A DNA stretch of 44,806 nt, taken from positions 1 to 44,806 of the forward strand of contig JAJUHJ010000012.1 in the NCBI GenBank assembly GCA_029279965.1, given 5' to 3'. Positions 1 through 44,806 of this stretch are shown here, in pieces; within the stretch, counting starts at the first letter, position 1, and each line of letters starts with the position of its first letter. The notes under the pieces are model-generated. The model did not search any database and was not told the DNA's origin. It was given only the letters and a program-made list of their open reading frames with translations. The translations under genes and the position numbers were made by a program. This stretch comes from Phyllobacteriaceae bacterium. GTDB taxonomy: Bacteria > Pseudomonadota > Alphaproteobacteria > Rhizobiales > Rhizobiaceae.

Positions 1-801
1 CCTAAATAATGATTGATAATCTTGCATTATCGTTCGTCATGAGAAACGATGCGAAAATCCCCTCTCTCGTCGATCAAAACCCGGAAAAAGCGGGCCATGG
101 CGGCTCGGCGCGATCGCAGCGTCAGATACCGAGCAGGATCCCACCGCAAGCCCGACGGCATCCGATAGCCTGCCGGCAGGATCGCCCGAGCACGCCGCGT
201 CTTTTTGGAGGCACAAGAAGGCGCTATCCAATTGAACCTACGCATCCTACGTTCTGAAAATCGATTCAGATTTTCGGGTTGATGCTGCAGGCTGCCAGAT
301 CGAATGTCGCCCGGCGCAAGCGGCAGCATGATCTTGAGGCGGTGCTCCGGGGCCAACTGTGGCGAGCGATGATCTCGTCAGGAGAATGCCGGCACCGCTC
401 AAGGCGCTTTGATCACCACCTAATCAATCATCCTCTCCTGTACTGCCAGCGGCCGGATGACCGCGGCCGCGGCTTTCTGCCAGGCGAACACTGTTCACCG
501 GAACCTCCCAAAGCCTATGCTCCGCGCTCCCTGCCCTCGCCTTCACCCCGGCAAATCAAGGCAAGAACCTGCCCGACCGGATGAGCGATGACGCCACAGA
601 ACAAGCACATATGATGCGGCTGATGCGGCGGCCGTGACAGCCCCTCATGATGCGCGAGATTTCCAGCAAGGATTGTCATACCGGCCGCGACAGCGCACGA
701 GCGCCGATGTCGTGCTATTCACGGAAGAGCATGCTATTTGGCTGCTTTTGTTATGCTGTTGTGTGGCCTCATCGGCGGCCGACCGCTTTGCAGGTATTGT
801 G
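1..801. other. Left-edge stretch without a supported gene
   Basis: Several overlapping short open frames occur on both strands here (for example the 109-residue minus-strand frame ending at 27 and the 101-residue plus-strand frame 279-584), but none has a recognisable domain, a convincing ribosome binding site or a partner. The low-complexity arginine-rich translations look like GC-rich read-through. The only clear structure is a short hairpin near 256-275. The region may be a remnant of older mobile DNA next to the recombinase gene, but no terminal repeats or transposase motifs were recognised, so this is only a guess. Confidence 0.5.
256..275. repeat. Small palindrome GAAAATC-N6-GATTTTC
   Basis: A perfect 7-bp inverted repeat (GAAAATC / GATTTTC) with a 6-base spacer. 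My recollection, which I cannot check here, is that similar GAAAATCGATT-type palindromes recur between genes in Rhizobiales genomes. I found no second copy in this window by eye. Confidence 0.45.
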
Positions 802-1890
802 ATGAACGCACGAGCAACGAATCGGGACGACGATCTGCCCGACATCATCGATATTGTGGCCGAGATGGGCCGAATGCCCGCCGAACCCACCTCCCCTTCG
901 CTGCCGGCACATCTGGAACAACTCGCAGGGCGCGCGCGCGATTATGTCGAAGCAGCAAGTTCTGCCAACACGCGGCGTGCCTACGCCGCCGACTGGCGGC
1001 ATTATTACGCCTGGTGCCAACGGCAGGGCCTTGATGCCCTAACACCGGACCCGCAGATCGTCGGCCTCTACATCACTGCCTGCGCTTCGGGCACCGTTGG
1101 CGGAAATAACAAGCCGAATTCCGTATCGACCATCGAACGGCGTCTTTCGTCGCTGACATGGAACTTTGCCCAGCGCGGCCTGACACTCGATCGAACGGAC
1201 CGACACATCGCTACGGTTATGGCTGGCATCCGCAACAAACACGCCTCCCCTCCCCGCCAGAAGGAAGCAATCCTGCCCGAAGATCTGCTCGCCATGCTGG
1301 AGACGCTCGACCGTGGCTCTTTGCGCGGCCTGCGAGATCGCGCGATGCTGCTGCTCGGCTTCACGGGTGGCCTGCGGCGCTCAGAGATCACCGGTCTCGA
1401 TGCCGGCCGCGATCAAACTGAAGACGGCCGCGGCTGGATCGAATTCCTGGAGAAGGGTTTGCTTGTCATTCTGCGTGGTAAGACCGGCTGGCGCGAGGTC
1501 GAGATCGGACGTGGGTCTTCCGACGCCACCTGCCCGGTCGTAGCCCTCGAAACCTGGCTCGCACTGGCGCGGATCACTCACGGGCCGCTTTTCCGCCGCG
1601 TCACCGGCCGTGGCAAGAAGGTCGGCGCTGAGCGTCTCAACGACCAGGAAGTAGCGCGGCTGGTCAAGCGTGCCGCGCTGTCCGCCGGCATCCGCGGAGA
1701 TTTGCCGGAAGGCGAGCGGGTACAAAAATTCTCCGGCCACTCGTTACGGGCTGGCCTTGCCTCCTCAGCCGAGGTTGACGAGCGGTATGTGCAGAAGCAA
1801 CTCGGCCACGCCTCCGCGGAAATGACCCGCAAATATCAGCGCCGTCGCGACCGATTCCGCGTCAATCTCACCAAAGCTGCCGGTCTGTAG
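802..1890 (+). CDS. Tyrosine recombinase / phage-type integrase
   Basis: Site-specific DNA recombinase of the tyrosine family, expected to cut and rejoin DNA through a covalent 3'-phosphotyrosine. With the start at 802 the protein has 362 residues, normal for the family. An N-terminal SAM-like core-binding domain occupies roughly residues 40-145 and the catalytic domain about 155-355. The catalytic set is visible: Arg in GGLRRSE (about 192), Lys in LRGKTG (227), HSLR (His313, Arg316), LGH (His336) and the nucleophile Tyr345 in TRKYQRR. The ORF track begins at 634, but the extra 56 residues contain a cysteine/leucine run atypical of integrases, so the ATG at 802 is preferred; a GTG at 799 is an alternative. 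It stands alone, with no excisionase or obvious att site, and may resolve plasmid multimers or be left from an integrated element. Confidence 0.88.
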   Translation: MNARATNRDDDLPDIIDIVAEMGRMPAEPTSPSLPAHLEQLAGRARDYVEAASSANTRRAYAADWRHYYAWCQRQGLDALTPDPQIVGLYITACASGTVGGNNKPNSVSTIERRLSSLTWNFAQRGLTLDRTDRHIATVMAGIRNKHASPPRQKEAILPEDLLAMLETLDRGSLRGLRDRAMLLLGFTGGLRRSEITGLDAGRDQTEDGRGWIEFLEKGLLVILRGKTGWREVEIGRGSSDATCPVVALETWLALARITHGPLFRRVTGRGKKVGAERLNDQEVARLVKRAALSAGIRGDLPEGERVQKFSGHSLRAGLASSAEVDERYVQKQLGHASAEMTRKYQRRRDRFRVNLTKAAGL

Positions 1891-2005
1891 CGAGACTACA
1901 GCGCCGCGCGTCCATGCAGATCTGGCGCCAGCCGGATGCAAACGGCGCCTCCTTTGTGCGTTCGGAGGCAGACGGCCGTTCAACGATCTGCATTTCCGCC
2001 GGCTA

Positions 2006-2530
2006 TCAATCGCCCACCCATGACCTTGCCGTCGTCGGCAGCCGGCCTTCCGGGTCTATGATCTGCAGCACCGGCCCGTCATCTTCATTCCATCGCCAAA
2101 GAGCGACACAAGTCCCACCAGGTGACATGAAAGACGGATAGATCACCCCGTCGAACCCAGAGGCAATAAGGCGCTCGTAAAGTGCATGCGTTGCCGGAAG
2201 CGCGCCCCTGTCGAGTTCACTCCTCCACTCGCAATGGTGAATGCGCTCATCAACACCGTGTTCCGCAAGAACTGCTCCGTCAGTCAGATCTGCGAGCTCT
2301 GCGCCGGTAAGCTCGAGCTGCGCGATCAATGCGGGATGCTGAACAAATCCCTGATTGTATTCGGCCCAGGCCGTGGACAATTCGCGCGCCGCATAGATCG
2401 TCGGAACACCACGCGGATTCCAGCGTCCACCAAACCTGGCAGCTCCCTCCCCCGACAGCGGTAAATACGACCATCTGGGTACATAGGCCCGCCACAGAAC
2501 AAGCGGCGGCGTTTCAGCCTCTTCAGGCAT
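2006..2530 (-). CDS. RES-domain toxin of an Xre/RES toxin-antitoxin pair
   Basis: Member of the RES family (named for conserved Arg, Glu and Ser), whose studied members (MbcT, ParT, RES-Xre toxins) act on NAD+ or ADP-ribosylate targets, stopping growth. The frame shows the usual order: WRAYVPRW near the N-terminus with the conserved Arg, GRWNPRG and IYAARELSTAWAE carrying the conserved Tyr and Glu, and SFMSPGGTCVALWRWN near the C-terminus. From the ATG at 2530 it has 174 residues, typical length. A GTG at 2542 in the same frame is possible. The gene overlaps the end of the upstream antitoxin gene by 8 bp, so the two are translationally coupled. Next to the rep genes it is likely a plasmid addiction or stabilisation module. 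Confidence 0.87.
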   Translation of the reverse strand: MPEEAETPPLVLWRAYVPRWSYLPLSGEGAARFGGRWNPRGVPTIYAARELSTAWAEYNQGFVQHPALIAQLELTGAELADLTDGAVLAEHGVDERIHHCEWRSELDRGALPATHALYERLIASGFDGVIYPSFMSPGGTCVALWRWNEDDGPVLQIIDPEGRLPTTARSWVGD

Positions 2531-2894
2531 AGACGCCCGCACGAACCGCTTCCAGATAGGTCAGGACTTCGTCCGCCTTACCCTCGCCCACCAGATCGTA
2601 TGCGGTCTTGCCGGCCCAGCCGGGAATCGGCTGGTGCTTGAACCAGATGACGGCCCGGCTCTCATCTCCCGCCATCTCCGCAGCCACGGTCAGGATGCGA
2701 ACAATCGGGCTCAGCGCAGCATCCACTTTCCGTGTGGCGGATTTGGCCGTCAGGGTGTTGCGGGCAACCCCCGCAAGCCTGGCAAGTTCGGACTGCGTCA
2801 CACCAAGCCTTTCAGAAAGGCGGTGCGGCGATAAAAATGGCGAGCTGCCTTCACTGAACCCAGCGGCACCAATTTGAAAGCCATGGACTTGCAT
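2523..2894 (-). CDS. Xre/MbcA/ParS-type antitoxin
   Basis: Antitoxin partner of the downstream RES toxin. An N-terminal helix-turn-helix region (SERLGVTQSELARLAGVARNT) is followed by the C-terminal toxin-binding domain of the MbcA/ParS/Xre family, recognisable by PIPGWAGKTAYDLVGEGKAD and the final YLEAVRAGVYA. In known systems the C-terminal tail plugs the NAD-binding pocket of the toxin and the complex represses its own promoter. The ORF track starts at 2933, but the ATG at 2894 follows a strong GGAGAGA ribosome binding site, giving 123 residues. Order antitoxin then toxin is the standard one. Confidence 0.87.
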   Translation of the reverse strand: MQVHGFQIGAAGFSEGSSPFLSPHRLSERLGVTQSELARLAGVARNTLTAKSATRKVDAALSPIVRILTVAAEMAGDESRAVIWFKHQPIPGWAGKTAYDLVGEGKADEVLTYLEAVRAGVYA

Positions 2895-3014
2895 CGGCTC
2901 TCTCCGATCAAGGTTTTCTTCACACGTGCTCAATATGTGCGCAATCCGCGCTCATTTCAAGTTCGCGTTGCCCTCTGCACTCACCAGTCTCCCGACAGCT
3001 ATACGGTCAAAGCG

Positions 3015-4220
3015 TCACCCTGCCATCCTCGCGGTCGCGCCATTTGCCTTCAGGGCCGCCATCAACATTGGACCCACGGTGAACTGTCCCGCTCTTGCCT
3101 TCTCGGTCAACGCCCGCAGATATCCGCCCGCCGAATTGATGTGGTTTGCGCGCTGGAGGATACAAGCGATCACAATCGCGGTGGTTTCCGGACCAAATAC
3201 GTCGAGCGCGTCAGCATATGCCGAGGGCGATACTCCAAGATAACCGCGCACCTGGGCCGCGGTCGCCATCAAATCGCGCCAGTTTCTGATTCCGTCGACC
3301 GCATAATCCGAGATTTCCGGGCAGGCTCTCAAAACCAACCCGAGAGGATATCCTTTCAACGGCGTCGGCGTTGGTGGTTTGTGGGTAGCCGTTGCCCCGC
3401 TTTGTTCGAAAGCCGGTTCAAATTCAGTAAGAGAGTCAGTGTTTGAATCAGAATACTGCCGTTCAGAACGATCGGCATTGCCGTTCGATTCTTCGGTATT
3501 TTCATGGCAGATCAACAGGTTGTCGATCTCATCCCGAATGGCGGAGAATTCGGCAACGATCCCCTCGAGCTCTTCCAGAGCCGCGCGGCGCGGCAATCCA
3601 TCGACGATCATCCGGAAGCGCCTCCAGAGACCCCGCCAGTCACCTGGAACTTCTTCTTCCACCGCAGCTTCGATGAGCTTTGAAATGTCTCGCCTGTAAA
3701 GAGTGATCCGTTCGCGCATCAGCCTCAAGGCTCGATTTTCTGCCCGAACGGTCTCGGCCGCCTCAGCAATCTCTTCCGAGCGGGCAAGCAACGGGGCAAG
3801 AGAGAAGCCGAAAGCTTCTTCAAGGCCCCCTCCCCTGCTTTTGCGGGCGTATCGCTTTCCGTTGGGCGAATCTCTACGGATGATGAGTTCGCAGCTCACC
3901 AATGCCGCCAGGTGTCGCCGAAGCGTGACTTCGGACATCCCGTGCGCCCGCAGCGACAGTTGCTTATTGGAGGGGAAAACGATCAAGCCGTTCTCTTCCG
4001 ACAACTCGCTGTCCGGGTAGAATGAAAGCAAGGCAGCCAGAACGGCGAGGGAGCGATCTCCTACACCGATGACAGACTTTCCTTCACAGAGATCCCTGTA
4101 TAGCTGCCACTTGTCGACAGCCTTTCCCTCAGGGATTTCACGAGCAACATTTTGCGCTGCCAGCAAGGCGAGCGACATCGGTCGGCTCCCGAAGGGAGTC
4201 GAGGCAATATGCGTCTCCAT
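3015..4220 (-). CDS. repC: RepC, plasmid replication initiator
   Basis: Replication initiator of repABC replicons, found in Alphaproteobacteria. The N-terminus reads METHIASTPFGSRPM, characteristic of RepC, and the body contains the winged-helix segment LSLRAHGMSEVTLRRHLAAL and SPNGKRYARK. The protein has 401 residues from the ATG at 4220, usual for RepC; the track start at 4229 is a GTG three codons earlier. Third gene of the repABC operon. In studied repABC plasmids the replication origin lies inside the repC coding sequence, so oriV is probably within this gene (known for the family, not visible directly). The 150-bp repB-repC gap carries the antisense ctRNA that limits RepC synthesis. Confidence 0.95.
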   Translation of the reverse strand: METHIASTPFGSRPMSLALLAAQNVAREIPEGKAVDKWQLYRDLCEGKSVIGVGDRSLAVLAALLSFYPDSELSEENGLIVFPSNKQLSLRAHGMSEVTLRRHLAALVSCELIIRRDSPNGKRYARKSRGGGLEEAFGFSLAPLLARSEEIAEAAETVRAENRALRLMRERITLYRRDISKLIEAAVEEEVPGDWRGLWRRFRMIVDGLPRRAALEELEGIVAEFSAIRDEIDNLLICHENTEESNGNADRSERQYSDSNTDSLTEFEPAFEQSGATATHKPPTPTPLKGYPLGLVLRACPEISDYAVDGIRNWRDLMATAAQVRGYLGVSPSAYADALDVFGPETTAIVIACILQRANHINSAGGYLRALTEKARAGQFTVGPMLMAALKANGATARMAG

Positions 4221-4277
4221 TTCCTTCACCCTCTCTCAGGCAAAAGAAATCAGCTCGCCGAATCGACGCTATGACTC

Positions 4278-4306
4278 TTGACAGTGATTCGCGGATTTGC
4301 GATTCT
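4278..4306 (+). promoter_or_regulatory. Candidate promoter of the repABC antisense RNA
   Basis: TTGACA (4278-4283) lies 17 bp before GATTCT (4301-4306), pointing away from repB and antisense to the repC leader. The -35 hexamer is perfect; the -10 hexamer is only fair. Position and direction fit the ctRNA promoter known from repABC plasmids. Confidence 0.6.
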
Positions 4307-4312
4307 CAGCTT

Positions 4313-4360
4313 GCTAGAGACTTGAGAAGGGCTTCCGCGCTGCGCCGTGGGGGCCTTTTT
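4313..4360 (+). ncRNA. Counter-transcribed RNA (incA-type ctRNA) between repB and repC
   Basis: All well studied repABC replicons encode a small antisense RNA in the repB-repC gap that pairs with the repC leader and causes incompatibility. Here a sigma70-like promoter is followed within about 50 nt by a strong hairpin and U tract on the strand opposite to repABC. The predicted RNA is about 45-55 nt, close to the known size. The 5' end is inferred from the promoter. Confidence 0.75.
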
Positions 4361-4365
4361 CTTTT
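4330..4365 (+). terminator. Rho-independent terminator of the ctRNA
   Basis: GGCTTCCGCG (4330-4339) pairs with CGTGGGGGCC (4346-4355), allowing G-U pairs, around a 6-nt loop, and is followed by TTTTTCTTTT. The complementary structure can also form in the repC leader on the minus strand. Confidence 0.75.
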
Positions 4366-4370
4366 GCGGT

Positions 4371-5348
4371 TCAGTCTCCTGTTGTTTTCTCCGACTGCTT
4401 GTAAGCCTCGTAAAGCTCTCCCAGATTGTTCGAAATCCACTCCGCGAACCGTGCGCCATTGGCCGCGCCAAGCGCGATCGTGCTCCCCTTGCCACTTCGT
4501 TTCAGTGTCACGGTGACTGATTTGTCGGAAGGCGCCCAGGTTTTGACTTCTGGCTTTGCCGCGACCTTGCGAACAGGCCTTCTGCTTGCATTCAGTGCCG
4601 CCATCAGCCGCTCGAAACGCTCGTTGCTCTCAAGCTGATCAAACTCAGGATCGGCCAGGAGCTCCTTCGGGGCATCCGGTTTCTTGCCGAGGAGCAGTGA
4701 GAGCTCAACCCACCTCTCGCGGCCCACTGCGGGAGCGGAGCCAATCTTCGAAATAATCGAGGCCGGGATGCGCTTAACGACGGAAATCATCTTCGACACA
4801 GCCGCGGCATTTGATGCCAAGGCAGAACAGATCGTTTCCCGATCATATTCCATGTCTTCAAGACGCTTGGCAAACATGGCCTTTTCGATGAAGGTCAGGT
4901 TCGCTCGAGCAGAATTCTCCTGTCCCTGAGCGATGACATGGGCCTTGTCATCCAAAGCCTTGACGACTGCCCTCACCTTTCGGCCAAGTTGTCTGGCGAC
5001 ACGGACACGCCGGTGCCCGAACACGATCATGAAGCGGCCATCGAGCGTGGGATGAGGGCGCACCAGAATGGGCGTGTTCTGCCCCCTCTCCCGAATGGCC
5101 TTCAGCAACTCCTGATACTGCTCCTCGTCATCCTCCATGCGGTCCGATACAAAGGACACATCGATCGCATCCGGATCGAGCTCAACGACCTGCTCCCCCT
5201 TGAGGTAAGCATCCGCCTGTTTTGCGAGCTCATTCACAGAGCGGATCATCGATTTCGAGGCACCACGCATCGCATATGGGGCGACGGAACCCGGCTCATC
5301 ATTGCTTTCAATATCATTCAAGTCAGCCAGGAGATTCTTTCGCGCCAT
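4371..5348 (-). CDS. repB: RepB, ParB-family partition protein
   Basis: Centromere-binding partition protein of the repABC operon; it binds parS sites and works with RepA to segregate the replicon. The 325-residue protein has the ParB N-terminal fold, with VFGHRRVRVARQLG as the ParB/Srx nucleotide-binding box and QGQENSARANLTFIEKAMFAKR following, then a helix-turn-helix around ETICSALASNAAAVSKMISVV and a C-terminal dimerisation region. The start at 5348 is preceded by AGGAGTTGATGTC, a good ribosome binding site. It lies 74 bp downstream of repA, and a parS-like palindrome sits in that gap. Confidence 0.95.
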   Translation of the reverse strand: MARKNLLADLNDIESNDEPGSVAPYAMRGASKSMIRSVNELAKQADAYLKGEQVVELDPDAIDVSFVSDRMEDDEEQYQELLKAIRERGQNTPILVRPHPTLDGRFMIVFGHRRVRVARQLGRKVRAVVKALDDKAHVIAQGQENSARANLTFIEKAMFAKRLEDMEYDRETICSALASNAAAVSKMISVVKRIPASIISKIGSAPAVGRERWVELSLLLGKKPDAPKELLADPEFDQLESNERFERLMAALNASRRPVRKVAAKPEVKTWAPSDKSVTVTLKRSGKGSTIALGAANGARFAEWISNNLGELYEAYKQSEKTTGD

Positions 5349-5403
5349 GACATCAACTCCTGTTTGGAACTAGTCCACTGATTTCTCGATGGAAAAGCAG
5401 AAT

Positions 5404-5419
5404 TTTGTCAGCGGACAAC
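5404..5419. promoter_or_regulatory. parS-like centromere site between repA and repB
   Basis: Read on the minus strand the site is GTTGTCCGCTGACAAA, matching the repABC parS consensus GTTNNCNGCNGNNAAC at all but the last base. RepB would bind here. A near-identical copy lies at 6817-6832. Confidence 0.75.
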
Positions 5420-5422
5420 ATG

Positions 5423-6631
5423 TCATCGACCCCACCCTTTGTGAACGAGGCTCGCAATCTCGCCATTCACCGCATCCAGCGCCTCCATGGCACGCTCATA
5501 TGTAGATCGTGTCATGGTGTTCTTTTCGACCTCGTAGAGGGTCTGCTTCGTAATGCCGGCGTCCGAGATAGCGGTGGATTTCAGCATATGGTTCTTGAGG
5601 ATAAACTCGCCAAAAAGCGTCTGTAGAAACGCGACCATCTGGGCCTGGGGCTGGTCCGTCGGCTCATACCGGGTGACGAGATAGCGGAACCACTGCAAAT
5701 TCACCTCTGCCCCCACACTGCGGATGGGCTCGAGAATGCCGCCGAGCATCAACAGGAATTGCCCCATGGACATCACGTCCAGCATCTGCGGGTGGATCGT
5801 GATCAGAACGGATGTTGAAGCGGTAAGAGCGGTGATCGTCAGGTACCCAAGCTGTGGCGGGCAATCGATGATCACCACGTCGTAGCGTTCGTCCACCTCC
5901 GCCAGAGCGCTCGATATCCGGGTAAAGAATGCTTTTCCCGCGTTCGAATTCCGGTCGGCCATCGCCAGCGGGGTGTCGTACTCGTATTCCTGTAGTTCCA
6001 GGTTCGCAGGAATGATGTCGAGCCCCGGAAAATTCGTTTCCTGGATGATCTGTGAGAGGGGAACCCTCTCCTCATCGTATCGGATCGCATCGTAGATCGA
6101 CTTGCTCTGGTCCAATTCCGGCTGGAAACCGTGCAATGAGGAAAGCGAGGCTTGAGGATCGAGATCCACAGCAAGCACGCGGTGCCCCGTCAGCGCCATG
6201 TACTGCGCAAGATGTGCCGCAGTCGTCGTCTTGCCCGAGCCGCCTTTGAAATTCACAACGGCAATGACCTGAAGCTTCTCACCCGGCCGCCGATGAGGAA
6301 CATACATCCGGGCTTCCGACCGGCCGTGCTGATCCAGATACTGACGCAATTCGAGCATCTGTTCAGCCGTATATGACCTCCGTCCCGAAGAAGAGGTTTC
6401 AGGGACTGGACCTTTCCCTTCCAGGTGCAATTTCTTCAAATGGCTTTGGGAGACGCCGAGATAGGTTGCAACCTCCGCCAGCGAAAACGAGCGCAGGTTT
6501 TTTTTGGCATTAGGGGGAAAGCGTTGCTGGCTGAGAAGGTGCAGCTTTTTTGAAATCTGATCGCCCTGTTCGAGAATGCGCTTCTCGAAATGCAGCAACG
6601 CCTGATCTGAAACAGGTGAACTCACGTTCAT
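5423..6631 (-). CDS. repA: RepA, ParA-family partition ATPase
   Basis: Walker-type partition ATPase and autorepressor of the repABC operon. From the ATG at 6631 the product has 402 residues, the usual RepA length; the track start at 6676 adds 15 residues with no support. An N-terminal DNA-binding part (about 50-110; SLAEVATYLGVSQSHLKKLH is a MerR-like helix-turn-helix) precedes the ATPase core with the deviant Walker A KGGSGKTT (129-136), VDLDPQASLS and the Walker B VVIIDCPPQLG. First gene of the operon; two parS-like sites flank it. Confidence 0.95.
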   Translation of the reverse strand: MNVSSPVSDQALLHFEKRILEQGDQISKKLHLLSQQRFPPNAKKNLRSFSLAEVATYLGVSQSHLKKLHLEGKGPVPETSSSGRRSYTAEQMLELRQYLDQHGRSEARMYVPHRRPGEKLQVIAVVNFKGGSGKTTTAAHLAQYMALTGHRVLAVDLDPQASLSSLHGFQPELDQSKSIYDAIRYDEERVPLSQIIQETNFPGLDIIPANLELQEYEYDTPLAMADRNSNAGKAFFTRISSALAEVDERYDVVIIDCPPQLGYLTITALTASTSVLITIHPQMLDVMSMGQFLLMLGGILEPIRSVGAEVNLQWFRYLVTRYEPTDQPQAQMVAFLQTLFGEFILKNHMLKSTAISDAGITKQTLYEVEKNTMTRSTYERAMEALDAVNGEIASLVHKGWGR

Positions 6632-6721
6632 TGGGCCAGAATTCCCTAATAACGATTTTTGGCGCAAGATCGCCAAACAGGCGGGAGTATGACCGATTCG
6701 TTGGTTCCGGCAAGAGATTTT

Positions 6722-6740
6722 AAGTTAACAAGAAGTTAAC
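6722..6740. repeat. Two AAGTTAAC repeats one helical turn apart
   Basis: AAGTTAAC occurs at 6722-6729 and 6733-6740, 11 bp apart, and GTTAAC is itself palindromic. The location upstream of repA makes it a candidate operator for RepA autorepression. This is inference from position and symmetry. Confidence 0.45.
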
Positions 6741-6816
6741 CGCGATTCTGTAGACGTATGGAAGTCTGCGGATCATCCGCCCTCATATGCTTGTTTTACC
6801 AGCTGTTTTTAGCGAT

Positions 6817-6832
6817 TTTGTCAGCCGACAAC
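6817..6832. promoter_or_regulatory. parS-like centromere site upstream of repA
   Basis: On the minus strand GTTGTCGGCTGACAAA, fitting the repABC parS consensus except for the final base, as in the second copy between repA and repB. The shared deviation suggests that this replicon's RepB prefers this variant. Confidence 0.75.
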
Positions 6833-6950
6833 ACTAGAGGTGCGCGAAGATGGACCAAGAAGACTGTTCGCAGGGAACCGGAATAAGCGCCAAGCGAATC
6901 AGCATTGACATCCTCCCGCACGCTGTCGAGCAAAGCACTGTTGAATCATA

Positions 6951-7133
6951 ATGCGAGGGCAGGGCAGGGGCCTTCTCGACACCATTGGAGCTTTGATCGA
7001 CGGCGAAGCGGCAAGCTTCACTTCCCTCACCGTGCGGCCGATCGATATAGCAGCGCTCCAGGCGGCGATTGCAGGTCAGCCCCTTAGGATTGCCAACAAT
7101 CGCCTGAAGGCGTCGATACTCGACGCAGCATAA
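6951..7133 (+). CDS. Possible small protein, unrecognised
   Basis: A 60-residue frame (begins MRGQGRGLLDTIGALIDG) divergent from repA. The composition is protein-like and the minus-strand alternative is less convincing, but no ribosome binding site stands out, no domain is recognised, and an in-frame stop lies just upstream. It could be the tail of a decayed gene. No function is proposed. Confidence 0.25.
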   Translation: MRGQGRGLLDTIGALIDGEAASFTSLTVRPIDIAALQAAIAGQPLRIANNRLKASILDAA

Positions 7134-7188
7134 CATCGCCTTGCGCTTCTTCCTTCAAAGAAGATTTGGCACCAGCGCAGGAACCGGA

Positions 7189-7220
7189 GTCAGGATACTC
7201 ACAGACCCGAGCATCCTGAC
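7189..7220 (-). terminator. Hairpin after aceA, possible terminator
   Basis: GTCAGGAT (7189-7196) and ATCCTGAC (7213-7220) form an 8-bp stem, extended by CTC/GAG inside the loop, directly after the aceA stop codon. There is no T tract on the minus strand, so it may stabilise the transcript end rather than terminate alone. Confidence 0.4.
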
Positions 7221-7228
7221 ACGCTGCG

Positions 7229-8530
7229 TCAGAACTGAGCGCTCTCGGTAGAACCGGCCATCGCCGTGGTGGAGGACTGCCCTCGGCTCACGGTCATGCT
7301 CACAGCATCGAAGTAGGAAGTTCCCACTTCCCGCTGGTGCCGTGTCGCGGAAAAGCCGTCCTTCTCCGCGGCGAATTCCGCCTGCTGCAGGGCCGAATAG
7401 GCCTTCATGCCTTCGTCCCTGTAACTGCGGGCCAAGTTAAAGGTCGAAAGCGACACATTGTGATAGCCCGCCAGCGTTATAAACTGGTACTTGTACCCCA
7501 TGGCCCCAAGTTCGCGCTGGAAGGCCTCCATCTCACTCTCGCCCATATGCTTTGCCCAATTGAAAGAGGGCGAGCAATTGTAGGCCAGCATCTGGTCCGG
7601 ATATTCGGCACGGATCGCCTCGGCAAACCGTCTGGCGTCCTCAAGGTTTGGCGTCGACGTCTCGCACCAGATGAGGTCGGCATAGGGTGCATAGGCAAGC
7701 CCCCGCGCGATCGCACAGTCGAAGCCACCCCGAAGGCGATAAAAGCCCTCCTCGGTGCGCTCGCCGGTGACAAACGGCGCATCATATTCATCGATGTCGG
7801 ATGTGATGAGTTGCGCTGCCTCGGCATCGGTGCGTGCCATGATCACCGTCGGCACCCCCATCACGTCCGCTGCCAGCCGCGCCGCGTTCAACGTCTTTAT
7901 GAAATGTGCGGTGGGTACCAGCACTTTGCCGCCCAGATGCCCACACTTTTTCTCGGAGGCGAGCTGATCCTCGAAATGGACCGCAGCCGCTCCGGCTTCG
8001 ATCATTGCCTTCATCAGCTCGAACACGTTAAGCGCGCCACCGAACCCGGCCTCCGCGTCGGCGATGATCGGCACGAAAAAGTCATGATCGCTGATCGCGA
8101 TACCGTCCGCCTTTTCCATGGTCTGGATTTGGTCGGCGCGTTGCAGCGCCTTGTTGATCCGCCGGACCACAGAGGGAACGGAATCGACTGGATAGAGCGA
8201 TTGATCCGGATACATATTGCCCGAAGTGTTGGCATCCGCCGCCACCTGCCAGCCTGAAAGGTAGATCGCCTTCAGACCGGCCTTGACCTGCTGCACAGCC
8301 TGGTTCCCGGTGAACGTCCCAAGGGTAGGCACATAGTCCTCGGTGTGCAACAGCTCCCAAAGCCTGCGGGCGCCGTTCTCCGCCAGTGTATATTGAATAT
8401 CGAGCGAGCCCCGGAGCCGCGTCACGTCTTGAGGCGTATAGGTCCGGGTGATGTTTGCCCATCGGTCCGGCGCCCAAATCGGCGCTTCGAAATCGGGCTG
8501 GCGTGGCGGATTGGCGGTACGTTCGAGCAT
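7229..8530 (-). CDS. aceA: Isocitrate lyase
   Basis: Cleaves isocitrate to glyoxylate and succinate, the first step of the glyoxylate shunt needed for growth on acetate, fatty acids and other C2-yielding substrates. The 433-residue protein carries the isocitrate lyase signature KKCGHLGGK with catalytic Cys196, and the metal/substrate residues in ADAEAGFGG and AVHFEDQL. Length and motifs match the bacterial AceA group. It follows a 79-residue gene by 50 bp in the same direction, and a ScfR/RamB-type regulator is divergent, the typical arrangement for control by acyl-CoA status. Malate synthase is not in the window. Carriage beside repABC indicates that a central-metabolism gene is encoded on a secondary replicon. 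Confidence 0.96.
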
Positions 8531-8580
8531 AGAATTGTCTCCTGACAGGTTGCGTTGGGGATAAGAGGGGAGGGCGGCTC

Positions 8581-8820
8581 TTAGGAGCTGATCCGCTGAA
8601 AGGTCGCGGCCATCATGCTGGCGCCGCCGAACATGTCTCCCGCCCCGGATTCGTCCGCCAGGGCGAAATGATGACGCCGAACGGGTCCGGTTATGGAATA
8701 GCCCAGCGCCGCCAATCGGCGAGAGTGGAATTGGGTCATCACCTCATTCAGCGTGGGGGCAATGATGGTGATCAGATCCTCAGCGCAATCATTCAGGATC
8801 GGCTGTGCGGGGGCGTTCAT
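8581..8820 (-). CDS. Small conserved-looking protein upstream of aceA
   Basis: A 79-residue frame starting [17 protein letters not shown] with a strong AAGGAGACAACG ribosome binding site. It lies 50 bp upstream of aceA on the same strand and shares its promoter region with the divergent regulator, so it is probably the first gene of the aceA transcript. No transmembrane segment or known domain was recognised; the C-terminal half has a Gly/Ala/Met-rich stretch. The good start signal and position support a real gene. Function unknown; a role linked to the glyoxylate shunt or its regulation is only suggested by context. Confidence 0.7.
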
Positions 8821-8905
8821 CGTTGTCTCCTTTGATAAATCTTTATGTGAAGATTTGACAAGACGCCCAATTTTGCAAGAAAATGAAGCATATCAGCCAG
8901 TTAAT

Positions 8906-8955
8906 CTGTAAATTCCGGAAAACTGGCGGCAGAAAATTGTAAACTTTGTAAAGTT
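8906..8955. promoter_or_regulatory. TTGTAAA repeats: candidate ScfR operator
   Basis: CTGTAAA (8906-8912), TTGTAAA (8937-8943) and TTGTAAA (8946-8952) occur in the same orientation, and AACTTTGTAAAGTT (8942-8955) is an inverted repeat. They lie in the 146-bp region between aceA's leader gene and the ScfR-like gene. RamB of Corynebacterium binds TTTGCAAA-like sites, so these AT-rich elements are plausible binding sites for the divergent regulator. Confidence 0.45.
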
Positions 8956-8966
8956 CGGAGAACGGC

Positions 8967-10379
8967 ATGGCGAGCGACACTCCCCAGATTGGCGGCCGCA
9001 TCCGGCGGCTGAGGCGGCAGCGCCATATCTCGCAGGCAACGCTCGCCCAAGCCGTGGGGATATCGCCCAGCTATCTGAACCTGATCGAGCACAACCGGCG
9101 CAAGCTGACAGTGCCGTTGCTGTTCAAGTTCGCCGGTTATTTCGGCATCGAGGCAGGAGAGTTGGCCGACAGCGACGATGGCCAGCTCGCCGGCGACCTG
9201 ATGGAGATGTTCGGTGACGATCTTTTCGCAGACTCCGACGTGACCAATCAGGAGATCCGGGATTTTGCGTTCTCCAATCCAGTGGTGGCGCGGGCGGTGC
9301 TGCGCCTGTTCGATTCCTATCGGAACGGGATGCCCGAGCGGCACCAGGGGGTGGAGTCACTCGCCGTCGAGCATGGCCAGTTCCATCGCGCCACCGACGC
9401 AATCTCCGATTTCCTGCAGGAAAACGCCAATCACTTCCCCGCTCTCGAAAAGGCGGCGGAGCGCGTTCGCACCGACATCGACAACGCTTCGGGCAGCTTT
9501 GAGCAGGGGCTCAGAACATACCTGGAGAATGTTTTCGGAATGGAGTGGCGGCTCGCCTCGATACCGCGTGGCATTGCAAGGCGCATCAGCGACGATGGCC
9601 GGTATCTGGAGATTTCGGATCTGCTGCCGCCGGAGACTGCCCAATTCCAGGTCGCCCACCAGGTGGGATTGATGGCAGCAGACACAGACATTGCCGAGAT
9701 CATCGAACAAAGCTTCCTGTCGGAGGTTGAGGCGCAGCCGCTCGCCCGCAATGTGCTCGCTTCTTATTTCGCTGCGGCACTCATCATGCCCTATGACCCG
9801 TTTTTCACGGCCGCGGAAGATTTCCGATACGATGTCGACCGCCTGTCGCGCCGGTTCGGTGCGAGCTTCGAGCAAGTCTGCCATCGACTGACAACCTTGC
9901 AACGTCCCGGGCGGCAAGGCATTCCACTGCACCTCATCCGCACCGACATTGCCGGAAACATATCCAAGCGCTTCTCGCTTTCCGGCATTCACATACCGCG
10001 CCATTCCGGTGCCTGCCCGCGCTGGAACGTTTATTCGGCGTTCCTGCAGCCCGGCCGCATCAATGTTCAGCTCAGCCAGATGCCGGACGGGCAGACCTAT
10101 TTCTGCATAGGGCGCAGCTTCGAAAAGGGCGGCCATCGTCACAACGCTCCGCGCCGTCATTTCTCCATTGGCCTCGGCTGCCATATCTCACACGCCAGCC
10201 GCATGATCTATTCGGACGGGATCAACCTGTCGGATGAACGCCAGATCGTACCCATCGGGGTCGGATGCCGAATTTGTCCGCGCATGGAATGCGAACAACG
10301 CGCCCATCCACCAGCCGACCACCGCTTCCGCCTTGAGGACCGGGAGAGGGCGGAAAGCCTCTATTCACGAATTTACTAA
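8967..10379 (+). CDS. ScfR/RamB-like short-chain fatty acyl regulator (Xre family)
   Basis: Transcription factor with an N-terminal Xre helix-turn-helix (about residues 9-65; GRIRRLRRQRHISQATLAQA and SPSYLNLIEHNRRKL), a central IrrE/M78-like region and the C-terminal DUF2083 region, the architecture of ScfR and RamB, which control acetate and propionate metabolism including aceA. The central region reads VAHQVGLMAAD where a peptidase would have HExxH, so it probably senses rather than cleaves. The C-terminal part has clustered cysteines (LGCH, VGCRICPRMEC). At 470 residues it is of usual length. It is divergent from the aceA unit and overlaps its own likely operator just before the ribosome binding site, suggesting autoregulation. 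Confidence 0.88.
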   Translation: MASDTPQIGGRIRRLRRQRHISQATLAQAVGISPSYLNLIEHNRRKLTVPLLFKFAGYFGIEAGELADSDDGQLAGDLMEMFGDDLFADSDVTNQEIRDFAFSNPVVARAVLRLFDSYRNGMPERHQGVESLAVEHGQFHRATDAISDFLQENANHFPALEKAAERVRTDIDNASGSFEQGLRTYLENVFGMEWRLASIPRGIARRISDDGRYLEISDLLPPETAQFQVAHQVGLMAADTDIAEIIEQSFLSEVEAQPLARNVLASYFAAALIMPYDPFFTAAEDFRYDVDRLSRRFGASFEQVCHRLTTLQRPGRQGIPLHLIRTDIAGNISKRFSLSGIHIPRHSGACPRWNVYSAFLQPGRINVQLSQMPDGQTYFCIGRSFEKGGHRHNAPRRHFSIGLGCHISHASRMIYSDGINLSDERQIVPIGVGCRICPRMECEQRAHPPADHRFRLEDRERAESLYSRIY

Positions 10380-10403
10380 AGCGCGGCCGCCAGCTTGACC
10401 CAT

Positions 10404-10420
10404 ATTTCGACAGACGGAAC
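10404..10420. promoter_or_regulatory. IclR-type operator candidate, site 1
   Basis: ATTTCGACAGACGGAAC, one of four 17-bp sites of form RTTYCG-N5-CGRAAC in upstream regions between 10.4 and 24.5 kb. It lies 80 bp before the dehydrogenase start at 10501. The inverted-repeat shape resembles sites of IclR-family regulators. Confidence 0.6.
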
Positions 10421-10500
10421 TCTGGCAATTGTCCGCAACCGGCGGATTGACCCCACCTCCAGCCTGCGACTACCTCTTTTGAACATCAGGAGGATCGCGC

Positions 10501-11580
10501 ATGAGCGGCCAACCGCTCCTCACGGTTTCTGCGTCCCGGGCGCAGGCATTCGTTACCGCGCTGCTGGAGGCGACGGGAGTGCCGGTATCGATTGCCCGTG
10601 AAGTCGCCGAAGCACTTGTCGAGGCCGACCTCGAAGGCGCCGCATCCCATGGGCTGCTTCAGCTTCCGAACTATATTCGCAGACTTCGAGCCGGAACCAT
10701 CTCAAAGCACGACAAACTCCAACCTGTCATCGACCGTGGAGCCATCGCGGTGTTCGACGCCCGTTTGATGCTGGGGCATGCGGGCGGCACCCAGGCAATG
10801 GAAGCAGCGGCGCACAAGGCGATCACATTCGGTCTCGGTGCGGTGGCAGTCCGCAACGGCACCCATTTCGGCGTCTGCGGTCGATATGCGCGGCAGGCGA
10901 CGAGTAAGGGGCTGATAGGCATCGCCATGTGCAACACGCGGCCGATGATGCCTGCGCCGGAGGGCAGCACGCCCGTCGTCGGCAACAATCCTCTTGCGGT
11001 CGGCATCCCGGCCGCGGAAGGCAAGCCTATCGTCCTCGACATGGCGATGAGCGCGACGGCGATGGGCAAGATCAGGCAGGCGATGGTCGAAGGACGGAAG
11101 ATCGAACCCGGACTCGCGCTCGATAAAGACGGCGTACCAACGGAAGATGCTTCCGCCGCGATTTCCGGAATGCTTCTGCCAGCCGCCGGTGCAAAGGGTT
11201 TCGGGCTGGCGCTCATGATCGACCTGCTGAGTGGCCTGCTCTCCGGTGGGAGCATGGGCAACGAACTTGCCTCCATGTATGGCGACCCAGGGCAGCCTGC
11301 CGATTGCTCCTGGCTCATGATGGCAATCGAGCCCGGCTTCTTCGGCGACCGCGCCGAATTGCGCGAGCGTGCGGCTGCGCTGGCCCGGCAGATATCCTCC
11401 AGCAGGACTCGTACAGGTGCCGCCCGCCCGCAGGTGCCCGGCCATGGGAGACAAGAACGGCGCACCGCATCAGCAGGCAGAATCACGATCGCTCCAACGC
11501 TGGCGGGGGAGTTGAACGCGATCGCTGCCGATCTTGCCGTGCCCGTCCTGGCAAGTGATCAAACCATCAAAACGCCGTAA
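10501..11580 (+). CDS. Malate/L-lactate/ureidoglycolate dehydrogenase family oxidoreductase
   Basis: NAD(P)-dependent 2-hydroxy acid dehydrogenase of the LDH2/MDH2 (YlbC/YiaK-like) family, unrelated to classical Rossmann lactate dehydrogenases. Family features are DLEGAASHGLLQLPNYIRRL near residue 40, the catalytic His in NGTHFGVCGRYA, TPVVGNNPLAVGIPA for cofactor binding and the glycine-rich GAKGFGLALMIDLLSG. The 359-residue length is normal. A CAGGAGGATCGCGC ribosome binding site precedes the start. It lies alone on the plus strand, with an IclR-type operator candidate upstream, and is likely part of the catabolic region that follows. The true hydroxy acid substrate cannot be read from sequence. 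Confidence 0.88.
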   Translation: MSGQPLLTVSASRAQAFVTALLEATGVPVSIAREVAEALVEADLEGAASHGLLQLPNYIRRLRAGTISKHDKLQPVIDRGAIAVFDARLMLGHAGGTQAMEAAAHKAITFGLGAVAVRNGTHFGVCGRYARQATSKGLIGIAMCNTRPMMPAPEGSTPVVGNNPLAVGIPAAEGKPIVLDMAMSATAMGKIRQAMVEGRKIEPGLALDKDGVPTEDASAAISGMLLPAAGAKGFGLALMIDLLSGLLSGGSMGNELASMYGDPGQPADCSWLMMAIEPGFFGDRAELRERAAALARQISSSRTRTGAARPQVPGHGRQERRTASAGRITIAPTLAGELNAIAADLAVPVLASDQTIKTP

Positions 11581-11664
11581 GCGGTCGGTGCCGACCAGCA
11601 ACCTGCCGCCTGAATAGGGGCCGTCGCCTTTTTACCATTGGCGCGCGCGCCACATCGAAACAAA

Positions 11665-11690
11665 AGCCCCGTCGGAGGACCGACGGGGCT
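11665..11690 (-). terminator. Terminator downstream of the TAXI gene
   Basis: A perfect 11-bp stem AGCCCCGTCGG / CCGACGGGGCT with a 4-nt loop, followed on the minus strand by TTTGTTT. It sits 30 bp after the TAXI stop codon. On the plus strand there is no T tract, so it mainly serves the minus-strand gene. Confidence 0.8.
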
Positions 11691-11720
11691 GAGTGGTGAA
11701 TCTCCCGCAATTAGGGGCGG

Positions 11721-12875
11721 TTATTCGTAAACCGGCAGGCCCGCTTCCTCGAGCACTTCCCGGCGCCGTTCCAGCCAGCGCTCGGTTTTTTCCGCTTCTG
11801 CAACATCGGCGAGTTCCTCCCATGCGGCCATAAGAATTTCCTGGCGCTCGATCAGGGCGTCGTTATGAGCCTGCGCCTCTTCCGACCAAAGGCCCTTCTC
11901 CTCCCAGAAGCGGATCGCGCCTTCATGATAGGGCACCACCCACAAGAAATCCTGTCTTTCGTCCGCCCATCCAATCATTCCGGGCTCGATCTCGACATAG
12001 TTGTCGTACTGCTCATCAATGGCCTTGGTCATATTGTAGACCAGATCGGCCTCCCGGTCCGGATAGGTGAGCAGGACAGGGAAGGGGAAACCCGCGCATT
12101 CCAGCGGGTTTTCCTCGGAAATGTTCGGGCCGAGCGTAGCCAGACGGGGCGAGAATTGCGGCTTTATCTCTTGCAGTCGTGCCCAGCCCTCCTTGTCCGA
12201 GGCCGGCAGCGGCAACCACTTGAGTCCGCCTGGCGAAGCCGCGGCCTGCGTGGGAAGAGCTCCGGTCGTCAGGCTTGTCACCACATCGACCTGGCCGTTG
12301 ATGAAGGCTTCCCATGAGCCGCCGAAGCTTGCGACCTCCACCTTCTCAACATCGTCCCAGGTCATTCCGCCAAAGGCGAGAAAACCCGCCACATTGCTCT
12401 GCAGTGCAGGCGCACCGACCACCCAGCCGACGCGCTTGCCCCGAAGATCGTCCACCGTCTCGATACCGGCGTCACCTCTGAGGCCCAGCGTGAAGCAATT
12501 GTCGGAGTTGGAGCCAACCAGCATGCGCAGGGGTTGCGGCCCGATCTCAGGTGCTGAAAAGGCTTCAGTCCCTTCCACGGCATTGAAGGATTCCGATCCC
12601 ACCAGGCCAAATTCAACACGGCCCTGTCTTACCGGCAGGAGGCGCGCAACGTCCGAAGTCGCAGGCAGCACCCGGAGTGACATGTCATAGGCGTTACCGA
12701 GCGCAGTACCCAGCGCGACACCCTGGTTATAGGAAGCGGCTCCAACATCGTAGGTGGTGACCGATAGCGTGTTCGGCAATTCCACTTCCTGAGCATGGGC
12801 CGCTGAAGTCAGGGCTGCTCCTGTTAGCAGGAAAGCGGCTGCAGCGCCGCGTGCGATCGTGAACCTCGTCACCAT
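11721..12875 (-). CDS. TAXI-type TRAP transporter solute-binding protein
   Basis: Periplasmic binding protein of the TAXI (TRAP-associated extracytoplasmic immunogenic) family. A signal peptide is clear (MVTRFTIARG, hydrophobic AAAAFLLTGAALTSA, cleavage after AHAQ). The mature part starts LSVTTYDVGAASYNQGVALGTALG, and GKRVGWVVGAPALQSNVAGFLAF and NGQVDVVTSL are typical. The track start at 12983 is rejected for the ATG at 12875, which follows GGAGGAGACCGTC and gives 384 residues. TAXI proteins work with a fused 4TM/12TM permease; the only such permease here is at 21468-23459, so the two are probable partners despite the 8.6-kb gap. An operator candidate lies upstream and a terminator follows. 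It forms a single-gene unit. Confidence 0.87.
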   Translation of the reverse strand: MVTRFTIARGAAAAFLLTGAALTSAAHAQEVELPNTLSVTTYDVGAASYNQGVALGTALGNAYDMSLRVLPATSDVARLLPVRQGRVEFGLVGSESFNAVEGTEAFSAPEIGPQPLRMLVGSNSDNCFTLGLRGDAGIETVDDLRGKRVGWVVGAPALQSNVAGFLAFGGMTWDDVEKVEVASFGGSWEAFINGQVDVVTSLTTGALPTQAAASPGGLKWLPLPASDKEGWARLQEIKPQFSPRLATLGPNISEENPLECAGFPFPVLLTYPDREADLVYNMTKAIDEQYDNYVEIEPGMIGWADERQDFLWVVPYHEGAIRFWEEKGLWSEEAQAHNDALIERQEILMAAWEELADVAEAEKTERWLERRREVLEEAGLPVYE

Positions 12876-12981
12876 GACGGTCTCCTCCAACTTTGTACTT
12901 GTTCTCGTTTCTGCCGAGCGCCTGAGCGCCTCCCTTTTTGCTACCGGTCGCAAGCGCCGGCGGCAAACCTGGTTCACCGTC

Positions 12982-12998
12982 ATTCCGTACTACGAAAC
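12982..12998. promoter_or_regulatory. IclR-type operator candidate, site 2
   Basis: ATTCCGTACTACGAAAC, of form RTTYCG-N5-CGRAAC, located between the end of the aldehyde dehydrogenase gene and the TAXI start, about 107 bp before the latter. It implies a separate promoter for the TAXI gene. Confidence 0.55.
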
Positions 12999-13003
12999 GG
13001 CCG

Positions 13004-14431
13004 TCAGGTCGGATAACCGAGCACAGCTTTCACTTCGAGATATTCTTCAAAGCCGAATATGCCGAATTCACGCCCGTTGCCCGATTGCTTGTATCCGCCG
13101 AACGGCAGGCTGCGATCGAAAGGTGCGCCGTTAAGATAGACGCGCCCGGCCCGGATGCGATTTGCAATCCTGCGAGCCTTCTCCAGATCCTTCGATTGCA
13201 CGAAGCCGGCTAGCCCAAAGGGCGTGTCGTTGGCAATCTCAACGGCCTCATCCTCGCTGTCATAGTTCATGATCGAAAGAACCGGACCAAAAATCTCTTC
13301 TCGCGCGATCCGCATCTCGGGCTTTACATCGGCAAAGACGGTCGGGCGTACGTAGTAGCCGCGATTGACCTCAGTGGGCCGGCCGGGGCCGCCGCAGACC
13401 AGAGTTGCCCCCTCGCCGATTCCGGATTCGATCAGTTGCTGCACCTTTTCGAACTGGGCCTGGCTTACAAGCGGCCCCATGGTGGTGGCCGGGTCCATCG
13501 GGTCGCCGATCCTGATCGTTTCAACGGCCTTCCTGGCAGCGGCCAGCGCCTCGTCACGTTGCGCCCTATGGACCAGCATCCGTGTAGGGGACTGACAGTT
13601 CTGCCCGCCATTCGTGTAGCAGGCATGCACCCCCGCGATGACGGCGGATTCCAGATCCGCGTCCGGCAGTATGATGTTGGCCGACTTGCCGCCCAATTCC
13701 TGCGCCACACGCTTTACCGTGTCCGCAGCCAATTTTGCGACCCGTATGCCTGCAGTGGTCGAGCCGGTAAACGAAACCATGTCCACATCAGGATGCGCTG
13801 CAATCGCTTCGCCGACGGTGGGGCCGTCACCGTTCACGAGGTTGAACACCCCTTTCGGCAGGTCGGATTCATGGATGATCTCCGCCAGAAGCATGGCGCT
13901 CAGCGGCGCGATCTCGCTCGGCTTCAACACTATGGTACACCCGGTGGCCAGGGCGGGCGCGACCTTCGAGGCCACCTGGTTGAGCGGCCAGTTCCACGGC
14001 GTGATGAGGCCGCAAACGCCGATTGGCTCGCGCCGGATAATGCCGGCACCTTCCGCTCTCTCGAATTGATAGGAAGCAAGCACCCGCGCCGCCTCCTCGA
14101 AGTGGAAGAGTGCAACGGTGGCCTGTCGCTCGGTGGAGAACGTGATCGGCGCACCCATTTCCAGGGTCATGGCTCGCGCAAGTTCAGGAAGCCGTTCCTT
14201 GAAGCCTTTGATGACCCGTTCCAGAATGGCAAGCCTCTCCTCGACGGAAGATAGGGCATAGCTCTTAAAGGCACGCTTGGCGGCCTTGCTCGCGCGGTCC
14301 ACGTCGGCACGGGAGCCAAGGCTGATCCGACCGATTTCTTCCTCGGTGGCAGGATTGATGACGCCCATCGATTTCGGTTCAGCGGGATCGACCCATGCGC
14401 CATCAATATAGAATTTCATCCGGCTGTTCAT
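13004..14431 (-). CDS. NAD(P)-dependent aldehyde dehydrogenase
   Basis: Oxidises an aldehyde to the carboxylic acid. The catalytic machinery is complete: Asn147 in TPWNWPL, Glu245 in AQELGGKSAN and the nucleophilic Cys279 in GGQNCQSPTR, plus the FTGSTTAG cofactor segment. From the ATG at 14431 (GGAGCAGAC ribosome binding site) the protein has 475 residues, normal for the family; the track start at 14473 adds 14 residues without support. It is divergent from the fumarase-like pair with an IclR-type operator between, and upstream of the TAXI gene. The substrate is probably an intermediate of the same pathway, unknown from sequence. Confidence 0.92.
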   Translation of the reverse strand: MNSRMKFYIDGAWVDPAEPKSMGVINPATEEEIGRISLGSRADVDRASKAAKRAFKSYALSSVEERLAILERVIKGFKERLPELARAMTLEMGAPITFSTERQATVALFHFEEAARVLASYQFERAEGAGIIRREPIGVCGLITPWNWPLNQVASKVAPALATGCTIVLKPSEIAPLSAMLLAEIIHESDLPKGVFNLVNGDGPTVGEAIAAHPDVDMVSFTGSTTAGIRVAKLAADTVKRVAQELGGKSANIILPDADLESAVIAGVHACYTNGGQNCQSPTRMLVHRAQRDEALAAARKAVETIRIGDPMDPATTMGPLVSQAQFEKVQQLIESGIGEGATLVCGGPGRPTEVNRGYYVRPTVFADVKPEMRIAREEIFGPVLSIMNYDSEDEAVEIANDTPFGLAGFVQSKDLEKARRIANRIRAGRVYLNGAPFDRSLPFGGYKQSGNGREFGIFGFEEYLEVKAVLGYPT

Positions 14432-14517
14432 GTCTGCTCCGTCATCCGGCTGGAAGGGGGTTCTTGCAGCCAAGTCTCGTATGGCGACGCTGCATTCTCA
14501 ATCACCAAGGGGCAACC

Positions 14518-14534
14518 GTTCCGCTGTACGGAAC
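14518..14534. promoter_or_regulatory. IclR-type operator candidate, site 3
   Basis: GTTCCGCTGTACGGAAC, a perfect inverted repeat (GTTCCG / CGGAAC, extended by C/G to CGTTCCG / CGGAACG) with a 5-bp spacer. It lies in the divergent region between the aldehyde dehydrogenase and fumarase alpha genes and could control both. Confidence 0.7.
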
Positions 14535-14580
14535 GCCACTGTCATGGGTTTGCCTCTCTCCTCCCATGAGGGGTAGGAAC

Positions 14581-15480
14581 ATGATGCTGCCCGCAAGGGA
14601 GGACATTCGGGTGCCGATAACCTACGAAGTCGTGAAGCAGGTTGCGAGTGACCTTTATGGCTGGTCGCTCAAGAAGGTGCCTGATGACACGCTTGCGGCG
14701 CTATCCGCCGCACGCGCCCGGGAGACGAATCCGACCTCACAGCGCACGCTGGACTTCATGCAGGCGGCGGCGCGGGCGGCCGAACGCGAGGATCGGCATG
14801 CCTGTTCCGATGCCGGGTTTCCCACCTATTTCGTAAGAATCGGGACGCGTCTCACGCTTGACGGCGATATCCGCCGCGCTTTCGTAGACGGTTTTGCGCA
14901 ACTGGTTGCGACGATCGAGCCGCCGATCCTGAAATTCATCACTCATCCGCTGACGCTGGAGCGCGGCTACGCCGGCAAGGACATGCCCATCGTCTCCTTC
15001 GACGTGGTGGATGGTGCGGACTATATGGACATCACCTGCTCTCCGAAGGCCCTCGGCTCCGGCCGGTGGGCAGACCTCAAGGTGTTCAGCTATCCCACCG
15101 TAGCCGAGATCGAAGCCTATATCATGGAATGCGTTCTGACGGCGGGCTCGCAACACTGCCCGCCTGTTGTCATCGGCGTGGGCATCGGCGGCTCCTTCGA
15201 TCATGCCGCAAAGCTCGCGAAGCTCTCGACCTTGCGGCCGATCGGCAGCCGTCATGAAGATCCGATGATAGCTGACATGGAGGAGCGTCTCCTGGCGGCG
15301 GCGAACAAGACCGGCTTTGGTCCCATGGGGACCGGGGGCGACACCACGGCGCTCGCCGTTCACGTGGACTACGCGCACGGCCACGGCTTTGTGCCGGTCG
15401 CCGTCTGTTTCAATTGCTGGATCAACAGGCGCACCACCGCGCGCATTCATGAGAATGGCGAGGTGACACGTCTTGAGTGA
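14581..15480 (+). CDS. Class I fumarase / tartrate dehydratase, alpha subunit
   Basis: Catalytic [4Fe-4S] subunit of a two-subunit hydro-lyase of the fumarate hydratase class I / L(+)-tartrate dehydratase (TtdA) family. The 299-residue product shows CSDAGFPTYFVRIG, the second Cys region SQHCPPVVIGVGIGGSFDHAAKLAK, GPMGTGGDTTALAVHVDYAH and the final CFNCW, which together supply the cluster ligands. The start at 14581 follows AGGGGTAGGAAC; the upstream frame in the track (from 14395) runs antisense to the aldehyde dehydrogenase and is not used. It overlaps the beta-subunit gene by 8 bp. Substrate could be fumarate/malate, tartrate, or mesaconate/citramalate; the catabolic context makes a specialised substrate more likely than the TCA-cycle reaction. 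Confidence 0.88.
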   Translation: MMLPAREDIRVPITYEVVKQVASDLYGWSLKKVPDDTLAALSAARARETNPTSQRTLDFMQAAARAAEREDRHACSDAGFPTYFVRIGTRLTLDGDIRRAFVDGFAQLVATIEPPILKFITHPLTLERGYAGKDMPIVSFDVVDGADYMDITCSPKALGSGRWADLKVFSYPTVAEIEAYIMECVLTAGSQHCPPVVIGVGIGGSFDHAAKLAKLSTLRPIGSRHEDPMIADMEERLLAAANKTGFGPMGTGGDTTALAVHVDYAHGHGFVPVAVCFNCWINRRTTARIHENGEVTRLE

Positions 15481-16117
15481 TCTTGTTTCTCCGGATCTGC
15501 CACGCCTGACGCTGCCCTTGTCGCGCAAGATCGCCCGTTCTCTGAAGATCGGCGACACGGTCCTGCTCGACGGCGAGGTGGCGATGACCGCGGGCTTTTC
15601 GACCCATCAGCGGATGGCCGCTGCCCTGGAGGAGGGCAGGGGCCTTCCATTTCCCATGAACGGGACAGCCTTCTTTCACATGGGCAGTTCCTGCCGCCAG
15701 GAAGACGGGCGCTGGGTGCCGAACTACGTCAATCCGACCACCTCCACCCGCTTCGATGCCTTCATGCCGACTATTATCCGGAAACTCGGACTGAGCGCCA
15801 CTGGTGGCAAGGGTGGCATGGGGCTGGCCTCGGTAGAGGCCATGCGAGAGGTCGGCTGCGTCTATTTCTCGATGCCGGGAGGCGCCTCACCTCTGCTCAG
15901 CCGCGGTGCGGCGGAACGGCTGGAGACCGGTTGGGACGATCTCATCGAGCAGTTCCGGCTCTCCCGCTTTCGGCTGCACGGCTTCGGCCCCGTAACAGTT
16001 GCGATTGACGCGCACGGCAACAGCCTGTTTGACGATCTGCAGCAGGCGGCAAGCCTGCGCATGCCGCAGATATTGCAGGAGCTGGAACAGGCGAGAAAGC
16101 GTTCGGGCCTTGCTTGA
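15473..16117 (+). CDS. Class I fumarase / tartrate dehydratase, beta subunit
   Basis: Swivelling beta subunit that completes the active site of the class I hydro-lyase. The 214-residue protein has THQRMAAALEEG, the conserved PTTSTRFDAFMPTIIRKLGL and GGKGGMGLASVEAM segments. Translation begins at a TTG codon (15473) inside the end of the alpha gene, preceded by GAGGTG; the 8-bp overlap and rare start suggest translational coupling that keeps subunits in balance. A MaoC hydratase gene follows after 34 bp. Confidence 0.88.
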   Translation: MSDLVSPDLPRLTLPLSRKIARSLKIGDTVLLDGEVAMTAGFSTHQRMAAALEEGRGLPFPMNGTAFFHMGSSCRQEDGRWVPNYVNPTTSTRFDAFMPTIIRKLGLSATGGKGGMGLASVEAMREVGCVYFSMPGGASPLLSRGAAERLETGWDDLIEQFRLSRFRLHGFGPVTVAIDAHGNSLFDDLQQAASLRMPQILQELEQARKRSGLA

Positions 16118-16151
16118 CCCCTCTACATGTTCGACCGTTAAAGGAGATCAG

Positions 16152-16613
16152 ATGCCGCGTTATCTGGAAGACATCGTCCCCGGCGAGACCTGGACCAGCG
16201 ATGAAATCGTGCTGTCGGAAGAGGACATCATTCGCTATGCTCGGGAATACGATCCTCAACCCATGCACACCGACCCAGCCAAGGCTGCCGAGAGCCGCTT
16301 CGGCTCGCTCATTGCCAGCGGCTGGCAGGTTGCCGCGCTATCGATGAAATTGTTCGTGGAAGGGGGGACGTTCGGCGACACGCCGCTGGTCGGGCTAGGC
16401 GTTGATGAATTGCGCTGGAGAAAGCCGGTTCGTCCCGGAGATCGCCTTCATTGCATCCGCGAGATCATTAGTGCCGAGCGGTCCCGAAGCCGCCCGCAGG
16501 TCGGCACAGTCCGCACCAAGGTCACCGTCAGGAACCAGGACGGGGATGATGTCATGACCATGGTAAGCCTCGGTCAGGTGCGGGCGCGTTCCAACGGCGA
16601 TGAGGCCTCCTGA
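16152..16613 (+). CDS. MaoC-family (R)-hydratase
   Basis: Single hot-dog fold hydratase of the MaoC family, which usually adds water to enoyl-CoA thioesters. The catalytic dyad region is seen as YDPQPMHTDPAKA with Asp and His, followed by IASGWQVAALSMKL and LGVDELRWRKPVRPGDRL. It has 153 residues from the ATG at 16152, which follows AAGGAGATCAG. Third gene after the fumarase-like subunits. A second MaoC gene lies at 18956-19414 in the opposite operon; the two are distinct in sequence, so probably act on different acyl-CoAs. Confidence 0.87.
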   Translation: MPRYLEDIVPGETWTSDEIVLSEEDIIRYAREYDPQPMHTDPAKAAESRFGSLIASGWQVAALSMKLFVEGGTFGDTPLVGLGVDELRWRKPVRPGDRLHCIREIISAERSRSRPQVGTVRTKVTVRNQDGDDVMTMVSLGQVRARSNGDEAS

Positions 16614-16659
16614 GCTTTCAGGCATGGATCTTCGGATCAGACTCTGATCGTCCGATCCT

Positions 16660-17418
16660 TCAGATATGCCGGCCCTCATCGACGGGCACGACGATGCCCG
16701 TCGCGCTGGTGAGATGCGTGATACAGGCGATGATGGCACGCGCCACATCATCGGGCGTGGTTACATTGCGCAAGGGAAAGGTCTGCGCCAATGCCTCGAG
16801 CCGTTCGCGCGAACGGCCGGGAACGAAGTCCGTGTCGACGCCGGCCGGCGAGACCGAAAAGACACGCACCTTCGGCGCGAGCACCTTGGCGAGCGCCACT
16901 GTCAGCGTATCCAGCCCGCCCTTTGCCGCGCAATAGGCAAGACTGCTGCCGATACCGGTGCGCGCCGCAATCGAAGAGACATTGACAACCGCAGCATTTT
17001 CGCCGCGCTCCAGCAGAGGGCGGAAGGCACGCACCATAGCGAAGGGTCCGCGCAGATTGACCGTGAGGGTTTGATCGAAGATCTCGTCGGTCAGACTGTC
17101 GAGTTCGTCCGCGGGGACGGGTTTTGTCGCACCGCCGCAATTGACGAGCGCGTCTAGTCTCCCGTACTTCGTTTCAGTCGCCTTTGCCGCCTCGGCAATG
17201 GTTTGGGTTTCGTCGATGGCGATGCGCATAGCGGCGTGGCCTGCCCCGGGAAGGCTTTCGACAAGCTCTTGCGCGGCCTCTGCGCGGCTGTGATAGCCGA
17301 CAACGACCAACGCACCGAGTTCGGCGAGCCTGACCACCGTCGCACGCCCGATACCACTGCTTCCACCCGTCACCAGCGCCACCTTCGGCACCGGAAGCTC
17401 AGTCCGCGAGACGCTCAT
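16660..17418 (-). CDS. Short-chain dehydrogenase/reductase
   Basis: NAD(P)-dependent SDR, last gene of the seven-gene operon. The 252-residue protein has the cofactor motif TGGSSGIGRA near the N-terminus, NCGG where NNAG is usual, and the catalytic Ser in NVSSIAA with YCAAK (Tyr and Lys). In a CoA-linked pathway it likely oxidises a 3-hydroxyacyl group or reduces a ketone. The track start at 17547 lies within the upstream gene; the ATG at 17418 overlaps the acyl-CoA synthetase stop as ATGA and is preferred. Confidence 0.9.
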   Translation of the reverse strand: MSVSRTELPVPKVALVTGGSSGIGRATVVRLAELGALVVVGYHSRAEAAQELVESLPGAGHAAMRIAIDETQTIAEAAKATETKYGRLDALVNCGGATKPVPADELDSLTDEIFDQTLTVNLRGPFAMVRAFRPLLERGENAAVVNVSSIAARTGIGSSLAYCAAKGGLDTLTVALAKVLAPKVRVFSVSPAGVDTDFVPGRSRERLEALAQTFPLRNVTTPDDVARAIIACITHLTSATGIVVPVDEGRHI

Positions 17419-18950
17419 TTTCGGCCCTCCCAATACGGCTTGCGCAATTCCTGCTTCAGAATCTTGCCGACATTCGAGCGCGGCAGCTCTGCCCTGATCT
17501 CGACGGCGGCCAGCCGCTGCGTCTTTCCAAGCCTGGCGTTCACCCATGCAAGCAATTCAGACGTGTCGATCTTCGCCCCCTCTTTCTGTACGACCAGTCC
17601 GAGCGGCGTTTCTCCCCATTTCTCGCTTGGCATCGCGATCACGGCTGCCTCGGCTACTGCCGGATGTTCGAGCAGTTTCTCCTCGAGATCGCTCGCATAG
17701 ATGTTGAAGCCGCCCGATATGATGAGGTCTTTCTTGCGATCGACCAGCAGCAGGAAGCCATCGTCGTCGAACATGCCGATATCGCCGGTCCGGTGATAAA
17801 GGACCCCCTCGGCATCGCGCCAGTAGAAGGCGGCATTCGCCTCTTCGTTGCGGTGATAGCCCGACATCATTGTCGCCGACCGCCCAACGATCTCGCCACG
17901 CTCGCCCGCTGGCACAAATGCGCCCTTTTCATCAATGATGCGGATATCGTTTCCAGCTGCCGGCCGGCCTACTGTATGCGCCTTATCGGGAAAGGCGGAC
18001 ACGTCGAGGATGCATGTGCATCCCCCCTCGGTTAATCCGTAGACCTCCAGGAAGCGGCCCGGCCATTTCTGCGCAATTTCACGCTTGAGCATGGGCGCCA
18101 GTGGGGCGCCGGTGCACTGCTTTACCTTGAAGCTTGAGAGATCGCGACGAGGGAAGCTTTTTGCAGCCAGAATACGCTGATACTGAACCGGCACGAGCAT
18201 GGTGTGTGTCGCACCCTCACGCTCCGCCAGGTCCAAATAGGCTTCCGCATCGAATTTGGACATCAGGATAACGCGTCCGCCGTGAAAGAGCGTCGCAAGC
18301 AGCGGCATCAGCGTCGTGTTGGAGTAGAGGGGCGTGGCAAGGAGCATCGTACTCGACGGGCCGATTCCGAAAAGGCTCCGCGCGGCCTGCCGGTAGCGCA
18401 TTGCGTGCGAATGCACGATGCCTTTGGCCCGCCCGGTCGTCCCGGAACTGTAGATGATGTTGAACTCGGCCTCCGGGGCGGGGAGGGCAGGTGCGGCAAG
18501 TGTTGCCGTGTTTTCACAAAAGGATGCGAACGATCCCGGCCCCCTCGAACCGACGAGCACGATGCGCGACGGTTCGATATTGCGCAAAAGATCGCGACTT
18601 TCCGCATCCGCGAAGACGATTTCGGGCGCACAATCTTCCAGCATCCCGGCAATCGCATCGGCATGCGCGGAAAGCGGAAGCGGCACAGCCGATCCACCTG
18701 CTGCGATCGTGCCGAGATAGGCGACCACCATATCCGCACTGGTGTTCCCCAGAAGGGCCACACGGCCAGGTTTCCGATCGCCGTTGGCAGAAACCGCCCC
18801 TGCAAACGACAAGACACGCTCCCGCAGGCCCGCCCAGTCGAGGCGCACCGGGCCGCATTGAAGCGCAGTATCGTGCGGGCGGGAAAGACCGTGCGCAAGG
18901 ATGCAATCGAGCAGCCGCCCTTCTTCGGAGACAGGTCCGTTCACGTGCAT
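17415..18950 (-). CDS. Acyl-CoA synthetase (AMP-forming)
   Basis: Adenylate-forming CoA ligase that activates a carboxylic acid with ATP and CoA. The 511-residue protein carries the P-loop-like IYSSGTTGRAKGIVHSH, the GLTEGG motif, YHRTGDIG, the hinge RKKDLIISGGFNIYASDLEE and the C-terminal catalytic Lys in PRSNVGKILKQELRK. It is most like the short/medium-chain or aryl-acid branches, but the acid cannot be assigned. It starts 5 bp after the MaoC stop and overlaps the SDR start by 4 bp, so all three are co-translated. Its presence shows that the pathway passes through CoA thioesters. Confidence 0.92.
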   Translation of the reverse strand: MHVNGPVSEEGRLLDCILAHGLSRPHDTALQCGPVRLDWAGLRERVLSFAGAVSANGDRKPGRVALLGNTSADMVVAYLGTIAAGGSAVPLPLSAHADAIAGMLEDCAPEIVFADAESRDLLRNIEPSRIVLVGSRGPGSFASFCENTATLAAPALPAPEAEFNIIYSSGTTGRAKGIVHSHAMRYRQAARSLFGIGPSSTMLLATPLYSNTTLMPLLATLFHGGRVILMSKFDAEAYLDLAEREGATHTMLVPVQYQRILAAKSFPRRDLSSFKVKQCTGAPLAPMLKREIAQKWPGRFLEVYGLTEGGCTCILDVSAFPDKAHTVGRPAAGNDIRIIDEKGAFVPAGERGEIVGRSATMMSGYHRNEEANAAFYWRDAEGVLYHRTGDIGMFDDDGFLLLVDRKKDLIISGGFNIYASDLEEKLLEHPAVAEAAVIAMPSEKWGETPLGLVVQKEGAKIDTSELLAWVNARLGKTQRLAAVEIRAELPRSNVGKILKQELRKPYWEGRK

Positions 18951-18955
18951 TGTCC

Positions 18956-19414
18956 TCAGCTGTCCATGATCAACAGGATGTGCCGCGCAGAAAGAACCGG
19001 TTCGTCTGCGCCCAGACGTTCAGTCTCAACGTCCGTCTCAATCCGGGTGCCGAGCCTGTGGGGCGTGGCATCGACCAGGGTCTGTTTAAGCCTCACACGG
19101 CTCCCCACGGGTACCGGCGCGGTGAAGCGCACCCGGTCATAACCGTAGTTCAGGCCGCGACCCCGGTTCCGGATGGCGTAGATCTCCCGCTGCAGTCTCG
19201 GCATCAGCGAGAGCACGAAAAGTCCATGCGCGATCGTCTTTCCGCCGGGCATCTCGCGAGCTGCGCGCTCGACATCAACGTGGATCCAGTGATCATCTCC
19301 TGTCAGGCGGGCAAAATCGTCAATGGCAGCCTGCCGGATCTCGACCCACTGCGAATGGCCGAGCGTGGTTCCGGCATGTGCCTTGAGGTCCGCAGCATGC
19401 TCCACGATCAGCAT
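18956..19414 (-). CDS. MaoC/NodN-like hydratase
   Basis: Hot-dog fold protein of 152 residues with FARLTGDDHWIHVDVERA, the Asp/His hydratase motif of MaoC and NodN proteins, then GGKTIAHGLFVLSL and NYGYDRVRFTAPVPVGSRVRL. Expected to hydrate an enoyl-CoA. Its ATG overlaps the stop of the quinone oxidoreductase gene by one base (TGATG), and the acyl-CoA synthetase follows after 5 bp. Confidence 0.88.
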   Translation of the reverse strand: MLIVEHAADLKAHAGTTLGHSQWVEIRQAAIDDFARLTGDDHWIHVDVERAAREMPGGKTIAHGLFVLSLMPRLQREIYAIRNRGRGLNYGYDRVRFTAPVPVGSRVRLKQTLVDATPHRLGTRIETDVETERLGADEPVLSARHILLIMDS

Positions 19415-20445
19415 CAGTCCACGCCTCCGGCCGCTGCCGGTGAAGCAATCTTGTCAGCCAATGCTGGATCGACGGCGAGCACCACCTTGCCAATCTGCCT
19501 GTTCTCATCGAGGATGCGGTGAGCCTCGCGCGCCTCATCGAACGGAATGGCCGCATGTATCCGCGTGACGATTTGGCCGGATTCCAGAAGCGGCCAGACT
19601 TCCTTGACGAGTTCGGCCCCCAGCCGCCCCTTGTAGGATGGCGGCCGCGGCCGGAGCGTCGAGCCGGTGAGCGTCAGCCTGCGGCGCACCACGTCCCGGA
19701 CATTGACCTCAGCGGTCGCCCCGGAATGGCTGGCGATGAAGACCAGCCGGCCATCCGGCTTCAGGAGATCGAGCTGTTTCTGCGTGTAGGGTCCGGCTTG
19801 CCCGTCAAGAATCACGTCCACGCCCTCGCCGTCAGTAAGCGAACGGATCTCCTCTTCCCAATTTTCACGATAATCGACCGCAGCCCTGGCGCCGATCTCA
19901 AGACAGACGGCGCGCTTCTCCGCGGTGCCGGCGGTTGCAAAGACCGTCGCATGCCTGAGTTGGTTGGCGATCTGAATGCCGGCCATGCCGACGCCGCTGG
20001 TACCGCCCTGGATCAACAGGCTCTCGCCCGGCGCGAGCCGCGCGAGCCAGATAAGGTTGTTCCAGGCGGTAAAGAAGACCTCCGGCAGGGATGCGCCTTC
20101 AACGAAGCTCAATCCGCGCGGGACAGGCATGCACTGAAGCGCGGGGACGCAGCAATATTCGGCATAGCCCCCGCCATTGGTGAGTGCGCAGACTGCATCG
20201 CCTTTGGCAAGGTGACTAACCTTCTCGCCTGTCTCCTCCACCACACCTGCCACATCAAGGCCCGGGATGTCGGAGGCGCCGGGTGGCGGGGGATAGAGGC
20301 CGCGGCGCTGTTGCACGTCGGGCCGGTTCACGCCTGCCGCCACCACGCGGATCAGGACATCCTCCGGTCCGGGCTTCGGACGCGGGCGTTCCGCGACCTC
20401 CAACACCTCCGGACCGCCGGCACCCCTGATCTCAATGACGCGCAT
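19414..20445 (-). CDS. Zinc-free NAD(P)H:quinone oxidoreductase-like MDR protein
   Basis: Medium-chain dehydrogenase/reductase of the quinone oxidoreductase (PIG3/QOR) subfamily, 343 residues. GVNRPDVQQRRGLYPPPP is characteristic of this branch, as are GLDVAGVV and the nucleotide-binding LIQGGTSGVGMAGIQIA. Structural zinc cysteines are absent. Members reduce quinones or the double bond of enones and enoyl thioesters; in this operon an enoyl-CoA or unsaturated-ketone reductase role would fit, but is inferred. A gap of 6 bp separates it from the upstream FAH gene. Confidence 0.9.
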   Translation of the reverse strand: MRVIEIRGAGGPEVLEVAERPRPKPGPEDVLIRVVAAGVNRPDVQQRRGLYPPPPGASDIPGLDVAGVVEETGEKVSHLAKGDAVCALTNGGGYAEYCCVPALQCMPVPRGLSFVEGASLPEVFFTAWNNLIWLARLAPGESLLIQGGTSGVGMAGIQIANQLRHATVFATAGTAEKRAVCLEIGARAAVDYRENWEEEIRSLTDGEGVDVILDGQAGPYTQKQLDLLKPDGRLVFIASHSGATAEVNVRDVVRRRLTLTGSTLRPRPPSYKGRLGAELVKEVWPLLESGQIVTRIHAAIPFDEAREAHRILDENRQIGKVVLAVDPALADKIASPAAAGGVD

Positions 20446-20451
20446 CTTGCT

Positions 20452-21438
20452 TCATTCCTTCCAGCCATGGACCACCGGATTGGAGAGCCGGCCAAGACCT
20501 TCGATCTCGATATCGATGGTACCGGAAAGCTCATGCATGTTGACGGAGCGGTGGCCGTTCGGAAACTTGCCCAGTCCCTTGGCCGAGGTGCCAAAGCAGA
20601 TCACGTCGCCAGGCTCCAGCGTAAAGTAGCGGCTGGCCTCGGCGATGACTTCCTCAACCGTGAAGCGGTAGCTGGAGGTGGAATCGATGGCGAATGGCTC
20701 ACCGTCGAACCAGCCTTTCACCTCAAGCGCGTTGGGGTCCTTTACCTCGTCGCTCGTGGTGATCCACGGCCCCATCGGACCGAAGGTATCGCTCGCCTTC
20801 GAGCGGGCGTGATAGACGAAATAAACGTCGCGGTCATCCTCCCCGTGGCGCCTGCGCCAGCCTAGATGGTGTGGCCGGATAAGCTCCGGCTCGCGGGTGG
20901 TCGCGATGGAATCGAGGCCGAATTTCAACCCGTGCGAGGTCACGTCATTGACGATCGTGTATCCGAAGATTGCATCCCGTGCTTCCTCTACCGCGATCTT
21001 GCTGCAGCGACGTCCGATAATGGCAGCAAGCTCCAGCTCAGGAATGGTATCTCCGTAATGCTCCTCGATAATCACCGGCTTCTTGTGCCCGGTGAGGCAA
21101 GAGGGTGCCTTGAGGAAGAAGTTGGGAACGCCTGGGTCGCGGTGGGCGGATTTTCGTATACCCATATTGTTGAAGGCAACACCGATGATCTTGGAGGGCC
21201 GCGGCTGCGGCGGCAGCCAGTCCACGGCTTCCTCCGGAAGGGGCGTTCCATTGCCCTTGTCCAGCGCCTGTCGCGCGCGGTCCAGTTCGGCCTCGCCTCT
21301 TTCGATGAGGTCGTTCATCGTAGCGGGGCTCTCCCCCAGACCGGCGGAGCGGTAGAGTTCCGACAGGGGCAGAATGTCGGTGCCTCTGCCGGCGATCAGA
21401 GTTGCTTTGCCTTCTCGGCTGATGGTGCCCAGTCTCAC
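20452..21438 (-). CDS. Fumarylacetoacetate hydrolase family protein
   Basis: Metal-dependent enzyme of the FAH superfamily, which cleaves C-C bonds of acylpyruvates, decarboxylates 2-oxo acids or hydrates dienoates. The 328-residue protein shows IIGVAFNNMGIRK, the metal-binding acids in PELELAAIIG and the YTIVNDVTSHGL segment, and SGTIDIEIEGLGRLSNPVV at the end. A long insertion with GWRRRHGEDDRDVYF in the middle is unusual among small FAH hydratases. Translation starts at GTG (21438) after AAGGAGTACAGAC. It lies between the transporter and the quinone oxidoreductase, so it probably acts directly on the imported compound or a first product. Confidence 0.88.
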   Translation of the reverse strand: MRLGTISREGKATLIAGRGTDILPLSELYRSAGLGESPATMNDLIERGEAELDRARQALDKGNGTPLPEEAVDWLPPQPRPSKIIGVAFNNMGIRKSAHRDPGVPNFFLKAPSCLTGHKKPVIIEEHYGDTIPELELAAIIGRRCSKIAVEEARDAIFGYTIVNDVTSHGLKFGLDSIATTREPELIRPHHLGWRRRHGEDDRDVYFVYHARSKASDTFGPMGPWITTSDEVKDPNALEVKGWFDGEPFAIDSTSSYRFTVEEVIAEASRYFTLEPGDVICFGTSAKGLGKFPNGHRSVNMHELSGTIDIEIEGLGRLSNPVVHGWKE

Positions 21439-21467
21439 GTCTGTACTCCTTGATTTGAAAACCTGCG

Positions 21468-23459
21468 TCAGACCGGCGCGGAATGCCGCACCATGCCCTG
21501 ATTAATGAAGATTGCAAACGCCACCACGGGACCAGCGATGCCAAGGGCAAGCAGCACGAGGTGGAGCTCCGTCCAACCTGGAATGACCTCTGCAGGCAGC
21601 GCGGTCAGGATCGCAGCGAAAAGTAGAAGTCCGCGAAGAAGCAGACCATACCGGCGACCGATGAAGAGCGGTCCGACGAACGGCAGATAACCTTGCATGG
21701 CATAGGCGAAGAGCGCGATTCCGGCGACAGCCAGCCCGGTCGAGATGATGATATCCAGGGCGCTGCCTTGCAACAAAAGGGCAGGCTCGAAGACAAAGAA
21801 GAAGGGGATGAAGTAGATCACACTGCCAAGCCGCATGGCCTCGAAGCCTGTCTTCATCGGCGGCGTCTTGGCAAGCGAAGCCGCCGCGAAGGCACCGAGC
21901 GCCACAGGCGGTGTGATGAAGGACAGCATTCCCCAATAGAAGATGAACATGTGGGCCGCCATGGGGTTCACGCCAGCCTGAACAAGAGCGGGCGCAAGCA
22001 GGATGGCAAGAAAGATATAGGCGGCCGTGGCAGTCATGCCGACACCGAGAATAAGCCCGGTGAAGGCGCCCATCAGAAGCAGGAGCATGCTGCTGCCGCC
22101 GGCGACCCGGAGCAGGTCGTTGACCAGTGTCGCGGCCACCCCCGTCATCGAGAGTGCGCCGATGATCAATCCTACGGCAGCGAGGATCGCGACCATGTTC
22201 GCGAAGAGCGCGCCGAGTGCGTCGAAGAACTTGCCGATTTCCTTCCAACCCCAGCGATGTTCCTTGGAAAAGAGCTGGTTGAGCAGGATCAAGAGCGGCG
22301 TGGCGTAATAGGGCGCGAGCGCCTCTCGCCGCATGACGAGAAGCATGTAGATGAGCAGCGCGAAGGCGAAGATGTAATACCAGCCGTCCTTCAGCGTCTT
22401 GCCGAGTGCCGGCAGTTCCTCCTCTGGAAGACCCTTCAGATTTTCCCTGCCTGCCATGGCGTCGATCTGCGTGAACAGGCCGAAGAAGTAGAGAACGGAG
22501 GGAATGATCGCGGCCAGCGCGATGTCCGCATAGGGCACGTTCATGATGCTTGCCATCACGAAAGCGGTCGCGCCCATGACCGGTGGCATCAGCACGCCAC
22601 CCGTGGAGGCGCATGTCTCAACGCCGGCCGCGAAAACGGGACGAATACCGGTGCGTCGCATCGCCGGGATGGTCATGGCCCCGGTGGTGAGCACGTTGGT
22701 GATGACGCTGCCGCTCATGGAACCCAAAAGGCCGCTTGAGAAGATCGACACCTTGGCCGGCCCTCCACGCACCTTGCCAAGCAACGCGAAAGACAGATTC
22801 ATGAAGAAGTTTCCTGCTCCCGTCTGCTGGAGTGCCGCGCCGAAGAGCATGAAGCCGACGATGAGTTGGGCGAAGGTGCGCAGCGGGATGCCGAGGATGC
22901 TTTCCGAGCCCATCGCGTGATAGGCGGCGGTATAGCTGGGAGGAGAGCTGAAGCCGGCAATCGCATTCGGCAGATATTCGGTATAGATCGGATAAAGAGA
23001 CATCACGCCGACGATGATCGCCAGCGGCAATCCACCGGCGCGCCGTCCCCCTTCGAGCACCAGAAGCCACAGCGCGAAAGAAAAGTAGACGGCGATCTCC
23101 GGCGGCGCCATTTCCCAGCCGCGCAGCGAGATGTTGAAGGCGTTGGCAAAGAAATATCCGCAGGTGACGAGCGCCACCAGGCCGAGAACCCAATCATACC
23201 ATGCAGGAGCAGCCCTGTCCGCGTTGCGCGTCGGGTAGACGAGAAAGGTCGAGAAAAGGCCCAGCGCGATGATGGAATAGTAGAAGCGCAGGTCAATGAG
23301 CGTGTAGCCGAGGAAGAACCCGAAATTGAAGGCTTGATTGACCGCCAGCACGAGGATCACGGCGGAGGCTATTCGCACCACCCAGAGCGGCAGGCCTACA
23401 AGGTCCCGCGGTCCGGACTCGAATTGTTGCTGTATCTTTTCCGTGACGCTATCGCTCAT
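21468..23459 (-). CDS. TRAP transporter, fused small and large permease (4TM/12TM)
   Basis: Inner-membrane sodium-coupled permease in which the small DctQ-like and large DctM-like subunits are one 663-residue protein, the form that partners with TAXI binding proteins. About 16 or more hydrophobic segments are visible. The N-terminal four-helix part (to about residue 160) is followed by the DctM domain with GLLGSMSGSVITNVLTTGAMTIPAM and the second repeat around GAFTGLILGVGMTATAAYIF. The start at 23459 follows GGGAGGAACACG. No binding protein is adjacent; the TAXI protein at 11721-12875 is the likely partner. It follows the DUF6282-like gene by 32 bp and precedes the FAH gene by 29 bp. Confidence 0.93.
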   Translation of the reverse strand: MSDSVTEKIQQQFESGPRDLVGLPLWVVRIASAVILVLAVNQAFNFGFFLGYTLIDLRFYYSIIALGLFSTFLVYPTRNADRAAPAWYDWVLGLVALVTCGYFFANAFNISLRGWEMAPPEIAVYFSFALWLLVLEGGRRAGGLPLAIIVGVMSLYPIYTEYLPNAIAGFSSPPSYTAAYHAMGSESILGIPLRTFAQLIVGFMLFGAALQQTGAGNFFMNLSFALLGKVRGGPAKVSIFSSGLLGSMSGSVITNVLTTGAMTIPAMRRTGIRPVFAAGVETCASTGGVLMPPVMGATAFVMASIMNVPYADIALAAIIPSVLYFFGLFTQIDAMAGRENLKGLPEEELPALGKTLKDGWYYIFAFALLIYMLLVMRREALAPYYATPLLILLNQLFSKEHRWGWKEIGKFFDALGALFANMVAILAAVGLIIGALSMTGVAATLVNDLLRVAGGSSMLLLLMGAFTGLILGVGMTATAAYIFLAILLAPALVQAGVNPMAAHMFIFYWGMLSFITPPVALGAFAAASLAKTPPMKTGFEAMRLGSVIYFIPFFFVFEPALLLQGSALDIIISTGLAVAGIALFAYAMQGYLPFVGPLFIGRRYGLLLRGLLLFAAILTALPAEVIPGWTELHLVLLALGIAGPVVAFAIFINQGMVRHSAPV

Positions 23460-23491
23460 CGTGTTCCTCCCTTGGCCTCAAGGTGGCAACC

Positions 23492-24430
23492 TTATCCGAT
23501 GTCGAGCCCTACGAGCTTTGCCGGATTATCCCGCACCATGGTTTGCACCTCCTCCTCGGTGAAACCGAGCGCAAGGCACAGCTTGATGGCCTGCCGCAGG
23601 CCTTCGACCGGCGTCGGATTGTCGACCTGGCCGAGATCGGAACCGATTGAAGAGTGTGCGACGCCCGCAGCCAGAAGATGCTCCTTCAGATCCTGCGGCG
23701 AGAAGACGTTGAAGCGCGAGTCGACATAAAGACAGGCGGACTGCTCGATCAGCGCCCCGAACTCGGCCAGTTCCGTGATGTCTTCATAGGTGAAGTGGAG
23801 GCCATACATCGGATGGTTGACGAGTAGCCGCCGCACACCGCGCTTCTTGGCTTCCGTGAAGAGTTTCCAGATCTCCCACACATGCAGATGTCCGGAGGAC
23901 AGGATGGCATCGAACTCGGCGATGGAATCGAGGATCTGTTTCACCTCATCCAGGATTTCGCCATAGGCATCAACCACCGTGATGGCGGGCGACGGCTTGA
24001 GTTGCACGTTGGAGGCCAGCCGCTGCTTGCGATGGGAGCTGCGGATGTGGTTGGCGGACTGCGCCGTCGGCATCCAGATCAGCTTCGCGCCCATTTTGAG
24101 CTGGGCATCGACCACGAACGGATTCAGGCCGCCCACACTGTTGTTGAGGACAAGCCCTCCATACATGGCAACATCCAGATGCCCCAGCACCCGGTCCATG
24201 ATCGGTATGAAAGGGGCGACCGAATAATGATGATCCTTGAAGAGAATGCCGCGCATGCCGGCGGCCGCGGCCTCTTCCACCGCCTGAAAATGATCCACCT
24301 GTCTCGGCATGGTGGAGGGGCCGGAATGGACGTGAAGGTCCACCGCGCCTTTCAGGAGCTTATCGGCAACCGCATCGTCGATGCCGGCGATGAGTTCGCG
24401 CACTGCCTGTCTGTTCTCGTTCGAAGCCAT
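23492..24430 (-). CDS. DUF6282-like metal-dependent hydrolase, first gene of the catabolic operon
   Basis: A 312-residue protein with the layout of amidohydrolase-superfamily TIM barrels: an N-terminal DLHVHSGPS metal motif, FKDHHYS after strand 2, SGHLHVWEIW, NHPMYGLHFT and GSDLGQVDNPTPVEGL late in the barrel, supplying His and Asp ligands. I place it in the uncharacterised family DUF6282 from memory. The function is unknown; a hydrolase or decarboxylase acting on the imported compound is plausible. The 597-residue track frame is wrong upstream of the ATG at 24430, because that part is antisense to the IclR gene. It is divergent from IclR with a 117-bp control region. Confidence 0.82.
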   Translation of the reverse strand: MASNENRQAVRELIAGIDDAVADKLLKGAVDLHVHSGPSTMPRQVDHFQAVEEAAAAGMRGILFKDHHYSVAPFIPIMDRVLGHLDVAMYGGLVLNNSVGGLNPFVVDAQLKMGAKLIWMPTAQSANHIRSSHRKQRLASNVQLKPSPAITVVDAYGEILDEVKQILDSIAEFDAILSSGHLHVWEIWKLFTEAKKRGVRRLLVNHPMYGLHFTYEDITELAEFGALIEQSACLYVDSRFNVFSPQDLKEHLLAAGVAHSSIGSDLGQVDNPTPVEGLRQAIKLCLALGFTEEEVQTMVRDNPAKLVGLDIG

Positions 24431-24447
24431 TGTCACCGTCTCCGTCG

Positions 24448-24471
24448 AAGCTTTGATCAGCCTTAAAGCTT
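24448..24471. promoter_or_regulatory. Inverted repeat AAGCTTT-N10-AAAGCTT
   Basis: A perfect 7-bp inverted repeat with a 10-bp spacer just upstream of the DUF6282-like gene, in the divergent IclR control region. Half-site centres are 17 bp apart, compatible with a dimeric regulator or with secondary structure in the leader. Its role is unknown. Confidence 0.4.
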
Positions 24472-24505
24472 GACTCCGTTTCTCGACAACGTATCGATAA
24501 GAGGC

Positions 24506-24522
24506 GTTTCGCCAGGCGGAAC
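24506..24522. promoter_or_regulatory. IclR-type operator candidate, site 4
   Basis: GTTTCGCCAGGCGGAAC, of form RTTYCG-N5-CGRAAC, 25 bp before the IclR start and 76 bp before the divergent operon. Shares 12 of 17 bases with site 3. The position fits autoregulation together with control of the operon. Confidence 0.65.
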
Positions 24523-24547
24523 GAACTTGCGATGGGGGAGGTTGATT

Positions 24548-25330
24548 ATGGGTATCCGAGCGATCGAGCGTGCCATGCGCGTCCTGCAGGAAATGAACCT
24601 GCAGCCCTACACGTCGATCTCCCACCTCCACAAACGCACCGGGCTTCCCAAGCCCACGCTGGTGCGCATCCTGAAAACACTCGAGGAAGCTGGCTATGTC
24701 GAGAACGACCCCCGGCTCGGCGGTTATCAGGTAAGTGCCCTGGTCAGCTCTTTGAGTTCGGGCTTCCACAAGGAGCCGATGGTGGTGGAGGCAGGCAGGC
24801 CATGGGCGATCGCCATCACCCGCAAACATCAATGGCCGGTTTCGATCTCGCTGCTGGACCGGGACGCAGTTGTCGTGCGCTTCAGCACGGTTCCCGACAG
24901 TTCGATGTCTCCGTTCCACAAGACGGTCAATATGCGGCTGCCACTCATCACGCGCGGAATGGGCCTGGCGTATCTCGCCTTCACGGCACCGGAAGAATTC
25001 CGCCTGATCCTCGACATCCTGCGCAAATCCGACGATCCGGAGGATGAGCTTGCGCATCATCCGGAACAGGTCCTGCGGCGGGTGGAACGTGTGCGCGAGC
25101 TGGGTTATGCTACACGGTCCCCGCATGTGGAGCCCAGGAACTCCAATACGATTGCGGTTCCCATTCTCAATGATGACGGCCGGGTCATGGCGAGCCTGGG
25201 CCTTACCTACTTTACTTCCGCGTTCGGCTCCGAGGCGGAAGCCTGTGAACAATATGCACCGGTGTTGAAGGCGGCTGCGGCACAAATTTCGCGCGATTTG
25301 AAGCGGCTGAGCGCCAGCCCGCTGACATGA
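24548..25330 (+). CDS. IclR-family transcriptional regulator
   Basis: Ligand-responsive regulator of 260 residues. The N-terminal winged helix-turn-helix (AIERAMRVLQEM ... SISHLHKRTGLPKPTLVRIL ... TLEEAGYVEND) is followed by the IclR effector domain from about residue 85, including LPLITRGMGLAYLAF and AVPILNDDGRVMASLGLTY. It resembles the MhpR-like branch that regulates aromatic or organic acid catabolism. The ATG at 24548 follows GGGGGAGGTTGATT and replaces the track start at 24470. Divergent from the seven-gene operon. Four matching operator-like sites in the region make it the probable regulator of all units from 10.4 to 24.5 kb. Confidence 0.92.
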   Translation: MGIRAIERAMRVLQEMNLQPYTSISHLHKRTGLPKPTLVRILKTLEEAGYVENDPRLGGYQVSALVSSLSSGFHKEPMVVEAGRPWAIAITRKHQWPVSISLLDRDAVVVRFSTVPDSSMSPFHKTVNMRLPLITRGMGLAYLAFTAPEEFRLILDILRKSDDPEDELAHHPEQVLRRVERVRELGYATRSPHVEPRNSNTIAVPILNDDGRVMASLGLTYFTSAFGSEAEACEQYAPVLKAAAAQISRDLKRLSASPLT

Positions 25331-25578
25331 TTTCCACCCCTCGGGCGCTATCAGGCCGTAGACCTCCTCCGCCGATCACGAGGGGAGGCCCGATGTAGCC
25401 GCGGCACTGTGTTGGACAACACCATTCACGTGCGTCTCACCCTTTGTGTATGACACGCTATCCGGTTAAAGATCGAATGGTCAGCGTTCTTCTGGCAGCA
25501 GCACCTCGCCGGGGTTCCAGTCCATGAAAATGGAGACTCGTTACTCGACATGTTGATTGCTCCTCCAACGGGCCGCGG
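25331..25578. other. Intergenic region before the Mrp operon
   Basis: About 250 bp between the IclR gene and mrpA. No gene is supported. It contains the palindrome GTGTTG-GA-CAACAC at 25409-25422. The mrpA promoter should be here, but no strong -35/-10 pair was picked out. Confidence 0.5.
25409..25422. promoter_or_regulatory. Palindrome GTGTTG-N2-CAACAC upstream of mrpA
   Basis: A perfect 6+2+6 inverted repeat about 157 bp before the mrpA start. The size suits a dimeric repressor. No regulator gene is adjacent, other than IclR, whose candidate sites look different. Confidence 0.4.
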
Positions 25579-28476
25579 ATGATAGCCGATTCACCACTGT
25601 TCTGGATCATCGCCTTGCCGTTCACGGCAAGTCTTCTGGCAATCTGCCTTCCCGCCCGGGCGCGCGATGCGGTCACCTGGCTGGGCGGCATCGCCACGCT
25701 GTCCTGCCTTGTATTGACGGCAAGGCTCTACCCGTCGGTCGCGGGGGGAGAAACAATCCGGCACGAAGTCGAATGGATCCCGGAACTCGGACTTGATTTC
25801 ACGCTGAGAATGGACGGTTTTGCCTGGATGTTTGCGCTGCTTGTCAGCGGCATTGGTTTTCTCGTCGTCATCTATTCGCGCTACTACATCTCACCCGAGG
25901 ACTCCGTCCGACGCTTTTATTTTTTCTTCCTGGCTTTCACCGGTTCCATGCTGGGGGTCGTTACCTCCGGTAACCTCATTCTGCTTGTCGTGTTTTGGGA
26001 ACTCACAAGCATCTTCTCATTCCTCCTCATCGGCTACTGGTACCAGAACGTCGCTGCCCGCGATGGCGCGCGCATGGCTCTCACGATTACCGCAATCGGC
26101 GGACTGGCCCTTCTTGCCGGCGTCCTGATCATAGGTCATATCGTCGGCAGCTACGATCTCGATGACGTGCTGGCCTCCGGCACGCGCATCCGCTCGCACC
26201 AACTTTACGTGCCGGCGCTCGTTCTGATCCTGCTCGGCGCGTTGACGAAAAGCGCGCAATTCCCTTTCCATTTCTGGCTGCCAAACGCCATGGCGGCGCC
26301 AACGCCTGTATCGGCCTTCCTGCATTCAGCCACCATGGTAAAGGCCGGCGTCTTCCTCATGGCACGGCTGTGGCCAGTGCTGTCGGGCACGCCGGAATGG
26401 TTCGTCATCGTCGGCCTGGCGGGGATGGCATCGCTGGTGCTCGGTGCCTATCTGGCAATGTTCCAGCAGGATCTGAAGGGATTGCTCGCCTATTCCACGA
26501 TCAGCCATCTGGGCCTGAGCACGCTGCTGCTCAGCCTCGGCAGCCCGCTTGCGGCGGTCGCGGCGATTTTTCACATGATCAATCATGCCACGTTCAAAGC
26601 GTCCTTGTTCATGGCGGCCGGCATTATCGATCACGAGACGGGAACGCGCGACTTGCGGCGGCTCAGCGGGCTTTTCCGTTACATGCCGATCACCGGGACG
26701 CTCGCAACGGTGGCCAGCGCTGCAATGGCCGGTGTGCCGCTCCTCAACGGATTCCTGTCGAAGGAGATGTTCTTCGCCGAGACGGTCGAAAGGCATGCCG
26801 ACCATTGGCTTGATATCGTCACGCCCTATGCGGCCGTGCTCGGAAGCGCTCTCTCTGTCACCTATTCGGTACGGCTGATCCATTCGATCTTCCTCGGGGC
26901 ACCGCCCGAAAGCTTCCCACGCCGGCCGCATGAGCCGCCCTTCTGGATGGGCTTTCCCGTTCTCTTTCTGGTGCTCGCCTGTCTTGTGGTCGGGACCATC
27001 CCGGGCCTCACGATCGGTACTTATCTGCATGTCGCTGTCGAATCTGTGCTCGGCGCGGACACCCCCCAATACAGCCTCGCGGTCTGGCATGGCTTCACGC
27101 TCCCCCTCGCCATGAGCACGGTGGCGCTCGTGGGCGGAACCCTGCTTTATTTGGCGATCGGCGATTATCTTGAAGCCTCGGAAAGGCCATTGTTGCTGGG
27201 GCGCATCAATGGTCAGCGCATTTTCGAGCAGGTGATGGTGGCGATCTCCTGGCGGGGTGCACGCTCCCTGGAGGCCATTCTCGGTACCCGCCGCCTGCAG
27301 CCGCAACTGCAACTGCTCATGCTCGCCGCCGTGGCCGCCGGCGCCATACCGCTTGCTGTGGACGGGCTTACTCTCGGCAAGTACGAAGTGAAAGGTCCGG
27401 AACTCGCGTTCGCCGGGCTCTGGATTGTGGGGGCTGCTTGCGCTGTCACTGCCGCCCGGCAGGCAAAATATCATCGGCTTGCGTCGCTGGTCCTGCTCGG
27501 CGGCACCGGACTGGTCACCTGCATGACCTTCATGTGGCTATCCGCTCCGGACCTGGCGGTAACGCAGCTCGTCGTGGAAATCGTCACGACCGTTCTCCTC
27601 CTGCTCGGCCTGCGCTGGCTGCCAAAGCGTTCGCAGGCGATCGTCGAGCCGGTCGGCGCCGCTGCCCGGTTGAGACGACTGCGAGACCTGGGTCTTGCAA
27701 TCGCCGCAGGTGCCGGAATGACAGTGATCGCCTATGCGGTGATGACACGCATCCCACCGGAGACGATCGCGGAATATTTTCTCGAGCGGTCGTATCTCGA
27801 AGGCGGCGGGCGCAATGTGGTCAATGTGATCCTGGTGGATTTCCGCGGGTTCGATACGTTCGGAGAGATCACCGTGCTGGGCATTGTCGCGCTGACCGTG
27901 TTTGCGCTGCTGCGCCGCTTCCGTCCGGCTCCGGACAGTATCGAGCGGCCGGAGCAGCAGCACATCCAGCGTGTTTTCGACGAGGCCTATCCCGAGCGCA
28001 AGCCCGACGCGACGGCGCATGACTATCTGTTCGTATCGTCGGTAATCATGCAGTGGATGTTCCCCGTTATCATCGTCCTTGCAGCCTATCTCTTCCTGCG
28101 CGGTCACGATGCGCCGGGGGGCGGCTTTGCCGCAGGCATTACAATGGCAGCCGGCTTCATCCTGCAATATATGGCGGCTGGCACCGTCTGGGTGGAAGAC
28201 CGCCTGCGCATCCTGCCCGTGAAGTGGATCGGCGGCGGTTTGCTCGTCGCTGTCGGAACGGGTGCCGGTGCATTCCTGGCCGGCGCTCCCTTTCTCAGCT
28301 CGCATTTCCAGTATCTTGATCTGCCGTTCATCGGAGAAGTGCCGCTTGCAACGGCGACCCTGTTCGATCTCGGCGTATTCCTGCTGGTGGTCGGAGCTAC
28401 CGTGCTGATGCTGATCGCGTTGGCGCACCAGTCGATCCGCCGTTTACGGGCATCGCGCATCGAGGAGCAAGCCTAA
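25579..28476 (+). CDS. mrpA: Mrp/Pha cation:proton antiporter, fused subunits A and B
   Basis: Largest subunit of a multisubunit Na+(K+)/H+ antiporter, homologous to NuoL of complex I. The 965-residue protein joins MrpA with a C-terminal MrpB domain (about 800-965), as in PhaAB of rhizobia. Key residues of the proton path are present: Glu141 in VVFWELTS and Lys224 in ALTKSAQFPFHFWLPNAM. About 20 or more membrane segments are visible; the MrpB part includes GHDAPGGGFAAGITMAAGF. The start at 25579 has a weak ribosome binding site, but an in-frame stop at 25525-25527 leaves no better ATG/GTG/TTG upstream. It overlaps mrpC by one base. Role: sodium or potassium extrusion and pH homeostasis. Confidence 0.95.
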   Translation: MIADSPLFWIIALPFTASLLAICLPARARDAVTWLGGIATLSCLVLTARLYPSVAGGETIRHEVEWIPELGLDFTLRMDGFAWMFALLVSGIGFLVVIYSRYYISPEDSVRRFYFFFLAFTGSMLGVVTSGNLILLVVFWELTSIFSFLLIGYWYQNVAARDGARMALTITAIGGLALLAGVLIIGHIVGSYDLDDVLASGTRIRSHQLYVPALVLILLGALTKSAQFPFHFWLPNAMAAPTPVSAFLHSATMVKAGVFLMARLWPVLSGTPEWFVIVGLAGMASLVLGAYLAMFQQDLKGLLAYSTISHLGLSTLLLSLGSPLAAVAAIFHMINHATFKASLFMAAGIIDHETGTRDLRRLSGLFRYMPITGTLATVASAAMAGVPLLNGFLSKEMFFAETVERHADHWLDIVTPYAAVLGSALSVTYSVRLIHSIFLGAPPESFPRRPHEPPFWMGFPVLFLVLACLVVGTIPGLTIGTYLHVAVESVLGADTPQYSLAVWHGFTLPLAMSTVALVGGTLLYLAIGDYLEASERPLLLGRINGQRIFEQVMVAISWRGARSLEAILGTRRLQPQLQLLMLAAVAAGAIPLAVDGLTLGKYEVKGPELAFAGLWIVGAACAVTAARQAKYHRLASLVLLGGTGLVTCMTFMWLSAPDLAVTQLVVEIVTTVLLLLGLRWLPKRSQAIVEPVGAAARLRRLRDLGLAIAAGAGMTVIAYAVMTRIPPETIAEYFLERSYLEGGGRNVVNVILVDFRGFDTFGEITVLGIVALTVFALLRRFRPAPDSIERPEQQHIQRVFDEAYPERKPDATAHDYLFVSSVIMQWMFPVIIVLAAYLFLRGHDAPGGGFAAGITMAAGFILQYMAAGTVWVEDRLRILPVKWIGGGLLVAVGTGAGAFLAGAPFLSSHFQYLDLPFIGEVPLATATLFDLGVFLLVVGATVLMLIALAHQSIRRLRASRIEEQA

Positions 28477-28817
28477 TGGAATTGATCCTTGCCATAGCCA
28501 TCGGGGTGCTCACCGGGTCCGGCGTATGGTTGATCCTGCGCCCACGCACCTTTCAGGTGATCATCGGCCTGTCGTTGCTGTCCTATGCGGTCAACCTTTT
28601 CATCTTCAGCACCGGCGGGCTGCATGTCGGCCAGGCTCCCGTCCTGGGGCCGGATGGTTCGGGGACACTGGCCGAGCATGCCGATCCGGTCCCGCAGGCG
28701 CTGGTGTTGACCGCGATCGTCATCGGGTTCGCGACAACGGCCCTGTTTCTCGTCGTGCTGCTCGCCTCGCGCGGGCTGACCGGAAGTGACCATGTCGACG
28801 GCCGGGAGCCGCGATGA
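28476..28817 (+). CDS. mrpC: Mrp antiporter subunit C
   Basis: A 113-residue membrane protein homologous to NuoK with three hydrophobic segments (LILAIAIGVLTGSGVWLIL, QVIIGLSLLSYAVNLFIF, ALVLTAIVIGFATTALFLVVL) and the conserved DPVPQALVLTAIVIG loop. Its ATG shares one base with the mrpA stop (TAATG) and its stop overlaps the mrpD start (ATGA), so translation is coupled throughout. Confidence 0.94.
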   Translation: MELILAIAIGVLTGSGVWLILRPRTFQVIIGLSLLSYAVNLFIFSTGGLHVGQAPVLGPDGSGTLAEHADPVPQALVLTAIVIGFATTALFLVVLLASRGLTGSDHVDGREPR

Positions 28818-30457
28818 TGGGGTGGACGCAACATCTGCTCATCGCACCGATTCTGTTGCCGATGGCGACAGGCGCCGCCCTGCTTCTCTTCGATGAACGG
28901 CGTCACAGGTTCAAGGCGGGCGTGAACATCGCGTCAACGCTGCTTCTGCTCATCCTTTCCATCGCTTTGCTGAGAATAGCCGACATCTCCCCCGGACCGG
29001 GGAGTCTTACGCACTCCTATGCAGTGGGCGGTTGGCCCGCGCCGTTCGGCATCGTGCTCGTCCTCGATCGACTGTCGGCGCTGATGCTCCTGCTCACCTC
29101 CGTGCTCGCCGCGGCATCCATGACATATTCGCTCGCCCGCTGGCACAGGGCCGGGCCGCATTTCCACACGCTGTTCCAGCTTCTCCTGATGGGGATCAAT
29201 GGCGCGTTTCTCACCGGTGACCTTTTCAACCTGTTCGTCTTTTTCGAGGTGATGCTCGCCGCGTCGTACGGGCTGCTTCTGCACGGCTCCGGCCCCGTCC
29301 GGGTGCGCGCCGGATTGCACTATATCGCCATCAATCTCGTTTCTTCGCTGTTCTTCCTGATTGGGGTCAGTCTGATATACGGCGTCATCGGGACGCTGAA
29401 CATGGCGGATCTGGCCATGCGGCTGGTGGAGGCCGAACCGGGGAACCGGGCGCTGTTCGAAGCGGGAGCAGCCATCCTCGGCGTCGCCTTCCTGATCAAG
29501 GCGGGCATGTGGCCGCTCTGCTTCTGGCTGCCGCCGGCCTACACGGCCGCGGCAGCGCCCGTCGCGGCGATGTTCGCGCTGCTCAGCAAGGTCGGCGTCT
29601 ATGTGGTCCTGCGCCTTTCACTGCTTCTGTTCGGCAGCGATGCGGGCGCGCTGACAGGTTTTGGAAGTCAGTTTCTGCTTTTCGGCGGCATGGCAACGAT
29701 CGTATTCGGCGCGATCGGAGTGCTGGCCACTCAATCCATGGGTCGGCTTGCCAGCTACAATCTCCTGGTTTCGTCCGGAACATTGCTGGCCGCAATCGGC
29801 ATGGGCGATGCTGCCGTCATTTCCGGGGCACTTTTCTATCTGGTAAGTTCAACGCTGACCGTGAGCGCGCTCTTCCTGCTTATCGAGCTGGTGGAACGCG
29901 CACAGGAGCCGGGCGCCAACCTCTTGACCGTTACCATGGAAGCCTATGGCGACGAGGTCGATGCTGAAGGCGATGAGGAACAGGAGGTGGGCCTCATCAT
30001 GCCGGGGGCGCTCGCCATCGTCGGCGTGTGTTTCGGCTGCATCGCCCTGCTTCTAGCCGGTTTTCCGCCCCTGTCAGGCTTCATCGCCAAGTTCGCGCTG
30101 CTGGCGGCAATGTTCAACCCCGACGGGCTCGGCGGCGAAGCCGGGATAGGAGGGCCGACCTGGGTCTTCGCCGCCCTCGTGATCCTCTCGGGATTGGCGG
30201 CGCTGATCTCGCTCCTGCGCACGGGGATCCGCACCTTCTGGGCGCCGGTCGAGGCCGTCATGCCGCGCGTGCTGGTCGTAGAGGCCGCTCCTATCATCGT
30301 TTTGATTGTCGCCTGCGTGGTGCTGACCGTGCAGGGAGCGCCGCTCCTTCGCTATACCGATGCGGCGGCGCAGTCTCTGCATATGCCTGCAAATTATATC
30401 GACCGGGTATTGCCGCCATCCGCATCCGGCAATGAAACCGGGGAGATCGAGCGATGA
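28814..30457 (+). CDS. mrpD: Mrp antiporter subunit D
   Basis: NuoM/NuoN-like antiporter subunit of 547 residues, about 14 membrane segments. Glu145 in FVFFEVMLAASYG and Lys229 in FLIKAGMWPLCFWLP are the conserved charged pair of the proton channel. An acidic stretch (GDEVDAEGDEEQE, about residues 378-390) interrupts a loop and is longer and more acidic than I would expect. Overlaps both neighbours by 4 bp. Confidence 0.95.
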   Translation: MMGWTQHLLIAPILLPMATGAALLLFDERRHRFKAGVNIASTLLLLILSIALLRIADISPGPGSLTHSYAVGGWPAPFGIVLVLDRLSALMLLLTSVLAAASMTYSLARWHRAGPHFHTLFQLLLMGINGAFLTGDLFNLFVFFEVMLAASYGLLLHGSGPVRVRAGLHYIAINLVSSLFFLIGVSLIYGVIGTLNMADLAMRLVEAEPGNRALFEAGAAILGVAFLIKAGMWPLCFWLPPAYTAAAAPVAAMFALLSKVGVYVVLRLSLLLFGSDAGALTGFGSQFLLFGGMATIVFGAIGVLATQSMGRLASYNLLVSSGTLLAAIGMGDAAVISGALFYLVSSTLTVSALFLLIELVERAQEPGANLLTVTMEAYGDEVDAEGDEEQEVGLIMPGALAIVGVCFGCIALLLAGFPPLSGFIAKFALLAAMFNPDGLGGEAGIGGPTWVFAALVILSGLAALISLLRTGIRTFWAPVEAVMPRVLVVEAAPIIVLIVACVVLTVQGAPLLRYTDAAAQSLHMPANYIDRVLPPSASGNETGEIER

Positions 30458-30939
30458 ACCGGGTGCTGCCATATCCGCTTCTGGCCGCCTCTCTTCTCAT
30501 CATGTGGATGCTGCTCAATGCGTTCACCCTTGGCCATTTCGTGCTGGGCGCTGCGATTTCCATGATCGCGACCCACGCCATGACGTCGCTGCAACCTTCC
30601 AAGCCGAGGCTGCGACGCTGGCAGTTGCTCCCGCGACTTGCGGCAATCGTGATGCTCGATATCCTCCGCTCCAATCTCGCCGTTGCCACCATCGTTTTGC
30701 AGGGCCGCCGGCGGGAACGGGTTTCCGGCTTTGTCGCGATCCCGCTCGAGCTTCGCGACCGCACGGCCCTGGCCTTACTGGCCTGCATCGTCACCAGCAC
30801 GCCGGGCACCGCCTGGGTGGAGTACGATACCGATACCGAGATCCTGCTCATCCATGTTCTCGATCTCATCGATGAGGACGGTTGGATCGAGCTCATCAAA
30901 AATCGCTACGAATCGCTGCTCCTGGAGATATTCGAATGA
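30454..30939 (+). CDS. mrpE: Mrp antiporter subunit E
   Basis: A 161-residue subunit with two hydrophobic N-terminal segments and a cytoplasmic C-terminal domain. The family segment TPGTAWVEYDTDTEILLIHVLD is present. It is needed for assembly or full activity of Mrp complexes. Overlaps mrpD and mrpF by 4 bp each. Confidence 0.93.
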   Translation: MNRVLPYPLLAASLLIMWMLLNAFTLGHFVLGAAISMIATHAMTSLQPSKPRLRRWQLLPRLAAIVMLDILRSNLAVATIVLQGRRRERVSGFVAIPLELRDRTALALLACIVTSTPGTAWVEYDTDTEILLIHVLDLIDEDGWIELIKNRYESLLLEIFE

Positions 30940-31217
30940 GCGCCACGATCCTCATCTGGTCACTTACCCTGGCCCATCTCATGCTGGTGCTGGCGATGGC
31001 CTGCAATGTCTATCGGGTGATTCGCGGACCGCGCGCGCAGGATCGCGTGCTGTGCCTTGATGCAATGTACGTGAACGCAATGCTTCTGGTGCTGACATTC
31101 GGCATGCGCACCGGGAGCACACACTATTTCGAGGCAGCGCTGGTGATCGCCATCATCGGCTTCGTCTCGAGCGTGGCACTCGCAAAATTCCTCATGCGCG
31201 GCGAGGTGATCGAATGA
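30936..31217 (+). CDS. mrpF: Mrp antiporter subunit F
   Basis: A 93-residue, three-helix membrane subunit with the family segment YRVIRGPRAQDRVLCLDAMYVNAM containing the conserved Asp. The ATG at 30936 overlaps the mrpE stop (ATGA) and replaces the longer track frame from 30882. MrpF is also related to bile salt efflux subunits. Overlaps mrpG by 4 bp. Confidence 0.93.
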   Translation: MSATILIWSLTLAHLMLVLAMACNVYRVIRGPRAQDRVLCLDAMYVNAMLLVLTFGMRTGSTHYFEAALVIAIIGFVSSVALAKFLMRGEVIE

Positions 31218-31597
31218 CACACATCGAATCTCTCCCGGCCTGGGCGGCGCTCCTGACAGCTTTGTTCGTTCTCATCGGCGCTTCCCTGACGCTGCTCGGG
31301 GCGATCGGCACGCTGCGCTTCCACCGGTTTTTTGAACGCGTCCACGCACCCACCCTAGGGACGAGTTGGGGAACGGGAGCGATCGTGATCAGCTCCATGA
31401 TCTTCTTCACCGTGCTTCAGTCGCGTCCTGTTTTCCACGAGATCCTGATCGGCGCCTTTATCACCGTGACAACGCCCGTCACCCTCATGCTTCTCGCGCG
31501 CGCCGCGCTCTACCGGGATCGCGCGGAAGGAAGGGAAGATGTTCCTCCGCATCCCGCCGCGCTCCGCAGGAAGGCTTCATCCGGCGGCGAAGACTAG
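31214..31597 (+). CDS. mrpG: Mrp antiporter subunit G
   Basis: The 127-residue final subunit, with LIGASLTLLGAIGTLRF, the R-F-ERVHAPTLGTSWGTG segment and TVTTPVTLMLLARAALYRDR, all typical of MrpG/PhaG. Three membrane segments. It ends the six-gene operon, whose order A(B)-C-D-E-F-G is the standard group 2 arrangement. Confidence 0.94.
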   Translation: MTHIESLPAWAALLTALFVLIGASLTLLGAIGTLRFHRFFERVHAPTLGTSWGTGAIVISSMIFFTVLQSRPVFHEILIGAFITVTTPVTLMLLARAALYRDRAEGREDVPPHPAALRRKASSGGED

Positions 31598-31748
31598 GAT
31601 CGTTCTAGCGATGTCTTTTAACCAAGAATATCCACTGAAACGGTAAGTCCATATTTGACCCGACGGGCAAACTAATGCACTGTCTACATTCAAAATTTGG
31701 CTGTGGCGGGATGTTGTTGCGGCCCAATCACTAGGGAAGGAGAACCGA

Positions 31749-32615
31749 ATGCAGGATATGCTGAAATCCAAGTCGACATTTCTCGCCGCTACTGTTGCAG
31801 CGGTCTTGATGACGGCTGGTACTGCGGGCGCGGCCTCATTGGAGCAGATCACGGAGAGCGGCACCATACGCATCGCCGTGGCCAATGAAATCCCCTACGG
31901 CTACATCGACATGAGCGGCGAGGCCAAAGGCGCCGGGCCGGATGTCGCCAAGCATATTGCGGAACAGTTGGGTATCGAGAATATCGAGTGGATCACCACG
32001 AATTTCAGCTCCCTGATCCCTGGCCTGGAGGCCGACAGATTCGACATGGTTGCGGCCGAAATGGCCATTCTGCCGCAGCGTTGCGAGCAGATCCTGTTCT
32101 CCGAGCCGAACACATCCTACGGTGAAGGCCTGCTCGTCGCGGCGGGCAATCCGAAGGATCTGCACGCCTATTCCGATTTCGCTGAAGGCGATGCCAAGGT
32201 GGCGATCATGGCCGGGGCCGACCAGCTTGAGATGATGCAGGCGCTTGGCGTGCCCCAGTCCAACATGGTGACCATCGCCAGCAATGCCGATGCGATCTCC
32301 ACGGTGGCCACGGGAAGGGCGGATGCTTATGCCGCTACGGGTCTGACCGCCAGCGAACTTGCCGGCAAAAGCGATGACGTCGAACTTGCTTCGGACTTTG
32401 TCGACCCTGTCATCGATGGGGAGGAAGTACGCAGCTGGGGCGGCTTTGCCTTTGCTCAGGGATCGGAAGAGCTTCGTGATGCGGTGAACGAGGCGCTCGC
32501 CGAATTCAAGCAGACCGACGAGTGGAGACAGACGGTTTCGCAATACGGCTTCACGGAAGCCGATGTCGAAGGATCGTTCGAAAGAACAACGGAAGAGCTT
32601 TGCGCGGCAGAGTGA
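31749..32615 (+). CDS. ehuB: EhuB-like ABC transporter substrate-binding protein
   Basis: Periplasmic binding protein of the polar amino acid / ectoine type, 288 residues. A signal peptide is visible (KSKSTFLAATVAAVLMTAGTAGAA). The mature part starts TIRIAVANEIPYGYIDMSG and includes KGAGPDVAKHIAEQLG, MAILPQRCEQILFSEP and a C-terminal TTEELCAAE; these follow the EhuB pattern, including two Cys probably forming a disulphide. Several aromatic positions differ from what I recall of the Sinorhizobium protein, so ectoine is likely but another osmolyte or amino acid is possible. AAGGAGAACCGA precedes the start. A hairpin separates it from ehuC. Confidence 0.8.
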   Translation: MQDMLKSKSTFLAATVAAVLMTAGTAGAASLEQITESGTIRIAVANEIPYGYIDMSGEAKGAGPDVAKHIAEQLGIENIEWITTNFSSLIPGLEADRFDMVAAEMAILPQRCEQILFSEPNTSYGEGLLVAAGNPKDLHAYSDFAEGDAKVAIMAGADQLEMMQALGVPQSNMVTIASNADAISTVATGRADAYAATGLTASELAGKSDDVELASDFVDPVIDGEEVRSWGGFAFAQGSEELRDAVNEALAEFKQTDEWRQTVSQYGFTEADVEGSFERTTEELCAAE

Positions 32616-32635
32616 GGGTTTCCTCATTGTGACCA

Positions 32636-32664
32636 ATGCCCGGCGGCATCGCTTCGCCGGGCAT
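32636..32664 (+). terminator. Hairpin between ehuB and ehuC
   Basis: A perfect 10-bp stem ATGCCCGGCG / CGCCGGGCAT with a 9-nt loop, 20 bp after the ehuB stop and without a T tract. It probably protects the ehuB mRNA 3' end or attenuates read-through, giving more binding protein than permease. Confidence 0.55.
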
Positions 32665-32712
32665 GAATTCCACCCCCGGCCGGCCGGCTGAACGAATTCC
32701 GGGAAACCGTCG

Positions 32713-33384
32713 ATGGAATGGACGAGCTATCTTCCACCTCTCCTTGAGGGGGCATGGGTCACGGTGCAGCTAGCGGTTTATTCGACCGTCCTCGGTGCTG
32801 TTTTTGCCTTTGCCGCCGGAATAGGGAAACTTTCGCACAACCGGCTGATCAGCGGGATTTCGGTTGTCTATATCGAAGTATTCCGTGGAACTTCACTTCT
32901 CGTCCAACTTTTCTGGCTATACTTCGCATTGCCGGTGGCAGGCCAGATCATCGGCATCGATCTGCGTTTGCCGCCGGTGGTTGCCGGAATCCTTGCACTG
33001 GCCCTGAACATCGGCGCGTATGGCGCAGAAGTCGTTCGGGGCGCGATCCAGGCCGTATCCCGAAGCCAACGCGAGGCCGCCAGAGCGCTCAATTTCACGC
33101 CGCGTCAGACATTGCGCTGGATTTTGATCCCACAGGCGCTGCCTGAAATGATGCCGACCTTCGGCAACCTCGCCATTCAGAATCTCAAGGACACCGCCCT
33201 CGTCTCATTGATCAGTCTCGGCGATCTTGCCTTCAGGGCCGAACAGATCCGAAATTTCACCCAGGACAGCACGACCATTTATACAATCGTCTTGTTCATG
33301 TATTTCGGGATGGCTCTCGTTCTTACTGCCATGATGAAACTGCTCGAGCGCTCCGTGGGGCGCTGGCGTACTGCGGGGACCTGA
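32713..33384 (+). CDS. ehuC: EhuC-like ABC transporter permease
   Basis: Inner-membrane permease of the HisM/EhuC type, 223 residues with five hydrophobic segments. GTSLLVQLFWLYFALP and the EAA loop [26 protein letters not shown] are the family marks. The ribosome binding site is weak. It pairs with EhuD as a heterodimer. Confidence 0.88.
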   Translation: MEWTSYLPPLLEGAWVTVQLAVYSTVLGAVFAFAAGIGKLSHNRLISGISVVYIEVFRGTSLLVQLFWLYFALPVAGQIIGIDLRLPPVVAGILALALNIGAYGAEVVRGAIQAVSRSQREAARALNFTPRQTLRWILIPQALPEMMPTFGNLAIQNLKDTALVSLISLGDLAFRAEQIRNFTQDSTTIYTIVLFMYFGMALVLTAMMKLLERSVGRWRTAGT

Positions 33385-33388
33385 GACG

Positions 33389-34081
33389 ATGCTGTTCGGC
33401 ATAGAATGGGATACCAGCAGCGAGTGGGCATTCGCAGTCTCCATCCTGCCAATCCTCCTGATCGGTATGTGGGTGACGATACAGGCAACGGTGCTCGGTT
33501 TCTTCGTCGCCATGGTGCTCGGCCTCATCCTTGCGGTACTGAAAGCGGCCCCGCTTCGCATCGTCTCCTGGCCGGCCCGGGCTCTAACCGAGTTCATTCG
33601 CGACACGCCGCTGCTCATCCAGCTTTTCTTCCTCTATTACGTGTTGCCGGAATACGGCATCATCCTTCCCGCATTTTTGACGGGGGCGCTGGCGCTGGGG
33701 GTCCAGTACAGTGCCTACACATCGGAAGTTTATCGCGCCGGGCTTGAGGCGATCCTTTCCGGCCAGCGCGAGGCCGCACGAGCGCTTAATCTGTCCTCCG
33801 TTCGCACCTTCACGCACGTCATCCTGCCCCAGGCGATACCCCGGATCATTCCGGCGCTTGGCAACTATCTCGTCTCGATCATGAAAGACGTGCCGGTGCT
33901 GTCGGTGGTTACTGTTCTTGAAATGTTGAATGTCGCCAAGATCATCGGCGATCGGACCTTCGATTACATGGTGCCGCTATCGATGGTCGGCGGACTCTAC
34001 CTCATCATGACGCTCGTGGCTTCTGCCGGCGTTCGTTATCTCGATGTCATGCTGCCCAAGAGAGGCTTTCCATTGCGATGA
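33389..34081 (+). CDS. ehuD: EhuD-like ABC transporter permease
   Basis: Second permease subunit, 230 residues, with [19 protein letters not shown] and EAA loop [26 protein letters not shown]. It starts 4 bp after ehuC and overlaps ehuA by 4 bp (ATGA). Confidence 0.88.
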
Positions 34082-34857
34082 GCGATCCAATCATCAAATT
34101 CGACAAGGTCGTCAAACGCTTCGGCAATTTTACGGTTCTGAACGAGCTCGACTTTGAAGTGGGGACGGGAGAGAAGGTCACGATCATCGGGCCTTCAGGT
34201 TCCGGAAAATCGACCGTCCTGCGCATTCTCATGACATTGGAGAACATCAACGAAGGGGTCGTTTACGTGGGCGGCGAACCGCTCTGGCACGAACGAAAGA
34301 ACGGCGCCCTGATACCTGCCAGCGAGGCTCACCTGCGCAAAATGCGGGAACAGCTCGGCATGGTGTTCCAGCAGTTCAATCTCTTCCCGCACATGACCGT
34401 GCGGCGCAATCTCACGGAGGCACCGGTGCGGGTGCTGGGTTTGTCGAAATCTGAGGCGCGCAATCGCGCGGACGAATTGCTTGAGATGGTGGGGCTTACG
34501 GATCAAGCCGACAAATTTCCCAACCAGCTTTCCGGCGGCCAGCAGCAACGTGTCGGCATTGCACGTGCACTGGCAATGCGCCCGAAAGTCATGCTGTTCG
34601 ACGAACCCACTTCAGCGCTGGACCCGGAGCTTGTGGGAGAGGTCTTGAACGTCATCCGCAGGCTAGCCACCGAGCATGATCTCACGATGCTGCTGGTGAC
34701 CCACGAGATGCAATTCGCCCGCCAGGTCTCGGACAGGGTCTGCTTCTTTGACAAGGGACGGATTGTCGAGCAGGGTGTGCCGGACCAGCTTTTCACAAAT
34801 CCCCGGGAAGAACGGACCCGAGAATTTCTCAAAGCCGTCCTCGAGTCCGAGGCCTGA
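34078..34857 (+). CDS. ehuA: EhuA-like ABC transporter ATPase
   Basis: Nucleotide-binding subunit of the importer, 259 residues. Walker [11 protein letters not shown]-loop FQQFNLF, signature LSGGQQQR, Walker [15 protein letters not shown] and H-loop LVTHEM are all intact. The insert [19 protein letters not shown] before the Q-loop is typical of the Ehu branch compared with shorter GlnQ/HisP proteins. Last gene of the B-C-D-A operon; the ectoine degradation genes (eut/doe) found beside many ehu loci do not follow. Confidence 0.9.
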
Positions 34858-35076
34858 GGTCGCGGCACCATGTATGCCGCCATACTGACGACGGCGCGCC
34901 GGTTGCATTTCACGGTCGCTCTCTTCCGCCGTGCATTCCAACTCCGAGACGAGAAGATGCGCTGTGACCTCGTTCTCCGCACCTGTACGGATACCAGACT
35001 TTCATCCGGCGGAAAGCTTCTACACGAGTGATGTTGCCTCAATATCGTTAGGGCAAGCTGGAAACTGGCTCGTGCA

Positions 35077-35850
35077 TCAGAGGCCGTTGCGGGGACGCCA
35101 ATATGCGTAGTCGTAGACCAGCGAGAACCCGGCCCGCGTGTAAAGATTGACGGCAGGAGTATTCTGCTTGTGCACCTGAAGCCACATGACACTGGCACCC
35201 TGATGCGCAGCGTGGCCGAACAGTGCGGCCAGAAAAGCCCGGCCCACTCCTTTTCCACGGGCACTTGCGGTGACCAACATGTTCATCAAGGCGCAACGGC
35301 TTCCATCGAACCAGAGCATGGCGCCCGCCAGCGGAGCGGATGCGTCTGCCGGGTGCCAGAGCGGGCGCGCTGCACGTTCGGGAATGAGCTGGAATATCTG
35401 CCGCAATGTCTGCCGCGCCTCCGATGACAAGTCGCGGTTTTCGAGCTGGAACTCAAGCCACCGGGTGAAAGACACATCCGGAATCAGCGATGGATCGGGA
35501 TCTGCCGGCGCCTGTAGCCGACGATCGTAGACTGCCGCTTCGCGAAACATCTCCCAACCCCGCCCGGCAAGTTCGGATTCGAGGTGGGGCCAGAGCCGCG
35601 GCACACGTAGAACCGGCTCGATCCCATGCGCCTTTGAAAAGGACACCGTTTCGGCCAAAAGCGCATCGAGCGGGCTTTCCTCCGGGTCGAGCAATGTGAC
35701 GCTGGAATTGCGATAATTGAGGCCTCCCGCGGCCCGAAAGACGCTCCCCATGCGGTGCTCTGTCACGATCGCAGGGAAGGCATCCATCCCCATACGCTCC
35801 AGTTCGCGCCAGTCGGATTGAAGAGCATTGCCGCCGCTTTGCAGGTTCAT
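35077..35850 (-). CDS. GNAT-family N-acetyltransferase
   Basis: A 257-residue protein whose C-terminal half is a GNAT domain: MLVTASARGKGVGRAFLAALFGHA gives the acetyl-CoA binding motif A, and VMWLQVHKQNTPAVNLYTRAGF the motif B region. The N-terminal half (about 1-130) resembles the N-terminal lobe of two-domain GNAT proteins. Overlaps the MmgE/PrpD gene by 4 bp (ATGA), so it is the last gene of the TTT operon. It may acetylate an amino compound made by the lyase, a tentative idea from context. Confidence 0.87.
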   Translation of the reverse strand: MNLQSGGNALQSDWRELERMGMDAFPAIVTEHRMGSVFRAAGGLNYRNSSVTLLDPEESPLDALLAETVSFSKAHGIEPVLRVPRLWPHLESELAGRGWEMFREAAVYDRRLQAPADPDPSLIPDVSFTRWLEFQLENRDLSSEARQTLRQIFQLIPERAARPLWHPADASAPLAGAMLWFDGSRCALMNMLVTASARGKGVGRAFLAALFGHAAHQGASVMWLQVHKQNTPAVNLYTRAGFSLVYDYAYWRPRNGL

Positions 35851-37208
35851 GATGACGTTTCAACCTTGTGGAGAACGGGAAAAATCAGATCGGCCACCGT
35901 TTCCGGCAAGGCCATTTCATCCCCGTCTTCCTGGGCGACCTGGCGGGAGAAGACGCGAACCGCTTCTCGCCTTGCCGCCGGCTGGGCCGCCGCCAACGTA
36001 TCGAAACGTTCCGACATTTCCGCCTCGCTCAAGGGAAACTCCGGATCGCCCCGGCGGCCTGTTCTCGCCTCGGTAATGCGCTCCCCTGACCGGGTGCTAA
36101 CCGTGACGCGCCCGGCGCGGATAGCGGGAAAGCCGCGTGTCAGGTGCGGGTCCTCTTTCAGCCGCACCTTGGCGGCCAAGGCACGGATCGCAGGATCGAA
36201 GACGTTTTCGGACGAGAGAGAAAGTTGGCCTGTGGTCCAGAGGATGGCCACGCAAACAGACGTTGAGAAGCGTGCCTGGGCGATGGTCTGCGGATTTGGG
36301 ATTCCAGCGATGTCCAAGGTGGCCGAAAAGCTTTCGACCGAGATTTCGGTGATCTCGTCGGCAGGCACGCCGGTTCGCGCGCGCAGCTCTTGGACAGCGT
36401 CGAGAATATGGTGCATCTGGCCACAGACCGGCCAAGCCTTGGTCGTGGCGGTCGTCAGCGCAAGATTTTCAACCGTGTCCGCGGGCTTGAGTTTTGACCT
36501 GTCGAGCGAAAGCCCGAAGGCTTTCGCCAGGCCCCTGTCACCTTCAAGAATACGGGTCGCGCCCGGCACGCCGCTTTTGGCGAGCGAGGCCGCCCAAAGG
36601 CCGTTGCGGACCGCGTGACCGATATGAGCGGGCTTGGCCGCTTCGGCGCCATCATCGAGCAATTGCCATAGACCGGCCGCCTGAGTGCCGGCGTGACCAA
36701 GCGCCCACAGTGCACGCTCTTCATCGAGATCCAGGAGCACACCGGCGGCCGCGGCGGCTCCAAAAACACCGGCGGTGGCAGTGGTGTGATGCCGTTTGTA
36801 GTGTTCCGGGCCCAACGCCGCACCGATGCGCACCGCAACTTCATAGCCTGCCGTTATGGCGGTACGCATTTGGGCAAAGGACACGGCGTGCCGTGCGGCA
36901 AGTCCCAACACCGGAGGAATGACCACCACGCCGGGATGCAACATGGCGAGACGGTGACCGTCGTCAATCTCTTCGATGTGAGAAAGTGCGGCCACCAGCC
37001 AGGCAGTGTCGGTAAGATCGGAGTCCTTGCCGTTTCCGAGCAGGGCGGCAGCATTACGATAGGGCTCCGCCGCGGAAGAAGCGGCACCGGCATAATATGC
37101 CCCGAACCAGTCGAGAACGGCAGTGCCGGCACGCTTGCTGGATGCAGCAGCAAGGCGCGCTGCAGTACCGTCAGTGCTCCACCGTGTCAGCGGCCGCAGC
37201 CATTCCAT
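35847..37208 (-). CDS. MmgE/PrpD family protein
   Basis: Member of the MmgE/PrpD superfamily, which includes 2-methylcitrate dehydratase, cis-aconitate decarboxylase and iminodisuccinate epimerase. The 453-residue product begins with an all-helical domain (VLDWFGAYYAG, HIEEIDDGHRLAMLHPGVVVIPPVLGLA, with the family's DDGH/HPG segment) and contains KAWPVCGQMHHILDAVQEL and VSFxA-type strands of the second lid domain. The ATG at 37208 lies 5 bp after the M20 stop; the track start at 37265 overlaps that gene. Combined with a fumarase/aspartase-type lyase upstream, an epimerase role is suggested; a dehydratase role remains possible. Confidence 0.88.
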   Translation of the reverse strand: MEWLRPLTRWSTDGTAARLAAASSKRAGTAVLDWFGAYYAGAASSAAEPYRNAAALLGNGKDSDLTDTAWLVAALSHIEEIDDGHRLAMLHPGVVVIPPVLGLAARHAVSFAQMRTAITAGYEVAVRIGAALGPEHYKRHHTTATAGVFGAAAAAGVLLDLDEERALWALGHAGTQAAGLWQLLDDGAEAAKPAHIGHAVRNGLWAASLAKSGVPGATRILEGDRGLAKAFGLSLDRSKLKPADTVENLALTTATTKAWPVCGQMHHILDAVQELRARTGVPADEITEISVESFSATLDIAGIPNPQTIAQARFSTSVCVAILWTTGQLSLSSENVFDPAIRALAAKVRLKEDPHLTRGFPAIRAGRVTVSTRSGERITEARTGRRGDPEFPLSEAEMSERFDTLAAAQPAARREAVRVFSRQVAQEDGDEMALPETVADLIFPVLHKVETSS

Positions 37209-37213
37209 TGCGT

Positions 37214-38395
37214 CTAGGCAGCCTTGCCGCGTGAGAGCGCTTCGCGCGCCACTTCGACCCACCATGCCGCGCCGGTCGTAAGTATCTCATCGTTGAACCT
37301 ATAGGTGGGACTGTGAAGCAGGCAGCCGCCCTCCGTCGAGCCTGCGCCCAGCCACATGTAACAGCCGGGCCGCTTTTGCAGCATGAAGGCAAAATCCTCC
37401 GACGCCATGGAGGGCGCGAATGTATCGCTCACCTTTTGCTCTCCGGCGACGGCGCGGGCGGCGTCCAAGGCAATGCCCGTCTCGCGCCCGGTGTTCACCG
37501 TGGAAGGATACCGCCTCATGTAATCGAGTGTGACCTCGATTCCGAAAGACTTCGCAACGCCCTGACAGATCTCACCCATACGCGCCTCGATGAGGTCCTG
37601 CACTTGCGGCGTGAAATGGCGTGTGCAGCCGCGCATCACGACTTCCGAGGGCAGAACGTTCCAGGCGTCGCCACCATGAATCTGCGTCACCGAAACAACA
37701 GCCGTATCCTGAGGGTCGATCGTGCGCGCTACGATGGACTGGAACATGGTCTGGATGTGGCTTGCCGCCAGCAGCATATCCTTGCCCAGATGCGGCATGG
37801 CCGCGTGAGCACCCTGACCGGAGATGGTGATTTCGAAAACGTCGAATGCAGCCATCTGCGGGCCCACCCGCCCGGCGAAGTGCCCCTCGGTCAGTCCCGG
37901 CCAATTGTGTAGGCCGTAAAGCTCCTGCATGGGGAACTTTTCAAAGAGACCGTCGGCGATCATCTTGTCGGCTCCGGCCTCACCTTCCTCGGCGGGCTGA
38001 AAAACGAAGTGCAGCGTGCCGTTAAAGTTCCTCGTCTCGGCAAAGTAGCGCGCGGCTGCCAGAAGCATCGTCATATGCCCGTCATGGCCGCAGGCGTGCA
38101 TCTTGCCCGGTTCCTTCGAGGCATAGGGCAGGTTGGTCTGCTCGGTGATGGGCAGCGCATCCATATCGGCTCTCAGGCCTATAGCCGGACCCTCACCGTT
38201 GGAGAGCGTGGCCACCACGCCTGTACCACCCAGACCGCGAACAGGCTCGTAGCCGAAACTCTTGAGCTTGTCGGCCACGAAATCGGAGGTCCAATGCTCC
38301 TCATAAGCGAGTTCAGGATGTTGGTGCAGCGTTTGCCGCCAGGACTTCAGATCCTCCTCGATGGAACGGAAGTAGTCGATTGGAACAGTACTCAT
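37214..38395 (-). CDS. M20-family amidohydrolase / aminoacylase
   Basis: Dinuclear-metal hydrolase of the M20D group (HipO/AmaA-like N-acyl amino acid or carbamoyl hydrolases), 393 residues. MHACGHDGHMTMLLAAA and PAEEGEAGADKMIADGLF carry metal ligands and the catalytic Glu; GQGAHAAMPHLGKDML is in the lid domain and PSMASEDFAFML completes the site. A perfect AAGGAGG lies 8 bp upstream of the ATG. It probably removes an acyl or related group from an amino acid derivative in the pathway served by the transporter. Confidence 0.92.
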   Translation of the reverse strand: MSTVPIDYFRSIEEDLKSWRQTLHQHPELAYEEHWTSDFVADKLKSFGYEPVRGLGGTGVVATLSNGEGPAIGLRADMDALPITEQTNLPYASKEPGKMHACGHDGHMTMLLAAARYFAETRNFNGTLHFVFQPAEEGEAGADKMIADGLFEKFPMQELYGLHNWPGLTEGHFAGRVGPQMAAFDVFEITISGQGAHAAMPHLGKDMLLAASHIQTMFQSIVARTIDPQDTAVVSVTQIHGGDAWNVLPSEVVMRGCTRHFTPQVQDLIEARMGEICQGVAKSFGIEVTLDYMRRYPSTVNTGRETGIALDAARAVAGEQKVSDTFAPSMASEDFAFMLQKRPGCYMWLGAGSTEGGCLLHSPTYRFNDEILTTGAAWWVEVAREALSRGKAA

Positions 38396-38409
38396 GGCGC
38401 TGTCCTCCT

Positions 38410-39777
38410 TCAGAAAGGGTCGTTTTGTGAAAGGCTCCTGGAGAGCGCAATTGTGTCTTCCACCTGGGCAACCGCGGTGCCAAGATAATCGCGGTAGTCG
38501 AGCAGCGCTTCCAATTCAGCCGGATCAAGCTTGTCCTTGAGCGCATCGGACTCGCCGATAGCCTGACGGAAGGGCTTGCCGCTCTGTGCGGCTTCCATAA
38601 TCACTTCGTGCAGCACGTGATGCGCGCTCTGCTTGCCGACCTTTTCCCCCAGCTTGAACATCACCGCTTCGGACATGATGGCGCCACTGGTCAGATCGAG
38701 ATTTTCAGCGATCTTGTCTTCGTTCACGACCAGGCCGCCGACCACCGTTCGCATGTGGTTGATGACACGATCGAGCATGATACAGCTTTCCGGCACGGTG
38801 TGCCAATCGAGCCGCCACACACTGGCGTCGCGCTCGTGCGAAACAACCATCGACTGCAGCCCAAGCGTCACATTGTTCATGACGATCTTGACCATGGTGC
38901 CGGAAAATTCCGAGCGCACCGCGTTGCGCTTGTGGGGCATGGTGGAACTGCCGACCATGGTGGCAGGCATCGGCTCGTGGACCTCGCCAAGTTCGGTGCG
39001 CGATAGCTGAAAGATCTCGTTGGCCAACCGGCCCATCGTACCGGCACAAATGCCGAGGACCGAAAGGAACTCGGCAACACCATCTCGGGCGCTTGCCCAC
39101 GAGACAGGCGGATAAACGAGGCCCAGCCGGTCTGCCATGCGCTGAGCGATCGCCTTGGCATCGGGCCCCAGCCCAGCCATTGTACCGACCCCTCCGTGAA
39201 GCATGATGAAAAAGGCACGATCCGGCACATCCTTGAAACGTTCAAGAGTGCGCCGGATTTCCGCGGCAAAGGTTGCCAGCTTCATACCCAGGGTCATGGG
39301 CAGGGCGTGCTGATTGTGCGTTCGACCGACGATAACGAGGTTCTTGTAACGCTCCGCCTGCTCGAGGCAGGTCTCCTCGAGAGCCTTGAGGTTCTTGAAG
39401 AGGATGCTCCAGGCATCCTTCATCTCCGCCGCCAAAGCAGTGTCCTGAACGTCCTGGGTAGTGGCTCCGTAATGGATCCATTCGCCGGCCCCATTGTCGC
39501 ACGCTCGCTCGAAGGCACGCAGAACGGGGACAAGGGTGTGTCCCGCCTTGCCCAGTTCCTCGCGGATGAAGGCGGCATCGAGATTCTCGACCTGCGCCTT
39601 TCGCTTGATCTCCTCGGCCGCTTCTTTGGGAATGACACCGTCCTCAGCCTGGACCAGCGCCAATTCCGCCCAGAAGTCGAGCCAGCGCTGAAACCGGCGC
39701 TCGTCGTCGAATACGGCACGCATCTCGGGCGTGCCCCAGCTGTCTTTATAATAGGAGTGGTCGATAATGTGTGCCAT
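38410..39777 (-). CDS. Fumarase/aspartase-superfamily lyase (PurB/PcaB-like)
   Basis: Homotetrameric lyase of the class II fumarase/aspartase superfamily, 455 residues. The signature GSSTMPHKRNAVRSEFSG is intact, as are IHYGATTQDVQDTALA and GRTHNQHALPMTLGMKLA, the three active-site segments. The sequence is nearest to adenylosuccinate lyase and 3-carboxymuconate cycloisomerase types, but the location in a TTT transporter operon argues against purine synthesis. Superfamily members commonly release fumarate from an N-substituted aspartate. Likely substrates include N-substituted aspartates such as iminodisuccinate; not proven. It lies 33 bp after tctA and 14 bp before the M20 gene. Confidence 0.9.
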   Translation of the reverse strand: MAHIIDHSYYKDSWGTPEMRAVFDDERRFQRWLDFWAELALVQAEDGVIPKEAAEEIKRKAQVENLDAAFIREELGKAGHTLVPVLRAFERACDNGAGEWIHYGATTQDVQDTALAAEMKDAWSILFKNLKALEETCLEQAERYKNLVIVGRTHNQHALPMTLGMKLATFAAEIRRTLERFKDVPDRAFFIMLHGGVGTMAGLGPDAKAIAQRMADRLGLVYPPVSWASARDGVAEFLSVLGICAGTMGRLANEIFQLSRTELGEVHEPMPATMVGSSTMPHKRNAVRSEFSGTMVKIVMNNVTLGLQSMVVSHERDASVWRLDWHTVPESCIMLDRVINHMRTVVGGLVVNEDKIAENLDLTSGAIMSEAVMFKLGEKVGKQSAHHVLHEVIMEAAQSGKPFRQAIGESDALKDKLDPAELEALLDYRDYLGTAVAQVEDTIALSRSLSQNDPF

Positions 39778-39810
39778 TCGATCCTGTTCCAGACTCTTCA
39801 GAGAAATCGG

Positions 39811-41355
39811 CTATTCCGAGCCTGCGGCTCTAGCTTGCTCCTTCGTCCTGCGTGAGCGGTTGATGATGGGCGTCAGGATGAAGAACATCGATGCCGCAAG
39901 CAGAACGAAACTGATGGGGTGTGATACCGGATTGATGAAAACAATCCAATTGCCACCCGAGAGCTGCAGCGCCTGGAAGAGCGACGATTCGATTCTTTCG
40001 CCAAGGATGACGGCCAGGATGATCGGAGCGATGGGAACGCCCGTCTTCTTGAAGAGATAGCCCACAAAGCCGAACAACAGAGCGACCCAGATGCCGAAAA
40101 TCGTACTCTCCACCGCATAGGCGCCGGAAAGACACAAGAAGGCGATGCTCGTCGCCAGGACGCTCTTGGGAAGGCTGTAGACGAACCGTATCATCGACCG
40201 CACCAGCAGATAGGCCACCGGTCCCATCACCAGATTGGCGATCAGGAAGGCCAGAATGATCATCCATGCGATGTCGATCGAGCGCTGAAACAAGAGCGGC
40301 CCGGGGGTCATGCCCTGAATCTCCAGAGCGGCGATGAACAGCGCGGAAACAGAGTTCCCCGGGATGCCAAGTGAAAGCAGCGGCACCATCGAACTGGCGA
40401 CCACCGCATTGTTGGCTGCCTCGGGCGCTGCCACACCTTCAGGAACGCCTTCACCCCAGGGGGTGACATTGCTGTCCGATCCATGCTTGCGGACATAGGC
40501 GCGGGACGCCTGATCGTAACTGACATAAATAGCAATCAGGGCGCCGGCGCCGGGAATGACGCCGACTACGTTTCCGATAGCCGAACTCTGGAGCCATGTT
40601 GGCCAGAGCCGGGAAATCATGGCGCGGCTGGGTGGAACAGCGCTGATTGCTTCCGAACGCTCGATCTGAATCCCGGCGCGCCGGTCTCGGATCATGTCTT
40701 CGACCAGCTCGAGGACCGCTGCAACACCGAAGAGCCCTACGAGAAGCGGGACCAGCGGCACACCTTGGTAGAAATAGAAATTCCCGAAGGTGAACCGCGA
40801 TTCGCCGTGCTGAAAGCCGACCATTGCGATCAGGAGTCCGAAGGCAGCGGCAATGATGCCCTTGAAGATGCTGCCCCTCATCATCCCGACAACGCTCGCC
40901 ATACCAAGGACGCCCAGCGCAAAATTCTCCGTGGGTCCAAAACGCAGGGCAAACGCCGCCAGAACCGGCGCAAGAAAGATGAGAACCAGAGCGCTGCTTA
41001 TTCCACCGACAACCGAGGAGGAAATGGCGACGCCGATTGCCTCGCTAGCCTGCCCCTTCCTGGCCATGGCGTTGCCGTCCAGCGATGACAGCAGAGATGA
41101 GGCCGTGCCAGGGACATTCAACATGATGGCAGGAATGGCGCCGCCGATAGCGGTGGCGCAGTACACGCCCACCATGAGCGCCAGCGCATTGGCTGCATCC
41201 ATGGAAAATGCAAAAGGAATGAAGACGGCAAAGGCGATATTGTCGTTAAGCCCCGGCATGGCGCCGATGAAGAGGCCCGCCACGACGCCGATCATCAGGA
41301 ACATCAGCACTTCGGGCTGAAACAGCACGAAAAGGCCCGCGAGAATGTCCTCCAC
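39811..41355 (-). CDS. tctA: Tripartite tricarboxylate transporter, large permease TctA
   Basis: Large membrane subunit of a TTT family carboxylate importer, 514 residues with about 12 hydrophobic segments. GLFIGAMPGLNDNIAFAVFIPF and GVIPGAGALIAIYVSYDQASR are the duplicated glycine/proline motifs of TctA, and GIPGNSVSALFIAAL is a further family mark. It starts at GTG (41355) after AAAGGGGGTAGCC. TctA transports with TctB using substrate delivered by TctC. Confidence 0.94.
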   Translation of the reverse strand: MEDILAGLFVLFQPEVLMFLMIGVVAGLFIGAMPGLNDNIAFAVFIPFAFSMDAANALALMVGVYCATAIGGAIPAIMLNVPGTASSLLSSLDGNAMARKGQASEAIGVAISSSVVGGISSALVLIFLAPVLAAFALRFGPTENFALGVLGMASVVGMMRGSIFKGIIAAAFGLLIAMVGFQHGESRFTFGNFYFYQGVPLVPLLVGLFGVAAVLELVEDMIRDRRAGIQIERSEAISAVPPSRAMISRLWPTWLQSSAIGNVVGVIPGAGALIAIYVSYDQASRAYVRKHGSDSNVTPWGEGVPEGVAAPEAANNAVVASSMVPLLSLGIPGNSVSALFIAALEIQGMTPGPLLFQRSIDIAWMIILAFLIANLVMGPVAYLLVRSMIRFVYSLPKSVLATSIAFLCLSGAYAVESTIFGIWVALLFGFVGYLFKKTGVPIAPIILAVILGERIESSLFQALQLSGGNWIVFINPVSHPISFVLLAASMFFILTPIINRSRRTKEQARAAGSE

Positions 41356-41372
41356 GGCTACCCCCTTTTTCG

Positions 41373-41852
41373 TTAGTGGATCAGGCGCCGAATAGGCCTG
41401 AGAAATTCGTCGATGACCGACAGTTCAGGCAGCCTGATATTGAAAATAACCGAGAAGGTTAGGAAGCAGGCAAGAACGATGAGCGCCGCGGAAATCGCAA
41501 TGCGCACCGGATCACGCTCTCCCGCGACAAACAGCATGCCTGCCGCGCAGACGAAGCCCGGCAGCACGTATCCCAGCCCGTAGGTAAGAGCCACGGCCCA
41601 TAGCAGCATGAGCACCGCGAAGGGCAAAGCGCCGCGCAGAACGGCCTGGACGTTTTCCGGCTTCGGCGCCGGTGCCATCTTGGCCACGGTTGCGGCCAGG
41701 ACCGCCGCGCCGCTGACCGCCAGGCTTATGGATAACCAGAAGGGAAAGTGGCGCGCCCGCCCGGAAAAATCCGAGGCGATATAGGCGAGGTAGAGGCCGC
41801 CCAGCAAACAAGCGAGCGCGAGATAGCAATCGGGCTGACGCAGGACGCGCAT
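41373..41852 (-). CDS. tctB: Tripartite tricarboxylate transporter, small permease TctB
   Basis: A 159-residue, four-helix membrane protein with the shape of TctB: LACLLGGLYLAYIA, FWLSISLAVSGAAVL, LPFAVLMLLWAVALTYGLGYVLPGF and AALIVLACFLTFSVIF. The ATG at 41852 (AAGGGAAG upstream) is preferred to GTG at 41858. It precedes tctA by 17 bp and follows tctC by about 127 bp containing a hairpin. Confidence 0.9.
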   Translation of the reverse strand: MRVLRQPDCYLALACLLGGLYLAYIASDFSGRARHFPFWLSISLAVSGAAVLAATVAKMAPAPKPENVQAVLRGALPFAVLMLLWAVALTYGLGYVLPGFVCAAGMLFVAGERDPVRIAISAALIVLACFLTFSVIFNIRLPELSVIDEFLRPIRRLIH

Positions 41853-41942
41853 GACCACTTCCCTTAAGCTGGATGTCGGCGATCACCGACAGAAAGGTTT
41901 TGGCAACAGCCGGAACTGCCAGTGAAGAAACCGGCAGGTTTA

Positions 41943-41972
41943 CACCAGTGGCGCCCTGGAGCGCCACTGGTG
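41943..41972 (-). terminator. Hairpin between tctC and tctB
   Basis: A perfect 12-bp stem CACCAGTGGCGC / GCGCCACTGGTG with a 6-nt loop, directly after the tctC stop and without a T tract on the minus strand. Probably an mRNA-stabilising or attenuating element that raises binding protein levels relative to the permease. Confidence 0.6.
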
Positions 41973-41979
41973 GTTATAT

Positions 41980-42939
41980 TTACTGCGCGACGCCGGCGTT
42001 CTCGATGATCTCGGTGGTCAGCTCATCGAAATTCTCGATAACCTGCCTGAATTCCTCCGGACCGGCATAGGTAACCGGCGACCCGAGATCGGCCATGCGG
42101 CTTATATAGTCCTCGTCCTGGCTAAGCTCACCAAGAATCTCAGCCAGCGTTTCGACGATCTCGTCTGGCGTGTCGGCGGGGACGCCCCAGCCACGGAAGG
42201 TCGCGAATTCAACGACGTTCAAGCCGGCTTCTTCCCAGGTCGGCACGTCCGGCAATTCCTCGAGACGGTCACGCGCGGCTACCGCAAGAATGCGGACGGT
42301 GCCGGCATCGGCCTGCTTTTTGGCTTCGCCCCAAGGCCAGAGCGCAGACTGTACGTGGTGGCCGGCCACCTGCTGAACCTGCTCGCCGAAGGCGGGAACG
42401 TTGATGATGTTGAGGTTGAGATCTGCGCGGTTCTCCAGCGCAAGGCCGCTCATGTGGTGGGACGTGCCCTCGGCTGAAGTCACCGTCGACACCTCTCCAC
42501 TGCGTGCGGCTTCAATGAAATCCTCAATGGTCTCAAACTCGGAATCGGTTGGCACGGCGATCACTTCCGGGTCGAGGGTATAGAGCGCCACTGCTCGGAA
42601 ATCATCGAGTTCGAAGGGGGTTTCCTGCAGTTTCGGATTGGTCACGATCGAACTGGTCATGGCCAGAACCGTCTGCCCATCGGGCGCTTCCCGCGCAACA
42701 GTGGCCTGCCCCACAATCGAGTTCGAAATATTTTCGACGACGAACTCGTAACCACCGCCCAGCAGGTCCAGCTTATTGGCCGAGTCCGCGATGATCCGGG
42801 TGGTGGTATCGACCGCGCCGCCGGGTGCAAACGGAACGATCAGACGCACGTCATCCGCCGGATAGTCCTGGGCGACAGCGGCGGCACCGGCAAAGCCCAC
42901 TGCGAGCGCGGTCATGAGCAAGGTTTTTGGAAATTTCAT
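41980..42939 (-). CDS. tctC: TctC-type solute-binding protein (Bug family)
   Basis: Periplasmic binding protein of the TctC/Bug family, 319 residues. It has a signal peptide (KFPKTLLMTALAVGFAGAAAVAQ) and the typical YPADDVRLIVPFAPGGAVDTTTRI opening. The mid-protein aspartate/Pro segments (VPAFGEQVQQVAG) and GWGVPADTPDEIVETLAE match the family. Bug proteins bind carboxylates through water-bridged contacts, fitting an amino-dicarboxylate or tricarboxylate ligand. Ribosome binding site GGAGGACAAAG. First gene of the operon, with an inverted repeat upstream. Confidence 0.93.
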   Translation of the reverse strand: MKFPKTLLMTALAVGFAGAAAVAQDYPADDVRLIVPFAPGGAVDTTTRIIADSANKLDLLGGGYEFVVENISNSIVGQATVAREAPDGQTVLAMTSSIVTNPKLQETPFELDDFRAVALYTLDPEVIAVPTDSEFETIEDFIEAARSGEVSTVTSAEGTSHHMSGLALENRADLNLNIINVPAFGEQVQQVAGHHVQSALWPWGEAKKQADAGTVRILAVAARDRLEELPDVPTWEEAGLNVVEFATFRGWGVPADTPDEIVETLAEILGELSQDEDYISRMADLGSPVTYAGPEEFRQVIENFDELTTEIIENAGVAQ

Positions 42940-42964
42940 CTTTGTCCTCCAGTTAGATCATTCG

Positions 42965-42986
42965 CGTTGCCGTACCGATCGCAACG
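42965..42986. promoter_or_regulatory. Inverted repeat CGTTGC-N10-GCAACG upstream of tctC
   Basis: A perfect 6-bp inverted repeat with a 10-bp spacer, 25 bp before the tctC start. The placement near the likely promoter suits an operator. No regulator gene lies in the operon or beside it within the window. Confidence 0.45.
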
Positions 42987-43164
42987 TTTGAAGTGGAATG
43001 GGTATCGCCGATTAGCTCATCATCGACAACCTCAATTGTGGCAAAGTTCAGCTAAAGCTGCTTTCCGCAATCGAAAAAACATCCTTGCTGCGCCGTGTCC
43101 CGGGCTCGAAGAGATTCAGCTTCCAACAGAAAGGGCAGGGCACACCGGCCGAAACCCGATACGA

Positions 43165-44806
43165 TCAAACAATGAAATCCGGCGTCAGCTGCCTGTCGGA
43201 CACCCGGAGCTCTATGATCGCGGGCCCGCCCGAGCCGAGGGCCTGCTCCAATGCTTCGGGGAACTGATCTTCGTGCTCGACCACTGTGCCAAAGACGCCG
43301 TGAGAGCGGGCCAGCATCGCGAAATCCGGGTTCTCGAGGCTCGTCCCGCTGGGTCGCCCCGGATAGTGTCGCTCCTGATGCATACGGATCGTACCGTAAA
43401 TGCCGTTGTTGACGATAATGACGATAATGCCAAGCCTGTTCTGGACGGCGGTGGCAAAGTCGGGCGAGGCCATCATGAAACAGCCGTCGCCGGCCAGCGC
43501 GACGACGGTGCGGCCAGGGTGGCGCAGCTTGGCGGCGATGGCAGCAGGCAATCCATAGCCCATGGATCCCGACTTCGGGGCGATCTGCGTGCCGAACCCC
43601 TTGTACCGGAAGAACCTGTGCAGCCAGATGTTGTAGTTCCCTGCACCATTCGTGATGATGGCGTCTTCAGGAAGGCTCTCGCTCAAATGCTTGACAATGG
43701 CGGCGATGTCGAGCCCGTGGGGCTTCGTTCGACCCTTCTGAAACTCCTCATACGCCTCGCGGCCGCCTTTGGTCCATTCCGTCCATGGGGACGGATCCAG
43801 AGGCGGAATGGTTTCGAGTGCTTCTGTAAAACGGGAAACGCTGGAGAGAAGTGGCAAATGCGGATTGTAGACGCTGCCAAGGTCTTCCGGCCCCGGAAAG
43901 ACGTGGACAAGCGTCTGGTCAGGAACCGGTATTTTCAGCGCCGTGTAAGCCTTGGTGGTGATTTCGCTCAGGCGGTCGCCGATCACCAACAGAAGGTCCG
44001 CCTGCTCGACCCGCTGGGTGAGCGCCGGGTTCGATCCCGGGCTTAGATCGCCAAGATACTGCTCCAGCCTGTTATCAAAGATGTCCTGTGAACGAAAACC
44101 AGCCACAACAGGAAGATTGTTGTTTACACAAAACCGCGTGAGCTGCGCGGAGGATTCAGCCGACCAGCCGCTCCCGCCGACAATGACGAGAGGGCGCCGG
44201 GCTTTGCCAAGCAGTTCGGCGACGGCGGACATATCTGCGTTCGAAGGCCCGGAGAGTGCTGCACGATACATCGGGAAATCCGCGACATCACTTCGGGTCT
44301 CCAGAACATCCTCCGGAACGCAAAGCACCACCGGACCCGGTCGACCGTGTGTCGCAATATGGAAAGCGCGGCTCACAAATTCAGGCAACAAGTCGGGGGT
44401 ATTCACCTCGCCAACCCACTTTGTCATATCCGCGAAGACGCGGGTATAATCCACTTCCTGGAAACCTTCGCGCCCGCGCTCCATGGACGAAACCTGTCCG
44501 ATGATCAGGACCATGGGAGTAGAGTCCTGCCGGGCGGTGTGCAGGCCGATGGCAGCGTGCATCGCTCCCGGTCCGCGGCTGACGATGCAAACTCCCGGCA
44601 AACCGCGGATCTTGGCATCGGCTTCCGCCATATGTGACGCGTTCGCTTCATGCCGGCAGGGCACAAACCGAACGCCAGCGCCGGGAGTGAGGAGGGCATC
44701 GAAGAATGGCAGAGCGCTTTCGCCGGGCACACCGAAGACCGTATCCACACCGTGGATGCGCAATGCCGAAACAAGAATTTCTCCCCCGTTCCGCGATCCG
44801 GTTTCC
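43165..44806 (-). CDS. Thiamine diphosphate enzyme, acetolactate synthase-like (5' end cut by window)
   Basis: ThDP-dependent enzyme of the acetolactate synthase / benzoylformate decarboxylase superfamily, at least 546 residues. The catalytic Glu is in CRHEANASHMAEA, PGAMHAAIG marks the N-terminal domain, and the ThDP/Mg2+ motif is GDGCFMMASPDF ... VIIVNNGIYG. The track starts at a TTG (44763), but the frame stays open to the window edge and reads GGEILVSALRIHGVDTVFG, typical of the family's N-terminus, so the true start lies just outside. Family members decarboxylate or carboligate 2-oxo acids; the substrate is unknown. It is 225 bp upstream of tctC on the same strand. Confidence 0.9.
   Translation of the reverse strand, partial: ETGSRNGGEILVSALRIHGVDTVFGVPGESALPFFDALLTPGAGVRFVPCRHEANASHMAEADAKIRGLPGVCIVSRGPGAMHAAIGLHTARQDSTPMVLIIGQVSSMERGREGFQEVDYTRVFADMTKWVGEVNTPDLLPEFVSRAFHIATHGRPGPVVLCVPEDVLETRSDVADFPMYRAALSGPSNADMSAVAELLGKARRPLVIVGGSGWSAESSAQLTRFCVNNNLPVVAGFRSQDIFDNRLEQYLGDLSPGSNPALTQRVEQADLLLVIGDRLSEITTKAYTALKIPVPDQTLVHVFPGPEDLGSVYNPHLPLLSSVSRFTEALETIPPLDPSPWTEWTKGGREAYEEFQKGRTKPHGLDIAAIVKHLSESLPEDAIITNGAGNYNIWLHRFFRYKGFGTQIAPKSGSMGYGLPAAIAAKLRHPGRTVVALAGDGCFMMASPDFATAVQNRLGIIVIIVNNGIYGTIRMHQERHYPGRPSGTSLENPDFAMLARSHGVFGTVVEHEDQFPEALEQALGSGGPAIIELRVSDRQLTPDFIV

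Follow-up and report, generated by a model that had tools for sequence, protein, structure and literature searches.

What is imported and degraded by a seven-gene operon in which a tripartite tricarboxylate transporter (TTT) is followed by a lyase of the fumarase/aspartase superfamily, an M20 amidohydrolase, an MmgE/PrpD-family protein and a GNAT acetyltransferase? The window, that is the whole stretch of 44,806 nucleotides analysed here, comprises an entire contig (C12) and carries these genes on its minus strand from 42939 to 35077, in the order tctC-tctB-tctA-lyase-M20-mmgE/prpD-GNAT. The locus had originally been predicted to encode an epimerase-lyase pathway for an N-substituted aspartate; all seven genes are indeed found where they had been placed, and all seven family identities lie above the curated Pfam cut-offs. 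With respect to the substrate, sequence relationships suggest, with about even chances in our estimation, that the operon serves the uptake and degradation of an amino acid with a succinated thiol, for which S-(2-succino)cysteine (2SC), free or N-acetylated, is the most likely candidate. 2SC arises through molecular damage and serves as a biomarker for diseases in which fumarate accumulates; to our knowledge, only a small number of enzymes can remove it. The region contains the following features:

43165-44763, upstream of tctC: ThDP-enzyme gene, truncated by the contig end
41980..42939, minus strand: tctC, periplasmic solute-binding protein of the TTT (PF03401, 101.9 bits against a cut-off of 27)
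41943..41972, strand (.): perfect 12-bp inverted repeat (hairpin) within the tctC-tctB gap
41373..41858, minus strand: tctB, small TTT membrane subunit (PF07331, 50 bits against a cut-off of 29.1)
39811..41355, minus strand: tctA, large TTT membrane subunit (PF01970, 433.8 bits)
38410..39777, minus strand: fumarase/aspartase-superfamily lyase, predicted S-succino lyase (2SL-like) (PF00206 and PF10397, Lyase_1 and ADSL_C)
37214..38395, minus strand: M20D amidohydrolase, predicted N-acetylcysteine-type deacetylase (Peptidase_M20; TIGR01891, 359 bits against a cut-off of 153.75)
35847..37208, minus strand: MmgE/PrpD-family protein, predicted 2-substituted-succinate (S-succino) epimerase (PF03972 and PF19305, N and C domains)
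35077..35850, minus strand: GNAT N-acetyltransferase, predicted to N-acetylate an amino acid substrate (PF00583)

The intergenic distances are operon-like, with gaps of 121 bp between TctC and TctB, 17 bp between TctB and TctA, 33 bp between TctA and the lyase and 14 bp between the lyase and M20, a likely ATG of the MmgE/PrpD gene at 37208, 5 bp past the M20 stop, and a 4-bp overlap of the MmgE/PrpD and GNAT genes. The inverted repeat in the tctC-tctB gap, a possible mRNA stabiliser or attenuator, is one of nine terminator-like matches, a class that is not enriched as shuffled sequence averages 8.3, and has by far the longest stem among the terminator-like matches listed. The gene grouping is conserved, since the same seven genes occur in identical order in Chelativorans sp. 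YIM 93263 (L003), with identities to the window proteins of 78% for TctC, 52% for TctB, 81% for TctA, 80% for the lyase, 82% for M20, 58% for MmgE/PrpD and 55% for GNAT. The ThDP enzyme was rejected as an operon member, being located approximately 225 bp from tctC and absent beside the Chelativorans operon. Only in this Chelativorans genome has the complete gene order been met again, and among 299 sampled genomes of the family a close lyase occurs in the window's own genome only (next best 41%); the operon is rare. A search for relatives among viral contigs retrieved none, and the GC content of the operon (60.5%) and of the remaining window (60.1%) gives no hint of recent import. An amino-acid ABC transporter adjoins the operon in convergent orientation (31749-34857).

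In the lyase, the catalytic motifs HYG, RTH and GSSTMPHKRN...E are intact (H102, H154, S277/S278, K283, N285 and E290 as read from the window sequence), with S277, K283 and N285 invariant among nine relatives. The window lyase and the 2SL-type lyases have HY/F-G and HERDxxxW in common, in place of which other lyases show HWG, HLG or HQG and FERATGPW or HERSLGLW. Against NCBIfam, the window lyase scores under the cut-offs of narrow subfamilies and exactly at the cut-off of the general purB model TIGR00928, which is exceeded by the Pantoea scm-locus lyase and the Proteus lyase, too; equally, the model ranking with the PRK08937 subfamily first and the 3-sulfopropionylcysteine synthase XcbD second is the same in these two relatives. 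Identity to the scm-locus lyases amounts to 36-39%, and the signature columns matched are 4 of 12 for the 2SL-type, 8 of 89 for PcaB, 9 of 121 for PurB and none of 27 for the 3c8t-like (dicarboxylate-symporter-linked) lyases, which were rejected or unsupported as the group of the window lyase. In an ML tree and comparison that are without the lyase of strain BY6 for iminodisuccinate (IDS) and the Dickeya and Enterococcus 2SL (E0SKP1, E6LDH5), the window lyase joins the 2SL-type group at 48/30 and constitutes, together with its Chelativorans counterpart, a long branch; its union with the scm lyases alone was not rejected by the AU test (p 0.09), nor was an attachment near PurB (on the PurB stem, p 0.34) or XcbD, a placement which counts against 2SC as substrate. 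Membership of PurB itself was not supported, as the lyase falls outside the 100/100 PurB clade and the PurB motifs HQG and HERDISHSS are absent; another PurB-type lyase is encoded elsewhere in the genome (G000:C20:15412-16641). Identity with PcaB (3-carboxymuconate cycloisomerase) was rejected, with a union dismissed at AU p = 8e-4 and scores under the PcaB cut-offs. The lyase seems to belong to neither PurB nor PcaB, a grouping that would have spoken against the original prediction, and it is predicted to be a 2SL-like S-succino lyase.

The context of related lyases appears to point to sulphur, not nitrogen. Loci combining lyase, GNAT, ABC transporter and M20 were recovered from Pantoea, from Niallia, where an NtaA/DmoA monooxygenase adjoins the M20 gene, and from another two genomes within the phylum. 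A second arrangement, the type B loci (L046-L050, L035 and L061) of Variovorax and of members of the window's family, unites lyase, TctC and MmgE/PrpD with a GlcD-like oxidase and a two-domain rhodanese; where this was tested, in L047, the rhodanese exceeds the 3-mercaptopyruvate sulphurtransferase cut-off of NCBIfam. Most of these loci contain an extra gene that resembles the dioxygenase half of Blh (MBL-fold); a publication on type B loci was not found. In Proteus, the lyase and MmgE/PrpD pair is accompanied by a cystathionine beta-lyase and a mercaptopyruvate sulphurtransferase, both above cut-off. Downstream of the Chelativorans operon lie a signal-peptide rhodanese and a sulphur transporter (Sulf_transp protein). 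The window operon itself is without a sulphur gene, which speaks against 2SC. These neighbourhoods also bear on whether another S-succinyl or S-carboxyalkyl thiol, such as the S-succino form of mercaptolactate, mercaptopyruvate or a coenzyme-M-like compound, or a mercapturate imported in acetylated form, is processed, still by a C-S lyase. The GlcD-like 2-hydroxyacid oxidase and mercaptopyruvate sulphurtransferase of type B would fit S-succino mercaptolactate, 2SL is active on several small thiols (PMC9706529) and XcbD ranks second among the models, but the window possesses GNAT and M20, not oxidase and sulphurtransferase, so that an amino-acid substrate fits better and such a thiol is rather unlikely.

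In the nitrogen-linked pathway originally predicted, the MmgE/PrpD protein would epimerise an aspartate or aminodicarboxylate with an N-substituent or N-acyl group, and a C-N lyase would split this compound into fumarate and either an amine or an amino acid. The pairing of a succinyl-lyase with an epimerase-type MmgE/PrpD protein withstood the analysis: the seven residues that form the active site of IDS epimerase and B. subtilis 7BRA are all present, namely both epimerase bases (His99, Tyr145) and five further residues, part of which are missing in E. coli PrpD and cis-aconitate decarboxylase. Furthermore, 2hp0/2hp3 are close behind 7bra among the PDB matches, and C-N cleavage is generally common among superfamily lyases. 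The proposed substrate fared less well and is unlikely. An exclusive clade with IDS epimerase 2HP0 was rejected (AU p = 2e-9; approximately 25% identity over the aligned part), related loci contain the sulphur genes described above, and no lyase was found beside the three nearest IDS-epimerase relatives in the family. GNAT and M20 are without a role in IDS breakdown and would fit the acetylate-cleave-deacetylate route of 2SC (PMC9706529, PMC12757645). The seven residues do not specify nitrogen either, because they are shared by 7BRA, other MmgE/PrpD proteins and methylsuccinate isomerase (PMC12290011).

Returning to a succinated thiol as substrate, the MmgE/PrpD protein forms a clade with the MmgE/PrpD proteins of the type B lyase-TTT-MST loci (99/96; approximately 36-40% identity). 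It does not group with 2-methylcitrate dehydratase PrpD, which would have spoken against the original prediction, nor with cis-aconitate decarboxylase (AU p 4e-4 and 2e-4); from both its residue pattern departs at Tyr, Cys and, for PrpD, His. Rejection of an exclusive clade with 7BRA (p 2e-7) and the missing second base Tyr in the MmgE/PrpD proteins of L035, one type B locus, and Proteus count against 2SC. Judged from its organism and length, 7BRA is presumably YxeQ, yxeQ being an MmgE/PrpD-family gene. The substrates of characterised MmgE/PrpD enzymes are 2-substituted succinates, methylsuccinate being isomerised by one of these enzymes, and 7BRA has no assigned function (PMC12290011). It is conceivable, with the balance tilting slightly towards doubt, that MmgE/PrpD proteins beside succinyl-thiol lyases, including that of the window and possibly YxeQ, are 2-thiosuccinate epimerases. 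If true, cysteine that has been succinated spontaneously would be accessible in both isomeric forms to a stereoselective C-S lyase (or YxeK), and a new MmgE/PrpD activity would fill a function gap in the known 2SC pathway.

The two remaining enzymes are of more local character. The best PDB match of M20 is YxeP (1ysj; approximately 36% identity), with which the metal-ligand motifs MHACGH, PAEE and HN and a near-C-terminal H agree in the alignment; common rhizobial M20D paralogues are closer than YxeP (50-55% identity). GNAT, apart from its Chelativorans copy, is approximately 30% identical to family paralogues, weakly resembles CG3035-type N-acetylglutamate synthase (54 bits against a cut-off of 280) and is of a longer, rhizobial type that differs from the short scm GNAT; the Pantoea scm GNAT as query gave no match in the Chelativorans locus. 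By these similarities GNAT and M20 appear to have been recruited locally and not to be orthologous to the known scm enzymes, which weakens the case for 2SC. At the eight loci checked in other genomes that encode GNAT or M20 relatives, neither a lyase nor an MmgE/PrpD or Tct gene was detected nearby. That both belong to paralogue-type families common in the group could indicate a loosely assembled catabolic operon in which M20 and GNAT act on other compounds and the substrate is an unrelated tricarboxylate or N-acylated amino acid (O-succinyl or C-C). The generally broad ligands of TTT binding proteins and the occurrence of trans-aconitate decarboxylase and PcaB within the lyase superfamily would agree with it, yet preservation of the seven-gene order in a second genome and the phylogenetic tie of MmgE/PrpD to the type B loci make it very doubtful. 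The TctA, TctB and TctC subunits form a complete TTT set, each above its Pfam cut-off, and the PDB matches of TctC give no ligand prediction.

In the favoured degradation of 2SC, TctABC would take up 2SC or a similar tricarboxylate, GNAT would N-acetylate the imported compound, the MmgE/PrpD protein would interconvert both configurations at succinyl C2 (the 2-thiosuccinyl carbon), the lyase would eliminate fumarate with N-acetylcysteine remaining, and M20 would deacetylate N-acetylcysteine to cysteine. The need for an epimerase would arise from the chemical addition of fumarate to thiols, which should yield both isomers, one of which a superfamily lyase would use. By analogy, the trio of acetyltransferase, succinyl-lyase and M20 deacetylase would represent the logic of 2SC breakdown, in which 2SL lyases stand in for the monooxygenase YxeK in yxe/scm clusters with N-acetyl-2SC preferred (PMC9706529), and work alongside acetyltransferase and M20 deacetylase (PMC9706529, PMC12757645). 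From the operon, a further arrangement of transporter and genes is predicted for 2SC salvage, and a function is suggested for MmgE/PrpD proteins of the YxeQ type. Its sulphur-linked sister loci connect C-S chemistry with lyases that are at present annotated automatically as PurB or PcaB.

Among known systems, the scm/yxe 2SC locus with 2SL (Hillmann et al., 2022, PMC9706529) resembles the window in its combination of acetyltransferase, fumarase-superfamily lyase, M20 deacetylase and solute importer, and its yxeQ in B. subtilis is listed without assigned function. However, it uses the YxeMNO ABC importer whereas the window uses a TTT, and GNAT and M20 of the window stem from other subfamilies, with MmgE/PrpD outside the clade of 7BRA. 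The type B loci share with the window a lyase (of the 2SL-type group in type B, 2SL-like by prediction in the window), the TTT and the closest MmgE/PrpD relatives, but have rhodanese/MST, GlcD-like oxidase and usually the MBL-fold dioxygenase-like gene where the window has M20 and GNAT. Agrobacterium tumefaciens BY6 reportedly degrades IDS with IDS epimerase (2HP0) and a C-N lyase. This system has in common with the window the epimerase/lyase logic on a 2-substituted succinate and the epimerase active-site residues, but involves a nitrogen leaving group and no role for GNAT or M20, in contrast to the sulphur leaving group proposed here. XcbD of coenzyme M synthesis belongs to the same superfamily as the window lyase, shares the HERDxxxW motif and performs C-S chemistry, but is biosynthetic, encoded in a different locus and on a long separate branch. 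Finally, (S)-(R)-methylsuccinate isomerase of the MmgE/PrpD family uses two bases to epimerise a 2-substituted succinate at C2 (PMC12290011), but partners CoA-pathway genes, whereas the window MmgE/PrpD protein partners a lyase.

All seven genes of the original prediction, a candidate N-substituted aspartate pathway with a lyase and an MmgE/PrpD protein, are located on the minus strand, co-oriented and tightly spaced; MmgE/PrpD probably starts at the ATG at 37208, 5 bp past the M20 stop. The identical gene set and order is present in Chelativorans sp. YIM 93263 (52-82% identity per gene), where a rhodanese with a signal peptide and a Sulf_transp protein come next. The features of the window are:

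31749-34857, opposite strand, converging on the end of the operon: ABC transporter of the amino-acid type, with a binding protein, two permeases and an ATPase
42939-35077, minus strand: tctC-tctB-tctA (tripartite tricarboxylate transporter, TTT), lyase, M20, mmgE/prpD, GNAT
41943-41972, in the tctC-tctB gap: perfect 12-bp inverted repeat
43165-44806, upstream of the operon: ThDP enzyme, PRK08199 subfamily (736.6 bits, cut-off 539)

Inverted repeats are frequently positioned after binding-protein genes. The ABC transporter is of the class that elsewhere serves the scm locus. The ThDP gene, whose reading frame stays open up to the contig end and which probably lacks the initial codons, does not adjoin the Chelativorans operon; a 48% relative is encoded near a lyase and an MmgE/PrpD gene in another fetched locus (L057, 10322-11899).

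The lyase, a member of the fumarase/aspartase superfamily (PF00206 and ADSL_C) with intact catalytic motifs, has no second close homologue among 299 sampled family genomes (next best 41%), and the best other lyases reach 38% in 385 class-level and 36% in 399 phylum-level genomes. Its NCBIfam scores lie under the narrow-subfamily cut-offs and, for the general purB model, precisely on the cut-off; the top two models are PRK08937 (a subfamily model) and XcbD (3-sulfopropionylcysteine synthase), a ranking equally obtained for the Pantoea scm-locus lyase and the Proteus relative. In a tree of 40 rows the lyases of the window and of Chelativorans pair with each other on a long branch, isolated from the rest, and the best tree (support 48/30) places them beside lyases of the 2SL type, which release fumarate from S-(2-succino)cysteine (2SC); attachment next to XcbD is not rejected. 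PurB makes up a clade of its own (100/100), and attachment of the pair on the PurB stem is not rejected; a union with PcaB is rejected at p 8e-4, one with the dicarboxylate-symporter-linked 3c8t group strongly so. The motifs are more telling about affinity than the tree: HYG and HERDxxxW match the 2SL-type lyases, and group-specific columns, small counts made after the groups had been chosen by locus type, are shared with 2SL-type lyases at 4/12, PcaB at 8/89, PurB at 9/121 and the 3c8t group at 0/27.

Sorted by gene neighbourhood, the lyase relatives fall into types A, B and C. Type A is the scm locus of 2SC breakdown (lyase, GNAT, ABC transporter, M20), found in Pantoea (annotated), Niallia and two further genomes; co-occurrence of a 2SL-type lyase and a YxeK-type monooxygenase, as in Niallia, has been reported to be rare (PMC9706529). 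Type B comprises seven loci, in family genomes (L046-L050) and on Variovorax plasmids (L035, L061), with a 2SL-type lyase, TctC, MmgE/PrpD, a two-domain rhodanese and a GlcD-like FAD oxidase; all five family-genome loci also show TctA, five of the seven loci include an MBL-fold gene resembling the dioxygenase half of Blh (persulphide-dioxygenase-like), and the L047 rhodanese exceeds the mercaptopyruvate-sulphurtransferase cut-off. These loci, for which no published description was found, read like a route in which S-succino mercaptolactate would be cleaved by the lyase to fumarate and mercaptolactate, the latter being oxidised to mercaptopyruvate with subsequent sulphur transfer and persulphide oxidation. 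Type C consists of a lyase, MmgE/PrpD, a DcuC-type carrier and LysR (Proteus L034; a second locus, L045). Two loci in detail are:

L060:13288-14709, Niallia taxi plasmid pMEGANia: scm-type locus, 2SL-type lyase and NtaA/DmoA (YxeK-type) monooxygenase
L034:3673-11835, Proteus mirabilis (NZ_OL790811): type C, with additional genes for cystathionine beta-lyase and mercaptopyruvate sulphurtransferase that each exceed the cut-off

An Escherichia coli IncF plasmid (NZ_CP069439, L064:3960-10687) carries a broken Proteus-type cluster with fragments of DcuC, PLP enzyme, lyase, MmgE/PrpD and LysR. Since MmgE/PrpD genes are uncommon (the 3.26 Mb genome of the window has two), their recurrence within ~6 kb of these lyases is by estimate far beyond chance.

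In a tree of 17 rows with many long branches, the window MmgE/PrpD and the type B proteins form one clade (99/96); exclusive clades with iminodisuccinate (IDS) epimerase, the B. subtilis structure 7BRA, PrpD or cis-aconitate decarboxylase were each rejected. The active-site residues common to IDS epimerase and 7BRA are conserved in 7/7 positions (D83, H91, Y137, H141, K192, K257, C262, counted from ATG 37208; alignment numbering is three higher), while cis-aconitate decarboxylase is without the Tyr and Cys and E. coli PrpD without the Tyr, His and Cys. 7BRA is presumably YxeQ, judging by its organism and the YxeQ length of 445 residues. The two IDS-epimerase bases also occur in 7BRA (PMC7347537), whose function is given as unknown; 2-substituted succinates are substrates of the family, one member isomerising methylsuccinate (PMC12290011). 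An epimerase role is chemically coherent, because 2SC itself belongs to the 2-substituted succinates, carrying its sulphur at C2; the literature search found no paper naming both '2-succino' and 'MmgE'. The closest IDS-epimerase relative found in the family (G127, L074:9960-11006; 42-43% identity) has no fumarase-type lyase within the surrounding 14.3 kb.

From these parts and their context we infer substrate, step order and activities: with about even odds, TTT would import an amino acid with a succinated thiol, in all likelihood 2SC, and this compound would be acetylated, epimerised, cleaved at the C-S bond to fumarate and finally deacetylated. The lyase/epimerase logic of the original prediction is thereby retained; its nitrogen substrate, an N-substituted aspartate, would fit the active-site residues shared with IDS epimerase, but appears rather unlikely next to the succinated thiol.

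GNAT and M20, both required by the scm route, are both present in the operon, and neither appears to be an scm orthologue. The M20 protein has YxeP as best PDB match with the same metal motifs, and shares 50-55% identity with M20D proteins that are common in the family, as compared to ~36% with YxeP and scm M20s; the GNAT is of a 257-residue type with ~30% paralogues in nearly half of the sampled family genomes. Should the operon serve the scm function, it would have been put together from local parts. The scm/2SL pathway has a YxeL-type GNAT and an ABC transporter, and because the operon departs from it in these two features and is at best tentatively comparable in the others, it is not classed with that pathway, although in the proposed reading it would work alike.
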